NCBI RefSeq assembly: GCF_000336935.1
Contig: NZ_AOME01000070.1
Location: 1-64,000, forward strand
Direction of reading: 5' to 3'
DNA from: Halococcus salifodinae DSM 8989
Lineage (GTDB): Archaea > Halobacteriota > Halobacteria > Halobacteriales > Halococcaceae
DNA length: 64,000 nucleotides
Part shown: positions 1 to 64,000 of the stretch, piece by piece
How positions within the stretch are numbered: the first letter of the stretch is position 1
Layout: each line of letters opens with the position of its first letter
Notes under the pieces: model-generated
Database searches by the model: none
What the model was told of the DNA's origin: nothing
The model's input: the letters and a program-made list of their open reading frames with translations, nothing else
Position numbers and translations under genes: made by a program

Positions 1-292
1 GAATTGATGGAAGAGATCGAGCATCTCTTCCTTCACTCGAACGGCTCAGACGGTTCAAAAGGGTGGTATCTCTGAACGTGCAAAGCTGAGGGTAGTAGTC
101 GGTCAGAACACGAGCAGAGGCAACGAGTGCATCTGTTTCAGTATCCCAGATGCCGATTACTTCATCTGTATTCTCAATTAATCGGGCAACTTCCTTCTCG
201 CTTCGATCTGCCCACGCTCGATAGTCCTCGTAGAGAGCACGTAACTCGGGAGCAGACTCGGCTGTAAGCGAACGGTCAACCTCCATGCTCAT
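1..292 (-). CDS. GNAT-family N-acetyltransferase, N-terminal part (3' end outside window or degraded)
   Basis: An open frame of about 97 codons starts at ATG 292 (a second ATG lies at 286) and runs off the left edge without a stop. The first ~65 residues resemble the N-terminal strand-helix part of haloarchaeal GNAT acetyltransferases, including a segment reading LVASARVLTDY, the usual lead-in to the acetyl-CoA fold. After that segment the expected continuation (a KVYDVIV-like strand) is not visible. The frame instead reads Arg/Ser-rich sequence, so the gene may be frameshifted or truncated here. Base composition is less GC-rich than the following genes. The GNAT call is inferred from sequence resemblance; no substrate can be proposed. 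Confidence 0.45.
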   Translation of the reverse strand, partial: MSMEVDRSLTAESAPELRALYEDYRAWADRSEKEVARLIENTDEVIGIWDTETDALVASARVLTDYYPQLCTFRDTTLLNRLSRSSEGRDARSLPSI

Positions 293-735
293 AAACAGGC
301 ATTCGTAGAGCAGGACAAATAGGTTGGAGATTCAGTGGTTGCTCCCGTCGCTGTGGCTGCCTCACGGCCCACAGGGGGCCGTCGGCGCAGGCAGGATAAG
401 AATCAGTCCGCACCACAACCCCATCCGCCCCGCAGGGGCTAGTACAGAAACTCTTGTGGCGGCGGGTGGGGAGTCAAAGAGTATTATTAGATACTCGCGA
501 CAGCCGCCAACTCGATCACCCACTCTCGCCGCCTTCTTGCGGTTTAGTACACGAATCCACCTCCCGACGCTACCTGCTCGCCGAACCGACTCGTGAATAT
601 ATCTTCATGAACTGATGGACGACGGTTCGTTTCCCTCCTGACGCTCGTGGCGATCGGCAGCCGAAACGGGAATGTCGCCCCACGAGCACCCGGCGGACGA
701 TACTGGCTTACGGGTTCGGCACGTATTCGGTTTCG
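293..735. other. intergenic region with three hairpins, no convincing gene
   Basis: About 440 bases without a convincing gene; a 90-codon plus-strand frame inside it is Pro/Arg-rich and looks non-coding. Three short perfect inverted repeats occur close together: 364-382 (7-base arms), 427-439 (5-base arms around GCA) and 479-496 (6-base arms). Such clusters can be ends of IS200/IS605-like elements or MITEs, or simply structured leader DNA. No transposase is visible. The 3' part should hold the promoter of the DUF457 gene. Confidence 0.35.
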
Positions 736-1350
736 ATGATGGCCACCACGCACGCGCTCGCCGGGATGGTGGTCGCGGGCGTGACGCTCGTGGTCGCACC
801 GGAACACACCCCGGTGGCCGTGGCGGCTGCCGGCATCGGCGGCGCGTTCCCCGATCTCGATCTCTACGCCGACCACCGCAAGACTCTCCACTTCCCGACG
901 TACTACGCGGCGATCGCGGCCGTGCTCGCCGCTGTGGCAATCGCCGTCCCGAGCCAGTTCTCTGTCGGGCTGGCGTGGTTTTTCGTCGCCGCAGCGCTCC
1001 ACTCCCGGATGGACGCGTTCGGCGGCGGGCTCGAACTCAAGCCGTGGCGCGGCACCTCCGAACGTGCGGTGTACGACCACTACCGGGGTCGGTGGCTCCG
1101 GCCGCGACGGTGGATCCGGTACGACGGCGCGCCCGAGGACCTCGCACTCGCAGTGGTGCTCGGCGGGATCTGTCTCGCGATCTACCCGGCATCGATCGAT
1201 CCCGTGATCGCGGTCGTCGTCGGGATCTCGGCGGTCTACACCCTGCTCCGCAAACCGATGGTCTGGGTCGTCGAACGACTCGTCGATGCGCTTCCCCCCA
1301 CACTGCTCGATCGCGTCCCCGAGCGCTTCGTCGAAGATTTCCGTTCGTAG
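736..1350 (+). CDS. DUF457 membrane-bound metal-dependent hydrolase-like protein (YdjM/LexA-binding family)
   Basis: A 204-residue polytopic membrane protein. It opens with the MMATTHAL signature of the family and carries the spaced His/Asp residues typical of DUF457: H6, a FPDLD motif near 39-43, H52 in LHFP, and an ALHSRMD motif near 88-93. These are likely metal ligands on the membrane face. About four or five hydrophobic stretches alternate with them. Start chosen at the first of two adjacent ATGs (736/739). The gene stands alone, upstream of an antiporter on the same strand. Family assignment is firm; the enzymatic role is unproven in the family as a whole. A second DUF457 gene lies at 10088-10642. 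Confidence 0.8.
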   Translation: MMATTHALAGMVVAGVTLVVAPEHTPVAVAAAGIGGAFPDLDLYADHRKTLHFPTYYAAIAAVLAAVAIAVPSQFSVGLAWFFVAAALHSRMDAFGGGLELKPWRGTSERAVYDHYRGRWLRPRRWIRYDGAPEDLALAVVLGGICLAIYPASIDPVIAVVVGISAVYTLLRKPMVWVVERLVDALPPTLLDRVPERFVEDFRS

Positions 1351-1495
1351 TCGCCGTTCCGATCGCTGTGTCGACCATCGACTCCACGAACTGGACTCGG
1401 TCCGTCACACCGTACCCAGGGAGTGAATTTCTGCCACACAGCCCCTTCAGAACGCATATACGCGCGCTCGATCGTTGATGAACAACGGATAACCT

Positions 1496-3064
1496 ATGAG
1501 TGATAGCGGCGATCCCGACGATCCGGACGAGTACGACTACGAGCAGGAATTCACGGACGACAACGAGGGACCGGCGATCGAGTTCTACGGCGGGCGGCTG
1601 ATGAGTGCGCTGCCGCTCGCACTCTTCGTCCTCTGGGCGATTGTCCAGAGCGGCATCCTCCAGATCGGTGCCACCAACGGTCTGGTGGCGGGGATGCTGC
1701 TCGCACTGATCGTCGGGATGTTCTTCGTGAAAGGCGACTGGAAGACCTACGCGAACACCATCTTCGAGGGGATGACCCAGCGGGTCGCCGCGACAGCGAT
1801 CGTGGCGTGGCTGTGGGCCGGGATGTTCGCCGAGACGATCCAGGTCGGCGGGTTCGTGAGCGGGCTGGTCTGGGCGGCCGACGCGCTGAGCATCGGCCCG
1901 GCGCTGTTCCCCGCAGTCACGTTCTTGCTCGCCGGACTGCTCGCGACCGGGATCGGGAGCGGCTACGGCACCGCGATCGCGTTCACTTCACTCTTTTTCC
2001 CGGCCGGCGTCCTGCTCGGCGCGAACCCGGTGTTGATGTTCGGCGCGCTGCTCTCTGGGGCGGTGTTCGGCGACAACCTCGCGCCGGTGAGCGATACCAC
2101 GATCGTGAGCGCCGTCACCCAGGACGCCGACATCGGTGGCGTCGTCGCCTCACGATTCAAGTACGCGGTCGTCGCGGCGGTGCTCGCGCTCGCGGGCTAC
2201 ATCGTCGCCGGTAACATGATGACCGGCGTCGATGTCGCACAGGGGGCCCAGAGCGTCCTCGTCGACGAGAGCAATCCGCTGGGGCTCGTTCATCTGCTCT
2301 CGATCGGCGTCGTGATCGCGACGGCGATCAGTGGTCGCCACATCGTCGAGGCGGTCTCGTGGGGACTGGTGACCTCGGTCGTCCTCAACCTGGGCTTTGG
2401 GCTGGCGTCGGTGAGCGACATGATCGTGTTCCAGGCCCCGCGGGACGCGGGGCTCGCCCAGTCGCTGTCGGGCCTGCCGTTCGTCGAACTCGTCGACAGC
2501 GGGCAGTCTGCCGTCGCCGGTAGCATCTACGCCGGCGCGCTGAGCTTCTTCCCGCTGATCGTGCTCACGCTGTTGATCGTCGCGGGCGCGCGGATTCTGG
2601 TGCGCGGCGGTGGGTTCGCGGTGATCCAGGACTGGCTGCTGGAGACGTTCGCCACGACCGTGCGCCGGGCCGAGCTCACGATGGTGCTCGGGACCGCGAC
2701 CGTCAACTCCATGATCACGATCAACACCGCCGCCGAGATCGCGATCGCACCGTACATCGCACGGATCGGCGAGCGGTTCAACATCAACGCCTACCGCCGG
2801 GCGAACATCCTCGACGCGAACACCTCCGCGCTCGGCTACATTTTCCCATGGGGCGGCGGCGTCCTCGCGGGCTACTCCGCGATGGTGGGCCTCCCCGACC
2901 AGTACGAGTGGTTCACCCAGTCGATGGTCGTCAACCCCATCGACGTCTGGCCGTTCGTCTTCCACGGCTGGCTCCTCTTTTTCGTCTTCATCGCCTCGGC
3001 GCTGACCGGGTTCGGGCTCGAATACGTTGCCGACCGCGAATCCGATGAGGTGGCGCGGGTATGA
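1496..3064 (+). CDS. Na+/H+ antiporter, NhaC family
   Basis: A 522-residue protein with an acidic, Asp/Glu-rich cytoplasmic N-terminus (about 35 residues) followed by some 11-12 hydrophobic segments. Segments such as GIGSGYGTAIAFTSLFFPAG and FGDNLAPVSDTTIVSA are hallmarks of the NhaC ion-transporter superfamily; the polar GDNLAPVSDTT stretch lies in the conserved transport core. It would exchange sodium for protons (or amino acids in some relatives) across the plasma membrane, which fits life at high salt. The stop overlaps the start of the next gene by ATGA, indicating translational coupling with 3061-3327. Substrate specificity is inferred from the family only. Confidence 0.85.
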   Translation: MSDSGDPDDPDEYDYEQEFTDDNEGPAIEFYGGRLMSALPLALFVLWAIVQSGILQIGATNGLVAGMLLALIVGMFFVKGDWKTYANTIFEGMTQRVAATAIVAWLWAGMFAETIQVGGFVSGLVWAADALSIGPALFPAVTFLLAGLLATGIGSGYGTAIAFTSLFFPAGVLLGANPVLMFGALLSGAVFGDNLAPVSDTTIVSAVTQDADIGGVVASRFKYAVVAAVLALAGYIVAGNMMTGVDVAQGAQSVLVDESNPLGLVHLLSIGVVIATAISGRHIVEAVSWGLVTSVVLNLGFGLASVSDMIVFQAPRDAGLAQSLSGLPFVELVDSGQSAVAGSIYAGALSFFPLIVLTLLIVAGARILVRGGGFAVIQDWLLETFATTVRRAELTMVLGTATVNSMITINTAAEIAIAPYIARIGERFNINAYRRANILDANTSALGYIFPWGGGVLAGYSAMVGLPDQYEWFTQSMVVNPIDVWPFVFHGWLLFFVFIASALTGFGLEYVADRESDEVARV

Positions 3065-3327
3065 GCCGACTGAGTGCGCTGTTCGAAGGCGTAGGGTTCC
3101 GAACGAACAGGCCGACGTTCGAGCCGGGCGAGGAGCTCGCGGCGTTCGTCACCGGCTACGAGGACGGGCAGGCCCTCGTGCGGATCGGCGATACGGTGCT
3201 CTGGATCGACGACACCACGCCCGATCTGGTCGATACCCAGATCCGGCTCCGGGTCGAGGAGTTCGACGACAACGATCACGTCGGGCGGGCGACCGTCCTC
3301 GACACGATCGGCGATAGCTCGTTCTGA
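3061..3327 (+). CDS. small conserved haloarchaeal protein (TRAM/OB-like, hypothetical)
   Basis: An 88-residue acidic protein translationally coupled (ATGA overlap) to the NhaC-type antiporter gene. The C-terminal ~60 residues alternate short strands and turns (for example ALVRIGDTVLWIDD and IRLRVEEFDDNDHVGRATVL), which suggests a small beta-barrel of TRAM/OB type similar to other haloarchaeal mini-proteins. No catalytic residues or membrane segment are visible. The tight coupling suggests co-expression with the antiporter, possibly as a regulator, but that is inference. Function unknown. Confidence 0.7.
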   Translation: MSRLSALFEGVGFRTNRPTFEPGEELAAFVTGYEDGQALVRIGDTVLWIDDTTPDLVDTQIRLRVEEFDDNDHVGRATVLDTIGDSSF

Positions 3328-3401
3328 TGCGTCGTTTTCGAACGGTCGTCTCGCGAGAAGATCAGCACACGGACAACGGTCGTGACCGCTCCTGACGACC
3401 G

Positions 3402-4952
3402 CTACTCGCCGGGCGTGTACGCCTCGTTGTACGCCACGCAGTCGTGGAGACCGTTCTGATCGAACCGCTTGATGTGCCCGCCGACGACGTACAGCGTCCC
3501 GTCGATCACGCCCGATGTGGCCCCACCCCGCTGGTGGGTCGGTCCGGGAAGATCGGTCGTGAACGAGTCGCTCACGGGGTCGTAGCGGTGGGCGACCGTC
3601 TCGTAGCGGTCGATCGTCGCTTCGCCCTGCCAGAACATTCCGTGGGTGAGATACGCCCGATTGCCGATGACGGGATCGCCGTGAGTGGCGTAGGTGCCGG
3701 CTCGTGGCATGGGCGTCGCGCGCTCGAACGAGCCGCCAGCGACGTCGTATCGGAAGTTCGAGTCCGTCGGGCCGGTGGTGCCCGACAGCCCGCCGATGAC
3801 GTGGATGTACTGTCTCCCTCCATCGTTGAGCAGCGCGACCGTGGGCCAGCGTTTCGCTTCGGGCATCCGCGCGAGATCCGGATCGGCGACCGACTCGCTC
3901 GCGGGATCGAACGTCCAGAGCCGACGCTCGTCGAACGTTCCGGGCACGTCGCCGTCGAACCCGTGATCGGTCGCGGTCTCGGCGTCGTGTGCGCCGGTGC
4001 CGCCGCCCACGCAGTAGACCAGGCCGTCGGCGGGATTGTAGACCCCGCCCATCACCCAGTTCGGGTACGGACAGCGCGTTCCCTGGGTTGCGGTCAGATC
4101 CGTCCAGCCCTCGTCCGGTCGGTAGCGAGAGATCACGTCCGAGGGCGGCGGCCCGCCCTCGTAGGGGCCGTTGGTGGGTGCGCCGCCGAAGCTGTAGAGC
4201 GCGTCGTCGGTGGCGACCCCGCAGGGACCCCACAGCGCCCGTGGGAAGTCGGCTCGTCGATCCCACGTGCCCCCCGAACCCGCTGCCGGGTCGTACGCGA
4301 ACGTCTGCCGGGTGGCGGCCAGCCCTGTGGCGGTCTCGATCCCACCGAAGAAGTAGAGTTCGCCGTCGAGTACCCCACCGCCGGCGTCGCTCCCGACGAC
4401 CGGGAGAGCGGTGCGCTCGGTCCAGCCCACGGACGGCTCCGGTGCGGTCGGCGTCTCGGTCCGTGTTGCGGTCGGTGTTGCGGTTTCGGTCGGCGTTCGT
4501 GTCGCCGTCTCGGTCGGTGTCGCGGTCGCCGTTTCGGTCCGAGTGGCCGTCCGCGTCGGTGTGACCGTCGTGGTTTCGGACGATGTCGTGGTCCGGGTAG
4601 CGTTCGAGGATGGAGTCGCCGATCCGTTCGACGCGTTGGCGGCCGCGGTCGTCGGTGGCACGGTCGTCGGGTTCGCGGACGTGATGATCGACTGCTCCTG
4701 GGTCGTCGTTCGCTCGCCGTCCGACCGGGCTCCGGTTCCGTTGGCTGCGTCGGTGCGGCGCGTCGCTCCGGTCGTCGCGTCGCTGCTCGAACCGTTTCCG
4801 TCTGAGGCGTTCTCACTGGAACCGTTGCCGTCACCACCGGAGCCACCGAACAGACAGCCGGCCATCGCGGCGCTCGCGCCGAGGCCGATCGCTCGGAGGA
4901 GGGTTCGTCTGGCGGTCCCGTCGCGGTCGGCGGAGCGGTGGTCTTCGGTCAT
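3402..4952 (-). CDS. Kelch-repeat lipoprotein with twin-arginine signal and Thr/Ser-rich stalk
   Basis: A 516-residue exported protein. Residues 1-33 form a twin-arginine signal (R15-R16, hydrophobic core) ending in a lipobox with lipidation Cys33 (MAGC). Residues ~34-170 are a low-complexity Gly/Ser/Asn then Thr/Pro/Glu-rich stalk, typical of O-glycosylated cell-surface spacers. From about 175 on, Kelch motifs recur with paired Gly (ELYFFGG, ALYSFGG, LVYCVGG, YIHVIGG, TLYVVGG), consistent with a six-bladed beta-propeller. It is probably anchored outside the membrane and may bind a carbohydrate or a partner protein. No catalytic residues are recognised. It is transcribed leftward, convergent with 3061-3327. 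Confidence 0.85.
   Translation of the reverse strand: MTEDHRSADRDGTARRTLLRAIGLGASAAMAGCLFGGSGGDGNGSSENASDGNGSSSDATTGATRRTDAANGTGARSDGERTTTQEQSIITSANPTTVPPTTAAANASNGSATPSSNATRTTTSSETTTVTPTRTATRTETATATPTETATRTPTETATPTATRTETPTAPEPSVGWTERTALPVVGSDAGGGVLDGELYFFGGIETATGLAATRQTFAYDPAAGSGGTWDRRADFPRALWGPCGVATDDALYSFGGAPTNGPYEGGPPPSDVISRYRPDEGWTDLTATQGTRCPYPNWVMGGVYNPADGLVYCVGGGTGAHDAETATDHGFDGDVPGTFDERRLWTFDPASESVADPDLARMPEAKRWPTVALLNDGGRQYIHVIGGLSGTTGPTDSNFRYDVAGGSFERATPMPRAGTYATHGDPVIGNRAYLTHGMFWQGEATIDRYETVAHRYDPVSDSFTTDLPGPTHQRGGATSGVIDGTLYVVGGHIKRFDQNGLHDCVAYNEAYTPGE
4441..4580. repeat. degenerate tandem repeat encoding a Thr/Pro/Glu stalk
   Basis: Short units built on GTCGGTGT / GTCGCGGT / GTTTCGGTC words recur head to tail within the Kelch lipoprotein gene. 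On the minus strand they encode TATPTET- and TRTETPT-type repeats. Such coding microrepeats are prone to length change by slippage. The region continues, less regularly, to about 4850. Confidence 0.6.
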
Positions 4953-5021
4953 CCCTCGTGGTGTGGTGGTCTCGCGTGGTCTCCGGGCGGTGCCGGGTCG
5001 ATGCGGGCTGTGTGGCCGATC

Positions 5022-5615
5022 TCAGGCCTCGTCCTCGGCTTCCTCGTCTTCTTCGATCAGTTCGGGGTCGCTGAGCGCACTTTCGAGACTGCCGAGCCCG
5101 TTGAGCCACTCGGCGACCGGGCCGTAGCCGACGTCGTCGATCACCGACCGATCGAGCTCCGCGCCGTCGATCAGCAGCGTTCCAGCCCGGGCGCAGTGGC
5201 CGAGCGCGTCGTCGAACTCCTCCTCGCTCTCGGCGGCGTCGGCGGCCCGGAGACACTCGGCGACATCGGCGTCGGCGACGCCCTCGGCGACGTACAGCTC
5301 CGCGGCGTAGAACACACAGACCAGCGAGGTCTGGACGCCGTCGACGAGCAGCAGGGTTTCCTCGTCGTCGATGTCGACGTCCGCGAGCACGATTTCGCGG
5401 ACGTTCGCGAGCTCGTTCATCGTCATCTCGGCATCGAGCTCTTCGTTGTCGTACGCGGTGAGGACCTTTACGACCGCGATCGCAGCGTCCTCCTGGAGGT
5501 TCCAGAGCAGGCGTGCGGCGTCCTCGTCCTCGGGATCGAGGTCCTCGTCGCGGAGGCGGTCGAGCCAGTTCTGCCAGCGTTCGTCGGTGTAGAAGCCGTC
5601 CGTGGGTGCGCTCAT
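5022..5615 (-). CDS. DUF2150 family protein
   Basis: A 197-residue, very acidic soluble protein matching the haloarchaeal DUF2150 family along its whole length: the opening FYTDERWQNWLDRL, a helical core with LLWNLQEDAAIAVVKVL, and the VDGVQTSLVCVFYAAELYV segment. It ends in a Glu/Asp-rich tail. It is predicted all-alpha with no signal peptide or membrane segment. Start ATG 5615 is preceded by a TATA-like stretch about 27 bases upstream, consistent with a leaderless transcript. It is flanked by the Kelch lipoprotein and TatD genes on the same strand. Molecular function unknown. Confidence 0.85.
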   Translation of the reverse strand: MSAPTDGFYTDERWQNWLDRLRDEDLDPEDEDAARLLWNLQEDAAIAVVKVLTAYDNEELDAEMTMNELANVREIVLADVDIDDEETLLLVDGVQTSLVCVFYAAELYVAEGVADADVAECLRAADAAESEEEFDDALGHCARAGTLLIDGAELDRSVIDDVGYGPVAEWLNGLGSLESALSDPELIEEDEEAEDEA

Positions 5616-5654
5616 ACCCGCACCGAACGTTGCGCTATTGATAGACCTTTTCGT

Positions 5655-6509
5655 CTACCCGAGGGTCGCGCGCGTGTCGATGCCATAGACCTCGGCCGGC
5701 GTCTCGACGTGAGCGGTCTCGATCGCCTCCTCCCAGCCCTCCTCGCGGAGCCACCGCACCCGCCGGGGGACGGTTTTCGGGCCAAGTACGGCACCGGGCC
5801 GGTCGGGGTCGTCGACGAAATCGGTCTCTATCAGAAACGGCTCCTCGGCAGTCTCGGCGCGCTCTGCGGCCTCGGTCAACCGATCCTTGTCGCTCATCAC
5901 GCTCGGGGTCGGGCCGGCGAGTCGGCCGCCAGCGTAGTGTTTGACGACACGATGGGAAGCGAGCCCGCGCGCTTCGGCCCACTCGGCGATCTCAGTCAGG
6001 TCGTCGCTCGCCTCGGTGTGGAGCTGGACCGCACAATCGAGATCGGCCCCGAGCGCGAGCGCGTGTTTGAGGACCTCGTTCGAGGCGTCCCACACCGCGT
6101 CGGGAACCTCGTAGTGGGGCCGACCGGATTTGAGCGCGAGCGCCTGGCCGTCGGCGACGTACTCTGCGGCGGCGTCGAGACCGGCCTGCATCAGGTCGCG
6201 CGCCTCGGCTGGCGCGAACCCGCGGTCGTCGACGAGCTTCGAGACGAGTCCGGGATGCACACCCAGGACGGGCCACGCCCGGCCATCGAGGATCTCGCTT
6301 GCCTCCGTGACGACCTTGATCGTGGTCTCGAACACCGCCTCGAAGTCCGCGCCTTGCTCGACATCGACGCCGAGCAGCCACGAGGGTTTGTTCACCACGA
6401 GGAGGTGGGTGCCGCCGACCCGAGCGAAATCCTTCACGGCCTCGATCCCTTTCCCATGTTCGGGATCGAGATGGAGGTGGTTGTCGAGCACCGGCGTATC
6501 GAGTTCCAT
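5655..6509 (-). CDS. TatD-family metal-dependent hydrolase
   Basis: A 284-residue TIM-barrel hydrolase of the archaeal TatD-related group. Visible metal-ligand motifs are the N-terminal DNHLHLD, VLGVHPGL in the middle, LHTEA and KHYAGG later, and a terminal IETDF motif. These match the amidohydrolase-like divalent-metal site expected of a DNase/phosphoesterase-type enzyme. Start set at ATG 6509 (MELDTPVLDNHLH); an upstream in-frame extension is Arg-rich and looks untranslated. The true substrate in archaea is not established. Confidence 0.85.
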   Translation of the reverse strand: MELDTPVLDNHLHLDPEHGKGIEAVKDFARVGGTHLLVVNKPSWLLGVDVEQGADFEAVFETTIKVVTEASEILDGRAWPVLGVHPGLVSKLVDDRGFAPAEARDLMQAGLDAAAEYVADGQALALKSGRPHYEVPDAVWDASNEVLKHALALGADLDCAVQLHTEASDDLTEIAEWAEARGLASHRVVKHYAGGRLAGPTPSVMSDKDRLTEAAERAETAEEPFLIETDFVDDPDRPGAVLGPKTVPRRVRWLREEGWEEAIETAHVETPAEVYGIDTRATLG

Positions 6510-6677
6510 GGCCGGTATCGGGGGATCGCTCGCAAAAACTGCACGCTCTCGTCGAGCTTGTGGTCGGGAAACCGACCGACGCGGCCGTGTCCCCGGCATG
6601 TGCAGGGGTCGTGGCTATGCTCGTACGTGCCGTCGAGACGCGGTAGCTCGCGTCGCGCGGGCTCGGAGGTGTTGTTC

Positions 6678-7820
6678 ATGAAGATAGGAATCGAAGCCGA
6701 GTACTGGGTGATCGATGCGTCGGGAGCGCTGTGTGACGGGCGAGCGCTCACGATACACGACAACGTCGAACCCGAGTTCGTCGCCCCGCTGATCGAGGTG
6801 CACACGCCGCCGCTCGAAGATGTCGACGAGCTCCGGCGCTCGTTCGGGACGACGCTCCGGACGGTGCTCGATGCGGCCGCCGCCGACGGCAAGCGGCTCG
6901 TACCGCTCGGAACGCCGCTCGCCTCGGCGGCATCGCCGCCGGTCACCGATCGGGGGCAGCTCCTCGAACGGATCTACGGTGCGGGTCTCGCGCCCGCGAC
7001 CCAGTGTGCCGGCACGCACGTCCACTTCGATCTCGACGACGCCACGAAACAGCTCACCCTCCTGACCGCGCTCGATCCCGCGCTCGCGCTGGTGAGTTCG
7101 TCGCCGTGGTACGCGGGGCGACCCCGAGGGCACTCCTCGCGTGCACACGCCTACCGGTCGCTGTGTGGCGAGGCGTTCGTCCCGTTGCGCGACCTCTGGT
7201 CGTACCCGTCCGATCTTTCCGAGTGGGAACGCCGGATCGAGGCGAGCTACGATCGGTTCCGGACGCTCGCGGCCGAGCGCGGCGTCAGCGAGGACGAGCT
7301 CGTGACTCACTTCCAGCCCGACGACGCGATCGTAGCCCCAGTCCGGCTGCGTCGGTGCCCACCGACCGTCGAGTGGCGTGCCCCCGACACGGCGCTGCCC
7401 ACCGAAACGTTGCGCCTCGTGGGCGACGTCGCTCGCTTGGTCCGTCGCGCCGCGGACGAGCCGGTGGAGATCGGCGATCCGCGCGTCGAACCCGGTCGGA
7501 TCGTCGTGCCGCCGTTCGACGAACTCGAACGGCTCTCGCAGGCGGCGATCGAGCACGGTCTCGGTTCGTCGGCGGTCCGTGAGTACCTCGAACGAATGGG
7601 GATCGACACGCGGGCCTACCGGCCGATCGCGACCGAAATCGCGTGCGACACGTCGGTGACACGGGCCGACGCGCGGCGCATCCGGATCGCGTACGCCGAG
7701 CGATTCGAACGCGACATCGAAGCGATCACGGCTCGCTCCGCCATTGAAGGGGCGAGCGAGCAACGAGCGCTCGTCGATGGCGGCCGGAACACGGACACCT
7801 CGAGTAGAAAGCTGCCGTAG
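6678..7820 (+). CDS. glutamate-cysteine ligase-like protein (GCS2/YbdK family)
   Basis: A 380-residue carboxylate-amine ligase of the GCS2 superfamily. The N-terminal MKIGIEAEYWVID contains the conserved GxE-E metal/ATP motif, and a CAGTHVHFDLDD segment in the middle is the second signature of the family. Haloarchaea use gamma-glutamylcysteine as main thiol, but this protein is shorter and more diverged than classical GshA, so gamma-glutamylcysteine synthesis is only one option. Start ATG 6678 is supported by a GGAGGT ribosome site ending 7 bases upstream. The frame stays open upstream for ~580 codons antisense to other genes; that part is spurious. Confidence 0.75.
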   Translation: MKIGIEAEYWVIDASGALCDGRALTIHDNVEPEFVAPLIEVHTPPLEDVDELRRSFGTTLRTVLDAAAADGKRLVPLGTPLASAASPPVTDRGQLLERIYGAGLAPATQCAGTHVHFDLDDATKQLTLLTALDPALALVSSSPWYAGRPRGHSSRAHAYRSLCGEAFVPLRDLWSYPSDLSEWERRIEASYDRFRTLAAERGVSEDELVTHFQPDDAIVAPVRLRRCPPTVEWRAPDTALPTETLRLVGDVARLVRRAADEPVEIGDPRVEPGRIVVPPFDELERLSQAAIEHGLGSSAVREYLERMGIDTRAYRPIATEIACDTSVTRADARRIRIAYAERFERDIEAITARSAIEGASEQRALVDGGRNTDTSSRKLP

Positions 7821-7850
7821 CCGTCCGGGAACGATCCGCCATCCACTACG

Positions 7851-8315
7851 TCAGTCCGTCGGGTCGGATTCGAGCGTGACAGCTTCGTGGGCGGCGTTTC
7901 TGAGCGCGTCCGAGCGACCGTGACTCCCGGGCGCGATCGCGAGCGTCGCCAGCCCACGGCGGGCGGCGTGTTCGAGCACGGGCTTGAAGTCGGTGTCGCG
8001 CGACGCGATCGCGAGAGTGTCGAGATCGCCGATCGCGGCGGTCGCGTCGACCGCGAGCTTCACGTCGACGTCGCCGCTCGTGATCCGGACCTCGAACCCG
8101 CGGGCTTCCGCAGCCTGGATCAGTCCCGGCGTGGCGTGTTCGTCGAGATAGAGCCGCACGACAGCCGGCCGGCCGACCGCCGCCGCAGCCGCGCGGATGT
8201 CGTCGAGATCCACGTCGAACTCGCTCCGGAGGACGTTCGGTCCGTCGACGAACAGCCCGACCGCCGGCTCGCGACTCCCCGTACTCGACACCGCCTCTCG
8301 GAGCTTTCCGAGCAT
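7851..8315 (-). CDS. NYN-domain protein (PIN-like nuclease fold)
   Basis: A 154-residue protein with the NYN/PIN-like layout: VGLFVDGPNVLR at the N-terminus supplies the first acidic residue and Asn, SGDVDVKLAVDA gives the central acidic pair, and LDTLAIASRDTDFKPVLEHA the final Asp cluster. These acidic residues normally coordinate a metal for RNA cleavage. Start ATG 8315 (MLGKLREAV) was chosen because homology begins there; upstream codons look untranslated. The gene is divergent from the halolysin gene, with both promoters in the 164-base spacer. RNA target unknown. Confidence 0.8.
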   Translation of the reverse strand: MLGKLREAVSSTGSREPAVGLFVDGPNVLRSEFDVDLDDIRAAAAAVGRPAVVRLYLDEHATPGLIQAAEARGFEVRITSGDVDVKLAVDATAAIGDLDTLAIASRDTDFKPVLEHAARRGLATLAIAPGSHGRSDALRNAAHEAVTLESDPTD

Positions 8316-8479
8316 GTCTCGGTTCGACCGGCGGGCGGCAAAGCCGTGACGGTGTCCGATCGACCGAAACGACACCCTTGTTTTCTCTAGCCTACTTAAT
8401 AATCCAACCGCTATAACGATTTGTTGCACAATTATATGGGAACATTTAAGGAATGCTGTACTGATTGTAGGTCTGGACC

Positions 8480-10060
8480 ATGGTTGAGAAACCCACTCCA
8501 GGTCGACGATCGTTCTTGAAAGCAATCGGTGCAGGAACACTGTTCGGCGGACTGAGCGGTGTTGCGTCCGCGACACCGGGTCGTCAGCCCGGCCCGAAGA
8601 AAGACGAGATCCTCGTCGGGGTGTCGGCGTCGGCAGCCGACATGGAAGGGGCGGTCACACAGGCCGTCCCCGGCAACGCGGAGGTCGTCCACCGAAACGA
8701 AAAGCTGAGCTACGTCGCGGTGAAGTTCCCGAGCCAGGCCGCCGATCGCGCGAAGGAGAACTTCATCGACGCGATCACGAAGAAAGATCACATCAAGTAC
8801 GCCGAGCCGAACACGACCCACGAGGCGCTTTACCAGCCGAGCGATCCGCGCTTCGGCGACCAGTACGCACCGAAACAGGTCGAATCCGATCGGGCGTGGG
8901 ACACCACGCTTGGCGACTCCGGGGTGACGATCGCGGTCGTCGACACGGGTGCGCAGTACGACCATCCCGACCTTCAGGCGAACTACAAGTCGAACCCCGG
9001 TCGGGACTTCGCCGACAACGACTCCGACCCGTATCCCGACGCCCCGAGCAGCGAGTACCACGGCACCCACGTCTCGGGCTGTGCGGCCGCCGTCGTCGAC
9101 AACGGCACCGGAGTGGCTGGCCAGAGCAACTCCTCGCTCATCAACGGCCGTGCGCTCGACGAGGGGGGTTCGGGATCGACCGCGGATATCGCCGACGCCA
9201 TCGAGTGGGCGGCCGACCAGGGGGCCGACATCATCAACCTCTCGCTCGGCGGTGGCGGGTACACGAGCACGATGAAAAACGCCGTGAGCTACGCGACCGA
9301 CAACGGTTCGCTCGTGATCGCCGCCGCGGGCAACAACGGGTCGAGCTCGGTCAGCTACCCGGCAGCCTACAGCGAGTGCATGGCGATCTCCGCCGTCGAC
9401 GACAACGAGCAATTGGCGAGCTTCAGCCAGTACGGCGAGAACGTCGAACTCTGTGCACCGGGCGTCGACGTCCTCTCGACCACCACCGAGGCCCGCGGCT
9501 CCTACGAGCGCCTCTCGGGCACGTCGATGGCGACCCCGGTGACCTCCGGCGTCGCCGGGCTCACGCTCGCGAAGTGGAACCTCACGAACCAGGAACTTCG
9601 ATCGCACCTCAAAAACACCGCCGAGGACATCGGACTCTCGGCGAACGAGCAGGGTAGCGGCCAGGTCGACGCGCTCGCAGCCGTCACCACCGATCCAGCC
9701 GACGGCGGGGGCGGCGGTGGCGGTGGTGGTGGAGGCGGCGAGACCACGTCGGGCTCCGTCGACGGCAGCCTATCGAGCTACAGGGACGGCGACGACTACA
9801 CGTGGTCGTGGACGTACTCCTCGCCGAGCCAGGTCGTCGTCGAACTCGATGGACCGACCAACGCCGACTTCGACCTCTACGTCAACACGGGTACGACCCG
9901 GAACGCCTCGCCGAACAGCTACGACTACGCCTCCCGGTCGACCAACAGCCAGGAGACGGTCACCATCGACACTCCCGACGACTCGGCGGCCATGCAGATC
10001 AACGTCGACTCGTACAGCGGCTCCGGTAACTACTCCCTGACGATCACCGAGACGCAGTAA
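8480..10060 (+). CDS. halolysin-type subtilisin-like serine protease (S8) with PPC domain
   Basis: A 526-residue secreted protease. The N-terminus has a twin-arginine signal (R9-R10, SFLKAIGAG core, Ala-x-Ala cut region near 32-35), then an inhibitor-type propeptide to about residue 115. The S8 triad is intact: Asp155 (VAVVDTG), His194 (HGTHVSG) and Ser349 (GTSMATP), with an AAGNNG oxyanion-hole motif between. A polyglycine linker near residues 410-422 joins a C-terminal prepeptidase (PPC) beta-domain of ~100 residues. Such enzymes are exported folded and act outside the cell in high salt. A TATA-like TTTAAG at 8445-8450 suggests a leaderless or very short leader. Confidence 0.92.
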   Translation: MVEKPTPGRRSFLKAIGAGTLFGGLSGVASATPGRQPGPKKDEILVGVSASAADMEGAVTQAVPGNAEVVHRNEKLSYVAVKFPSQAADRAKENFIDAITKKDHIKYAEPNTTHEALYQPSDPRFGDQYAPKQVESDRAWDTTLGDSGVTIAVVDTGAQYDHPDLQANYKSNPGRDFADNDSDPYPDAPSSEYHGTHVSGCAAAVVDNGTGVAGQSNSSLINGRALDEGGSGSTADIADAIEWAADQGADIINLSLGGGGYTSTMKNAVSYATDNGSLVIAAAGNNGSSSVSYPAAYSECMAISAVDDNEQLASFSQYGENVELCAPGVDVLSTTTEARGSYERLSGTSMATPVTSGVAGLTLAKWNLTNQELRSHLKNTAEDIGLSANEQGSGQVDALAAVTTDPADGGGGGGGGGGGGETTSGSVDGSLSSYRDGDDYTWSWTYSSPSQVVVELDGPTNADFDLYVNTGTTRNASPNSYDYASRSTNSQETVTIDTPDDSAAMQINVDSYSGSGNYSLTITETQ

Positions 10061-10087
10061 TCGATCGCTGCTGCCGATTTTTCCGCG

Positions 10088-10642
10088 TCAGGACGGCTGT
10101 GTGCGCCGGCTCCCTTCGTTCTGGTCGCTCCAGTAGTAGAACGCGACGTTGGCCGCGAGTCCGAGGACGAACAGTCCGATCGTCGCCCAGAACGACTGAT
10201 AGAACAGCACGTCCATGTAGACGACCGGGCCATCGACCAGCGGCCAGAGCGGTTCGATCCGGGTTGAGGTGTCGGGTGCCGAAAGCATGTCGGCGAAGAC
10301 GTGTGCGAGACTCGGCAGACCGACGGCGATTACGCCGAGCGCGGTCGCGTGGTCCGCCGCCTCGCGGGAGAACCACGTCGTCCCACCGAACAGTCGCTTG
10401 AGGAGCCAGCCGAGGATCGGCCCGAGGATCGCCGCGAACACCAGCGCAGCGAGCACCGTGTGAAACACGCCGTGGTGATGGATACCCTGGAAGCTAGAGA
10501 GCACGAGATCGACGTCGGGCAACATGCCGAACCAGAATCCCACGCCGATGAACAACGCCGCAGTGCGCCGGTCGTCGATGAAGTACCACGCCGGGGCAAG
10601 CCAGAGCAATCCCATCCCGAGATGACCGAGAACGTCGACCAT
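10088..10642 (-). CDS. DUF457 membrane-bound metal-dependent hydrolase-like protein
   Basis: A 184-residue membrane protein starting MVDVLGHLGMGLLWL, with conserved His and Asp residues (H7; GMLPDVDLV near 38-46; HHHGVFHT near 54-61; SLAHVFADML in the second half). These match the presumed metal-ligand pattern of DUF457. About four hydrophobic segments. It converges with the halolysin gene. It shares family but little sequence with the protein at 736-1350. Activity not established. Confidence 0.8.
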   Translation of the reverse strand: MVDVLGHLGMGLLWLAPAWYFIDDRRTAALFIGVGFWFGMLPDVDLVLSSFQGIHHHGVFHTVLAALVFAAILGPILGWLLKRLFGGTTWFSREAADHATALGVIAVGLPSLAHVFADMLSAPDTSTRIEPLWPLVDGPVVYMDVLFYQSFWATIGLFVLGLAANVAFYYWSDQNEGSRRTQPS

Positions 10643-10878
10643 GCTCGTTCGGATGGTGATAGCAGCAAAAACCTATTGCATGCCCTCGCCGGGAAAATCC
10701 CCACGGAGCGGTCGTCTCGGGCCAAACGGTGGTTCGTTCACTCGCAGTGACTGGAAATCGTTTCGGGCCCGAGTCCTCTCCGAAACGTCGAAGAACCGAG
10801 AACGAGGGCTCCAACCTGTGAGAAGGGTCGTCATTGGCAGGCCGCACGCTCAAGTTACGAAGAGCCAAAGCGCAGCCC

Positions 10879-11109
10879 ATGTCCGAGGACGATCCCCACG
10901 AGCGCGACGTCACGCTCGCGAAGGAAAAAGACGAGACGGACGACGAGGAGGCCGAGGACGCGGAGCAGGCCCGTGAGGCCGAAGCCGAGCGAAAGCGTGA
11001 GGAGGCCGCCGAGGGCGAGGTCGACACCGAATCCGAGAAACGCGAGAACGCCGCCCGCGAGGCCGAGAACCCCGACAACCATCGGGACGAGGAGCCGCAC
11101 AGCAGCTAA
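10879..11109 (+). CDS. small highly charged, probably disordered protein
   Basis: A 76-residue protein starting MSEDDPHERDVTLAKEK and made almost entirely of Glu, Asp, Lys, Arg and Ala. It contains alternating acidic/basic helix-forming stretches that could form a single alpha helix or coiled coil. No hydrophobic core, cysteines or known domain. Start ATG 10879 was preferred to an upstream alternative at 10834, whose added residues are unlike the rest. It converges with the IMPase gene. Reality as a gene is likely but not certain; function unknown. Confidence 0.6.
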   Translation: MSEDDPHERDVTLAKEKDETDDEEAEDAEQAREAEAERKREEAAEGEVDTESEKRENAAREAENPDNHRDEEPHSS

Positions 11110-11129
11110 CCGACCTTTCGGCCGACCAC

Positions 11130-11912
11130 TCACTCCCCAGCCGCCCGCCGTGCAGCCGCGAGCACCTCGTCGTGCGCTGCGCCGTTCGAAGCGACCAGTC
11201 CGCGGCTGTCGTGACGCCACGGCTCGCCATCGAGGTCGGTCACGGTACCGCCGGCGTTGTGGATCATGTGCGCGCCCGCGATCGTGTCCCACGGGTGCAT
11301 CCGAACGGTGGTGATCGCGGCGTCGAGCGACCCGCTGGCGACCGCCGCGAGCGTCGCCTGAGCGCAGCCGAGCCGGCGGTAGTCGCCGAACCGTTCGGCG
11401 AGCACGTCCACTCCGGCGGTGTCCGCTGCGTCGTCGAGCAGGATCGGATCGACCACGAACGCGTCGGAGTCCTCGCGCGAACTCACGCGAACGGGGTCAC
11501 CGTTCAGCGTGACGCGCTCCGCGCCCGCGAGATACGTGTCCGCAAGCGCCGGGAGGACCGTGGCTGCGGCGACCGGTTCGCCGTCGACGACGCTCGCGAC
11601 ACTCGTTCCCCAGATCCGGAGTCCGCGGACGAAGTTGTTCGTCCCGTCGATCGGGTCGACCACCCACGCCGGCCCCTCCTCGGGGATCGTCTTCGATGCA
11701 CCTTCCTCTTCACCGATAACGGGGTCGTCGTACTCCTCGTGGATGGTCTCGACGACGCGACGCTGTGCGTCGCGGTCGATCTGGGTCACCACGTCGGTCT
11801 TGTCGGCCTTGGTCTCGACCGTGAGTTCCTCACGGAACGATTCGAGCGCGACTCGCGCGCCCGCGTCCGCCGCTCGTGCCACGAGATCGGCTCGTGCCTC
11901 GGTGTCGGTCAT
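11130..11912 (-). CDS. inositol monophosphatase family protein
   Basis: A 260-residue Mg-dependent phosphatase with the three family signatures: GEEEG (metal ligand), DPIDGTNNFVRG (metal-binding and catalytic loop) and HPWDTIAGAHMIHNAGG near the C-terminus. Archaeal relatives act on inositol phosphates, fructose-1,6-bisphosphate or, less often, 3'-phosphoadenosine phosphates; the sequence alone does not decide which. Start ATG 11912 (MTDTEARADL) was chosen because the family begins there and upstream codons are Arg-rich. Confidence 0.88.
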   Translation of the reverse strand: MTDTEARADLVARAADAGARVALESFREELTVETKADKTDVVTQIDRDAQRRVVETIHEEYDDPVIGEEEGASKTIPEEGPAWVVDPIDGTNNFVRGLRIWGTSVASVVDGEPVAAATVLPALADTYLAGAERVTLNGDPVRVSSREDSDAFVVDPILLDDAADTAGVDVLAERFGDYRRLGCAQATLAAVASGSLDAAITTVRMHPWDTIAGAHMIHNAGGTVTDLDGEPWRHDSRGLVASNGAAHDEVLAAARRAAGE

Positions 11913-12043
11913 ACGCCACCGTCTCGCCGCGCGGGCAAAAACCGTCGGGCGGATGCCCCGACGGTGCTCAGACAAGCGACGCCGACTGGGGGTCAACCAT
12001 CTCAACCGCACGACTACACGAGTCTCAAAAATTCCCTTGAGGA

Positions 12044-12325
12044 GTGGTCTCTTCTATTCTTCGACGAATCAGGCGGTACGTAGGTGCGAACTGGCTACTG
12101 ACCCCATCTTTATTGTTCTGGATCTTGTATTTCAGTGAGATGAGCCGGTGGCTCCTCTTCGGTTTCGGCCTGGTGTTCGGGATCCTACTATTCGTCCAGG
12201 CCTACCAGGGAAACCTTCTGTTAGCCCTCATTGCAGTCGTTTTCACGATCTTCGGCTTTGGCGGCTTTTGGTGGAACACGACTCAGGACGACCCAATCCA
12301 GACACGATTCTCACAGTCTCGTTAG
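12044..12325 (+). CDS. small membrane protein, hypothetical
   Basis: A 93-residue protein with basic N-terminus (SSILRRIRRYVG) and about three hydrophobic segments (WLLTPSLLFWILYF, WLLFGFGLVFGILLFVQAY, LLALIAVVFTIFGFGGFWW) followed by a short polar tail. Base composition is less GC-rich than the neighbouring genes, which may indicate recent arrival or weak selection. It lies between the IMPase gene (divergent) and gcvT (same strand, 200 bases on). No family recognised. Confidence 0.5.
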   Translation: MVSSILRRIRRYVGANWLLTPSLLFWILYFSEMSRWLLFGFGLVFGILLFVQAYQGNLLLALIAVVFTIFGFGGFWWNTTQDDPIQTRFSQSR

Positions 12326-12526
12326 GCAGGTACGCCCATCACTTGTAGTGACTATTCGCCGCTCGCTGTACTGTGGGATGTGGGAATTTTCACGAAATCT
12401 CCGTACAACCGGACGAACCATCACCGCACTAGAACCGCCGCCACGTTGCCACACCGAATCACCCTGCAGGATCGGACTCTCGCTCGAACTACCAAACCAT
12501 TAGGCTGCGGGGGACGACACGCCGGC

Positions 12527-13645
12527 ATGGCACTTCGAGAACCGCCGCTGGCCGCGGCCCACGACGCCCGCGGCGCACAGACGACCGAGTTCGGCGGCTG
12601 GGCGATGCCCGTCGAGTTCGATTCGATCCGTACGGAACACGAGAGCGTCCGCGAGTCCGCCGGCAAGTTCGACGTCTCGCACATGGGCGAGATCGAAGTC
12701 TCGGGGCCGGATGCCGCTGAACTGCTCGGGCGGCTCACGACCAACGACGTGAGCGCGCCCGATCCCGGCAACGCACAGTACGCGATGATCACCGACACCG
12801 AGGGCACGATCCTCGACGACACGGTGATCTACCGACTGCCCGAAACCCACGACGCCGACTTTCTGTTCGTCCCGAACGCGGGCCACGACGAGGAAATGGA
12901 AGATCGCTGGACGACCCACCGCGACGAGTGGGAGCTCGACGCGACGGTCGACAACCGCACCGAGGAATACGCGATGTTCGCGGTCCAGGGCCCCGACGCG
13001 GTCGAACTCGTCGCAAGCGCGGCCGACGACGCGAATGCAACCGCCGACGCGGACGAACCGCTCGCCGACCTCGGGCGGTTTTCGGCGACCGACGCCACCG
13101 TTGCCGACGTCGACTGCCTCGCGGCGCGCACGGGCTACACCGGCGAGGACGGCCTCGAACTGATCGTTCCGTGGGATGGGGCCGAAGCGGTTTGGGAAGC
13201 GTTCGACTGCCAGCCGTGTGGGCTCGGCGCGCGCGACACCCTCCGGATCGAAGCGGGATTCCTGCTTTCGGGCCAGGACTTCCACCACGAGGAGAACCCC
13301 CGCAACCCCTTCGAGGCCGACGTCGGCTTCGCCGTCGATCTCGACACCGAGTTCGTCGGCCGCGACGCGCTCGCCCAGGTTGCAGAACCGGGCCCCGACG
13401 AGCGCTTCGTCGGGTTCGAACTCGAAACCCGTGGCGTGCCCCGCCACGGCTACGACATCACCGACTCCGAGGGGACGACCATCGGCACGGTCACGAGCGG
13501 AACGATGAGTCCCACCCTCTCGACCCCGGTCGGGATGGGGTACGTTCCGACCGAGTACGCGGAGCCAGGGACCGCGGTTTCGGTCCGCGTCCGGGGAGAG
13601 CCGAAAGAGGCACGTACCCGGGCGCTCCCATTCCTCGAACGATGA
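12527..13645 (+). CDS. gcvT: glycine cleavage system T protein (aminomethyltransferase)
   Basis: A 372-residue T protein that transfers the methylene group from the lipoyl-bound aminomethyl intermediate on GcvH to tetrahydrofolate (or a haloarchaeal folate), releasing ammonia. Family signatures include [19 protein letters not shown] near the N-terminus, [12 protein letters not shown], and [19 protein letters not shown] with the conserved Asp. The last codons overlap the gcvH start by ATGA. Start ATG 12527 (MALREPPL) lies about 25 bases after a weak TATA-like sequence; the in-frame upstream extension to 12380 looks non-coding. Confidence 0.93.
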
Positions 13646-14025
13646 GCTTCGAGATCCCCGACGAGTTGCGGTACATGGAGAGCCACGAGTGGGCCGACCG
13701 CGAGGACGGCACGGCACGCATCGGCATCTCCGACTTCGCCCAGGACGAACTCGGCGACATCGTGTTCGTGGAGTTCCCCGAGGAGGGCGAGGAAATCACC
13801 CACGACGAGGAGTTCGGCGTCGTCGAGTCCATCAAGGCAGTGTCCGATCTCTACTCGCCGGTTTCGGGTACCGTGACCGCGACCAACGACGCACTGCTCG
13901 ACGCGCCCGAACTCGTCAACGACGACCCCTACGGCGAGGGATGGATGCTCGAAGTCGACCTCGACGACGCCGACGACCTCGACGACCTCCTCGACGCCGA
14001 CGCGTACCGCAACCAGATCGAGTGA
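13642..14025 (+). CDS. gcvH: glycine cleavage system H protein
   Basis: A 127-residue lipoyl-carrier protein. The lipoylation site is Lys65 in [11 protein letters not shown], preceded by the beta-hairpin [15 protein letters not shown], and the protein ends in an acidic tail. It shuttles the aminomethyl group between the P, T and L proteins. It is translationally coupled to gcvT by ATGA overlap. No L-protein gene is in the window; the cell probably shares a dihydrolipoamide dehydrogenase with its 2-oxoacid complexes. Confidence 0.95.
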
Positions 14026-14187
14026 TCGGCTCGGCAGTCTACCGTCCACGCGTGGTTTCGTCGCCACCGGCGCGAGATCAGCGCAGTCGATGCACGGTTC
14101 CGGCTCGAAACGGTGCAAACGATGGCCTGATATGGCCGCCACCGCAACATTTGTCAATGCCGTTCCAGTCCAGTGGAGGGCGGGTCC

Positions 14188-15531
14188 GTGAGTAGCGACG
14201 AGCACCGAGAGAACGGTCGCGGCAGCCCGTTCGCGCCGCATACGGCGGCCGAAACCACGGCGATGTTGGACGCGGTCGGCGTCGAGAGCGAGGACCACCT
14301 GTTCGACATTCCCGAGGAGATCGAGTTCGACGGGAGCTTCGACATCGAACCGCGGAGCGAGCGCGCGATCCGGGAGGAGATCGCGTCGATGCTCGGGCGT
14401 AACGAAGACCTCGTGGAGTTCCTCGGCCGGGGCCACTACGACCACTACGTCCCCTCGGCGGTCGACCACCTCGCCGACCGCTCGGAGTTTCTGACCTCCT
14501 ACACCCAGTACCAGCCCGAGGTCGCCCAGGGGTTCCTCCAGGCGCTCTTCGAGTACCAGTCGATGCTGGTCGAACTCACCGGACTGGAGGTGGCGAACTG
14601 CTCGATGTACGACGCCGCGACCGCGCTCGGCGAGGCCGCGACGCTCGCGGTCCGAGTGCGCGCGACGAGCGGCGATCGCGTATTGGTCCCCGAACAGCTC
14701 CACGACGGCCGGCGCGCGGTGCTCGACAGCTACCTCGCCGGCACCGACGCCATCGTCGAAACCTACCCGATGGACGATGGGATCGTCGATCGTGACGCGC
14801 TCGCCGATGCGATCGACGAGGACTGCGTCATGGTCTACACCGAGAACCCTACCGTTCGCGGCACCATCGAGGAGGGTCTCGGGGCGATCGGCGAACTCAC
14901 CGACGACCACGACGCACTCTTCTGTCTCGGTAGCGATCCCGTGGCGCTCTCCTTGCTCGAAGAGCCCGCGAGCGTGGGCGCCGACGTCGTGATCGGCGAT
15001 GCCGCACTCGGGCTCGGCGCGGCCGATGGGATGGGACTCGGGCTGTTCGCCACTCGCGAGGCGTTCCTCCGCCAAGTCCCCGGACGGCTGGTGGGTACGG
15101 GCGAGGACAGCGAGGAGCGGCGGGCGTACACCCTCACGCTCCAGACCAGAGAACAGCACATCCGGCGCGAGCGCGCGACCTCCAATATCTGCACCAATCA
15201 GGCGTGGGTCGCGCTCCGGGCCGCGATGCACGTCGCGTGGCTCGGACCCGATGGACTAACTGATCTCGCGAAAGAGAGCGTCACGCGGGCGAACGAGGTC
15301 GCCGAGCGGCTCGACGCGATCGACGGCGTCACGGCCCCGGTCCACGACCGCCACCACTTCCGGGAGGTCGTCGCCCGCACCGATCGCGAGGCATCGGCCC
15401 TGAAAGAGGACCTCGAAGCCGAGGGGTACGCGATCCACGCGATCGACGATCACCTCGTGCAGGTCTGTGTGACTGAGACGAATGCCGACCGGATCGACGA
15501 TCTCGTGGCGGCCGTGGAGGCGGTCGCATGA
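14188..15531 (+). CDS. gcvPA: glycine dehydrogenase (decarboxylating) subunit 1
   Basis: The N-terminal half of the split P protein. It carries the [16 protein letters not shown] and [18 protein letters not shown] motifs of the family and an [10 protein letters not shown] segment. Together with GcvPB it decarboxylates glycine with pyridoxal phosphate and loads the aminomethyl group on GcvH. GTG 14188 is preferred because a GGAGG ribosome site sits about 8 bases upstream; GTG 14173 in the same frame is an alternative. The 162-base gap from gcvH may contain its own promoter. The stop overlaps gcvPB by ATGA. Confidence 0.92.
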
Positions 15532-16997
15532 AATTTAATCAAGCCCGCTGGACGCGCGAGACACCCGAAGAAGGCGGCGAGGTCTACGAGCCGCTGCTCG
15601 TGGAGAAAAGCTCGCGTGCGGTCGAGACCGACGACGCACCGCTGCCCGACGATCTCACGCGGGACGGGATCGAACTCCCCGATCCTGCCGAACCGGAGCT
15701 CGCACGCCACTACACCCGGCTCTCCCAGATGAACTACGGCGTCGAGAACGGTCCGTTCCCGCTCGGGAGCTGTACGATGAAGTACAACCCGTCGTTCACC
15801 GAGGACGTGGCGGCGCTTCCCGAGGCCGCCACCCACCCCGACCGATCGACCGACAGCGTTCAGGGGAACCTCGAACTCCGCCACAAACTCGCCGACTCCC
15901 TCGCGCGTATCGGCGGGATGGACGCCGTCACCCTCCAGCCGCCTGCCGGAGCCGCCGGCGAGTTCACGGGGATCTTGATCGCGAAGGCCTACCACGAGCA
16001 GAACGGCAACGACCGAAACGAGATCGTCGTCCCCGAGAGCGCGCACGGAACGAACTTCGCGAGCGCGGCGCTCGCGGGCTACGAGGTGGTCTCGCTCCCG
16101 AGCGCCGACGATGGACGAGTGGACGTCGACGCACTTCGGGCCGCGGTGAGCGACGACACGGCGGCGCTGATGCTCACCAACCCCAATACGTTGGGACTGT
16201 TCGAGCGTGACATCGAGGAGATCGCCGACATCGTTCACGACGCCGGTGGGCTGCTCTACTACGACGGCGCGAACCTGAACGCGCTCCTCGGCCGTGCTCG
16301 CCCCGGCGACATGGGGTTCGACGTGATGCACTACAACGTCCACAAGACCTTCGCGACGCCCCACGGCGGCGGCGGGCCAGGCGCGGGCCCGGTCGGCGTG
16401 GTCGAAGAGCTCGCGCCGTATCTCCCGACGCCCCAGGTCAGCGAAATCGACTCGGACGAACCGGACGACGAGGAAGCGGCGAGCGACGACGCGAGCTACG
16501 AGCGGTTCGAACCCGAGCACTCGATTGGGAAGGTCCACGGATTCGCGGGCAACTGGCTCGTCCTCGTCAAGACCTATGCGTACATCGCGCGACTCGGCGA
16601 TCCTGGACTCAGGGACACGAGTGCGAAGGCCGTGCTGAACGCGAACTATCTCGCCAGCCAGATCGACTACGACATCCCCTTCGAGCCGTTCCATCACGAG
16701 TTCGTCGCGAGCGCCGACCGTGACGCAGCGGACGTCGCGAAACGGATGCTCGACTACGGGGTGCATCCGCCGACCACGAAGTGGCCCGAGATCGTCGACG
16801 AGGCGCTGATGACCGAACCCACCGAGTCCGAGAGCCGCGCCGCGCTCGATCACCTCGCGCGGGCGTTCGACCGGGCCGCGGCCGACGACGACGTGACCCT
16901 CGAAACCGCTCCGGAACGAACGGCAGCGCGCCGGATCGACCAGGCGAGCGCCGCCCGGAACCCGCGGCTGTCGTGGCACGCGCTCGACGACGAGTAG
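15528..16997 (+). CDS. gcvPB: glycine dehydrogenase (decarboxylating) subunit 2
   Basis: A 489-residue C-terminal half of the split P protein. The PLP-binding lysine is Lys273 in [17 protein letters not shown]. Substrate and cofactor motifs include [12 protein letters not shown] and [13 protein letters not shown]. An acidic insertion near residues 305-325 (Asp/Glu-rich) is a halophilic surface loop. It is coupled to gcvPA by ATGA overlap. With gcvT and gcvH it completes a full glycine cleavage set apart from the shared L protein. Confidence 0.94.
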
Positions 16998-17067
16998 TTC
17001 ACAATCGAATCGAGTGCGGCCCGATTCGTTGCTAACCTTTAGTATCGGCCCGGTCGTGGATTCACAC

Positions 17068-17496
17068 ATGACCGTCGTCAGCGTCTCGATGCCCGAAGAG
17101 CTCTTGGATCGGATCGACGAGTTCAGCGACGAACACGGCTACACCGGCCGGAGCGAGGTAGTCCGCGACGCCGCGCGCGAACTCCTCGGCGAGTTCGAGG
17201 ACGCGCGGCTCGAAGACCGCGATCTCATGGCGGTCGTCACAGTCCTCTTCGACTACGAGACCACGAGCGTCGAGGAGCGGATGATGGGGCTTCGTCACGA
17301 GCACGAGGACCTCGTCGCGGCGAACTTCCACAGCCACGTCGGGAGTCACTACTGCATGGAGCTGTTCATCCTCGACGGCTCGCTCGAAGCCATCTCGGCG
17401 TTCGTCGGCAAGATCCGCGCGACCCGGGACACCCTCAGCGTGGACTACTCGGTGATGCCGGTCGACGACTTCACCGCGGCGGCTGTCGGGGACTGA
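17068..17496 (+). CDS. nikR: NikR-type ribbon-helix-helix metal regulator
   Basis: A 142-residue CopG/NikR-family repressor. Residues 1-45 form the ribbon-helix-helix DNA-binding domain ([30 protein letters not shown]). The C-terminal ACT-like domain has the nickel-site pattern [12 protein letters not shown], where the first His pair and Cys match the square-planar Ni ligands of NikR. It would repress nickel uptake genes when metal-loaded, but no nickel transporter is nearby. A TATA-like CTTTTAGTA lies about 30 bases before ATG 17068. Confidence 0.85.
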
Positions 17497-17536
17497 CGCC
17501 CACAGTGGCGGCTGGCTCTGCCGATGGTGGATTCGT

Positions 17537-18259
17537 CTACCCCGTCTCGTCGCGTAGTTTCCGATCGGTCCGTCGGAGCTCCGCCGGCGTGTTCACGTTG
17601 ACCAGCCAGCCGTCACACCGGACGGCGGCGATGGTCGCGTCCGCCTCGATCCGGATGCGGATGGCGTCGCTCATCTCGTACTCGCCGCGCGGCGAGCGCT
17701 CGACCCGCCGACAGGCATCGAACAGCGCCGGTGTCGCCGTTTGAACGCTCGCGGCCACGAGGCTCGGATCGGGCGGGTCGTCGGGTTTCTGTCGACGCGC
17801 AACGATCTCGTCGCGCTCGTTCAGGACACAGACCATTTTCTCGCGCGCCGCTGCGGCCGAGACTTCTTCGACGAGGACGGTGCCGTCGATGCTGGGGTCG
17901 CGCTGGCGGTCGACCAGTTCCTTGAGGTCACAGCGAACGACGCTATCGCCGTCCATCAGCACGAACGGTCCGTCGACGTGGGCCTCGGCGGTCAGAAGCG
18001 CGTGGGCCATCCCCTCGCGCTCGCGTTGGTGGGTGTACGTGATCGGAACGCCCGCGAACGAATCGCCGTAGCGTTCGATGATGCGCTCGCCCTCGTAGCC
18101 GACCACCACGACCAGCGTCTCGACGCCGAGATCGACCAACTGCTCGAAACAGTGTTCGATTATCGGCTTCCCACCGACTTCGAGCACCGCCTTCGGCGTC
18201 TCGGCGGTGAGCGGACGGAGTCGCGTCCCCTCGCCCGCCGCGAGCACGACGGCCTTCAT
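17537..18259 (-). CDS. sugar-phosphate nucleotidyltransferase
   Basis: A 240-residue NTP-transferase-fold enzyme. The N-terminus MKAVVLAAGEGTRLRPLTA is the nucleotide-binding signature; ETPKAVLEVGGKPIIEH follows with the catalytic Lys, and FVLMDGDSVV carries the metal-binding Asp. It transfers a nucleotidyl group to a sugar 1-phosphate (glucose- or mannose-type). The left-handed beta-helix C-terminal domain of longer homologues is absent, so this is the short form. Start ATG 18259 was chosen because the signature begins there. The product likely feeds glycan or glycoprotein synthesis. Confidence 0.85.
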   Translation of the reverse strand: MKAVVLAAGEGTRLRPLTAETPKAVLEVGGKPIIEHCFEQLVDLGVETLVVVVGYEGERIIERYGDSFAGVPITYTHQREREGMAHALLTAEAHVDGPFVLMDGDSVVRCDLKELVDRQRDPSIDGTVLVEEVSAAAAREKMVCVLNERDEIVARRQKPDDPPDPSLVAASVQTATPALFDACRRVERSPRGEYEMSDAIRIRIEADATIAAVRCDGWLVNVNTPAELRRTDRKLRDETG

Positions 18260-18413
18260 ACGCCGGCGTGTGTCCGCTGCGGGCAAAGTCGTTGGGGCGA
18301 GCGTGATAGACGAGCACAGGCCGATCCAACGGTCGTCGGGGACAGCGTAGTGGTGGCCAGCGATCGATCGATCTCGGAACGACTCACGTGGTTGGTGTAC
18401 CGACACGAGCAGT

Positions 18414-18421
18414 AATTTTAT
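18414..18421 (+). promoter_or_regulatory. TATA-like box of the small zinc protein gene
   Basis: The sequence ATTTTATG is centred about 30 bases before ATG 18448, the spacing expected for a leaderless haloarchaeal transcript. Confidence 0.5.
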
Positions 18422-18447
18422 GTACTCTTAGCCACACCATCTATGGA

Positions 18448-18642
18448 ATGAACTCGTGCCCGATCTGTGACGAGGGCGTTACCGAGGAGCGGCCCCGCCA
18501 CCAGGTGATCCTCGAAATCGAGGACGAAACGCGCTCGACCAGCCAGTTCATGGGCGACGAGACGGGAATCAAGCGGGTGTCCATCGATCGGCAGCTCTGT
18601 GCCGACTGCTGGCAAGACCTCCGCGAGACGCTGTCGACGTAG
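18448..18642 (+). CDS. small zinc-ribbon protein
   Basis: A 64-residue protein with two Cys pairs, CPIC near the N-terminus and CADC near residue 51, spaced to bind one zinc ion. The middle is polar and acidic (EIEDETRSTSQFMGDE). Haloarchaea encode dozens of such mini-proteins, some of which affect growth, motility or stress response. No domain partner is visible here. The start is supported by a TATA-like box about 30 bases upstream. Confidence 0.75.
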   Translation: MNSCPICDEGVTEERPRHQVILEIEDETRSTSQFMGDETGIKRVSIDRQLCADCWQDLRETLST

Positions 18643-18955
18643 CGCCCGATCGTCCCGCCCTCGGTCCGCTGCCCGCCGTTTCTTCTCCTTCAGCGCTAGT
18701 TTCGAAGCGTAACATCGGTGGCTAGCGCGACGAGCCTCTATCGCTGTTGTAATCGACGCTACTTCGATCGTATCTGGTAAGAACGAAATTACGGTGTCGG
18801 CTAACAGTGCTTTCAACGTCCACTGACGGTTGGTTTGTCCCAAATTCTCCCTACATCGTCTTTCTCACCGCTTAATACAGCAATAATATTTTTATTAGTA
18901 ATATCGAATACCTTCGAAAATATTCATATCGAGTCCGCTCATTGTGGGTAGTGTG
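18643..18955. other. AT-rich intergenic region
   Basis: About 310 bases without a gene. The first 180 bases are GC-moderate. The last 110 are markedly AT-rich, with runs such as AATAATATTTTTATTAG and a TATTCATATC box about 30 bases before the 46-codon gene at 18956. Probably the promoter region of that gene. Confidence 0.5.
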
Positions 18956-19096
18956 ATGTCCGACAACAACATCGACGTCCGATCCGAGCTCAAGAACCAC
19001 CCGAAAATCCTCAGCGCGCTGTTCGGCCTGATGGTCCTGCTGTCCCAGGTGGGAACCGTGGCCGCCGGCAACAATGGCGTAATCTATGGGCCTTAG
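18956..19096 (+). CDS. 46-residue hydrophobic mini-protein (DUF7503-like), convergent with CHAT gene
   Basis: A tiny protein starting MSDNNIDVRSELKNHPKIL, with a polar helix, one hydrophobic segment (ALFGLMVLLSQVGTVAA) and a Gly/Asn-rich tail ending NNGVIYGP. From memory it resembles short haloarchaeal proteins grouped as DUF7503; this was not checked. The hydrophobic stretch could be a single membrane helix or a secretion-type peptide with an Ala-x-Ala cut. A TATTCATATC box at 18921-18930 fits a leaderless transcript. The stop codon TAG overlaps, tail to tail, the TAA of the CHAT-domain gene (4 shared bases), so the two transcripts must be antisense at their ends. Function unknown; a substrate, toxin or regulator of the CHAT protein are all possible. 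Confidence 0.75.
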   Translation: MSDNNIDVRSELKNHPKILSALFGLMVLLSQVGTVAAGNNGVIYGP

Positions 19097-21201
19097 TCGA
19101 TTTCGTCAACGTCCACTTCAGTAGCCCACGTCAGTCGCCCGTTCGTCTTCACAGGCACGTTTTCGAGAGCTAAGAACTCCTGAAGTTCATCATATGATAG
19201 GCAAAAAGGAGGTACACTACCAGGTGACAGATGATAACAACCATCTTCAGTATATGGTATGACGAGACTCCCCAACCCTCCCAGCGGTGTAGGATATACT
19301 TTCATGTAAACACGGAATGATTCGCCCTTTCGTTCTATATTCAGGAAGTTAGGCTGGCCACCGGCTTGCTGTGCAATCGCCAGCCCACCGTCGCCGATCA
19401 CGAGATACTCGTCGCCCATGATGCTCTCGTCGCGGGCGATCCCGAGGGCGGACTGGAGCGGGAAGCCAGCGTTGAGCAGGCGTGCAAGCGTCCGGCCCAT
19501 CCGGATCGCCTCGGAGTTGAGTACGTCGGTGAGGGTGGCGATCCCGCCGATGGAGCCTGCCTCGATCAGCGCCATTCCCTGCCGGTAGGACTGGCAGGCG
19601 TTGAGCAGGAACGCGTCCACACCGACGGTGTCGAGGGTGTTCACGTCGAGAGCGCCGTTCGCACACTCGAAGCCGCCGTCGTCGACGTGGCCGATGTAAT
19701 GGAGGAAGTCCGTCCGAGCCGAGAGCACGTCTTCGAGTTCGGCGGTCGTGAGATCACGGTGAAGTGAGACGTCGAACGGCAGTTCGTCGCGGTCGCCGTA
19801 GACGTCCTCGATGAGGTCGCGCTCCTCGGCCATGTCGGCGTCGTTGCAGACCACCGTGATGTCGATGTCGCCGTCGACGGGCGTCCTGTCGAGGCGGTTC
19901 CGGTAGGCCTCGACCGAGGCCTTGCTCGCGCCGAGGGGCATCCCCGCCCCGACCCACGCCTCTTCGAGTGAATCGGTGGTCTCGGGACTCACGAACTCGA
20001 GGTCAGCGTCGGTGTTTGGGTCCGGGTTCGTGCTCCGCGTGGTGCTTGCAGTCGCGCTCGCTCCCCGAGTGAATCCCGCCTCTCGCCTGGCTGCCTCCAC
20101 GCCGTCGTCGAACATCAGCGCGTTCGAACGCTCGACGGACTCCGTGCTCGCCGACCGGACAACTGCGAGATCGTCGACGACGAACGGGAGCGTTTCGACG
20201 CTCGTCGGCGTGGGTTCGACGTGGGAGGTGAGTTTCCACTCGGGGAGGTACTCCTCGATGGCCGCGAACGGCACGTCGAGATACGCATCGAGCCGTTCGG
20301 CCAGCGGTCGATCGTAGAGCGCGGCGAAATCGAGACCGACGTCGGCCTCGACCGCTTCGCGCTCGTGGAGCGCCACGGGGTAGAGTCCCTCGGTCCGTGC
20401 GAGACAGTCGAGGAAGAACGTCTGCTTCAGCGTCTGTTCGACGGTCCGCTCGAAACCGCTTGGGCCGTCGAGCGAGTATTCGAGCCCGTGATCGGTCCGA
20501 ATGCGGGGCTCGTCGCCGGGGCGAACGCGCGCGCCGAGGTAGTACGCCAGCGGGGCGACCACGAAGATCGAGCGGTACTCCGGCGGCACCTCGATCGTCA
20601 CCCCCGTTTCGGGCGGTTCGAGCCCCGCGAGATCGAGTTCGTCACCGAGTTCGATCGTGGGTGGATGGCCTCGAAGGGTGGGATAGGAGCGCTCGGGCGA
20701 GGTCGTCTTGAGCGCGGAGCCGAACGTCGAGATCGCGGCCATCAGGTCCTCGGGGTCGGTCGTGGCCGTGACCGTCGCGGCGGGGCGCTCGTGGTGTGAG
20801 CGCGCGCCCACCACGACCTCGGTTGCGTCGTCGAACTCGATCGTCATTCCCTCGATGTCGGCGCGCACCGAGACGGTGCTCTCGACCCGGCAGTAGAGCT
20901 TGATCGGCGCGCTCAGCTCGATCGTGTACTTGCCGTGTGGCAGTTCCTCACTCGCGAAGTGCTCGGCCTGGGCCACGATGGCCCCCGACTCGTCACGAGC
21001 GTGGACCGAGATCACGCTCGGCAGCGAAATGGCCGACGTCCGGATCGCGACCGCGTTCTCGACCGGGAACCGAAACCGATCGGTGTCGGCCGGTCGCGGC
21101 GCGACCGACTCCGGCGTCGTCAGCGCGTACCGATGGCGCTCTATCGAGTCCACCACCGCGATACCCGCGCCGCCGTCGACCGGTTCGAACGACGGGTTCA
21201 T
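19093..21201 (-). CDS. CHAT-domain (caspase-like) protein
   Basis: A 702-residue protein. Residues ~1-330 are a haloarchaeal N-terminal region with beta-rich segments and no clear match. Residues ~430-650 carry a CHAT protease domain: the candidate catalytic dyad is His505 in HYIGHVDD and Cys536 in LLNACQSYRQG, followed by the typical GIATLTDVLNSEA and ALGIARDES motifs. CHAT enzymes cleave proteins after activation; some act in type III CRISPR or gasdermin defence, others have housekeeping roles. No TPR, WD40 or signal peptide is seen, so it is likely cytoplasmic. It is preceded by a 13-codon ORF coupled by ATGA and overlaps a 46-residue protein gene at its 3' end. Confidence 0.85.
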   Translation of the reverse strand: MNPSFEPVDGGAGIAVVDSIERHRYALTTPESVAPRPADTDRFRFPVENAVAIRTSAISLPSVISVHARDESGAIVAQAEHFASEELPHGKYTIELSAPIKLYCRVESTVSVRADIEGMTIEFDDATEVVVGARSHHERPAATVTATTDPEDLMAAISTFGSALKTTSPERSYPTLRGHPPTIELGDELDLAGLEPPETGVTIEVPPEYRSIFVVAPLAYYLGARVRPGDEPRIRTDHGLEYSLDGPSGFERTVEQTLKQTFFLDCLARTEGLYPVALHEREAVEADVGLDFAALYDRPLAERLDAYLDVPFAAIEEYLPEWKLTSHVEPTPTSVETLPFVVDDLAVVRSASTESVERSNALMFDDGVEAARREAGFTRGASATASTTRSTNPDPNTDADLEFVSPETTDSLEEAWVGAGMPLGASKASVEAYRNRLDRTPVDGDIDITVVCNDADMAEERDLIEDVYGDRDELPFDVSLHRDLTTAELEDVLSARTDFLHYIGHVDDGGFECANGALDVNTLDTVGVDAFLLNACQSYRQGMALIEAGSIGGIATLTDVLNSEAIRMGRTLARLLNAGFPLQSALGIARDESIMGDEYLVIGDGGLAIAQQAGGQPNFLNIERKGESFRVYMKVYPTPLGGLGSLVIPYTEDGCYHLSPGSVPPFCLSYDELQEFLALENVPVKTNGRLTWATEVDVDEID

Positions 21202-21239
21202 CCGCGATCCCCGCTCTGGGTCGGGCGTCCGTTGGCCAT
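21198..21239 (-). CDS. 13-codon leader ORF coupled to the CHAT gene
   Basis: A short frame, MANGRPTQSGDRG then stop, begins at 21239. Its TGA overlaps the ATG of the CHAT gene (ATGA), the arrangement that normally couples translation. A TATA-like CTTTAGAG (plus-strand positions 21268-21275) lies about 30 bases upstream of this leader start rather than of the CHAT start. Transcription may therefore begin at the leader. It could set the translation level of the protease. The peptide itself may have no function. Confidence 0.35.
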   Translation of the reverse strand: MANGRPTQSGDRG

Positions 21240-21550
21240 GTCTACGGTACTATCTATAGCCAACGCGCTCTAAAGTAAAAACCTATGGATGGTAGAACAT
21301 CATATTTCCTGTCTCAGTATGTCTTCGATTCGCTGGCGGCGATGGGTGTGAAACGGACTGCTCACGACGGCCGAATGGGTCGATGGTGCAGCCGTGGTTG
21401 GTGTCGGCATGGAACACTAATTAGCCGCTGGGGCTCCGTGCCGACCCATGGACGATCCGAGTACTATCCGTAGATTCGAATCCAAGCGCCGCTAAGCACG
21501 CGGCTGCCGACATCACAACCCTGATGGACGATGGTGTCGTACACCAGTTC
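21240..21550. other. intergenic region between divergent CHAT and thiolase genes
   Basis: About 310 bases holding the promoter of the leftward CHAT transcript (TATA-like element at 21268-21275) and, presumably, that of the rightward thiolase gene. No convincing ORF, RNA or strong inverted repeat was seen. A 62-codon plus-strand frame at 21285 has no coding character. Confidence 0.4.
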
Positions 21551-22717
21551 ATGGCACGAGCTTCCATCGTCGGTGCGGGAATGACGAAGTTCGGCGTTCA
21601 CGAACGGCCGTTGCCGGACCTGTTCGCCGATGCCGCGTTCGACGCGTTCGACGATTCGGGGATCGAGCCGCCCGAAATCGAGGCGCTCTACTTCGGTAAC
21701 GCGATGGGTGGGATGACCGAAAACGATACTCACCTCGCGCCGACGCTCGCCTCGCACATCGGCTGTACGGGCGTTCCCGCCCAGCGCTTCGAGGACGCGT
21801 GTGCCACCTCGGCGACCGCGTTCAAGCACGCGGTCGAGGCGGTCGAGTCCGGCCGTCACGACGTGGTGCTCGCCGGTGGCGTCGAACGCTGCACGCCCGA
21901 GACCGGACTCGACACCGGTGCGATGACGAAGGTGTTCGTCAGCGCCGCCCACCGCCAGTACGAACAGCCCGCCGGCCTCACCTTCCCTGGCGTGTTCGCG
22001 CTGCTCACGAAACGCCACATGCACGAGTACGGTACTACCGAGGAGCATCTCGCCGAGGTCGCGGTCAAGAACCACTACAACGGGACGCTCAATCCGCGCG
22101 CGCATTTCGGCCGCGAGACCAGTGTCGAAAAGGTGCTCGACTCGCCGATCGTCGCCGACCCGTTTCATCTGATGGACTGCTGTCCGTTCTCGGACGGTGC
22201 GTCGGCGGTCGTGGTCGCCAGCGAGGAGGCCGCCGAGAGCTTCGAGAACCCGGTCGATGTGGCGGGCGTGGGCCATGCGACCGACGTGGTGCCGCTCGCG
22301 GACAAGGACGATCTCCCGGCGACCCAGGCCGCCCGCGATGCGGCGAGCCAGGCGTACGAGCAGGCGAACACGACCGCCGATGCGATCGATTTCGCGGAGA
22401 TCCACGACTGCTTTACGGGGGCTGAAGTGATGGCGACCGAGGCACTCGGACTCTTCGAGGACGGTGCGGGTGGCCCGGCAGCGGCGGCGGGGCGGACCGC
22501 CCTGGATGGCGACGTACCCGTAAACCCCTCCGGTGGACTGAAGGCGAAGGGTCACCCTCTCGGAGCGACCGGCACCGCACAGCTGGTCGAACTCACCGAA
22601 CAGCTCCGCGGCGAGGCCGGCGATCGCCAGCTCGACGATCCCGAGCGCGCGGTCGCGCACAATCTGGGTGGCGACGCCGCGACCACCGTCGTCACGGTGA
22701 TGGAGGCACGGCGATGA
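21551..22717 (+). CDS. thiolase-family acyl-CoA acyltransferase (SCP2-type)
   Basis: A 388-residue thiolase-fold enzyme of the archaeal SCP2-like group. Nucleophile Cys84 lies in FEDACATSATAF; the EIHDCFTGAE and NPSGGLKAKGHPLGATG motifs supply the conserved His and Cys-region residues of the active site. Such proteins catalyse acyl-CoA condensation or cleavage and in archaea usually pair with a DUF35 zinc/OB protein. That partner follows immediately, with an ATGA overlap. Start ATG 21551 (MARASIVGAGMTKFG) is where homology begins. The actual acyl substrate is not determined. Confidence 0.88.
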   Translation: MARASIVGAGMTKFGVHERPLPDLFADAAFDAFDDSGIEPPEIEALYFGNAMGGMTENDTHLAPTLASHIGCTGVPAQRFEDACATSATAFKHAVEAVESGRHDVVLAGGVERCTPETGLDTGAMTKVFVSAAHRQYEQPAGLTFPGVFALLTKRHMHEYGTTEEHLAEVAVKNHYNGTLNPRAHFGRETSVEKVLDSPIVADPFHLMDCCPFSDGASAVVVASEEAAESFENPVDVAGVGHATDVVPLADKDDLPATQAARDAASQAYEQANTTADAIDFAEIHDCFTGAEVMATEALGLFEDGAGGPAAAAGRTALDGDVPVNPSGGLKAKGHPLGATGTAQLVELTEQLRGEAGDRQLDDPERAVAHNLGGDAATTVVTVMEARR

Positions 22718-23091
22718 GCGGTCCCGAACCGAGCGCCGATCGGCTCGATTACGTCGAGTGGGCAGACCGTCTCCGCGACGGCGAACTCCTCGGCCAGGAA
22801 TGTGCGGAGTGTGGCCACACGACCGCGGCCCCGAAAGCCGCGTGTGCGAAGTGCGGTTCGCGGACGATCGCCACCGTCACGCTGCCGACGACCGGCACCG
22901 TCCACTCCGAAACCACGATCGCGGTTGCACCCGAAGGATTCGAGGGCGAGTACCAGGTCGCCGTGGTTCGGCTCGGCGACGCCAAGATCCTCGGCCGGAT
23001 CGACGGCACGATCGACATCGGCGATCGCGTCTCGTTCACCGACGTCGTGACTGCGGACGACCACCCGGCTCCCGTTTTCACCCCGGTCTGA
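22714..23091 (+). CDS. DUF35 OB-fold and zinc-ribbon protein, thiolase partner
   Basis: A 125-residue protein with an N-terminal helix, a rubredoxin-like zinc ribbon (CAECGHTTAAPKAACAKCGS, four Cys) and a C-terminal OB-fold (TVHSETTIAVAPEGF to the end). DUF35 proteins bind thiolases and channel acyl-CoA; in archaeal complexes they bridge thiolase and HMG-CoA synthase. Coupled to the thiolase gene by ATGA. An HMG-CoA synthase gene is not present in this window, so a different condensation may be involved. Confidence 0.88.
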   Translation: MSGPEPSADRLDYVEWADRLRDGELLGQECAECGHTTAAPKAACAKCGSRTIATVTLPTTGTVHSETTIAVAPEGFEGEYQVAVVRLGDAKILGRIDGTIDIGDRVSFTDVVTADDHPAPVFTPV

Positions 23092-23159
23092 CGGCCAAGC
23101 GACGGTTCCACAGCTCGCTGCGTTTTCTGCCGTGTGATGAACTGGAACGGCGAGCGAGT

Positions 23160-24236
23160 TCAGAGCGTGTAGTTGTGCGTGCCGGTCTCGGTTTCGAGAA
23201 ACGCCGTCAGAAGCGAGATCGTCGCTTCGATGTCGGCGTGGTGAGCGCTCTCGGTCACGGTGTGGAGATACCGGGTCGGGATCGAGAGCGCGCCGACCGG
23301 CGTCGCGCCGTTCGTGTTCTGAAAGCCCGCGGTGTCCGTCCCGCCCGCGGGCAGGATCTCGCGCTGGTGATCGATTCCGCGGTCGGCGGCGAGATCCTGG
23401 AGTCGTCGGTGGACCTTGGGGGTCGTGATCACGCTCGAATCCTTCAGCTTGATCGCCGTGCCCGCGCCGAGTTCCGTGACGTGTTCGGCCTCGTCGAAGC
23501 CTGGGACATCGTTCGCGACGGTGACGTCGAGCGCGACCGCGAGATCGGGATCGAGATCGACGCCGAGGGCCTGCGCGCCACGGATCCCGACCTCCTCCTG
23601 GACCGTGGCCGCGAAATGCACGGTGACGTCGGGATCGTCGAGGCGACGGGCGGCTTCGAGCATCGCGAACACGCAGACCCGATCGTCGAGCGCCTTCCCC
23701 GTGATGTGCTCGCCGAGGCTCTCGGTCGTCTGCTCCATCGTCACGAGGTCGCCGGGCGTGACGCGTTCGTTCGCCGTCTCGCCGTCGAGACCCAGATCGA
23801 CGTGGACGTTTTCTACTGTGGGCTCGGCTTCGTCGTCGTCCTGCGTGTGGGGGGTGGTCGAGCCAATGACACCACGAAGATCGCCGTTGTCGGTGTGGAT
23901 CCGGACTCGCTGGGCGCGGAGCACGCGGGGGTCCCAGCCGCCGAGCGCGTCGAGCCGGAGGAACCCGTCGTCGGTGACGTGACGTACCATGAACCCGATC
24001 TCGTCCATGTGGGCCGCGATCACCACCGAGTAGTCGCCGTCGCCGACGGTGCCGACGACGTTCCCCATTGCGTCGGTGTGAACTTCGTCGGTCGCGTCGT
24101 CGAGTTCGCGCTCCACGATCTCTCGAATCGCGTCCTCGTACCCCGGGACGCCGGATTCCTCCGTTAGCTCCGTGAGAATGTCGAGATCGAAGGCGTAGTC
24201 TGGATTCACGCCCACAGCGTGTGGCTCGGTACGCAT
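23160..24236 (-). CDS. M42-family metalloaminopeptidase (tetrahedral aminopeptidase type)
   Basis: A 358-residue peptidase of the M42 family. Zinc-ligand and catalytic motifs are visible in order: AAHMDEIGFMV (His, Asp), TVQEEVGIRGAQ (general base Glu pair), ALDVTVANDVPG (Asp) and the C-terminal TRYLHTVTESAHHAD (His). Such cytoplasmic enzymes form 12-subunit tetrahedral shells that trim peptides from the proteasome. Start ATG 24236 was chosen; an N-terminal extension to 24329 is hydrophobic and Arg-containing but unlike the family. It converges with the DUF35 gene. Confidence 0.88.
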   Translation of the reverse strand: MRTEPHAVGVNPDYAFDLDILTELTEESGVPGYEDAIREIVERELDDATDEVHTDAMGNVVGTVGDGDYSVVIAAHMDEIGFMVRHVTDDGFLRLDALGGWDPRVLRAQRVRIHTDNGDLRGVIGSTTPHTQDDDEAEPTVENVHVDLGLDGETANERVTPGDLVTMEQTTESLGEHITGKALDDRVCVFAMLEAARRLDDPDVTVHFAATVQEEVGIRGAQALGVDLDPDLAVALDVTVANDVPGFDEAEHVTELGAGTAIKLKDSSVITTPKVHRRLQDLAADRGIDHQREILPAGGTDTAGFQNTNGATPVGALSIPTRYLHTVTESAHHADIEATISLLTAFLETETGTHNYTL

Positions 24237-24291
24237 ATACTGTCGGGCAGCGGCAGCCCCGACCGCTCCGACCCCCTCGATCCCAACCGCT

Positions 24292-25515
24292 ATGATCCTC
24301 ACGACCCTACTCGGGGCACGCGTGAACACCGATCGTGTGGTGCTGGCGACGATGATCTTCGCGGTGCTGTTCGGGCAGGTGGCGCTCTACCCCGGCGTCC
24401 CGGAGCTCGTGGCAGCGCTCGGTGCAACCACGACGCTCGACGCGAGCACGTGGTTTCTCGCCGCCGAGTACGCCGGCTTCGTGCTCTTCGCTGGCGTCTG
24501 GGGTGCGCTGAGTGACGCTGCAGGTCGGCGGGTCCCCTTCATCGTCGCGGGCGCGCTCGGCGGCGTCGTGAGCTACGCGGCGTTGATCGGTCTCGCCGCA
24601 GTCGCCGGGATCGGGTTCGGCACGATGCTCGTCCTCCGCTTCGTCGAGGGGAGCTTCACCATCGCGGCGTTCTCGCTCTCGATCACGATGCTGATGGATC
24701 TAGAGGGTGGTCACGGCCGGAACATGGGCGCGGCGGGCATCGCCATCGGCTCCGGGACGGCACTCGGCGCACCGCTCGGCGGCCAGCTCTCGTCGATCGG
24801 GCCGCTCGTGCCGATCGCCGTCGCCGCCGGCCTCCTCTGTGTCGTTGCGCTGCTGGCGACGCGGGTGACCGACAGAGTCCCCGAGAGCCAGCGCGGCGGT
24901 CTCGGGGCCGCGATCACCGGGCTCACCGAACGGCCCGCACTCGGCCTCCCCTACGCCTTCGGCTTCGCCGACCGCTTCACGGCGGGCTTTTTCGCGCTCG
25001 TCGGCACGCTCTACTTCCGACAGACGTTCGAACTCGACGCGGGCGCGGCGGGCATCGTGCTCGGCCTGTTTTTCGCGCCGTTCGCGCTCGGCCAGTATCC
25101 GATGGGCCGACTTTCCGATCGGATCGGCCGTCTCCTCCCGGTCGTCGCGGGATCGGTGCTCTATGGGGCTTCGATCCTCGCGGTCTATCTCGCCCCCACG
25201 ATCGAGATCGCGAGCGCGACGATGATTTTGCTCGGGATCGCCGGCGCGCTCGTCGCTCCGGCCACGATGGCGCTCGTCACGGACCTCGCTCCCGACGACC
25301 GGGGGACGGCGATGGGCGGGTTCAACGTCTTCGGCAGTCTCGGCTTCCTCGTGGGCACCGTCGGCGGCGGCGTGATCGCCGACAGCGTCGGCTTCGGCGC
25401 GGCCTTTCTCGCCGCCGCCGCGCTCGAAGCCGGGATCGTCCTCGTTGCGCTCCCGCTGCTCGTCCGTCTCGACATCCCCCGAGCGACGCTGTTCGGCGAT
25501 CGAGAGTCGACCTGA
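24292..25515 (+). CDS. MFS transporter
   Basis: A 407-residue protein with 12 hydrophobic segments and two copies of the MFS cytoplasmic loop motif (GALSDAAGRRVPF between helices 2 and 3, GRLSDRIGRLLP between helices 8 and 9). Likely a proton-coupled drug or metabolite exporter. The gene is divergent from the M42 peptidase gene (55 bases apart), so both share a short promoter region. The substrate cannot be inferred from the sequence. Confidence 0.85.
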   Translation: MILTTLLGARVNTDRVVLATMIFAVLFGQVALYPGVPELVAALGATTTLDASTWFLAAEYAGFVLFAGVWGALSDAAGRRVPFIVAGALGGVVSYAALIGLAAVAGIGFGTMLVLRFVEGSFTIAAFSLSITMLMDLEGGHGRNMGAAGIAIGSGTALGAPLGGQLSSIGPLVPIAVAAGLLCVVALLATRVTDRVPESQRGGLGAAITGLTERPALGLPYAFGFADRFTAGFFALVGTLYFRQTFELDAGAAGIVLGLFFAPFALGQYPMGRLSDRIGRLLPVVAGSVLYGASILAVYLAPTIEIASATMILLGIAGALVAPATMALVTDLAPDDRGTAMGGFNVFGSLGFLVGTVGGGVIADSVGFGAAFLAAAALEAGIVLVALPLLVRLDIPRATLFGDREST

Positions 25516-25876
25516 CGACGACTTCCACCTGTCGGCGGCTGTCTCGACATCTCGTCGCGAATTTCACAACACCTGATGTCGGCTCGGTTGCCGATTGATG
25601 CATCCATCCGGCATTCATTTCGTCTATTTCGCAGTCATGATGATGGCTGGTGATTTGTTTCGAACCAATGGCGAGCTTCACTGCCAGATCAACGAGACAT
25701 CAGACAACCGTTCGTTCCACGCGCGCCAGAGCGTCGATTGATTCGGGAGTATCTCGAAACCGAGATCATCGAAACCACTCAGTAGTGAATCCCAGATTGT
25801 CTTTTATTTGACTTATCGTGAAATAACCAACATAGTTTATGTCTGTGGAAGTTGTATGACAGGTCGAGATAAGAAC
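25516..25876. other. intergenic region, no gene recognised
   Basis: About 360 bases, less GC-rich than the preceding gene, with several short broken frames. It marks the transition to the accessory region that follows. A TATA-like TAGTTTATG near 25834 is about 40 bases before ATG 25877 and may drive the HdeD-like gene. No inverted repeats or target-site duplications were seen. Confidence 0.4.
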
Positions 25877-26473
25877 ATGAGTACAGAATCTAAAACCAAT
25901 GAGAACAACCTACCAATCACCGAAAGCTGGCGAGTATTAGCAGGCATTGGAGTCCTTGTTTCAGTGTTCGGAATCATCGCGATCTTCTCACCGCTTGTGA
26001 GCGGGATTGCACTCTCGCCGATACTCGGTGTGTTGCTCGTCGCTGGTGGAATCGGACATAGCATTCACGTCTTTTCTGCCCGAGAATGGAAGGGCTTCAT
26101 CTGGCAGGCCCTGCTCGCGGTAATCTATATCGTCAGTGGCGTCACATTGATCGTGAACCCGGTGATTGGACTCTTGACCCTCACGCTCCTCTTGGCAGCG
26201 TTCTTCTTCGTCGAGGGTGCCGTCGGGATCGTGATGGCGTTACGACTCCGTCCGTCGTCGGGGTGGGGCTGGCTGCTCGCCAGCGGCGTCATCGGCGTCA
26301 TTGCTGGCGCACTGGTCTGGACCGGTTGGCCGATAACTGCGCTGTGGGTGGTCGGTCTCGTCTTCGGGATCAAACTACTCAGCACGGGTGCGGCAATGAT
26401 CATGTTGGCCATCGGTAGCCGCAAAGCCGCACGCGACACCACCTCGTCCGGTAGCACTCCTCGCGGTGCCTGA
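25877..26473 (+). CDS. HdeD-family (DUF308) membrane protein
   Basis: A 198-residue protein with about six hydrophobic segments in three pairs, including GIIAIFSPLVSGIALSPILG and WQALLAVIYIVSGVTLIVNP, the repeating pattern of HdeD/DUF308 proteins. In enterics HdeD contributes to acid resistance; in archaea the role is unknown. Start ATG 25877 (MSTESKTNENN) was preferred over an upstream alternative at 25808. Lower GC than the surrounding housekeeping genes. Confidence 0.8.
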   Translation: MSTESKTNENNLPITESWRVLAGIGVLVSVFGIIAIFSPLVSGIALSPILGVLLVAGGIGHSIHVFSAREWKGFIWQALLAVIYIVSGVTLIVNPVIGLLTLTLLLAAFFFVEGAVGIVMALRLRPSSGWGWLLASGVIGVIAGALVWTGWPITALWVVGLVFGIKLLSTGAAMIMLAIGSRKAARDTTSSGSTPRGA

Positions 26474-26623
26474 ACTGCGAGCAAGCTTTCAAGTCTTGGA
26501 GCGCGTCGGCTGGAAATACTTGATAATGGTTCAAAAGATCTGCTTTTGTATTTTGGAGTCGAATTCTCGCTTTGTCCATGGACGATCCACCTTGGCCCTC
26601 GCTCTGATCAAGGGGGGAGGACT

Positions 26624-27835
26624 GTGGTCGTAATTACCCTTCTCGTGCTCGCAACGCTGATCGGACTGTCCGTGGTCCTCTATTCGAGTCGCGTCCAGAA
26701 TTCGGAACGCTACCAGGCCATGGTCCTCCCACTCGGCGATATCATGGACATCGGGTTCGTTGCGATGACGCCGATAATCGTGGGCATCACCGGAATCGAT
26801 TCGCCGCTAACGATGGCCGGTCTCTGCACACTTGGCTACGCAACAGGGTGGGTCATGCGGTACAATATCCGGTATTTCGAGCCCGTTTCTACCGAGAAAG
26901 GAATTCTACGTAACTTGTCGAATACTTCTCAGGGAGCATTGATTGTGGCGTCTGTCGTGAACGTTGCCTATTATCTACAGCTAATGGGTGGTGTCGTCAT
27001 TTTCATCGTCGTCGCCCCGTTTAATTTCGATGGTGGCGCTCTGTCCGGATCGGGAATTGCTGTCGCGGTACTCGTCGCTCTCGGTCTGATCGGCTTTCTC
27101 CGCGGTCTGGACAAATTCAACGAGTTGAGTGAGCGGACGACAGCCTTCAACCTCGCAGCTGTCTCTGCGATTATCATTGGATTCGCCGCGTACAACCTAC
27201 AAGTAGCCGTAGCAGGGAACTGGGTGCTTCCCGACTACAACCCTCCGCTGACCACCCAAGGCGCACGACAGATCCTCGGGTTCTTCGCCCTCGTCCAAGG
27301 TTTCGAGGCCTCGCGGTACATCGGTCGAGAATACAGTGCGGAACGGCGTATTCGGACGATGCGAGACGCGCAGATCGTCGCTACGGTCGCATTCGTTCTC
27401 TTTCCTGCGGCAGCCCTTCTCCTCTTCGCTCAGGTTCGTCCGAATCTGGGGCCGACCGCGGTCGTTCAGATCGGTGCGGTGGCGAGCCCCGTCCTTCCGT
27501 TGCTCATACTGGCCTTAGCGATCGGCAGTCAGGCATCCGCCGCGATTACCACGATCTCCTCGCGCTCCGATGTCCTCTTGGACCTCTCGAACGAGGCGAT
27601 TCCACGGCGTCTCACCTTCCCGATTCTTGCCGCGGGAGCAATCGCCGTCGTGCTGGTCACCGACGTGCTCACGGCTGTCGCAACCGCTTCACGGGTATTT
27701 GCGGTATTCTTCACGCTACAGTGTCTGATCGCGCTGATTCTCGCAAGCCGTCACGAACACTGGAAACAGGCCGTAGGCATCATCCTGGTCGGCTTGGCGA
27801 TGGTTGTCATCGCGATATTTGGGCTCTCCACCTGA
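26624..27835 (+). CDS. multi-pass membrane protein, APC-permease-like, uncharacterised
   Basis: A 403-residue hydrophobic protein with about 11-12 membrane segments and short polar loops. The first half (GDIMDIGFVAMTPIIVGITG) and second half (GFFALVQGFEASRYIGREYS) weakly recall the inverted-repeat core of APC-superfamily permeases, but no signature motif is certain. GTG 26624 is chosen because a GGGGAGG ribosome site ends 3-4 bases upstream; the longer frame from 26546 has no such site. It sits between HdeD and a sulfatase gene on the same strand, with a 457-base gap after it. Substrate unknown. Confidence 0.6.
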   Translation: MVVITLLVLATLIGLSVVLYSSRVQNSERYQAMVLPLGDIMDIGFVAMTPIIVGITGIDSPLTMAGLCTLGYATGWVMRYNIRYFEPVSTEKGILRNLSNTSQGALIVASVVNVAYYLQLMGGVVIFIVVAPFNFDGGALSGSGIAVAVLVALGLIGFLRGLDKFNELSERTTAFNLAAVSAIIIGFAAYNLQVAVAGNWVLPDYNPPLTTQGARQILGFFALVQGFEASRYIGREYSAERRIRTMRDAQIVATVAFVLFPAAALLLFAQVRPNLGPTAVVQIGAVASPVLPLLILALAIGSQASAAITTISSRSDVLLDLSNEAIPRRLTFPILAAGAIAVVLVTDVLTAVATASRVFAVFFTLQCLIALILASRHEHWKQAVGIILVGLAMVVIAIFGLST

Positions 27836-28292
27836 GTTGCGCCTCACATCTGTTGGATCCCGTTATGAACGTGAGATCAACGTTTATCACTGAAAAATCA
27901 GTATTGGATCAGTTGAATCTCGTCGCCGAGCGACATCGAATGATTTAGCATTTTAATCATGTGTCAGAGTCCTCTCAGCCAACATACGATCGTCGAGCGC
28001 TTGATTCGGACGCTAATGGTTGCTGTAGAAGACGAGGGCAGCGCGTCAGCGCGTAGCGTTGACAAGCCACTGTCTTCGTTCGACGACAGCGGGCTCCTCG
28101 ATCACCTCGACTGTTCGAATCCTCATACCAGAATTATTTCAATTTTGGTGAAAGTCATTGTCATTCGAGGTGTGTTATCGATACACTCCCGGGATCGGGG
28201 GCAGCGAACCGTGAATGAATGAGCGCTCTATGGTCTGAACGAACACACGACTCGGTTCGAGGCTCGGTCGGCGGGGGCAATGGGGAGCTACA
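27836..28292. other. intergenic region before the sulfatase gene
   Basis: About 450 bases with only short plus-strand frames (for example 27959-28222) that lack a recognisable family and have stop-rich surroundings. Composition is moderately AT-rich. The last 30 bases contain GGGGAG, a plausible ribosome site 6-7 bases before ATG 28293. No transposase remnant could be confirmed. Confidence 0.4.
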
Positions 28293-30611
28293 ATGGCAGA
28301 TCAAGAATTTCACGGCCAAATCGGCCGTACGTACAACGAATCCGAACCGTGGTGGCCCGAAGAGACCCGGGCACCTGAAGACGCCCCGAACGTCTTGATG
28401 ATCGTCCTTGACGACGTTGGATTCGGCCAGCTGGGCTGTTATGGCGGACTGATCGACACGCCGAACATCGACAGATTGGCCGAGAACGGTCTCCAGTACA
28501 ACAACTTCCACACCACGGCGATCTGCTCACCGACCAGGAGCTGCCTGATGACTGGGCGGAACCACCACTCGAACGGAATGGCCGGAATCACCGAAATCAC
28601 GACCGGATTTCCGGGGTACGACGGTCACATTCCCCACGAGAACGGCTTCCTTCCGGAGATGCTCGGTGAACAGGGCTACAGCACCCACGCGCTCGGCAAG
28701 TGGCACCTCTCGCCCGTCGAGGCCAACAGCGCCGCCGGTCCGTACGACGAGTGGCCGCTCGGGCGCGGATTCGAGCGCTTCTACGGGTTCCTCGGCGCTG
28801 ACTCCGACCAGTACACGCCGCCGCTCATCTACGACAATCACCAAGTCGAACCACCGGCGACGCCCGAGGAGGGGTATCACTTCACCGAGGACATCGCCGC
28901 CCGTGCCATCGAGTTCATGACCGACGCGAAACAGGTCAACCCGGACAAACCTCTCTTCAAGTACTTCTGTCCCGGCGCGTGCCACGCGCCCCACCAGGTC
29001 CCTCAGGAGTGGGCCGACAAGTACGAGGGCGAGTTCGACATGGGCTGGGACGAAGCCCGTGAGCAGATCCTCGAACGCCAGAAGGAGATGGGTGTGGTGC
29101 CGGAAAACACGGATCTCTCGCCACAGAACGAAGACGTTCGAGAGTGGGACTCCCTGTCGGAGGACGAACACCGCCTTTACTCCCGGATGATGGAGGTGTT
29201 CGCGGGCTTTCTCGAACACACCGACCACCAGATCGAGAAACTCCTCGACTTCCTCGACGAGCTCGGCGAACTCGACGACACGCTCGTGATGCTCGTCTCG
29301 GACAACGGAGCCAGCCCCGAAGGCGGCCCCACGGGATCGCTCAACGAGAATCGCTTCTTCAACAACATCGAGGAGAACGTCGAGGACAATCTCGACGCGA
29401 TCGACGACCTCGGTGGTCCGGAGTACTACAACCACTACCCGTGGGGATGGACGTGGGCGGGGAACACGCCATTCCGACGCTGGAAGCGCGAGACGTATCG
29501 CGGCGGCGCGAGCGACCCGATGGTCGTCCACTGGCCGAACGGCATCGACGCCGAGGGGGAAATGCGCGATCAGTTCGTCCACGCCATCGACCTCGTGCCG
29601 ACGATCCTGGAATCGATCGGGATCGAGGCCCCCGACGAGATCAAAGGCTACTCGCAGTCGCCCATCGAGGGCACGAGTTTCGCGTACTCGTTCGACGACC
29701 CCGACGCGCCGGAACAGCACACCACCCAGTACTTCGAGATGCTCGCGACGCGCGCGATCTACCACGACGGCTGGCGCGCCGTCCATCCCTGGCCGCTGGA
29801 CGAACCGATCAGCGCGGAGGACCTCTCGGCCAGCAGTCTGGAGGACTCCGGGTGGGAACTGTATCACGTCGCCGAGGACTTCTCGGAAGCCCACGACGTC
29901 AGCGACGAACACCCCGAGAAACTGCTCGAACTCATCCAACTGTGGTGGTCTGAAGCCGGAAAGCACAACGTGTTGCCGCTCGACAGTCGCGGCGTGGCAC
30001 GGCTCGCCGAACCGCGCCCCCAACCCGGCAAGCCCCGCGACAGGTACGTCTACCACCCCAGCGAACAGCACGTCCCCGAGAACGCGGCCGCCAAAGTGCT
30101 GAACCGCGACCACAGCATCACCGCCGATCTGTCGATTCCGGCCAGTGGGGCCGAGGGCGTCCTGATCGCTCACGGCGCTCGCTCGGGTGGCTACTCGCTG
30201 TTCATCGAGGACGGTCGGCTCCACTACGTCCACAACTACGTGGGCGTCGAGGAGTACGAGGTCGTCGCCGACGAGCGAGTTCCCGAGGGCGACGTCTCGG
30301 TTAGCATGGAGCTCGAGACGACCGGCGAGCCCGATGCCCAGAACGGGAAGGGCACACCGGCGACAGTCCGCCTCTACTACGGCGACGAACAGGTGGGCGA
30401 GGGTGATCTGCTGACGACGATCCCCATCAGCATCAGTATCGTTGCTGGACTGAGCTGTGGACGAGACGCCGTCAACGCCGTCAGCGACGAGTACCGGGAC
30501 CGATCACCGTTCGCGTTCACCGGCGACATCGATCGCGTGACCGTCGACGTCAGCGGCGAACCGTTCGTCCATCACGAGGCCGAGATGGACCGCATCCTGG
30601 CGCGGGAGTGA
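28293..30611 (+). CDS. arylsulfatase (type I, formylglycine-dependent)
   Basis: A 772-residue sulfatase. The maturation motif C78-S-P-T-R is present, so the Cys must be oxidised to formylglycine. Metal-binding motifs follow the family: MIVLDDVGFGQLG at the N-terminus, ALGKWHL, and LVSDNGASPEGG. A C-terminal extension of ~150 residues is beta-rich and resembles a jelly-roll or carbohydrate-binding segment. No signal peptide is seen, so it may act in the cytoplasm. It hydrolyses sulfate esters to free sulfate. A formylglycine-generating enzyme gene lies 6 kb downstream at 36927-37919 but is interrupted; a SulP transporter is also nearby. Confidence 0.92.
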   Translation: MADQEFHGQIGRTYNESEPWWPEETRAPEDAPNVLMIVLDDVGFGQLGCYGGLIDTPNIDRLAENGLQYNNFHTTAICSPTRSCLMTGRNHHSNGMAGITEITTGFPGYDGHIPHENGFLPEMLGEQGYSTHALGKWHLSPVEANSAAGPYDEWPLGRGFERFYGFLGADSDQYTPPLIYDNHQVEPPATPEEGYHFTEDIAARAIEFMTDAKQVNPDKPLFKYFCPGACHAPHQVPQEWADKYEGEFDMGWDEAREQILERQKEMGVVPENTDLSPQNEDVREWDSLSEDEHRLYSRMMEVFAGFLEHTDHQIEKLLDFLDELGELDDTLVMLVSDNGASPEGGPTGSLNENRFFNNIEENVEDNLDAIDDLGGPEYYNHYPWGWTWAGNTPFRRWKRETYRGGASDPMVVHWPNGIDAEGEMRDQFVHAIDLVPTILESIGIEAPDEIKGYSQSPIEGTSFAYSFDDPDAPEQHTTQYFEMLATRAIYHDGWRAVHPWPLDEPISAEDLSASSLEDSGWELYHVAEDFSEAHDVSDEHPEKLLELIQLWWSEAGKHNVLPLDSRGVARLAEPRPQPGKPRDRYVYHPSEQHVPENAAAKVLNRDHSITADLSIPASGAEGVLIAHGARSGGYSLFIEDGRLHYVHNYVGVEEYEVVADERVPEGDVSVSMELETTGEPDAQNGKGTPATVRLYYGDEQVGEGDLLTTIPISISIVAGLSCGRDAVNAVSDEYRDRSPFAFTGDIDRVTVDVSGEPFVHHEAEMDRILARE

Positions 30612-30711
30612 TGCGAACGAGCGTCCGGGAGTCCGCTCGCCCGATGGCCTCCGTGCGCCCCCGTCCGTCGGTCGGGGGGTCAGTCACGGGCTCGACACGA
30701 GAGGATTCACC

Positions 30712-31596
30712 GTGGCGGTAGTCCTCGAATCCCTCGCGCGGCTGTCGGTGCTGGTCTTCGTCGTGACGAGCATGCTTGCGATGGGGCTGAACCTGACGGT
30801 TGCACAGATCCTCGCCCCCTTGCGAGACCTGCGCCGAGTCGCGACGGCGCTTTTGGCGAACTTCGTTCTCGTGCCTGTCCTCGCCTACGCCATTCTCGTC
30901 GTGATTCCCCTTTCGCAAGCCCAGTCCATCGGACTGATACTGCTGGCGACCGCGGCCGGTGCCCCGTTTCTGCCCAAGCTCGTGGAGACCGCAAAGGGCA
31001 ACCTCGCCTTCGGCGTCGGGCTGATGGTCCTGTTGATGGTAGTCACCGTCGCGTACGTCCCGGTGGTGCTCCCGTTGTTGCTGCCCGGTGTCGAGGTCGC
31101 TCCCCTCGACATCGCGAGTTCGCTCGTGGTCTTGATGCTCATCCCGCTCGCCATCGGTCTGGTTGTCAAGGCCCGCTACTCGGACGTGGCCGACTCCGTC
31201 CAGCCTGCAGTCAACCAGACGTCGAGTACGGCGCTGATCCTTCTGGTCGTCCTGATGCTAGTCCTGAACTTTCAGACGGTTCTGAGCGTGATCGGGACCG
31301 GCGTGATCCTCGCCCTGCTGTTGTTCATCGTCGCCTCGTTCGCCATCGGGTGGGCGCTGGGTGGGACGGAGGTCGACAATCGGTCGGTGATGAGTCTCGG
31401 GACGGCCCAACGCAACGTCTCGGCCGCGCTGGTCGTCGGCGCGCAGAACTTTGCTGACCCGAACGTGCTCGTCGTGCTGATCGTCGGCGCAATGTTGATG
31501 CTGGTCGTCCTGTTACCGCTCGGTGGCGAACTCGGCCGACGCACTGCTCCGAGCACCGAGAGCCCGGAGCGTGAGAGAATGACTGTCGAAGACTGA
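30712..31596 (+). CDS. bile acid:sodium symporter (SBF/BASS) family protein
   Basis: A 294-residue protein with about 9-10 hydrophobic segments. MLAMGLNLTVAQI near the N-terminus and the GAPFLPKLVE and RNVSAALVVGAQNF segments match the SBF family, which cotransports organic anions (bile acids, 2-oxoacids, sulfonates) with sodium. GTG 30712 was taken as start; an internal ATG would truncate the first helix. It follows the sulfatase by 100 bases on the same strand, so import of a sulfated or sulfonated organic anion is a reasonable inference. Confidence 0.8.
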   Translation: MAVVLESLARLSVLVFVVTSMLAMGLNLTVAQILAPLRDLRRVATALLANFVLVPVLAYAILVVIPLSQAQSIGLILLATAAGAPFLPKLVETAKGNLAFGVGLMVLLMVVTVAYVPVVLPLLLPGVEVAPLDIASSLVVLMLIPLAIGLVVKARYSDVADSVQPAVNQTSSTALILLVVLMLVLNFQTVLSVIGTGVILALLLFIVASFAIGWALGGTEVDNRSVMSLGTAQRNVSAALVVGAQNFADPNVLVVLIVGAMLMLVVLLPLGGELGRRTAPSTESPERERMTVED

Positions 31597-31691
31597 ACCG
31601 ACTGACCACACGACTGTTCGTTGTTCGGTCTTGTCGCTCCAATCCTTCTCGTGGTTCAGCGAGAGTCCCGTCGTTCACGGCACAGGGGATC

Positions 31692-32644
31692 TCACGATTC
31701 GAAAGCGAAAACCTGGTTCCAGTCGTCCTTCATGCTCGCAACGATCCAATCTTTCTCCTCGGCCGTTTCCATCAGCGACGGGGGAAATGCGCCGAGCATG
31801 GGGTCCGCCAGTCCTTTGGCCGAACCGTACGCATACTCGCGCTCGTCGTCGTCGTGGAACAGCAACATCATCAACCGCGGACCGCTGCCCGCACCGGTCC
31901 ATTCGAGCATCTCGCGGTCTCCGGTGGAGTTACCGAACGCCGCGATCGGCCGCCTGCCGATGAACTTGTGGATGCCGATCGGCTTGCCTGCCTCGTCGTC
32001 GATGAAATCGATCTCGGGCAAGCGCATCAACACCGGTTCGCCGTCGCGGACCTCATAGCGGGTCTCGATCGTCGATCCCACCACTTCCTCGGGTGGAACC
32101 CCGTAGGCCGCCTCAGTCATCGGCCGCATGAACTCGACGCCACCGCCGGAGAAAATGTATGTCTTGAACTCGTTGGCCCGCAAAAACGCGAGCAGCTCGA
32201 CCATCGGCTGATAGACCAATTCGGTGTAGCGCCGCTCGAAGCGTGGATGGCGCGCCTCGTCCTGCCAGTCGGTCACGATCTCCTCGAACTCGGCCGTGCT
32301 CATGCCAGCGTGCGAGGCCACGATCAGTTTGATCAGTCCTTTCTTCCCCCCGCCGCCAACGCCTCGAGATCGTCGTCAAGCACCGCTTTGAATGGCTGTG
32401 TGGTCTTCCACTCCGGGTGCTGGGGTGCCAGCGCTTTGATCCGGTCCATCGCGAAGGCGAGTTGGGTGTACGTCGGCTGCTCCACCCACAGCGTGCCGTC
32501 GTTGTCGAACGTGGCGATGCGTTCGGCGGGCGGCACGAAATCGGGGGAGTCCGTCGTCGTCACCTTCTCCACGAACGTGAGGATGGACTGTTTGGCTTCG
32601 CTGTCATTCCAAGACGGAAGTGGACGTGTAGACTGATCGTTCAT
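31692..32644 (-). pseudogene. HAD-family phosphatase, disrupted by a -1 frameshift in a G run
   Basis: The two parts form one haloacid-dehalogenase-like phosphatase. The N-terminal part (start ATG 32644) has the nucleophile motif FDNDGTLW and ends at a stop near 32333; the C-terminal part continues one frame away with KLIVASHAGM, YIFSGGGVEFM and FGNSTGDREML, the later HAD motifs. The shift is in a run of six Gs (plus strand C32338-32347 region); seven would restore the frame as GGKKGLIKLIVASHAGM. This may be a sequencing error in a homopolymer, true decay, or phase variation. Close bacterial relatives sit beside sulfatases, as here. Confidence 0.75.
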
Positions 32645-32842
32645 CTCGTTCGGTTACTGGTTCCGAAAGTTAATAATCACGCTCGATTTGTTTTGTCCTG
32701 ATTATGGTGGAATGAAATACTTCTGATTCGGATTCGATACGTGGATCAGCACCCTTTCACGCCTCATCGCTGATATTGTAAACTAGATAATTGTTCCACC
32801 GAACACACTAAGCCTCAACACAGTCATGGGTATTGGTACAGT

Positions 32843-34147
32843 ATGGCGTCCGACCAAATCACTCTCAGCGAGGCACTCTCGATGGCCATTGGTGGAATGG
32901 TCGGCGGTGGGATCTTCGCTGTGCTCGGGGTCGTAGCTGTCGAAGCTGGTACCGCTACGTGGATCGCGTTCGTCGCGTCGGGCGTCGTCGCCATCTGTGC
33001 TGGCTACTCGGCGTTACGGCTCAACGCGCGATCAGAAGGCCAGTTGAACCCGATCGCCTATATCGAACAATTCACCGGTAGCACGACGCTCGCGGGCATG
33101 ACCGGCTGGACGTTCATCACCGGATACGTCGGAACGATGTCGCTGTACGCCTACTCGTTCGGAGGATATTTCACCGAACTGATCGGTGCGGACGCGGTCG
33201 CAGGCCTTCCGCTCCAACCGGTCATCACGCTGCTCGTTATCGTCGTGTTCGTCGGTCTCAACCTCGGCGGGGCACACGCGTCGGGACGCACCGAAAACAT
33301 ACTCGTCGGTCTCAAAGTGCTCATTCTGCTTGTTTTCGGTTTCGGTGGGCTCTATTATGGGTTCCAGCGAGGACTGATCAGTTCCGGTCTCGAGGACCTG
33401 CAAGTGAGCACGCTGCTGGCTGCCAGCATCGGCTTCGTCGCGTTCGAAGGCTGGGAGCTCCTGTTGTTCGACCAGGAAAACATCGAAAACCCCCAGGAGA
33501 CGATCACGAAGGCGATCTACGGCTCGATCGTGTTCGTGACCGCACTCTACGTGATCGTGGCCGTCGTGACGACGAACCTCGTGAGCACGGAGGTCATTCA
33601 ACGAAACGCAGAAACCGCGCTCGCGGTTGCTGCGGAACCGTTCCTCGGCCAGTTCGGCTTCGTGTTGATCTCGATCGCGGCACTGTTCTCGACCGGGAGT
33701 GCGCTCAACGCGACGCTGTTCAGTGCGTCCCGACTGACGCGGATGCTCGTTGCGGACGATCTGCTCCCGAGCCAACTCCGTGGCGTCGACGACGACCCGA
33801 CCCGTCCGCTGCTCGTTCTCGGCGTACTGACGGCGTTGCTGAGCGGTCTCGGTGGTCTCGACGGGATCAGTTCGTTCGCCTCACTGTCGTTCATCACGAT
33901 CTTCGGCGGATTTAGCCTGCTGGCGTTCCTCGAACGGACATCGTTCGTGTCGGCACTAATCCCCGCGATCGGCTGTCTGGGTGCGATCGCCACCATCGTC
34001 GGGCTACTGTATAACCTCGTCACAACCGAACCGGAGGTGTTCGTGGCAGTGGTCGGGATCTCGATTGCAGCCGTCGCCATGGAACTGCTGTATTTCGACC
34101 GGGAGCCGATTCTTGCTGAAGCACGGAATGTCAAGCAGCGACTCTGA
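32843..34147 (+). CDS. APC-family amino acid permease
   Basis: A 434-residue transporter with about 12 hydrophobic segments. The first helix contains AIGGMVGGGIFAVLG, the broken glycine-rich helix that binds the substrate amino group in APC transporters; further motifs include FVAFEGWELLLFDQENIENP. It probably imports amino acids or amines. Start ATG 32843 lies close after a purine-poor leader. It is divergent from the HAD gene and convergent with the GAP gene. Substrate not determined. Confidence 0.85.
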   Translation: MASDQITLSEALSMAIGGMVGGGIFAVLGVVAVEAGTATWIAFVASGVVAICAGYSALRLNARSEGQLNPIAYIEQFTGSTTLAGMTGWTFITGYVGTMSLYAYSFGGYFTELIGADAVAGLPLQPVITLLVIVVFVGLNLGGAHASGRTENILVGLKVLILLVFGFGGLYYGFQRGLISSGLEDLQVSTLLAASIGFVAFEGWELLLFDQENIENPQETITKAIYGSIVFVTALYVIVAVVTTNLVSTEVIQRNAETALAVAAEPFLGQFGFVLISIAALFSTGSALNATLFSASRLTRMLVADDLLPSQLRGVDDDPTRPLLVLGVLTALLSGLGGLDGISSFASLSFITIFGGFSLLAFLERTSFVSALIPAIGCLGAIATIVGLLYNLVTTEPEVFVAVVGISIAAVAMELLYFDREPILAEARNVKQRL

Positions 34148-34323
34148 CGAGGTGCTGTTCTTCGGCAGGGTAGTTGCCCGCTATCCGTCGAAACACTCCA
34201 AACGGCACTATAACTGGCGTCAGTATGTGGTCTTGCTCCGTGCCATGGTGAAGAAGGCGACCACGTATGGAGCATCATTGATGACCCATGCAGAATCCAC
34301 CGATGCGCTGCCAGCCGCCCCAC

Positions 34324-34941
34324 CTATCCCAGAAGGCCGTTCAGGATGCTGGCGACGAAAAAGAGGATGACTACCTCGCTGACGATCCACGAGTTCGTGT
34401 TCATCCAGTCTCGAATCTTTGGGAGGATGGCTTCCGCGCGTTCTCCGAGCACTACCATACCGAGTGACGGAGACGCCAGCAACACCAGCGTGACGAGAAC
34501 GAACGGAATGGCGTCCGTCAGCGGAAAGTCGTGGGCGGCGAGATAGGAGCCGACGGTGACGGAGGTGATGATGTCGGTTGGAAAGAATCCGAGCAGCAAG
34601 AAGCCGAGCCGGAACGAGAACTGCGGTGTGGCCGCCTGGAGTCGCCCCATCCACTTCGGGGGTTCCGATTGCCCACGCCCTAGGAACGTGCGGACCATGG
34701 CGATCAGGAGGAGCACCAAGATGATGACGTTGAGTGTTCCCCCCGACAGCCCCTGACCGGTAGCGCCGACCCCCAAGAAGAACGTAGCAGCGACCACGAG
34801 TGATATCGAGAGCGCTGCACCTAAGACGAACACGCCGGAATTGCGCTGCCATCCCTCACTCGTGGCGAGGAAGATGGCGCTCAGTATCTGTGGGCCGGCA
34901 ATCATCACGACCGCCAATGGGAGAACCGTGAGGAAGCTCAC
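34324..34941 (-). CDS. GAP-family membrane protein (Sap/LysE-like)
   Basis: A 205-residue protein with about six hydrophobic segments, starting MSFLTVLPLAVVMIAGPQIL, with the PKWMGRLQAATPQFSFRLGF loop and GFFPTDIITS motif of the GAP/Sap family (relatives of LysE exporters). GTG 34941 is chosen: a GGAGGGAG ribosome site sits about 9 bases upstream and the start overlaps the SulP stop by GTGA, indicating translational coupling. Likely an exporter of small molecules. Role with SulP is inferred. Confidence 0.78.
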   Translation of the reverse strand: MSFLTVLPLAVVMIAGPQILSAIFLATSEGWQRNSGVFVLGAALSISLVVAATFFLGVGATGQGLSGGTLNVIILVLLLIAMVRTFLGRGQSEPPKWMGRLQAATPQFSFRLGFLLLGFFPTDIITSVTVGSYLAAHDFPLTDAIPFVLVTLVLLASPSLGMVVLGERAEAILPKIRDWMNTNSWIVSEVVILFFVASILNGLLG

Positions 34942-36656
34942 GACGGTACTCCCTCCTCGCGTCGCCACCGATCGATGGTCGACGCGATCGTCTCGTCCTC
35001 GCGGACGCCACCGAGTTCCTCGTTCAAGCCGACGGCATTTAGCATTTCCACGACCTGTTCGTTCGCACCCGCGATGCGGAGGTCGATCCCTTGGGAAGCG
35101 AGATCGCTCCGGAGATCGCCGAAGAACTCTGCGGCCGCGTAGTCCACGATCGGTGAGGAGAAGAGATCGAAGACGACGAGATCGACTGGCGAGTCGTGTG
35201 CTTCGATGCGCGCTTCGAGGTCGTTCTGTACGACGTTCGTGTTCGCGTAGAACAACTCGGCGTCGACGCGGTAGACGAGCACGCCGGAATCCTCGACCGC
35301 TTCGGGATGTCTCTTCGGGTTGATGAAGTGGTTGCTGTCCGGAAACCGACCGAGAGCCTCCGTCTTTGGGTTGCTAACGAGCGAGATCATGTGAAGCAGC
35401 GACAGGCCGACGCCGATGAACACGCCCCAGACCATCCCCAGCGCGAGCACCCCCAACAGCGTCGCGGACGCGATGGCGAACTCGCTCCGGGTGACCTGTC
35501 GGAGTCGCTTCATCTCCGCAACGTCGATGAGACCGAGGACGGCGACGGTGACGACCGCTGCCAGAGTGGCGTCCGGGAGTGTCGTGAACACTCCCGTGAG
35601 AAACAGGAGAACGACGACGAGGACGGCGGCGACCACCGCGCTGACGACCTGGGATTTTCCGCCCATGGAGTCGTTGAGCGCCGACCGAGACATACTCCCG
35701 CCGACGGCGAACCCACCGAACAGGCCGGCGGCGACGTTCGCGGCACCGTCGGCCAGGAGTTCCTGATCGGGGTCAGCTCTGTACCCGTTCCGACGGGCAA
35801 ACGTCTGGACGGCACCGATGCCCTGCACGTACGAGAGGATGAAGAGCGCGAACGCCACCGGAGTGAGTGCCCCCACGACCCCGACCTCGGGGACGGGCGG
35901 GACCGTGAGCGTCGGAAGCCCGCTCTGTAGGTCCCCGACGACGGCGACACCCTGTGCCTGAAGATCGAGCACCGACGACGTGACGATAGCCAGGATGACG
36001 ACGACCAGGGCGGTGGGTACTCGCTGGAATCGTTCTCCCAGGAGCAAAAGGCCAATCGAGAGGAGGCCGACGATGACCGTCGTGGACTGTGCCTCGTTCA
36101 GGTGGCTGAGAATGAACCAGAATCGCTCGAAGAAAGTACCGTCAGCGCCCTCGATGCCGAAGAGTTTCCCGAGTTGTGTGGAGATGATGTACAGCGCCGC
36201 ACCCGTCGAAAACCCGGTGAGCACTGACCCGGAGATGAAGTTGACGAGGTGACCGAGCCGGAAGACCCATGCGGCGATGCTGATGATGCCGACGAGGAGA
36301 GTCGTCACAGCGACGGCGGCGGGGTACGTGATCCCGTTCGACGCTGCGATGGGGCCGACGCCGGCCAGGAGGAGGATGGCGAGCGCCGAGGTCGGACCGA
36401 CGATCACTTGCCGGGACGAAGCGAGGAAAACGTACGTTATGGCCCCCAGCAATGCGGCGTACAGTCCTGTCTGAGGAGGCAATCCCGCCAGTGAGGCGTA
36501 CGCCAAACTCTCCGGAATGACCGCAGCCGCGACCGTGATTCCCGCCACGATGTCGAGTCGGATCCAGGACTGATCGTATTCCGGAAGCCACTCCATCATC
36601 GGGAGTGCCGACTCCACGGAGTGCTTCATTCGCTCCGGAAGACTATCGGTTGTCAT
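34938..36656 (-). CDS. SulP-family anion transporter with STAS domain
   Basis: A 572-residue transporter. The membrane part (~residues 25-420) has the SulP signature region AAAVIPESLAYASLAGLPPQ and about 11-14 helices. The C-terminal ~130 residues form a STAS domain (GVLVYRVDAELFYANT to the end). It likely takes up sulfate or bicarbonate. Start ATG 36656 was chosen over a longer Arg-containing extension. It lies between FGE (upstream, same strand) and GAP (coupled downstream), so an FGE-SulP-GAP transcription unit is probable. Near the sulfatase, sulfate handling is the most likely role. Confidence 0.9.
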   Translation of the reverse strand: MTTDSLPERMKHSVESALPMMEWLPEYDQSWIRLDIVAGITVAAAVIPESLAYASLAGLPPQTGLYAALLGAITYVFLASSRQVIVGPTSALAILLLAGVGPIAASNGITYPAAVAVTTLLVGIISIAAWVFRLGHLVNFISGSVLTGFSTGAALYIISTQLGKLFGIEGADGTFFERFWFILSHLNEAQSTTVIVGLLSIGLLLLGERFQRVPTALVVVILAIVTSSVLDLQAQGVAVVGDLQSGLPTLTVPPVPEVGVVGALTPVAFALFILSYVQGIGAVQTFARRNGYRADPDQELLADGAANVAAGLFGGFAVGGSMSRSALNDSMGGKSQVVSAVVAAVLVVVLLFLTGVFTTLPDATLAAVVTVAVLGLIDVAEMKRLRQVTRSEFAIASATLLGVLALGMVWGVFIGVGLSLLHMISLVSNPKTEALGRFPDSNHFINPKRHPEAVEDSGVLVYRVDAELFYANTNVVQNDLEARIEAHDSPVDLVVFDLFSSPIVDYAAAEFFGDLRSDLASQGIDLRIAGANEQVVEMLNAVGLNEELGGVREDETIASTIDRWRREEGVPS

Positions 36657-36926
36657 GAGTCGAATCGAGCAACGAATCCGGTCGCCAGCCAACGCTAACT
36701 CGCGTGCCACGGTTTACGCCCTCATCGAAGAGTTTGTACCGTTCCCGCTCTCGGTCACGGCCGCTTGGCCCTTCGTGGAAGCCGCGGTCTCGTCTCATTC
36801 GATTCAGTATCTGAACCATACGAAGTGGTACGTCTTCCTAGCTGATCTATCCGTATCACTAGATTCAGGAAATTCCAAATAGCGATAATTTCACTGCCGA
36901 ACGGTTGAGCGGGCTGGATCGAGCAG

Positions 36927-37919
36927 TCACTCCTCGACTGGGGCGACACATCGGAATCCGACGTGGCTGGTCGAGGTATCGATTGGTTCCGGATACCGGG
37001 CGGCGGGTCGGTATCGGAAGCAGTAGTTCGGCGCACAGAGGTGCGAGCCACCTTTCAGCACTTTCCGAGGGATTTCGGACGGGTCTCTCGGATCGACACT
37101 CTGCTCCTCGGTGACGGTACGGAGATTAGCCGGCGTGCAGCACGATGCCTCGGGCTCACTGGTGGGAGGATCGGCACTGTACCAGTCTTGGGTCCAGTCC
37201 CAGACGTTCCCTGCCATGTCATACAGTCCGAATTCGTTCGCCGGAAACGATCCGACGGGCGAGGTGCGCTCGTAGCCGTCGAGTGCTTTGTTCTCGTGTG
37301 GGAACTCGCCCTGCCAGGTGTTCGCCATCAGCTGTCCATCGGGAACGTGTTCGTCACCTCAGACGAATCGCGTCCCCTCCAGCCTTCCACGAGCGGCACG
37401 TTCCCACTGGGCCTCCGTCGGGAGGGTCTTGCCAACCCACTCGGCGAACGCCTCTGCGTCCTCGTAGGCGACGTGAACCACCGGATGGTCCATTCTGTCC
37501 TCGATGTCGCTGTCCGGTCCGAGCGGATGTCGCCAATCCGCACCCGGAACGTGCTCCCACCACTGGCTCGGGTCGCGACGGTTCACCGGTCCACCAGGCT
37601 GTCGGAACACCGCTGACCCCGCAACGAGGGCGTCCGGGTCTGCCCCGGGATAGTTCTCGGGGTTGGGATCGCGCTCGGCGACCGTCGTGTAGCCAGTGTC
37701 GTTGACGAACGCGGCGAACTCCCGGTTCGTGGTCGGCGTGCGATTCATCCAGAAGCCGTCGACCGAAGACTCCCGGATCGGCCGTTCCTCCGGGTAGAAC
37801 TCCTCGGAACCCATCAGAACGGTTCCGCCGGGTATCCACTCCATCTCCGGTTCCGGCGGCTCTCCCGGTGGCGTTTCGTCTGTTGCCGTTTTCGTTCGTG
37901 TGTCCGAATCGTGTGTCAT
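36927..37919 (-). pseudogene. formylglycine-generating enzyme (SUMF1 family) interrupted by an in-frame TGA
   Basis: The whole family domain is present in a single frame: PEMEWIPGGTVLMGSEEFYPEE at the start, TPTTNREFAAFVNDTGY, LPTEAQWERAARG, then a TGA as codon 187 (37359-37361), then GDEHVPDGQLMANTWQGEFP and the GLYDMAGNVWDWTQDWY motif. Homologues have Trp (WGDE) at the TGA, so TGG has become TGA. The catalytic Cys pair C295/C300 (LCAPNYCFRYR) is intact. It would oxidise the sulfatase Cys to formylglycine with O2. Either the gene is inactivated, read through, or the base is a sequencing error. Both pieces remain well conserved, which argues against old decay. Confidence 0.85.
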
Positions 37920-38484
37920 CCTCGTCCTGTTCGTTTCGAACCAGCTTCAAGTTTTTCGCTGTCACGAATGTGTAACCCGTACGACCGCTGTCAGAGATAC
38001 TGTGACAGCAACATCATCCCGATATGGGCCGGGATTCCGAGTGATCGCGGATCAGTAGTCTCAATTATATTTCAACTGGACACTACGAAGTTCCAAATCG
38101 GCCGCGTTGGCACGCCGTATTCGGCGTTCTTCGACATATTCCGCGGTTGGGATGTTACAGCACTGATTCCTGTTCGAAACCTCGGGTCGAATCCGCTGGC
38201 GAATCACCGACCAGCCAGTCGATCAGCGATGCGTCGGACGGACGATTTTCGAGCTCGTTTCGTATTGCTTCATACGATTTATTAGGTGGATGCTGGCCCA
38301 ACAATGTTCATTCGATCGTTCGCTCACCGAGCTGCGCGCTCGTCGTGTGTCGGCGCAACTGCCTCGGGCGGTTGTGGAGGAAACTACCGACCCAGCACTT
38401 CGACGGCCGAACCCTGGATCGATCCGATTACTTGCTTGTTCAATACGGATGGTATCCGAAGGATGACAGGAAGAGGAGTGCCTG
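37920..38484. other. long intergenic region with a possible protein-gene remnant
   Basis: About 565 bases without an intact gene. On the minus strand at 38155-38301 a 48-codon stretch between stops reads naturally (ELENRPSDASLIDWLVG in the middle) and ends VL-stop, so it may be the tail of a lost gene; no family was recognised. Plus-strand frames here look random. The part nearest 37919 should hold the promoter of the FGE gene. Confidence 0.35.
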
Positions 38485-38655
38485 CTACGCTGTCGCGCTG
38501 GAGTCGACGTCGTCGCCGATGGTGACGAAGCTGTACTCACAGTCCGGACAGCGCCACTTCACTTTCTCGCCGAGCCGGACCATCGTGCTCGCGGCGCGAT
38601 AGAACGTTCGCTCCTCGTCACAGGTCGGGCAGTCGTGGTCGCGTTCGAGACTCAT
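38485..38655 (-). CDS. small zinc-ribbon protein (DUF7838-like)
   Basis: A 56-residue protein starting MSLERDHDCPTCDEERTF, with a CPTC and a CPDC pair bracketing a beta-rich middle, which together would bind one zinc ion. The C-terminus is acidic. Start ATG 38655 is preferred; the longer frame upstream is Arg/Pro-rich and not conserved in character. It is divergent from the TrmB-family gene. A typical haloarchaeal mini-zinc-protein of unknown function. Confidence 0.75.
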   Translation of the reverse strand: MSLERDHDCPTCDEERTFYRAASTMVRLGEKVKWRCPDCEYSFVTIGDDVDSSATA

Positions 38656-38765
38656 GAGGCCGGTTTGGGAACCATCCCCCCTCAATGTACTGGTTCGCTG
38701 GCCACTCACCACGATACACTCCATTCTGATATACCGAACGGGTGGCGGCGTACGGTGAACCACAG

Positions 38766-38781
38766 TACTCAATTGGGTGTA
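38766..38781. promoter_or_regulatory. possible TrmB-type operator
   Basis: TACT-N7-GTGTA lies 18 bases before ATG 38799 of the TrmB-family gene. The site described for Halobacterium TrmB is TACT-N7/8-GAGTA, so one base differs. The position suggests autoregulation, which is known for TrmB, but the match is short and could be chance. Confidence 0.3.
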
Positions 38782-38798
38782 CGATGTGGGTGGTGACA

Positions 38799-39836
38799 AT
38801 GGTCTCGGACGATCTCGCCGGCGCACTCGACCGGGTGAACCAGCGATTCGACCTCAACGAGTACGAGACCGACGCCTATCTCGTGGTGCTCGAACACGGT
38901 CGACTGACCGCCTCGGAGATCGCCGACCGAACCGATATCCCCCAACCACGGGTGTACGACACCGTTCGGAGCCTCGGCGAGCGCGGTCTCGTCGAACTCC
39001 GGGAGTCTCGCCCCATCGAGGTGCTCGCGGTCGATCCCCAGACGGCGTTCGGGGGAGTCCACGACTCCCTCGACACGCTCATCGACGACCTCCGGACCCA
39101 CTACACCGCGCCCGCCCGTGACGCCGAGGCCGCCTCGCTCATCAAATCCCGCTCGACCATCCTCCGACACATCGAGAGCGTGATCGAGGAGGCCGAGTAC
39201 GAACTCATCCTCTCACTGACGCCCGATCTCGTCGGCCGATTCGAGGATCGACTCGCCGACCGACAGCGCGCGAACGTCGCCACCGAACTCCTCGTCACCC
39301 CCACTGCCGACGCCCCAGCTGCCGAAGAGTACGATTACGCGTCGATCGCCACCACCGTCCGGGCACGCGAGGGCGTCACGACCCCGGTGATCGCGGTCGG
39401 CGACGGCGAACACGCGGTCTACGCCACCCAGGACGCGATCGCGTGGAACCGCGAGCGGTACGGCGTGGTGTTCGACCGCTCGGAGCTCGGCTTCCTGGTC
39501 TCGGGGTTTTTCAACACGCTCCTCTGGACCACCGCCGAGCCCGTGCTCGACGACGGCGACGACCGGACGTTCCCCCGCCGATACGCCTCGATCCGGCGGT
39601 GTGTGGCGGATCTCGACGATGGCGAGGGACCGTTCACCGTGTCGGTTGAGGGCCGGGACACCGCTACCGGCGAGCCACGGACGGTGTCCGGAACAGTGCG
39701 CGAGGTCGCCCGCGACGAGACCGGCCTGACCGCCACCCTCACCATCGACACCGACGACGGCACGGTGACGGTCGGCGGTCGGGTCGCTGCCTTCGAGGAC
39801 GTCGAGGCCCACGAACTTCGTGTCGAACAGAATTGA
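38799..39836 (+). CDS. TrmB-family sugar-sensing transcriptional regulator
   Basis: A 345-residue regulator with an N-terminal winged helix-turn-helix (YETDAYLVVLEHGRLTASEI, IPQPRVYDTVRSLGERGLVE) and a C-terminal sensor domain (about residues 105-345) typical of TrmB. In Halobacterium TrmB controls gluconeogenesis and glycolysis genes, including pyruvate kinase. Here gntP, glycerate kinase and pyk genes follow within 6 kb, so the same role is likely. ATG 38784 in the same frame is an alternative start. A possible autoregulatory site overlaps the promoter. Confidence 0.85.
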   Translation: MVSDDLAGALDRVNQRFDLNEYETDAYLVVLEHGRLTASEIADRTDIPQPRVYDTVRSLGERGLVELRESRPIEVLAVDPQTAFGGVHDSLDTLIDDLRTHYTAPARDAEAASLIKSRSTILRHIESVIEEAEYELILSLTPDLVGRFEDRLADRQRANVATELLVTPTADAPAAEEYDYASIATTVRAREGVTTPVIAVGDGEHAVYATQDAIAWNRERYGVVFDRSELGFLVSGFFNTLLWTTAEPVLDDGDDRTFPRRYASIRRCVADLDDGEGPFTVSVEGRDTATGEPRTVSGTVREVARDETGLTATLTIDTDDGTVTVGGRVAAFEDVEAHELRVEQN

Positions 39837-39919
39837 TGGACGCAAGCTCTCCACGTCGAACATTCGAATTCCTGATAGGACGTGGATCTCACGTTAGCTT
39901 CTGAAAATCGGTGCCTCTC

Positions 39920-39933
39920 CGCGATATATCGCG
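39920..39933. promoter_or_regulatory. 14-base perfect palindrome in the trmB-gntP spacer
   Basis: CGCGATATATCGCG is a perfect palindrome about 85 bases after the regulator gene and 195 before gntP. It could be an operator or a weak hairpin. Its centre ATATAT makes it a possible TATA-type sequence as well. No protein can be assigned. Confidence 0.35.
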
Positions 39934-40028
39934 ATAGTCTGTAGAGACGTTCGAAACTATCGTTCGACTGGGATGCATATTCCCCTGACCCGACCTCGAC
40001 ATAACCCGGGACCATCCACGACCATCGA

Positions 40029-40050
40029 ACACGAACAATGTTGTTCGTGT
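40029..40050. promoter_or_regulatory. 22-base inverted repeat upstream of the gntP-type gene
   Basis: Arms ACACGAACAA and TTGTTCGTGT are perfectly complementary around a central TG. The site ends 45 bases before the TATA-like box of the GntP gene, a position where archaeal activators and some repressors bind. Its length and perfection suggest a dimeric regulator's operator rather than a terminator, because no T run follows. Confidence 0.5.
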
Positions 40051-40094
40051 AAGTTATTTGTGCCCATCAATAATGTTCACAAAAACACATAGAA

Positions 40095-40102
40095 TTTATA
40101 TA
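40095..40102 (+). promoter_or_regulatory. TATA box of the GntP gene
   Basis: TTTATATA at 40095-40102 is centred about 29 bases before ATG 40128. This predicts a leaderless mRNA and supports that start over the upstream GTG 40113. Confidence 0.6.
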
Positions 40103-40127
40103 CCCCAGATCGGTGGTGTATCGGGAA

Positions 40128-41489
40128 ATGCTCACAGGACTACCGCTGATACTGTTGCTGCTCGCAGCAGTTGCGTTCATCGTTTTCGCAACGGCGAAAC
40201 TCAATCTCCACGCCTTCCTCACGCTCCTCGTCGCTGCGTACGCGACCGGCCTCATCGCTGGCCTCGATCCGACGAACGCGGCCACGCTCGTCACTGACGG
40301 CTTCGGTAACGTTCTCGGGTATATCGGCATCGTCATCCTCGCCGGCACCATCATCGGAAAGGCACTCGAACGCTCCGGTGCGGCGATCGTCATCGCGGAC
40401 ACCATCCTCGGTCTCATCGGCGAGGACAACACCGCCGAGGTCATGGCGGTTACCGGCAGCCTCGTCAGCATCCCCGTTTTCTGTGACTCGGGGTACGTCA
40501 TCCTCTCCGGTCTGGGGCGATCGCTCGCGGAGCGCTCGAAGCTCTCGCTCGCGACCATCAGTGTCGCCCTCGCCAGTGGTCTGTACGTCACTCACGTGTT
40601 CGTTCCACCGACGCCCGGCCCCATCGCCGCCGCCGGCATTCTCGGTGCCGACGTCGGCCTCGTCATGCTCGCTGGGATCGCCGTGAGCGTCCCCATCACG
40701 TTCGTCGGGGCGAAGTGGGCGACGACCGTCGCTTCTCGCTACCACATCGATCCGGATCCGGACATGACGATGGACGACGTCAAGGAGGAGTACGGCACCC
40801 TTCCGTCGCCGGCGCGATCGTTCACCCCCATTCTCCTGCCCATCGTCCTCATCACGATCGGTAGTATCGCTTCGTACCCCAGCGCTGACGATCCCGCCTT
40901 CGTCGCCGGAGCGCTCCAGGACTGGTTGCTGTTCTTCGGCGACCCGGCCGTCGCGCTCATCATCGGTGCCTTCGCGAGCTTCGCAGTCGTCCCCGAGATC
41001 ACCGACGAAGTCACCGACGAGTGGGTGAGTGACGGTCTGACCGACGCTGCCGTCATCGTCGCGGTCACCGGCGCTGGCGGAGCCTTCGGCAACGTGCTCT
41101 CGGCGCTCCCGCTCGAGGGTTTCATCAGCAACACGTTCGGCGGACTCGGTATCGGTCTCTTCGCCGCGTTCGTCACCGCCGCCGCCCTCAAAACCGCGCT
41201 CGGATCGTCGACGGTCGCCATCCTCACCACCGCAGGCCTCGTCGCCCCGCTCCTCGGTTCGCTCGGCCTCGCGTCCCAGTGGGGACGCGTCTTCGCCGTC
41301 CTCGCCATCGGTGCCGGTAGCATGACGGTCAGCCACGCCAACGACTCGTACTTCTGGATCATCACCGAGTTCTCCGACATGGAAACCGCGACCGCTTACC
41401 AGGCCTGGACGGCCGGAACGCTCGTCCTCGGTCTCTCGAGTATCGTCTGGATCGTCGTCCTCCAGAACATCGTCGGCATGCTCGGCTGA
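40128..41489 (+). CDS. GntP-family gluconate/glycerate permease
   Basis: A 453-residue transporter with about 12-13 hydrophobic segments and the GntP signatures SIPVFCDSGYVILSGL and VPPTPGPIAAAGILGADVG. GntP proteins import gluconate or related hydroxy acids with protons. A glycerate 2-kinase lies just downstream on the opposite strand, so D-glycerate or gluconate is the likely substrate. The start is supported by a TATA box for a leaderless transcript and preceded by a 22-base palindrome. Confidence 0.9.
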   Translation: MLTGLPLILLLLAAVAFIVFATAKLNLHAFLTLLVAAYATGLIAGLDPTNAATLVTDGFGNVLGYIGIVILAGTIIGKALERSGAAIVIADTILGLIGEDNTAEVMAVTGSLVSIPVFCDSGYVILSGLGRSLAERSKLSLATISVALASGLYVTHVFVPPTPGPIAAAGILGADVGLVMLAGIAVSVPITFVGAKWATTVASRYHIDPDPDMTMDDVKEEYGTLPSPARSFTPILLPIVLITIGSIASYPSADDPAFVAGALQDWLLFFGDPAVALIIGAFASFAVVPEITDEVTDEWVSDGLTDAAVIVAVTGAGGAFGNVLSALPLEGFISNTFGGLGIGLFAAFVTAAALKTALGSSTVAILTTAGLVAPLLGSLGLASQWGRVFAVLAIGAGSMTVSHANDSYFWIITEFSDMETATAYQAWTAGTLVLGLSSIVWIVVLQNIVGMLG

Positions 41490-41539
41490 TCGCCACTCGG
41501 GTACGGTAGGGCCAGGCGAACGGCCGTCACGAACTCGAC

Positions 41540-42886
41540 TCAGTTCGTCGCTTCGGTATCGTCGACGACGAGTACCCGCAGATCGTTCACGTTCGTTCCT
41601 GTCGGACCGGTTTCGACGAGCGCATCGGCAGCCTCGAGAAACGGGGCGGCCTCGTTCGAAGCCAGCGCTGCCCGTGCTTCTTTCGTCGTTCCATCGACTG
41701 TCTTCGCGTCGATGATGGCACCGGCCGCGTCGGACGCACCGTCGATCCCGTCCGTGTCGACGCTCCCGACGACGATACCATCGGCGTCGAGTTCGATCGC
41801 CGCACTGAGCGCGAACTCCTGGTTCGGCCCGCCGGCACCGCTTCCGGTGGACAGCGTCACCGTGGTCTCACCGCCCGAGAGGACGACCGCCGGTGGGTCG
41901 AGTGGGGTTCCCGTCGCGCGGATCTCCTCTGCGATCCCGACGTGGGTTTTGGCCGCCTCGTGTGCCTCGCCGCGCACGCGCGAACTGAGGACGAGCGGCG
42001 TGTAGCCGTGGTCGGCGGCCGTATCGGCGGCAGCCCGGAGTGCCGTGAGCCCGTTCGCGAGGACGTGTGTCTCCACCCGCGCGAAAGCGTCGGCGTCGGG
42101 CGTTGGGGTCTCGGCGAGATCGCCCTCGGTGCCGCGTTCGAGGTGACGTTCCGCACGAGGTGGTAGTGTCACGTCGTAGCGATCGATGACGTCGAGCGCG
42201 TCGGCGTACGTGGAGCTATCCGGGACCAACGGACCGCTCGCGATGACGTCGAGATCGTCGCCAACGACGTCGCTGAGCAGGAGTCCCACGACGGTCGCCG
42301 GTGCCGCAGCCGCCGCGAGTCGGCCGCCCTTGATCGCCGAGAGATGCTTCCGTACGGCGTTGATCTCGTGAATCGTCGCACCGGTCCCGAGCAAGTCGTC
42401 CGTGACCGTTTGGAGGTCGGCGAGCGTGACGTCGCCGGCCGGTGCCGGAAGCAGCGCACTCCCACCGCCCGTGATGACGCCGAGAACGAGCGTGTCAGCC
42501 GTCGCGCCGGTGGCGTGAGCGAGAACTCGCTCCGCACCGGCGACTCCTCGTTCGTTCGGCGTCGGGTGGCTGCCGGTGACGACATCGATCGTCGACAGCG
42601 GTTCCGGGACGTCGGTCACGACGACACCACCCGTTAGTCGGTCACCGAGTATCGATTCGAGCGCGGCGGCGACCTTTCCGGCGGCGTTTCCACCGCCGAG
42701 AACGAGGACGTCGTCGTACGAGGCGAGATCGTAGACCGCCCCGTCGATCTCGAGGCCGTCTTCGGTGAGTGAAACAGCGTCTTCGACGACCGTCGCCGGG
42801 TGCGCCGCTTCGACTCCGGCGTCGATACACGACCGTGCGACCGCTCGTGGCGTGGCAGCTTCGATCGGGGCGTCATCACGAGTCAT
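41540..42886 (-). CDS. glycerate 2-kinase (MOFRL family)
   Basis: A 448-residue type-2 glycerate kinase. Motifs include VLVLGGGNAAGKVAAALE near the N-terminus, LGVITGGGSALLPAPAG in the middle (nucleotide/phosphate loop) and VVLSGGETTVTLSTGSGAGG near the MOFRL domain. It phosphorylates D-glycerate to 2-phosphoglycerate, which enters lower glycolysis. It converges with the GntP gene and is divergent from pyruvate kinase, with a perfect 26-base palindrome between the divergent starts. Confidence 0.9.
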   Translation of the reverse strand: MTRDDAPIEAATPRAVARSCIDAGVEAAHPATVVEDAVSLTEDGLEIDGAVYDLASYDDVLVLGGGNAAGKVAAALESILGDRLTGGVVVTDVPEPLSTIDVVTGSHPTPNERGVAGAERVLAHATGATADTLVLGVITGGGSALLPAPAGDVTLADLQTVTDDLLGTGATIHEINAVRKHLSAIKGGRLAAAAAPATVVGLLLSDVVGDDLDVIASGPLVPDSSTYADALDVIDRYDVTLPPRAERHLERGTEGDLAETPTPDADAFARVETHVLANGLTALRAAADTAADHGYTPLVLSSRVRGEAHEAAKTHVGIAEEIRATGTPLDPPAVVLSGGETTVTLSTGSGAGGPNQEFALSAAIELDADGIVVGSVDTDGIDGASDAAGAIIDAKTVDGTTKEARAALASNEAAPFLEAADALVETGPTGTNVNDLRVLVVDDTEATN

Positions 42887-43193
42887 ACCGCTGTAGTCCG
42901 ACGGAATTCCTAAAGACGCTCCGACTCGATTCGCCCGTCACCGACCCCGCCTCCGGAAGCACCTCGTGGCAGCGCTGCTTCGTCGAGTTCTGGTAGTCGT
43001 GTGCGTTTTCACGCCACTCGGCGACTCTCGGCCCAACGTTGGGCCGAGAGAGTGCAGCCGTGGTCTGTGAGAACGGCGACTGTCGGCACGTCCTTCGTCG
43101 ATCGATCTCCCTGGTGGTGGGACGCGTCGATGCGTGGGGTTCATCCGATGGCATCACGTACCTCGCTTCGAGTGTAGAAACGTCCGGAGAACC
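42887..43193. other. divergent promoter region between glycerate kinase and pyruvate kinase
   Basis: About 300 bases between two divergent starts. It holds the 26-base perfect palindrome at 43025-43050. No ORF of quality is present; the pyruvate kinase frame is open upstream to 43134 but homology starts at 43194. Promoter elements for both genes must lie here, but none has a clear TATA match. Confidence 0.45.
43025..43050. promoter_or_regulatory. 26-base perfect palindrome between divergent kinase genes
   Basis: CTCTCGGCCCAAC and its exact reverse complement abut with no spacer. Such a long perfect palindrome is unlikely by chance. It lies 139 bases from the glycerate kinase start and 144 bases from the pyruvate kinase start. 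It could be a shared operator for a dimeric or tetrameric regulator, or a cruciform-forming element. There is no T run to suggest termination. Confidence 0.55.
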
Positions 43194-44936
43194 ATGCATA
43201 CAACGAAAATCGTCTGTACGCTCGGTCCCGCCTCGGAGTCGCGCGAAACCGTCGCGGCGCTCGCCGACGCCGGCATGGCGCTCGCGCGGTTCAACGCCAG
43301 CCACGGCTCGACCGACGACCGAGCGACCCTCATCGAGCGGGTCCGCGACGTCGACGCGACGAGCGACGCGTCGGTCGCCACGCTGCTCGATCTCCCCGGT
43401 CCCGAGATCCGGACCGCGCCGCTCGACGAATCGATCGAGCTCGCGACGGGATCGGAGATTCGGTTCGTCCCGGGCGAGACCGCGACCCCCGAAGAAGTCG
43501 GTCTCTCGACGCCGATCGCGGGCGTCGAGCCCGGCGATCGGGTGTTGCTCGACGACGGACGGATCGAGACCACCGTCGCGGAAAGCGAGGGGACCGCAGT
43601 GCGTGCGCGCGTCGATTCGGGCGGGCCACTCGGCGGGCGCGCGGGCGTCAACGTCCCCGGCGTGGATCTCGGGCTCGACGTCCCCACCGAGGACGACCGG
43701 CGCGAACTCGATCTCGCCGCCGACGCCAACGTCGATTTCGTCGCCGCGAGTTTCGTCCGGAGCGCCGACGACGTGTACGCCGTGAACGAGGCGCTCGAAG
43801 CACGCGACGCCGAGATCCCGGTAATCGCGAAGATCGAGCGCGCCGACGCGGTGGCGAACCTCGACGGGATCGTCGAGGCGGCCGACGGCGTGATGGTCGC
43901 CCGCGGCGATCTCGGTGTGGAGTGCCCCCTCGAAGAAGTGCCGCTGATCCAAAAGCGGATCATCCGCCGGTGTCACGACGCTGGAGTGCCGGTCATCACC
44001 GCGACCGAGATGCTCGATTCGATGACGCACGCGCGCCGCCCGACCCGCGCCGAGGCCTCCGACGTCGCGAACGCGGTGCTCGACGGCACCGATGCGGTGA
44101 TGCTCTCGGGTGAGACCGCGGTCGGCGACCATCCCGTGCGGGTCGTGGAAGCGATGGAGGGGCTGGTCGGCGAGATCGAAGGCAGCGCCGAGTATGCCGA
44201 GGGTATCGAGCGGATGGTGCCCAAACCCGGCGACTCCCGGACCGGCGCGCTCGCACGATCCGCACGGTATCTCGCCCGCGACATCGACGCCGCGGCGGTG
44301 GTGGCGGCCACCGAGTCGGGCTATACGGCACGAAAGGCCGCGAAGTACCGCCCCGACGTGCCGGTGGTCGCGGTGACGCCCGACGATCAGGTACGTCGAC
44401 GGCTCGGCCTCGTGGCAGGGGTGATCCCGCGGCACGCGCCGCTGACGGGACCGAACGAAAGCGTGGACGCCGTGATCCGCAATGCGGTCCAGACCGCACT
44501 CGACGCGGGCGTCGCCGATGCGGGCGACACGGTGGTGGTGCTCGCCGGGATGATGACCGATCTCGAAGGCGCGAACACCACCAACACGCTCAAGGTCCAC
44601 GTCGCGGCCGAGATCCTCGCGACGGGCCGTTCGGTGGTCGATGGCCGGGTCTCCGGACCGCTCTCTCGTACTGTGGACGGCGATCTCACCGGGCTTTCCG
44701 AAGGGACGATCCTGTCCCTCTCCGCCGACTTCGACGACGAGTTCGACGGCGACCCCACCCGGCTCGGGGGGATCGTCAGCGCCCACGAGGGCGTCACGGG
44801 GTATCCCGCGATCGTCGCGCGCGAGGCCGGTCTCCCGATGGTCTCGAACGTCTCACTGTCCGACGTCGACGAGGGCGATCACGTCACGCTCGATGCTGGC
44901 CGCGGCGTCGTCTACGAGGGGAGCGTCGGCGGATAA
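43194..44936 (+). CDS. pyk: pyruvate kinase with C-terminal PEP-utiliser domain
   Basis: A 580-residue enzyme. The first ~460 residues are a classical pyruvate kinase: MHTTKIVCTLGPAS, LARFNASHGS, the IAKIERADAV motif with the active-site Lys, and VARGDLGVE, ATEMLDSM and SGETAVG. The last ~90 residues are an extra PEP-utilising-enzyme mobile domain (GGIVSAHEGVTGYPAIVARE), found in many haloarchaeal and some bacterial pyruvate kinases; the His in SAHEG would be the phosphorylatable residue of that domain. It converts PEP and ADP to pyruvate and ATP. Start ATG 43194 is where the family begins. Confidence 0.94.
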   Translation: MHTTKIVCTLGPASESRETVAALADAGMALARFNASHGSTDDRATLIERVRDVDATSDASVATLLDLPGPEIRTAPLDESIELATGSEIRFVPGETATPEEVGLSTPIAGVEPGDRVLLDDGRIETTVAESEGTAVRARVDSGGPLGGRAGVNVPGVDLGLDVPTEDDRRELDLAADANVDFVAASFVRSADDVYAVNEALEARDAEIPVIAKIERADAVANLDGIVEAADGVMVARGDLGVECPLEEVPLIQKRIIRRCHDAGVPVITATEMLDSMTHARRPTRAEASDVANAVLDGTDAVMLSGETAVGDHPVRVVEAMEGLVGEIEGSAEYAEGIERMVPKPGDSRTGALARSARYLARDIDAAAVVAATESGYTARKAAKYRPDVPVVAVTPDDQVRRRLGLVAGVIPRHAPLTGPNESVDAVIRNAVQTALDAGVADAGDTVVVLAGMMTDLEGANTTNTLKVHVAAEILATGRSVVDGRVSGPLSRTVDGDLTGLSEGTILSLSADFDDEFDGDPTRLGGIVSAHEGVTGYPAIVAREAGLPMVSNVSLSDVDEGDHVTLDAGRGVVYEGSVGG

Positions 44937-45079
44937 CTGCTCGTTCGTCGCGCAACACCGTTCGCCCGATCACTACGCTGCACGCGACCGTTCATCATGA
45001 CACACGATACGACACATCTCACATTCGCTCGTACCGACCGACGACCGCCCGCTGGGGACGATCCCTCTCGCGGTGAACG

Positions 45080-46171
45080 ATGATTGACGGCTCACTCGAC
45101 GAGCTGTTCGACGGGTTCACCGCACGCGACTGGCGGTCGGACGCGTCTGGGACTGTGCGATTCGCGATGATCGGCCTCGGGTGGTGGACGAAGGAGATGG
45201 CGATGCCCGCCGTCACCGACTCCGAACTCTGTGAGACAACGGTCGTCGTCAGCAGCTCGAAGGAGCGCGCAACCGACCTCGCCGAGACCCACGAAACCGT
45301 CGAGCACGGCCTGACCTACGACGAGTTCCACGACGGCGCGGCGAGCGAAGCCTACGACGCGGTGTACATCGCCACGCCGAACGCGCTCCATCTCCAGTAC
45401 GCAGAGACCGCGGCCGCCCTCGACAAAGCGATCCTGTGTGAGAAACCGATGGAAGCCACCGTCGAGCGCGCCGAGGAGTTGGTCGCGGCCTGCGAAGACG
45501 CCACGCTGATGATCGCCTACCGGATGCACACCGAGCCGGCGGTCCGGCGGGCGCGCGAACTCGTCAGATCGGGGTTCATCGGCGACGTCGTCGGGGTCCA
45601 CGGTGCGATGACCCAGCGGCTCCTCGACATGTTCGACGACCCGAACCACTGGCGGCTCGATCCAGACCTCGCGGGCTACGGCGCGAGCGTGATGGACCTC
45701 GGAATCTACCCGCTCAACACCGCACGATTCGTGCTCGACGCCGATCCCGTCTCGGTGTCCGCCCGGATGCACTCGGCTCACGACGCGTTCGCGGACGTCC
45801 CCGACGAGCGCGCGAGCTTCCGGCTCGATTTCGAGGACGGCGTGACGGCGTCGTGTACCGCGAGCCAGAATGCCGCGCGATCGAGCCACCTCCAGATCAC
45901 CGGGACGGAGGGCGAACTCGAACTCGACCCCGTCTTCTTCCCCGACGAACCCCGCCGGCTGCGGATCCGCCGAGGCGACCTCGACGCCACCTTCGATTTC
46001 GACCAGCGCGACCAGATGACCGAGGAGTTTACCTACTTCGCCGATCGGGTGCTCGCCGGCGAGGAACCCCATCCCGACGGCGAGCACGGCCTGGCCGACA
46101 TGAAGATCCTGCGCGCGATCTACGAAGCGGGTGAAACCGGCGACGTCGTCGACGTGGCTGGCGAGCACTGA
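45080..46171 (+). CDS. Gfo/Idh/MocA oxidoreductase, D-xylose 1-dehydrogenase-like
   Basis: A 363-residue NAD(P)-dependent oxidoreductase. The Rossmann motif is [15 protein letters not shown], followed by the [11 protein letters not shown] and LCEKPMEA motifs (conserved Lys of EKP) of the family. It resembles haloarchaeal D-xylose 1-dehydrogenase (Gfo6 type), which oxidises D-xylose to xylono-lactone with NADP. The xylonate dehydratase gene on the same chromosome segment (52997-54235) supports this. Glucose or arabinose as alternative substrate cannot be excluded. Confidence 0.78.
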
Positions 46172-46217
46172 TAGGGTTGGTGTAACTGGTCGGCCCCATC
46201 TCGAAACCGTCGGTACT

Positions 46218-46643
46218 TCACGAACTGATGTAGGTTACAACTCGTCGTGTGGTAGCCCCAACGGCGGCTACGCTGACACCAATTCCGAAGGCAAGAGCAA
46301 GGAGTGTGGGTACGAAACCAAACCCGGCTGGGTCATAACTCGGAACGAGATCAAAATAGAGCCAGATACCCAGTGAGAACTCCAGCCCGATTACGGCCAT
46401 AACTGGCACCAATGCACTCACGAGAAGACCGTCGTTGAGGTAGGCAGTGACTAGCGCCACAGCGCCTGCTAACAGCGGAATAGAAGGCACAATCAACAGA
46501 AACGTGAACGGAAGACCTTCATATACCGGAAAACCCGTGTACACCACAAGACTTGCAAAGAAAGTAACCGCAGCGAGGACGAGAACCTGTCGGGTACGGT
46601 GCTGGTTGCGACCGAAGAGGATGGGGGCGTTGGCATAACTCAT
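46218..46643 (-). CDS. hypothetical four-helix membrane protein
   Basis: A 141-residue protein with a short polar N-terminus (MSYANAPILFGRNQHRTRQ) and four hydrophobic segments, the last two flanked by LVPSYDPAGFGF. No domain recognised. Codons are less GC-rich than those of the sugar genes around it. It converges with the Gfo/Idh/MocA gene. Function unknown. Confidence 0.6.
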   Translation of the reverse strand: MSYANAPILFGRNQHRTRQVLVLAAVTFFASLVVYTGFPVYEGLPFTFLLIVPSIPLLAGAVALVTAYLNDGLLVSALVPVMAVIGLEFSLGIWLYFDLVPSYDPAGFGFVPTLLALAFGIGVSVAAVGATTRRVVTYISS

Positions 46644-46792
46644 AGTAGCTCATTTACGCTCTTTCTATAAATAACTTGACCACCAATTCTAACGGGTTCT
46701 GCGGCGCGACCAACTGGTTACTGGTAGCCGCCGACTTTGTGTCGACGGCATACCGATATGACGTACAACGATTCCTATGAGCGTCCCGCCCG

Positions 46793-47947
46793 TTACCACT
46801 CCGCGACGCTGCCGTCGTCGTGCCGCCAGACGGGGTTGTGCCAGTCGTCGACCCTACCGGCTTGCTCGCGGACGTGCTCCTCGTCGACTGCGATGCCGAG
46901 CCCCGGCTCCTCGGGGAGATCGACGTACCCGTCGCTATACTCGAACACCGACGGGTCAGCGAGGTAGTCAAGCACGTCGCTGCCCTCGTTGTAGTGGATG
47001 CCGAGGCTCTGTTCCTGGATGAGCGCGTTGTGCGAACAGCCGTCGACCTGGAGACAGGACGCGAGCGCGATCGGACCGAGCGGGCAGTGGGGCGCGAGTG
47101 CGACGTCGTGGGCCGCGGCCATCGACGCGATCTTCCGACACTCGGTGATCCCGCCGGCGTGGGAGAGGTCGGGCTGGATCACGTCGACGCCGCCGGCTTC
47201 GAGCACGGGGCGGAAGTCCTCGCGGGTGTAGTGCCGTTCGCCGGTCGCGATCGGGATCGTGGTGTGATCGGCGATCTCGGGCAGATGATCGTCGTGTTCG
47301 GGCAGCACCGGCTCCTCGACGAACATCGGTTCGTGCGGTTCGAGCGCGCTCACGAGCCGTTTGGCCATCGGTTTCGCGACTCGACCGTGGAAGTCGACGC
47401 CGATCCCGACCTCGGGACCGACGGCTTCACGCACCGCGGCGAGTCGGTCGCCCGCGGCCGCGACCGCAGCCGGCGTCTCGATCCGGCGGAACTCGGCGGT
47501 GGCGTTCATCTTGAGCGCGTCGAGGCCCGACTCGACCCGTTCGCGTGCGGCGTCGGCCACATCGGAGGGACGATCGCCGCCGATCCAGCCGTACACCTGC
47601 ATTCGATCGCGGACCGGGCCGCCGAGGAGTTCGTACACCGGCGCGCCGAGTTGCTTGCCCTTGAGATCCCAGAGCGCCTGATCGACGCCCGCGATCGCAC
47701 TCATGAGTATGGGTCCGCCGCGGTAGAATCCGCCGCGGTACATCGCCTGCCAGTGATCCTCGATCGGGGCGGGATCCGCGCCGAGTAGGTGCTGCTCGAA
47801 CAGTTCCTCGACGGCCGTTTCGACCGTGCGCACCCGTCCCTCGACGACGGGTTCGCCCCAGCCGACCCGGCCGTCGCTGGTCTCGACTCGCAAAAATAGC
47901 CAGCGCGGCGGGACGGCAAACAGTTCGTAGTCGGTGATTTCGCTCAC
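46793..47947 (-). CDS. dgoD: D-galactonate dehydratase
   Basis: A 384-residue enolase-superfamily enzyme closely matching bacterial DgoD along its whole length: PPRWLFLRVETSDGRVGWGE, MYRGGFYRGGPILMSAIAG, VDFHGRV, FVEEPVLPEH, GERHYTREDF and the final NPVWRHDDGSVAEW. It removes water from D-galactonate to give 2-keto-3-deoxygalactonate. The initiation codon is GTG at 47947. It is the last gene of a leftward ABC-importer group, 44 bases after the ATP-binding subunit gene, so import of galactose or galactonate is suggested. Confidence 0.92.
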   Translation of the reverse strand: MSEITDYELFAVPPRWLFLRVETSDGRVGWGEPVVEGRVRTVETAVEELFEQHLLGADPAPIEDHWQAMYRGGFYRGGPILMSAIAGVDQALWDLKGKQLGAPVYELLGGPVRDRMQVYGWIGGDRPSDVADAARERVESGLDALKMNATAEFRRIETPAAVAAAGDRLAAVREAVGPEVGIGVDFHGRVAKPMAKRLVSALEPHEPMFVEEPVLPEHDDHLPEIADHTTIPIATGERHYTREDFRPVLEAGGVDVIQPDLSHAGGITECRKIASMAAAHDVALAPHCPLGPIALASCLQVDGCSHNALIQEQSLGIHYNEGSDVLDYLADPSVFEYSDGYVDLPEEPGLGIAVDEEHVREQAGRVDDWHNPVWRHDDGSVAEW

Positions 47948-47991
47948 GTTCGCCGGTCGTGGCGACCGGGGAAAAAGCCGACTGTCGCGGC

Positions 47992-49158
47992 TCAGAGCTG
48001 CGGTTCGACCGTTTCGACGTCGTCGAGTTTCCGGTTGCGGAGCGCCTCGCCGGTCTCGGCGTCGAAGAGATGGATCGCGTCCTCGGGGAGCCGTGCGATC
48101 GCGGGCTGACCCGCCTCGACACGCCGGAGCCCGCCGATGGTCGCTACGAACGTGCGGGACTCGTCCATGTCGAGTTCGGACGCCTCTTCGGCGTTGTCCT
48201 CGAACGCGAGGTAGATGTTGTTGCCGCTGCCGACCGGTTCGACCACGTCGACCACCGTTCGGAAGTCGTGATCGCTCTCAGCCGTATCGACGAGTTCGAT
48301 GTCCTCGGGCCGCACGCCGAGCGTCACGCGGTCGGAATCGCCGATCGAATCCTGGGTCTCCTCGGAAAGGGGGTACTCGAACCCGTCGCCGACCAACTGA
48401 CCGTTCTCGACGGTGGTCTCGAAGAAGTTCATCGAGGGTTCGCCGATAAAGCCCGCGACGAACTGGTTCGCGGGTTCGTGGTAGGCCTCCAGGGGAGTGG
48501 CGACCTGCTGGAGTCGGCCGTCGTCGAGGATCGCGATCCGATCGCCCATCGTCATCGCCTCGGTCTGGTCGTGGGTGACGTACACGGTGGTGACGCCGAG
48601 ATCCTCCTGGATGCGCTGGAGCTCGGTCCGCATCTGCGAGCGCAGCTTCGCATCGAGGTTCGAGAGGGGTTCGTCCATCAGGAAGACGGCGGGATCGCGG
48701 ACGATCGCCCGGCCGAGCGCGACCCGCTGTTGCTGGCCACCCGAGAGCTCGCCTGGCTTACGATCGAGCAGGCGACCGATCCCCATCATCTCGGCGGAGG
48801 ACTCGACGCGGTCTCCGATCTCGTCGTCGGGCATGTCCGTGCTCTCTTCGAGCCCGAAGCTCATGTTCTCGCGCACGGTCATGTGGGGGTAGAGCGCGTA
48901 GCTCTGGAACACCATCGCGATGTCCCGATCGGCGGGCTGGCGGTCGTTGATCGCCTGGCCGTCGAGGGTGATCGTCCCCTCGGTGACGGTTTCGAGCCCC
49001 GCGATCATCCGGAGCGTGGTCGATTTCCCACAGCCCGACGGGCCGACAAGGACGATGAACTCGCCGTCGTCGATGTCGGCCGAGACGTCGTCGACCGCGA
49101 CGATATCGCCGCCGTCCGCGAAGCGTTTCGTCACGTGATCGAGCGTGAGTTCAGCCAT
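47992..49158 (-). CDS. ABC transporter ATP-binding protein, CUT1 (MalK/UgpC/XacJ type)
   Basis: A 388-residue ATPase. Motifs in order: Walker A GPSGCGKST near residue 37, Q-loop FQSYALYPHM, ABC signature LSGGQQQR, Walker B FLMDEPLSNLD, then a C-terminal TOBE regulatory domain (LGVRPEDIELV onward). It powers the two permeases encoded immediately upstream. Closest in style to Haloferax XacJ/XacK of the xylose/arabinose importer. Spacing of ~55 bases to the permease gene supports one operon. Confidence 0.92.
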   Translation of the reverse strand: MAELTLDHVTKRFADGGDIVAVDDVSADIDDGEFIVLVGPSGCGKSTTLRMIAGLETVTEGTITLDGQAINDRQPADRDIAMVFQSYALYPHMTVRENMSFGLEESTDMPDDEIGDRVESSAEMMGIGRLLDRKPGELSGGQQQRVALGRAIVRDPAVFLMDEPLSNLDAKLRSQMRTELQRIQEDLGVTTVYVTHDQTEAMTMGDRIAILDDGRLQQVATPLEAYHEPANQFVAGFIGEPSMNFFETTVENGQLVGDGFEYPLSEETQDSIGDSDRVTLGVRPEDIELVDTAESDHDFRTVVDVVEPVGSGNNIYLAFEDNAEEASELDMDESRTFVATIGGLRRVEAGQPAIARLPEDAIHLFDAETGEALRNRKLDDVETVEPQL

Positions 49159-49213
49159 CAGTCTCTCCTCCGTCGCGTATCGTGTGTCATGGGTGTCGTG
49201 GGTCGTGATCGCG

Positions 49214-50197
49214 TCATGTTCCGCCTCCCGCGACGCCGCGGGCGAACTGATCGCCGAAGATGATGAACACCAGCAGCGTCGGCAGCGCGGTCAGGAACGC
49301 GCCGGCCATCCGGAGGCCGAAGTCGATGCCTTCGAGACTTGCGCCGAGCCCGACGAGTGAGAGCGTCACCGGGGCGGCGGGCGAGCCCGCGCCACCGATC
49401 AGGATCAGCGCGAACAGTAGCTCGTTCCAGATCTGGGTGAACTGATAGATCAGCGTCACCGCGAACATCGGGGCCGACAGCGGCAGCACCACCCGCCGGT
49501 AGATCCCGAACGCGCTCGCGCCGTCGAGCCGGGCCGCCTCGATCATCTCCTCGGAGAGCCCGACGTAGTATCCTCTGAATAGCACGGTACAGATCGGGAT
49601 TCCATACGCCGTGTGGGTGATAATCAGCTCGACGAGATCGGTCTGGTAGGGATGGAAGAACGGCAGCGCCCACAGCGGTGACAGCAGCTCTTCGAGCGGG
49701 ATCATCGACCAGAACTGCGAGAGCGGCACCAACACCGCCTGGTAGGGGATGAACACGCCGGCGACGAACAGCGCGAGGATCGGGATCTGGCCGCGCCAGC
49801 TGATCTGGGTCAGCCCGTAGGCCGCGAGGCTGCCGAACAGCGCGCCGAGCACCGTCGCCGGGATCGTCATGATGAGGCTGTTGACGAGGCCGGGCGCGAG
49901 CGCGTCGAACGCCCCCGCCCAGTTGTCGAGCGTGAATCCGCCTGGTCCCGGCGGTGCGTACGGCGCGGTGCGGATGACCGACTCGCCGGTTTTGAACGAC
50001 GTGACCAGCCCTGCCTCGATCGGGATGAGGAAGTACACCCCGATCACCGTGAGCGCCGCGTAGAGCGCGATCCGCCACCAGCTGATGGAATCGCGCATGT
50101 TGTCGAGGGTCGAGCCGCCCGTTGCGGTTCCCCCGTCGGTCATCGTCGTGCCGCCGTCGGTCATTGCTGTTCTGTTTCCGTCGGTTCGATCGGTCAT
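49214..50197 (-). CDS. ABC transporter permease, CUT1 (XacI/MalG type)
   Basis: A 327-residue permease with six membrane segments after a polar Gly/Thr-rich N-terminus of ~35 residues. The EAA loop with EMIEAARLDGASAFGIYRRVV contacts the ATPase. Several in-frame ATGs occur near the start; 50197 is used because it overlaps the preceding permease stop by ATGA. Confidence 0.88.
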   Translation of the reverse strand: MTDRTDGNRTAMTDGGTTMTDGGTATGGSTLDNMRDSISWWRIALYAALTVIGVYFLIPIEAGLVTSFKTGESVIRTAPYAPPGPGGFTLDNWAGAFDALAPGLVNSLIMTIPATVLGALFGSLAAYGLTQISWRGQIPILALFVAGVFIPYQAVLVPLSQFWSMIPLEELLSPLWALPFFHPYQTDLVELIITHTAYGIPICTVLFRGYYVGLSEEMIEAARLDGASAFGIYRRVVLPLSAPMFAVTLIYQFTQIWNELLFALILIGGAGSPAAPVTLSLVGLGASLEGIDFGLRMAGAFLTALPTLLVFIIFGDQFARGVAGGGT

Positions 50198-51258
50198 AGC
50201 TCACCCCGCCGGTACTGGCTGTAGAGATACGGGATCACGACCAGCAACGCGAGCACGTAGAGCACGATCGCGATCGCCGAGCCGTACGCCCAGTTCTGGT
50301 TCGAGTACGCCTCTCGGACCATGAACGTCGCGAGGATGTCGGCCCCCGCAGCCGGCCGGTACTGGCCGAACAGCGCGTAGAGGAAGTCGAACGCCTTGAG
50401 CGCCGCGATCATCAACACGACGAGCGCGCTGATCATCGAGCCGCGGAGCTGGGGCACGATCACCCGCCAGTACATCTTGACGGTGCTCGCGCCGTCGATG
50501 CGTGCGGCCTCGAAGTGCTCGTCGGGGATGGTCTGGAGCCCCGCGAGGAAGACCACCATGGTGTAGCCGCTGAACTGCCAGACCAGCGCGAAGATCACCG
50601 CGCCGAGCACCAGTTGGGGATTGCCGATCCAGTCGGGTTGGAGCCCGACGACGCCGAGAATCGAGTTGACGATCCCGTTTTCGATGTCGTACATCCACGA
50701 CCAGAGCTGGGCCGTCACCACAAAGGAGAGGCTGAACGGCAGGAGGTACAGCGTCCGGAACGTGTTCTGAAAGCGGATCGTCCGATCGAGCAGGATCGCG
50801 AGCACGAGCCCGAGCACGATACACAGGATCGTGAACGCGACGAGCAGCACGAACGTGTTGCGCGCGGCGTCGATGAACGTCTGGCTCGCGAACAGCTCGG
50901 TGTACTGCTCGAAATCCAGCGAGGTGTACTCGGGATCGCCGAACCCCTCCATGTCGGTGAGCGAGATGAGGAAGTTCCACCCGATCGCGCCGTAGACGAA
51001 CAGCCCCATCAGGAGGAACGGCGGGAGCCAGAACGGCAGCGAACTGACGAACCCGCTCTTTCGGAGCGATCGGAGCCATCCCGATCGGCTCGTGGCGGTC
51101 GAACTGGAGCCGCCGCTCACGGTCGCACCGCCATCGGTGCGGACCGCGTGTGCGTCGTCGCTCGATCGGTCGTCGGAGCCGGGGGTGAGCCGCTCGCCGA
51201 ACCCACGAAGCCTCGATCGCACCGACCGATCGTCGTCAGTTCGATCCGGAGACGGCAT
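50194..51258 (-). CDS. ABC transporter permease, CUT1 (XacH/MalF type)
   Basis: A 354-residue permease with an unusually long polar, Ser/Asp-rich cytoplasmic N-terminus (~75 residues) followed by six membrane segments; the EAA-type loop is HFEAARIDGASTVKMYWRVI. Its start overlaps the substrate-binding protein gene by 23 bases and its stop overlaps the next permease by 4, so expression is tightly coupled. Confidence 0.88.
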   Translation of the reverse strand: MPSPDRTDDDRSVRSRLRGFGERLTPGSDDRSSDDAHAVRTDGGATVSGGSSSTATSRSGWLRSLRKSGFVSSLPFWLPPFLLMGLFVYGAIGWNFLISLTDMEGFGDPEYTSLDFEQYTELFASQTFIDAARNTFVLLVAFTILCIVLGLVLAILLDRTIRFQNTFRTLYLLPFSLSFVVTAQLWSWMYDIENGIVNSILGVVGLQPDWIGNPQLVLGAVIFALVWQFSGYTMVVFLAGLQTIPDEHFEAARIDGASTVKMYWRVIVPQLRGSMISALVVLMIAALKAFDFLYALFGQYRPAAGADILATFMVREAYSNQNWAYGSAIAIVLYVLALLVVIPYLYSQYRRGEL

Positions 51259-52678
51259 CGAGCATCCCCTGAGTTGCGGCGTCGAGGTCTCCCGAGCCGA
51301 GGAAGGAATCGGTGATCACGCCGTCGATCTCGCTGTGGACGTCCGGCAGCACCGCGAGACCGTGAGCGATCGTCGGCGGCTTGTTCGAGACGTTGTTGTA
51401 GTCCTCGATGGTCTGGGTGAGGTAGGGATCGAACTCGTCGGTCGGCACGTCGGTCCGCGGCGGGATCGACCCCTTGAACTGGTTGAAGCGGACCTGCGCG
51501 TCGGGCGTGCCGACGTACGAGAGCCACGCCTGTGCGGCCCCGGAATCGCCCGCGCTGGCTGCCATCGGGAACGAGTCGAGATGCAGCCCGTACATGTCGT
51601 CGGTGCCGGGGAAGGAGACGTTGTTCCAGTCGGACTCGTACTCGAAGCCCTCCTGGTTGCGGTACGCGCCGGCCACCCAGTTGCCCTGGTGCATGAACGC
51701 GGCCTCGCCGTTCATGATCAGCTGGTTCGCCTGGGTGAACCCGACGCTGGAGGCGTTCTGGTTGATGTGATCGAAGTAGTTGTTGACCATCTCGAACGCC
51801 GAGCGCACGGCCTGTTCGTCACCCTCGCCGTTGATGTAGTCCATGAACGGCTGGTAGCCCGCCTGACCCTGCATCACGACCTCCCAGAGCTGGAGCGTGG
51901 TGAAGGGGGCTTGGAGACCTTGGGCCATCCCGACCGCGTCGGTTTCCTCCTCGACGGTCTTCATCGCCGCGAGGAGGTCCGCCGGCTCGGAGAAGCTCGT
52001 GGGGTCGACGCCGGCTTCTTCGACCACCGAGACGTTGTAGAACAGGTCGTTCATCCGGTGGGAGCCGATCGGGACCGCGACGTAGGGACCGCTCCCGATC
52101 GAGCCGGCTTCTTCGCCGACCTGGGAGTAGGTTTTGGCTTCCTGGGAGTAGTTGTTCCGGAGATCGTCGGTCCAGACGTTCTCGCCGACGTCAGCGAGGA
52201 GTCCGGCCTCGGTGAACGGAACGAGGTTGAGCCCCGGCCAGTCCGCCCACGACGTGGGGAGGTTTTCGTTCTGGGCGCGGTTGGAGATGGTGGTGTCGAG
52301 GTTGGTGTTGCCACCGCCACCGATCGCCTGGAAGTTCGCGCTGACGTCGGGGTTGGCCTCTTCGAACCCCTCGACGAGGTTTTCGAGGGCCGTCGCGCCG
52401 TCACCGCCGGTCCAGCCGTGCAACACGGTGAGGCTTCCGCTACTGCCGCCACTACTGCTTCCATTGGAGCTACTGCCGTTGCCACCGCTGCCGTTCCCGC
52501 TGCTTCCGCTCCCGCTGCTGGCGTTGCCACCGCCACTACCGTTACCACCGCTGCCGTTGTCATCGCCGCCACCGCCGCCCGTACAGCCGGCGAGACCGGC
52601 CATGCCGACGGTGCTTGCTAGCGCTGCGCGCTTCAGGTACGACCGCCGTGACTGTCCCGGGTCCGAATCCTTCATCAT
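51236..52678 (-). CDS. ABC transporter substrate-binding lipoprotein (XacG-like)
   Basis: A 480-residue exported lipoprotein. It begins with a twin-arginine signal (SRRSYLKRAALAS) ending in the lipobox GLAGC. A Gly/Ser/Asn-rich linker of ~45 residues follows, then the sugar-binding domain (SLTVLHGWTGGDG to the end) of the CUT1 type. It would capture a mono- or oligosaccharide outside the membrane. ATG 52678 (or 52675) is chosen because the Tat motif follows; an upstream extension to 52837 does not look translated. Located between xylonate dehydratase and the permeases. Confidence 0.9.
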   Translation of the reverse strand: MMKDSDPGQSRRSYLKRAALASTVGMAGLAGCTGGGGGDDNGSGGNGSGGGNASSGSGSSGNGSGGNGSSSNGSSSGGSSGSLTVLHGWTGGDGATALENLVEGFEEANPDVSANFQAIGGGGNTNLDTTISNRAQNENLPTSWADWPGLNLVPFTEAGLLADVGENVWTDDLRNNYSQEAKTYSQVGEEAGSIGSGPYVAVPIGSHRMNDLFYNVSVVEEAGVDPTSFSEPADLLAAMKTVEEETDAVGMAQGLQAPFTTLQLWEVVMQGQAGYQPFMDYINGEGDEQAVRSAFEMVNNYFDHINQNASSVGFTQANQLIMNGEAAFMHQGNWVAGAYRNQEGFEYESDWNNVSFPGTDDMYGLHLDSFPMAASAGDSGAAQAWLSYVGTPDAQVRFNQFKGSIPPRTDVPTDEFDPYLTQTIEDYNNVSNKPPTIAHGLAVLPDVHSEIDGVITDSFLGSGDLDAATQGMLDAVSGSN

Positions 52679-52996
52679 CGTAAATCCGTACCATCGTCCG
52701 TAACAGAAGTGTAAAACGCTTTCGCAAGCTTTACTCACGCACGAGTTCACTCGCAAAAATCGCTCGACACGAGCCGTATCGCTGTCGATGCTCAGTGGAG
52801 CGATGGCGACTTCACTCAGTAATCTACCAGAATTCACAGAACTGACCGAGTCCGTTCGTCCTCCCGGAACTGGTCGAGGATTCGATAGTTCGACCTCGCT
52901 TCGCTCAGTCGAACGTCGTGGAACGATGTTCCACGAGCTCGATGCGGCTACGCCGCATCGAACAGGGCAAATCGGAGATTTGCTGGCTCGACGAAG
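52679..52996. other. spacer between the dehydratase and substrate-binding protein genes
   Basis: About 318 bases with no ORF of quality. The right-hand third contains most of the tandem hairpin array listed separately. The part next to 52678 presumably carries the promoter and leader of the ABC importer genes; no strong TATA match was recognised. Confidence 0.5.
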
Positions 52997-53010
52997 CTAC
53001 GCTTCGTCGA
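52888..53010. repeat. tandem array of five inverted repeats (hairpins)
   Basis: Five hairpins lie head to tail: 52888-52914 (7-base arms, long loop), 52916-52936 (9-base arms, loop GAT), 52939-52961 (10-base arms, loop TAC), 52967-52983 (7-base arms, loop GGA) and 52988-53010 (10-base arms, loop TAC). The stems differ in sequence, so they are not copies of one repeat, but four share a 3-base loop. The last overlaps the stop codon of the dehydratase gene. Likely RNA structures that affect processing, stability or termination between the dehydratase and importer genes. Confidence 0.75.
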
Positions 53011-54235
53011 ACAGCTCCTCACCGTCGATCATGTGTGCTTCGACCGCATCGAGATCGAGCGTCAGCCCGAGGCCTGGCTTCTCGGGCACGTCGATCGAAC
53101 CGTCCTCGATCACGGTCTCCTCGACGAGGTCCTCCCACCAGCCGAGCTGGTAGGAGTGGTACTCGACCGCGAGCGAGTTGGGGATCGCCGCGCCGACGTG
53201 CGCGCTCGCCATCGTCGCCACCGGCGAAGAGACGTTGTGCATCGCCACCGGGACGTAGTAGGTGTCGGCCATATCGGCGATCTTTCTGGTTTCGCGCATC
53301 CCGCCTACTTTGGGGAGGTCTGGCGCGATCACGTCGACGGCCTGCTCTTCGAGGAGGCGGCGGTGGCCGTGCTTGCGGTAGACGTTCTCGCCGGCGGTGA
53401 TCGGGACGGTCGTGGACTGGCTGACCTCGCGCTGGACGTCGTGGTTCTCCGGCGGCACTGGATCTTCGAGCCACCAGACGTCGTAGTCCTCGACCGCGCG
53501 CGCGATGCGCTTCGCGCTCCCGCCGGAGAAGGACCAGTGGCAGTCGAAGGCGGCGTCGGCCCGGCCGTCGAGGCGTTCGGTTACCGCACGGACGATCTCG
53601 GCTTTGTGGTCGATCTCGGCGTTCCGGAGGTGGCGGTTCGCCTTGTCCTTCTCGTGGCCCGAGGGCACGTCGAGGTCGAACTTCAGCGCGTCGTAGCCCA
53701 ACTCCTCGACGACGCGTTCGGCCTCGTCGGCGTTCGCCTCGGGGTCTGCCTCCTCGCCGGCGTGACAGTCGCAGTACACCCGGACCTCGTCGCGGTACTT
53801 CCCGCCGAGGAGCTGATAGGCCGGAACCTCGAGGATCTTGCCCGCGAGGTCGTGGAGCGCGATCTCGATCCCCGAGATCGCGGTGACGACCGTGCCCTCG
53901 ATCGAGCCCTCGCCCGACATCTTCTGGACGAGGTGCTCGTACAGCCGATCGAGGTCGAGCGGGTTCTCGCCCACCACGAACGGCGTCATCCGCTCGATGA
54001 CTTCCGGAACGCCCGCCCCCCAGTAGGCCTCGCCAGTGCCGACGATGCCCGCGTCGGTGTACACCCGCACGAGGGTCCACGGGAAGTTGCCGTCGACCAT
54101 CGTGGTCTGCACGTCCGTGATCTCGACGTCTCGTCCGCCGCCGCGCTTCGCACGGACACCCATCGTTCCAGCCGAGAGATCGCGCATCGTGTACTCGGCG
54201 TTCGGATCGTGGAGCTGTGTGTAATCGACCGGCAT
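52997..54235 (-). CDS. xacD: D-xylonate / L-arabinonate dehydratase (enolase superfamily)
   Basis: A 412-residue mandelate-racemase-type dehydratase. Key segments are LVRVYTDAGIVGTGEAYWG, LKFDLDVPSG (Lys region), FDCHWSFSGG and WWLEDPVPPEN (metal-binding acids), and MHNVSSPVATMAS. It matches the haloarchaeal dehydratase XacD, which converts xylonate or arabinonate to 2-keto-3-deoxypentonate. Its C-terminus ELFDEA lies within the last hairpin of the adjacent array. Next upstream on the same strand is a zinc alcohol dehydrogenase gene (55 bases away), so both are likely co-transcribed. Confidence 0.9.
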   Translation of the reverse strand: MPVDYTQLHDPNAEYTMRDLSAGTMGVRAKRGGGRDVEITDVQTTMVDGNFPWTLVRVYTDAGIVGTGEAYWGAGVPEVIERMTPFVVGENPLDLDRLYEHLVQKMSGEGSIEGTVVTAISGIEIALHDLAGKILEVPAYQLLGGKYRDEVRVYCDCHAGEEADPEANADEAERVVEELGYDALKFDLDVPSGHEKDKANRHLRNAEIDHKAEIVRAVTERLDGRADAAFDCHWSFSGGSAKRIARAVEDYDVWWLEDPVPPENHDVQREVSQSTTVPITAGENVYRKHGHRRLLEEQAVDVIAPDLPKVGGMRETRKIADMADTYYVPVAMHNVSSPVATMASAHVGAAIPNSLAVEYHSYQLGWWEDLVEETVIEDGSIDVPEKPGLGLTLDLDAVEAHMIDGEELFDEA

Positions 54236-54289
54236 ACCTCAGCCTTTACTCGCATCCTAATAAATCGTGAGGGGACGGCACGCGAACAG

Positions 54290-55330
54290 TTATCGTTCGC
54301 TGTCGGGAACCACAACGACTTTCCCGAACCCTTCGCGCTCTTCGAGCATCTCGTGGGCACGGGCGGCCTCGCTCATCGGGAGCGTCTCGCGGATCTTCGG
54401 CTCGAACGTGCCGTCCCACACCAACGAGAGGACGTCGTCGACCTCGCCCAGCGAGGCCATCGTGGAGCCGAGGATATCGACCTGCTTCCAGAACACCCGA
54501 TTGATGTTGGTCTCGGCTTTCGGCCCGGTGGTCGCGCCGCAGGTCACGAGTCGGCCACCCTTGGCGAGACATTTGATCGAGTCCTCCCACGTCGCCGGTC
54601 CCACATAATCGACCACCACGTCGACCCCGCGGCCGTCGGTGGCCTCGCGCATCGCGGCTGCGAAATCGGTCTCTTCGTAGTTGACGGTGTGATCCGCGCC
54701 GCACTCGCGCGCGTACTTGAGTTTCTCGTCGGTGCTCGCGGTGGCGTACACCTCTGCACCGATGTACTTCGCGATCTGGACCGCGGCGTGGCCCACGCCG
54801 CCGGACGCACCCAGCACGAGAATCGACTCGCCGGGACCGAGGTCTGCCCGCGTGACCAGCATTCGCCACGCTGTCTGGAAGACCAGCGGCGCGGCAGCCG
54901 CGGTCTCCCAGTCGACGCCCTCGGGGACTGGCACGAGGTTCTCGGCGGGGACGGCCGCCTGCTCGGAGTGGACCCCTTGAACGTGCTCACCGATGATGTG
55001 GTAGCTCTCACAGAGTGAGTGCTCGCCGTGGCGGCAGAACTCGCACTCGCCGCACGACCGACCGGCGGTGACCGCGACCCGGTCGCCCGGGTCGACGCGC
55101 GTGACGTCCTCGCCGACCGCCTCGACCACGCCGGCGGCGTCGGAGCCGGGAACGTGCGGCATGTCGAGATCGACGCCAGGGAGTCCGCCGCGGGTGAACA
55201 CATCGAGGTGGTTCAGCGCGCCGGCTTTCACGTCGACGAGCGCCTCGTTCCGACCGGGTTCGGGATCGGGATATTCGCCGTACTCGATGACGTCGCGGTC
55301 GCCGTGCTCGGTGAACTGGACGGCCTGCAT
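54290..55330 (-). CDS. zinc-binding alcohol dehydrogenase (MDR family)
   Basis: A 346-residue medium-chain dehydrogenase. The structural zinc motif is present (GRSCGECEFCRHGEHSLC, four Cys) and the NAD(P)-binding motif is VLGASGGVGHAA. However, the first catalytic-zinc Cys is replaced: homologous KAGALNHLDVFTRGG has Asn-His where classical enzymes have Cys-His. Start ATG 55330 was chosen since an upstream extension is unlike the family. It may act on an aldose or aldehyde intermediate in sugar oxidation, judged from its place next to xacD. Confidence 0.82.
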   Translation of the reverse strand: MQAVQFTEHGDRDVIEYGEYPDPEPGRNEALVDVKAGALNHLDVFTRGGLPGVDLDMPHVPGSDAAGVVEAVGEDVTRVDPGDRVAVTAGRSCGECEFCRHGEHSLCESYHIIGEHVQGVHSEQAAVPAENLVPVPEGVDWETAAAAPLVFQTAWRMLVTRADLGPGESILVLGASGGVGHAAVQIAKYIGAEVYATASTDEKLKYARECGADHTVNYEETDFAAAMREATDGRGVDVVVDYVGPATWEDSIKCLAKGGRLVTCGATTGPKAETNINRVFWKQVDILGSTMASLGEVDDVLSLVWDGTFEPKIRETLPMSEAARAHEMLEEREGFGKVVVVPDSER

Positions 55331-55523
55331 GGGGCGTGCTGGGCGCGACGCCCGGATAGCGGTTTCGATGGCGGAGATCGACGACCACGACCGCCACGCG
55401 CCAGCGACCGCCACGCGGCCGCTGCCGATCGCCGATTCCGTGAGCAACGTACCCATGCGGAGAGTCCGGGCGGTAGCCTCAATCAGTTCGACCGGCAGGG
55501 TTCATCTGCGATCGAGGTGACCC

Positions 55524-55649
55524 ATGTCAGACTGCCCGATCTGCAAGACGACCGAGAACGTCCGGCCGAGCTGGACCACCGGCTACCAGCGCCGGTGCAA
55601 CGAGTGTGGCGTCCTGTTCAACGAGCATAGCACGAGAGCCACGCTGTAA
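55524..55649 (+). CDS. 41-residue zinc-ribbon mini-protein
   Basis: A tiny protein MSDCPICKTTENVRPSW.. with a CPIC and a CNECG pair, the usual zinc-ribbon of haloarchaeal mini-proteins, and a short charged tail. It was read directly from the sequence because it falls below usual gene-size limits. Stop at 55647-55649. Divergent from the alcohol dehydrogenase gene. Function unknown. Confidence 0.65.
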   Translation: MSDCPICKTTENVRPSWTTGYQRRCNECGVLFNEHSTRATL

Positions 55650-55785
55650 CGCCGCCCGTCGCTCCCGTCGTCACCCCGCCTGTTTTCAGAGAGCGTTCGC
55701 TGACCGACGAGGCGACCGACACGACCGCGCTGCGGCCGCGCGATCCGCCCGTTCATCCGCCGTCCTGACAGCTGCAGCGACGAAA

Positions 55786-56250
55786 TCAGTACGGCTCGGG
55801 GTTCAGGTGGTCGGGAACGAACCAGCGCCGGACTGTGACCCCGATCGTGCCGCCGATCAAACCGGCGAAGGCGTACACCGGCGCGAGCAGACAGACAGCG
55901 AACAGCGCGAAAAACGGCGAGTAGAACAGGAAGGCGGTCCCGCTCGCGGCGAACCAGACCACGAACGAGGTGATCCCGAGTAGGAGCGCGAGCACGGCGA
56001 TCCCGTAGCAGCCGGCCCGGAGCCCCGCCGACGCGCCGTCGTAGACGTTGGTGCCGAGGACGAACCCGGCGGCGAACCCGCCGGCAGCGCCGCCGAGATG
56101 ACCGGCGGCACCGAGATCGATTCCCTGGCTGCCGGCGTAGAGCATCGCGAGCGCGTACACCGTCGTCGTGACCGCCCCGACCGCAGCGACCCACCACGGC
56201 CGACCCACGAGGTTCGTCGCGATCTCGTGTCGCGTGTGCCGCCAGTTCAT
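55786..56250 (-). CDS. DUF5518-type membrane protein
   Basis: A 154-residue protein with a polar N-terminus (MNWRHTRHEIATNLVGRP) and four hydrophobic segments, the second rich in Gly/Ala (GHLGGAAGGFAAGFVLG). The pattern fits DUF5518-like haloarchaeal membrane proteins. Function unknown. It is followed, on the same strand and downstream, by the small zinc protein gene in convergent orientation. Confidence 0.7.
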   Translation of the reverse strand: MNWRHTRHEIATNLVGRPWWVAAVGAVTTTVYALAMLYAGSQGIDLGAAGHLGGAAGGFAAGFVLGTNVYDGASAGLRAGCYGIAVLALLLGITSFVVWFAASGTAFLFYSPFFALFAVCLLAPVYAFAGLIGGTIGVTVRRWFVPDHLNPEPY

Positions 56251-56357
56251 GTGATACTGTCGACATCGGGGCGTAATAAAACCTCGCGACCATCACGCGG
56301 CTGAACTAACATCGGCGACGGACGAACGGAGCTACCGGATGGGTCGGTATCGTCCTC

Positions 56358-57620
56358 TCACAGCGTCAGGACGACCGCCGCCCCGAGCGACCCGGTGAGG
56401 AGAACGCCGCTCCAGAGCGCGACCCGGGTGGCGAACTGGCGACTCGGGCCGGCGGCGGTCAACGCGGCCTTGACGCCGATGCTCGACGCCGTGGCGAGCA
56501 ACACGGCGATCACCGCGGTCTCGTAGCCGAGACTCCCTGTCCGATAGAGTGAGACGGTCGATGCGGTCGCGCCGGCCGACGAGACCAGCCCCGAGAGGAC
56601 GGCAGTGACGTAAAAGCCGACCTCGCCGAACTGGGCCTGGGCGAACCCGCCGGCGAGGACCACCACGGCGAACATCGCGCCGAACGCGAGCACGTTCCGG
56701 AGCGAGAAGGGGCTGTCCAGATCCATGCTCACCTGTTCGTCCCAGTCGGCAGTGATGGCCGCGATCGCGACGCTCCCAACGACCACGATCGCGAGCGGGA
56801 CGACCGCGCCGACGAGCACGTCTGGGAGGGTGAACGCGAGCACGATCGCGAGGTTCCGGAGCGCCATCGCCGCGTCTGCGAGCAACACGGCGGCGACGGC
56901 GTAGGAGGTCATGTTCGGACGCTGCCGAACCGAATCCAGCATCGTCCCGACCACGGCGGTCGAGGAGGCCAACCCCCCGAAAAAGCCCGTGACGGCGATC
57001 CCCCGCCCGCCGTACGTTCTGACGATGGCGTAGTTCACGATCCCGATGGCGGCGACGGCGACCACCATCAGCCACACCACTCGGGGTTCGATCGCGACCG
57101 CGAGTTCGCCGGAGCCGATCGTGACGTCGCCGGTCGGCAAGAGCGGGTAGATCACGAACGCGAGGATGGCGAACTCGGTGGTCGAGCGGAGTTCTTCGCG
57201 CGAGAGCCCGCCCGCGAACGTGTGGAGTTCGCGCTTCAGCACGAGGAGGAGCGAGGACAGGACGGCGACGGTCACGCCCTCGATGACGTAGCCGGCGGCG
57301 GTCAGCGCACCGACGCCGTAGGCGACCAGCATCGATACCGAGGTGGTGAGCGAGAGTCCGAGGTCCTCGTCCCGGAGGCCCTGAACCGCGAGCACCGTGC
57401 CCTGAACGATGACGAGCAGGCCGCCGACCGCCAGCAACCCATCGCGATCGAGGACGGTGAACACCGCACCGAGAAGCGTGATAAGCGAGAAGGTCCGGAT
57501 CCCCGCGGGCTTGTCCGACCACTCGCGTTCGAGTCCGAGGAACAGCCCGAGTGCGCCCGCGAGCGCGATCCTCGCGACGGGGCTGTCGAGCGAGACGGCC
57601 ACTTGAGCGACGGGGGTCAC
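56358..57620 (-). CDS. MgtC/DUF4010 family membrane protein
   Basis: A 420-residue protein. The N-terminal third is MgtC/SapB-like (ALGLFLGLEREWSDKPAGIRTF with the conserved GxERE pattern) and the C-terminal part is DUF4010, with about 12 hydrophobic segments in total. GTG 57620 is chosen because a TATA box (57642-57649) lies 26 bases upstream; the longer frame from 57692 would run through that promoter. Divergent from thiC. The transport or regulatory role is not established. Confidence 0.8.
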   Translation of the reverse strand: MTPVAQVAVSLDSPVARIALAGALGLFLGLEREWSDKPAGIRTFSLITLLGAVFTVLDRDGLLAVGGLLVIVQGTVLAVQGLRDEDLGLSLTTSVSMLVAYGVGALTAAGYVIEGVTVAVLSSLLLVLKRELHTFAGGLSREELRSTTEFAILAFVIYPLLPTGDVTIGSGELAVAIEPRVVWLMVVAVAAIGIVNYAIVRTYGGRGIAVTGFFGGLASSTAVVGTMLDSVRQRPNMTSYAVAAVLLADAAMALRNLAIVLAFTLPDVLVGAVVPLAIVVVGSVAIAAITADWDEQVSMDLDSPFSLRNVLAFGAMFAVVVLAGGFAQAQFGEVGFYVTAVLSGLVSSAGATASTVSLYRTGSLGYETAVIAVLLATASSIGVKAALTAAGPSRQFATRVALWSGVLLTGSLGAAVVLTL

Positions 57621-57641
57621 GTCTCGGCGTTCCTCCGCCGG

Positions 57642-57649
57642 CGTATAAA
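57642..57649 (-). promoter_or_regulatory. TATA box of the MgtC/DUF4010 gene
   Basis: On the minus strand GTTTATAC is centred 26 bases before the GTG at 57620, predicting a leaderless transcript and arguing for that start codon over ATG 57692 or 57683. Confidence 0.55.
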
Positions 57650-57752
57650 CCTCCGTCGTCCTGTCGCTCGGATACAGTATCATCGCGATCATCGCTGCAC
57701 CGCCGCTCGTCCACGATAGCCGCCACGCTTATCACTTGGTAGTATAATCTAG

Positions 57753-59210
<1,458 letters not shown>

Positions 59211-59309
59211 CTGTTCCGTTTCGGTTCTCGGTGAGCGTCGTCCGAGTCGCCGGGGATGCCGTGTCGTCGCTTCGATTGGCTATAAGTCGCTGCCGCGCGG
59301 AGGTCGTCC

Positions 59310-59843
59310 ATGACGATCTACACGGGCCGGGGCGACGAGGGCCAGACCGATCTCCGGACGATGGACCGGGTCTCGAAAGCCAGTCCCAGAATCGAGGCGT
59401 ATGGAACTGTCGACGAGGTGAATGCGACTGTCGGGCGGGTCCGTCCAACGGGCTACGACGACGTCGACGAGCAGCTCCGCGCGATCCAGAACCACCTCCA
59501 CATCGTCCAGGCCGATCTCGCGAACCCCGATCCGGACGCCGAGGATCCGCAGATGACCGACGAGCGCACGGAGCGCCTGGAGGAGTGGATGGACGCCTAC
59601 GACGACGAACTCGACCCGCTCCAGTCGTTCATTCTCCCTGGCGGTGGCGACGCGGGCGCGCGCCTCCACCACGCCCGGGCGGTCTGCCGGCGGGCCGAGC
59701 GCCGCGCGGTCGCGCTCGCGAGCGAGGAGGAAATCAACGAGGCCGCTGTGGTCTACCTGAACCGCCTCTCGGACGCGCTGTTCACTCTCGCGCGCGTGGT
59801 GAACCAGCGCGACGGAGTGGCGGAGGAAGCGCCCGACTACTGA
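59310..59843 (+). CDS. cob(I)alamin adenosyltransferase, PduO type
   Basis: A 177-residue PduO-type ATP:cob(I)alamin adenosyltransferase. The ATP-binding N-terminus is IYTGRGDEGQTDL, followed by RIEAYGTVDEVNATVG; the C-terminal helices carry LHHARAVCRRAERR and NRLSDALFTLARVVN. It makes adenosylcobalamin for radical enzymes. Located 100 bases downstream of thiC on the same strand, but no overlap. Confidence 0.92.
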   Translation: MTIYTGRGDEGQTDLRTMDRVSKASPRIEAYGTVDEVNATVGRVRPTGYDDVDEQLRAIQNHLHIVQADLANPDPDAEDPQMTDERTERLEEWMDAYDDELDPLQSFILPGGGDAGARLHHARAVCRRAERRAVALASEEEINEAAVVYLNRLSDALFTLARVVNQRDGVAEEAPDY

Positions 59844-59882
59844 AGACAACGTTTATACTTCGAGGTCGGGAATTAGGGATGC

Positions 59883-59957
59883 GGGTCGGTGATCTAGGCC
59901 GGTTATGATACCTCCTTCACACGGAGGAAGTCGGCGGTTCAAATCCGCCCCGACCCA
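59883..59957 (+). tRNA. tRNA-Val (anticodon CAC)
   Basis: A complete cloverleaf of 75 bases: acceptor GGGTCGG pairs with CCGACCC, D-arm ATC..GAT, anticodon stem CCTCC/GGAGG with loop TTCACAC (anticodon CAC), T-stem GGCGG/CCGCC with loop TTCAAAT, and discriminator A. No intron. Reads GUG valine codons. Immediately 3' the base composition falls sharply, as often seen where elements integrate at tRNA genes. Confidence 0.93.
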
Positions 59958-60127
59958 CTTCTGCCTAATCTCCGTTTGATTAGAGTGAATCATTCCAGAG
60001 CATCTTTTCCATCCAGTAGTTTCACAAGCAAGCGAGAGATAGGCAAATCCAAGACCGATGACACCGACGCTAGATAATTTTTCCATCAGCTAAGAGTGGT
60101 CCCTTATCACTTGTTGATGCTCTTGAA

Positions 60128-61144
60128 TTGGGATCACTACTAAAGCGGCTTGAAGCCGCAGGAATTAACCAAGACGTAGTTGGAGAACCGGGGGCTGATG
60201 GAGTATTGCTGTTGCTGGACAACTTTTCCACGATATTACGCTCAAGAGATATCGATTCTGATGTCGCTATGTCTGTTGTTAGGTATATCCAAGAGGTTTC
60301 AGAAGAGTATGACTCAGAAGATAATTTGAGCGAGAGTGATGGCAGGGAGTTGGAAATGAAGGTCGGTGCATGGCGGCGTTTACTTGAAAACGAGCTTGGG
60401 AAGGAACAGCGGATTGCTGCCGCTGATGTGGGCTTGCTTGACGTTGATGGACTACTGAACAGACCAGAGTCTTTGTTTGATGATACGGTATGGAACTGGC
60501 TGGATGGTAGTACAAAAGCAGATGTCAAAGAGGCATGCAAAACACTGGTAATCGACTGCCCGACGTCATCCGTCATTCTATCTTTGAGAGCCTTGGAACG
60601 CTGCTTACGTGTCTGGCATGAAGAAAAAACTGAAAACAAATTAGAGGCAGCTTGGGGAACTGCCCTTGGTCAATTGATTAGTGAGTTCCAGGAAAAAACA
60701 GATTCGAACGATGTAATGGAGCAACTGAGCGACTTGCCTCCTGTTTTGTCTAATTTATTTTATCTCAAGGAAAAGAGAAATGAAGTTAGTCATCCCGATA
60801 AGTCTCCTACTTCGCAAGAAGCCCGGCGGTCGTTGATGATCATGGCTGCAACGATTACTGAAATCCACGAGGAAATATATGATGAGAAAGTCGTTGAATA
60901 TGAGAACGGTGACTTTGAAAATGTCGATGTCAAAGGGTTATCTGCCGAAAATGCGTTCCTGACTCTTGTATATGAATTTATTGAACAAGGGTTTACTGAT
61001 AACGGGGCAGTCGATGTTTCGAGGTTGAAAGCAGTTGGTTCTAAAGTTGATATATCTGAGAATAAGTTGGAAAATGGCATGATGGACGCTCTGATGAGTG
61101 GTGAGGGATACGAACCAAAGGAAGGACAGTTCACACCAATTTAG
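60128..61144 (+). CDS. HEPN-domain protein with C-terminal winged helix, AT-rich; probable 5' frameshift
   Basis: A 338-residue reading frame with clearly lower GC than its surroundings, starting at TTG 60128. The central region (about residues 140-245) has the DUF4145/HEPN pattern with the RNase-type R-x4-H motif, R217-NEVS-H222. The last ~65 residues look like a winged helix. The coding pattern continues upstream in this frame to 60074. A better start is ATG 60058, read through a frame change at a five-T run (60078-60082); with four Ts the protein would begin MTPTLDNFPSAKSGPLSLVD. It lies directly after tRNA-Val, so transfer is likely. HEPN proteins often act as toxins or antiviral RNases, but that is inference. 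Confidence 0.6.
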   Translation: MGSLLKRLEAAGINQDVVGEPGADGVLLLLDNFSTILRSRDIDSDVAMSVVRYIQEVSEEYDSEDNLSESDGRELEMKVGAWRRLLENELGKEQRIAAADVGLLDVDGLLNRPESLFDDTVWNWLDGSTKADVKEACKTLVIDCPTSSVILSLRALERCLRVWHEEKTENKLEAAWGTALGQLISEFQEKTDSNDVMEQLSDLPPVLSNLFYLKEKRNEVSHPDKSPTSQEARRSLMIMAATITEIHEEIYDEKVVEYENGDFENVDVKGLSAENAFLTLVYEFIEQGFTDNGAVDVSRLKAVGSKVDISENKLENGMMDALMSGEGYEPKEGQFTPI

Positions 61145-61301
61145 GGCGCAGAGTAGAACAAACCGACACTAGTAATCCAAATCCGACGACAACAGAGAAA
61201 GACTCTCCCTAAGATCTCAACTTGTTCGGTAGGTTGTATCGAGGGCTGTCTGACCCTGTCTGGTGCCGCGAGCACACCACACTGGAGTGAGTTATCTCCG
61301 T

Positions 61302-62171
61302 CTACAGCAACTCTTCGACGTTGTCGGCCACTTCTTCAGGCGTGTCGCCGACCGGGACGCCGGCCTCCGAGAGCGCTTCGATCTTGCTTTCGGCGGTGCC
61401 GGCCCCCGATCCGCTCACGATGGCTCCGGCGTGGCCCATCCGCTTTCCGGGCGGTGCGGTCCGCCCTGCGATGAACCCCGCGACGGGGGTAGTCATGTTC
61501 GCGTCGATGTACTCGGCGGCCTCCTCCTCGTCGGTGCCGCCGATCTCGCCGCACATCACGATCGCGTCGGTCGCGGGATCGTCCTCGAACAGCGAGAGGG
61601 CGTCCACGAAGTCCGTCCCGATGATGGGATCGCCGCCGATGCCGATGGCGGTGGTCTGGCCCAGCCCGCGGTCGGTGAGGTTGTCGACCACCTGGTAGGT
61701 CAGCGTGCCCGATCGCGAGATCAGGCCGACGTTGCCCGACGAGAAGATGTTGCCGGGCAGAATCCCCAGTTTGGCCTCGCCAGGCGTGATGACGCCCGGG
61801 CAGTTCGGCCCGATGAGGTGGGTGTCGGTCTCGCCGAGGCGCTTGTACACCCGCGCCATGTCCTGGGCCGGAATGCCCTCGGTGATCGCGACTACGAGAT
61901 CGACGGGCGAATCGAGCGCCTCGAAGAGGGCGTCGGCCGCGAACGCGGGCGGGACGAGCACCACGGAGGCGTCGGCGTTCTCGGCCTCTGCGGCCCGACT
62001 CACCGTATCGTACACCGGCACGCCGTGGACCTCCTCGCCGCCGCGTCCGGGGACCGCGCCGGCCACCACGTTCGTGCCGTACTCGATCATCTGGCCCGCG
62101 TGGAACTCGCCCTCCCCACCCGTAATTCCCTGGACCACCACGCGCGTGTCGTCGTCGACGAGCACACTCAT
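61302..62171 (-). CDS. sucD: succinyl-CoA synthetase alpha subunit
   Basis: A 289-residue ADP-forming CoA ligase alpha subunit. The CoA-binding Rossmann part has [21 protein letters not shown]; the phosphohistidine is His247 in [11 protein letters not shown]. It forms succinate and ATP (or GTP) from succinyl-CoA with the beta subunit. Its start overlaps the sucC stop by 4 bases (ATGA), so sucC-sucD is a coupled operon. Confidence 0.95.
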
Positions 62172-63313
62172 TGGCTCTCACCTCCGGCGTGCTCGACGGC
62201 TCTCTGTACTGCGCCTTCGAGCGTCTCCTCCACGTCGAGCGCGTCAGTGTTCAGGATCTCCATGCCTTCCTCCGCGTTGGTGCCCGCCAGCCGCACCACG
62301 ATCGGTTTCGGAAGCTCGTCGAACTGGGCGATCGCGTCGTTGATCCCCTGGGCGACCTCGTCGCCGCGGGTGATCCCGCCGAAGATGTTGAACACCACGC
62401 TGTCGACGTTCTCGTCGGCAAAGACCATGTCGAGTGCGTTCGCCACGCGCTCGGCCTTCGCGCCGCCGCCGATGTCGAGGAAGTTCGCGGGCGCTCCACC
62501 ATAATAGTCCACGAGGTCGAGCGTGGTCATCACGAGGCCCGCGCCGTTGCCGATGATCCCCACGTTGCCCTCCAAACGGACGTAGTCGAACCCGTACTCG
62601 TTGGCCTTCGCTTCGAGATCGTCCTCGGCGGCCGCCTCCTCCATCTCCGCGAGATCGGGGTGGCGAAAGAGCGCGTCGTCGTCGATGTTCATGACCGCGT
62701 CCGCACAGACGACCTCGCGGTCGCTCGTCACCATCACGGGGTTGACTTCGGTGTCCTCCGCGTCGCTGTCCGCCCAGAGGTCGTACAGCGTCGAGAGCAC
62801 GCCCGCGACGTCGCTCGCGACATCGCTTTCGACGCCGGCGTCGTAGACCGCACGCCGGGCCTGGTAGGGATGCATTCCGAACGCGGGATCGACGTGTTCG
62901 CGCGCGATCGCTTCGGGGTTCTCCTCGGCGACTTCCTCGATGTTCACCCCGCCCTCCGAGGAGACCATCGCGACGGGCTTGCCCTCGCCGCGGTCCATCG
63001 TCACGCCGACGTAGAGCTCGTCGACGAAGTCGACCGCGGCCTCGACCAGCACGCGATCGACGGTGTAGCCCTTGAGATCCATCCCGAGGATCGAATCGGC
63101 GGCCTCGCGGACCTCGTCGTCGCTGTCGGCGATCTCGATGCCGCCGGCCTTGCCGCGGCCGCCGACGTGGACCTGGGCCTTCACCGCGACGGGATACCCG
63201 ATCGAGTCGGCCGCCGCGAGCACCTCGTCAGTGCTCTCGGCCAACTCCGCATCCGGGGTCGGCAGTCCGGCCTCGGCGAAGACCTCCTTTGCCTGGTACT
63301 CGTGAAGTCGCAT
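62168..63313 (-). CDS. sucC: succinyl-CoA synthetase beta subunit
   Basis: A 381-residue ATP-grasp-fold beta subunit: [35 protein letters not shown] (nucleotide loop), [17 protein letters not shown], and [16 protein letters not shown] (power-helix/CoA region). Start ATG 63313 is supported by a TATA box ~29 bases upstream (63339-63345), predicting a leaderless mRNA; the longer frame to 63382 crosses that promoter. First gene of the sucCD operon. Confidence 0.95.
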
Positions 63314-63338
63314 CGCTTCGAGAGGGGGGTGCCGGCCG

Positions 63339-63345
63339 CTTAAAT
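63339..63345 (-). promoter_or_regulatory. TATA box of the sucCD operon
   Basis: ATTTAAG on the minus strand is centred 29 bases before ATG 63313, the spacing of a leaderless haloarchaeal promoter. It confirms that translation starts at MRLHEYQ. Confidence 0.6.
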
Positions 63346-63454
63346 CCCGTCGATTCGACTGCCGATCGGCGGCACGTGCCACCGGATTCCGAACGAGCGC
63401 ATCGCTGTCTCTCGACGGCGGAATCCCGTCATACGCCGCTGCCGACCGGCAGTA

Positions 63455-63664
63455 TCACTCCGCGATGTCGGCGTACAGCCGAACCAGCCCGCACTCCGGA
63501 CAGAGATACGCGTCGACGCCGAGCGTCCGTTTCATCCCGAGCGACCCCAACAATCCCTCGCGCTTGTCGTCGGTTTTGAGTTTCACGCTCTCGGAATCCA
63601 CCGACGTGACCGCCTTCGTGACCTCCATCGTCACGCCGCAGTCGGGACAGCGGTGCTCACTCAT
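63455..63664 (-). CDS. small zinc-ribbon protein
   Basis: A 69-residue protein with CPDCG at the N-terminus and CPECG near residue 55, bracketing a polar segment containing SVKLKTDDKREGLLGSLGM. Four cysteines would hold one zinc. Conserved in style with other haloarchaeal zinc mini-proteins, possibly acting in nucleic-acid or protein binding. It lies between sucC and the phosphodiesterase gene on the same strand. Confidence 0.75.
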   Translation of the reverse strand: MSEHRCPDCGVTMEVTKAVTSVDSESVKLKTDDKREGLLGSLGMKRTLGVDAYLCPECGLVRLYADIAE

Positions 63665-63701
63665 ACTGTGTCTTCGATCTGCCCAGAACTAAAAGTCGGC
63701 G

Positions 63702-64000
63702 TCAGAGCACGTCCGGCGAGTCGGCGATCACGCCGTCGACACCGGCCCGTCGGAGGCGGTCGATGGCGATCGAGGTGTCGATCGTCCAGACGTTCACGTC
63801 CATCCCCGCGTCGTGGGCACGCTCGATCGCGTCGGTCATGAGCCAGTGGCCCCAGTGGGGGTGGATGTACGAGCAGTCGAGCGCGAGCGCGTCATCGAAG
63901 TCGTCGTCGGGCCGCAGCCCGATGAGACAGGCGAGTTCGACAGTTGGATCGTCGGTTTCAAGCCCATCGAGCGTCGGCGCGTCGAACAAGGAGACGATCA
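63702..64000 (-). CDS. glycerophosphodiester phosphodiesterase family protein, C-terminal part (start outside window)
   Basis: The C-terminal ~100 residues of a GDPD-type enzyme; the frame is open through the right edge. Visible features are LALDCSYIHPHWGHWL, DAIERAHDAGMDVNVWTID (a strand-helix pair of the TIM barrel) and the end AGVDGVIADSPDVL, which is the usual C-terminal signature of GDPD. It cleaves glycerophosphodiesters to glycerol 3-phosphate and an alcohol. The N-terminal catalytic motif is not in the window. Confidence 0.8.
   Translation of the reverse strand, partial: IVSLFDAPTLDGLETDDPTVELACLIGLRPDDDFDDALALDCSYIHPHWGHWLMTDAIERAHDAGMDVNVWTIDTSIAIDRLRRAGVDGVIADSPDVL

Follow-up and report, generated by a model that had tools for sequence, protein, structure and literature searches.

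Template switching is a published route by which hairpins are created and maintained and their arms homogenised (PMC8794818, PMC8604942). In haloarchaea, hairpins able to end transcription are known from Haloferax volcanii, where one hairpin gave 59% termination in reporters (PMC7237163), and bacterial hairpin clusters have been reported as intrinsic terminators (PMC8355165). Fungal and algal organelles carry short hairpin-forming palindromic repeats, some with two hairpins per element, which are described as dispersed or mobile (PMC2670323, PMC7218506).

When the two sides of a stem change in a compensatory way, a functional RNA is usually held to be proven. We describe here a natural, phylogenetically broad hairpin array with strong stem covariation but without a bias towards G-U pairs, which can help to separate selection on RNA from copying of arms at the DNA level, and which ties the C-terminus of a protein to repeat turnover. 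It lies at the 3' end of xacD in the window, a stretch of 64,000 nucleotides of Halococcus salifodinae DSM 8989 (contig NZ_AOME01000070.1, positions 1 to 64,000). None of the 4227 Rfam models matched the array at E<=1, and a search of the open-access literature found no published description of it.

Architecture of the array and its repeat unit

The name xacD is used on the basis of family resemblance below curated cut-offs and the label in an earlier note on this DNA. NCBIfam relatives of the product are gluconate/galactonate dehydratases, below the curated cut-offs, and plasmid homologues are annotated as members of the mandelate racemase/muconate lactonizing enzyme family. The features of the locus are as follows; R1 is a covariance model of the repeat unit, and units 1 and 2 of the window also belong to its training set.

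52997-54235, minus strand: xacD-type sugar-acid dehydratase, open reading frame, enolase superfamily, 412 aa, C-terminus ...ELFDEA*
52997-52999, minus strand: xacD stop codon TAG, in the loop of hairpin A1, with its G as the first base of the second arm
52963-53011, minus strand: unit 1, hairpins A1 and B1, overlapping the xacD end; R1 68.9 bits, E 1.3e-13 (training unit)
52988-53010, minus strand: hairpin A1, 10 bp, sense loop GTA, holding the xacD stop codon
52967-52983, minus strand: hairpin B1, 7 bp, sense loop TCC
52914-52962, minus strand: unit 2, hairpins A2 and B2, starting TTCGATGCGGCGTAG; R1 70.5 bits, E 5.4e-14 (training unit)
52939-52961, minus strand: hairpin A2, 10 bp, sense loop GTA
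52916-52936, minus strand: hairpin B2, 9 bp, sense loop ATC
52888-52914, minus strand: hairpin of partial unit 3, GTTCGAC/GTCGAAC, 7-bp arms, 13-nt centre with an inner GC-GAA-GC
51236-52687, minus strand: sugar-importer substrate-binding protein gene, the next co-directional gene, starting ~310 bases past the xacD stop

Of the five hairpins in 52888-53010, four are perfect with 3-base loops and the fifth pairs 7 bp around a longer loop. This confirms the earlier note, which had counted five inverted repeats in about 120 bases, four of them with 3-base loops, and had placed the xacD stop codon in the last one. That hairpin, 52988-53010, is A1, the first in sense order, and the TAG lies in its loop.

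The array is built from a 49-nt unit that is present in two diverged copies and, incompletely, a third time; 52937-52965 and 52986-53014 are 79% identical at a period of 49. Each unit opens with the xacD end TTCGACGAAGCGTAG (F-D-E-A-stop) followed by its reverse complement, which together form hairpin A with the stop codon in or beside the loop. A spacer of 3-4 nt, the smaller hairpin B with its 3-nt loop and a short linker complete the unit. The last four xacD codons and the stop thus open unit 1, whose start (TTC GAC GAA GCG TAG) is identical to the gene end. Unit 2 starts TTC GAT GCG GCG TAG, which would read F-D-A-A-stop if joined to the gene, and unit 3 starts TTC GAC TGA (F-D-stop). The stems do differ in sequence, as had been remarked; they were held to be unlike repeat families for that reason, yet they belong to a tandem repeat that recurs every 49 nt, and they differ between units because both arms changed together.

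The xacD-sense strand, 53014-52884, has all five hairpins in succession in its minimum-free-energy fold. The RNA fold reaches -74.3 kcal/mol (z -9.6) and the DNA fold -45 (z -7.8); none of 200 shuffles was equally stable. Read directly in the window sequence, the array is not followed by a T-run of the kind that marks archaeal intrinsic terminators, and the first run of five Ts lies ~240-250 bases past the xacD stop.

Short-loop hairpins elsewhere in the genome

The earlier note mentioned similar palindromes in other haloarchaeal intergenic regions, and such palindromes do abound in this genome. Across a 350-kb stretch of the same contig, on which the genome hairpin statistics were computed, 58 hairpins with 3-nt loops and arms of at least 9 bases were seen, against ~4.3 expected by dinucleotide shuffling, and 50 of the 58 lie between genes predicted with a home-made gene finder. 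For loops of 4, 5 and 6 nt at that arm length the expectation is 4 to 5, and 8, 10 and 6 were counted. Three hairpins of the long-armed, 3-nt-loop kind fall within the array itself, in 95 bases. The others belong to separate islands.

These islands on contig C70 (for example 73570-73690, 90175-90465, 113554-113686, 126820-126990, 153461-154470 and 201658-201826; L106-L123) are intergenic, their stems recur at several places, and their loops are mostly GAA, TTC and GGA. They are a class separate from the xacD array, with which they have the short-loop style in common. One island recurs with its order unchanged at 73570-73690 and 126820-126940, where some hairpin loops are reverse complements of each other (GAA in one copy, TTC in the other). 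In the Halococcus stretches reverse-complement loops occurred in 13 of 100 flank-matched hairpin pairs, a number for which the loop repertoire makes chance likely; overall, loop flips did not exceed what that repertoire leads one to expect. Some C70 features, at 237067-237107 and near 74118 and 201772, are assembly traces: a palindrome with an N in its loop, which we take to be a Nextera mosaic end, and single-N joins with duplicated flanks.

Hairpins across a stop codon (arms of at least 7, loops of at most 4) were found at 2 of the 290 predicted genes of C70 and were rejected as a general feature. One is that of xacD, with a 3-nt loop; the other lies at 279547-279566, at the end of the gene 278062-279558 (plus strand), and reads GAAGCCGA ctga TCGGCTTC with a 4-nt loop.

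Palindromes arising by chance in a high-GC genome would be a trivial explanation, and short palindromes of 7-8 bp are indeed near chance level across the whole window. The stability of the array fold, its recurrence in 17 genera and the covariation of its arms leave this explanation with almost no probability, and the relatives had already refuted it.

Distribution among haloarchaea

In a class-wide draw of 116 haloarchaeal genomes from 45 genera, R1 had matches at E<=1e-6 in 34 genomes, which belong to 17 genera. The genus of the window has ten genomes, and the named close relatives are Halococcus. Of 28 unit loci fetched, 27 were xacD 3' ends, and the strong units there are in sense orientation, running from the gene end. 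Units at xacD mostly begin at the last four codons and tile head to tail with a period of ~49-53 nt; two loci (L346, L347) have longer arrays, with at least four units in repeated A/B combinations. A 24-mer of the partial unit 3, searched with at most one mismatch, matched 7 of 39 genomes, in all 7 at xacD loci.

At least one unit (E<0.01) lies around xacD in 49 of 88 homologues placed on a tree. The other 39 lack the array, some of them in close sisters. With gains and losses pooled, the tree calls for 21 changes of the array label, and for 29.1 with the labels shuffled (0 of 500 shuffles as low); the array is therefore inherited but often lost or regained. Most array-less orthologues likewise end in FDEA codons, and the sequence thus belongs to the gene itself.

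Insertion of a mobile short palindromic element, similar to REP or double-hairpin elements, at gene ends reading TTCGACGA would account for the related units found in two genomes at the end of a second, unrelated gene, encoding a type II DMSO-reductase iron-sulfur subunit (TTCGACGAT or TTCGACGAA), and it would fit a Halococcus genome that has dispersed multi-hairpin islands with recurring stems. The concentration of the loci argues against it: one gene accounts for 27 of the 28, and matches at E<1e-6, checked by position and sequence, lie at xacD ends in 10 non-Halococcus genomes. In the present genome strong R1 matches are confined to the array, where a mobile element would show many dispersed copies, the dispersed islands have other stem sequences, and no transposase or target duplication was identified. 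We therefore regard insertion as improbable. An exact search with the A motif, which matched nowhere in the genome beyond the two focal copies, led us to reject a dispersed element. The earlier suggestion of a mobile short palindrome cluster is half borne out: the unit is a repeat, but it is nearly bound to the xacD locus, with rare copies at a gene of similar end.

The lone exception among the 28 loci is a gene of the type II DMSO-reductase family for an iron-sulfur subunit, whose end, TTCGACGATGCGTGA, is similar to that of xacD; given such units, the unit need not have originated at xacD alone. Genes for iron-sulfur subunits of this type at L331 and L307/L321 end in TTCGACGA and have similar hairpin units, and the end of one such gene, in another genome and identified by sequence likeness only, carries a three-copy tandem repeat of 57 nt. 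The generic pattern TTCGACGA...TCGTCGAGC was discarded: by eye, the listed matches were mostly ordinary coding sequence, and its only use lay in spotting this second gene.

Separation of enzyme and transporter expression had also been proposed. Among the loci examined, the importer binding-protein gene follows xacD in five Halococcus loci only, and the fetched flanks of 44 of the 49 array-bearing xacD loci contain no match to it. A role between enzyme and importer is therefore not general, and we rejected it as such.

Covariation and mismatches in the stems

Covariation among relatives, a check that the earlier note had called for, revealed a conserved architecture with strongly compensated arms, so the structure withstands the refutation by relatives that the note had proposed. 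In an alignment of 21 units, 13 of 18 pairs show double-sided changes, with 72 double-change cells against 23.1 when shuffled. Pairing is 96% in register and 26-39% with the partner slid by 1-3 columns; these units were chosen partly for pairing, which inflates the pairing level and does not by itself explain the double changes. R1, too, was trained on units picked partly for pairing, and units of related species are not independent. Unit 1 of H. morrhuae departs from the most frequent stem at several pairs, while its two arms match each other. The arms thus change together, several pairs at once, as template switching would have it.

When RNA pairing is under selection, G-U mismatches are expected to exceed A-C mismatches. 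Among 88 distinct sense units, with the codon-locked end pair excluded, the mismatches are strand-symmetric, 31 G-U against 37 A-C (p 0.54 against equal numbers, 4e-10 against an assumed 80:20; both values are rough, as the units are not independent). Without a G-U excess, the pairing does not appear to be kept specifically or mainly as sense RNA, and it is not tied to one RNA strand, which is likewise what template switching predicts.

These counts bear directly on a conserved RNA element in the 3' UTR, whose hairpins would stop transcription past xacD or slow it, or would block decay from 3' to 5', with selection acting on RNA pairing. The sense orientation of the strong units from the gene end, the very stable RNA fold, the survival of pairing through double changes and the reported terminator hairpins of Haloferax volcanii and bacteria are all consistent with such an element. 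The mismatch counts argue against it, as do the 39 homologues without an array, the lack of an Rfam match and the distance to the first T-run in the window. We consider such an element possible but doubtful. The array may stabilise the upstream transcript, as the earlier note suggested, but the missing G-U excess argues against RNA-level pairing as the main thing that is maintained. The evidence favours upkeep of the array at the DNA level over an RNA role.

Probable unit turnover and the C-terminus of XacD

Related species differ in their units. In relative G007 the gene ends with the sequence that opens unit 2 of the window, giving FDAA, and the gene end of H. thailandensis looks chimeric, its left half coming from unit 1 and its right half from unit 2. 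Among Haloferax sister species XacD is near-identical, yet the units vary in number and type and the proteins end in FDEA or FDEE. An in-frame stop is kept at the gene's stop position in 39 of 44 downstream units, a sequence that the model itself favours. C-termini other than FDEA showed no significant association with presence of the array (Fisher p 0.82), and a link between the array and unusual C-termini was rejected.

In a bolder reading the array is a store of swappable gene-end cassettes: every unit brings in-frame last codons and a stop, loss or gain of units would change the C-terminus and stop of XacD, and template switching would keep the cassettes palindromic. We hold this to be rather unlikely; if true, a locus-bound, class-wide hairpin array would be editing the end of one enzyme.

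Discussion

Hairpin arrays of conserved architecture stand at the xacD end in many genera, their arms change in concert and their units differ between related species. On these sequence comparisons, the array is probably, by a modest balance of likelihood, an old tandem repeat at the xacD end that undergoes turnover of whole units and whose arms are kept complementary by template switching in replication. Recombination or slippage between copies would lose and gain units, and turnover could set a different unit against the gene, so that its C-terminus and stop become FDEA, FDAA, FDEE or FD. The arms would stay complementary mainly through template switching at the hairpin, one arm being rewritten from the other. 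The array would be transcribed as the 3' UTR of xacD and, as a side effect, may make transcription pause or stop, or delay decay. Such an RNA role is possible, if unproven, and a 3' UTR effect is plausible given the terminating hairpin of Haloferax volcanii (PMC7237163). The array has persisted for long at a single gene end (49 of 88 homologues), more than pure mutation would readily keep, and some selection on it is therefore plausible as well.

A parallel exists in histidine-kinase-like genes of Haloferax, Halorussus and Halorientalis (L251, L260, L261), so named from sequence motifs read by eye, which contain in-frame tandem (N/D)AVEHGST repeats. Their DNA forms alternating short-loop hairpins within the coding sequence, where a 3' UTR role is impossible.

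The terminators of Haloferax volcanii are likewise haloarchaeal hairpins, whereas the array has no directly following T-run in the window. Compared with the organelle elements (PMC2670323, PMC7218506), the unit is nearly locus-bound and carries the last codons and stop of a gene. From hairpins attributed to template switching (Monttinen and Loytynoja 2022, PMC8794818; Abraham and Hazkani-Covo 2021, PMC8604942) it differs in forming tandem two-hairpin units at one gene end in many genera, for which we infer the mechanism; perfect short-loop stems, multi-base compensatory change and homogenisation of arms are common to both.
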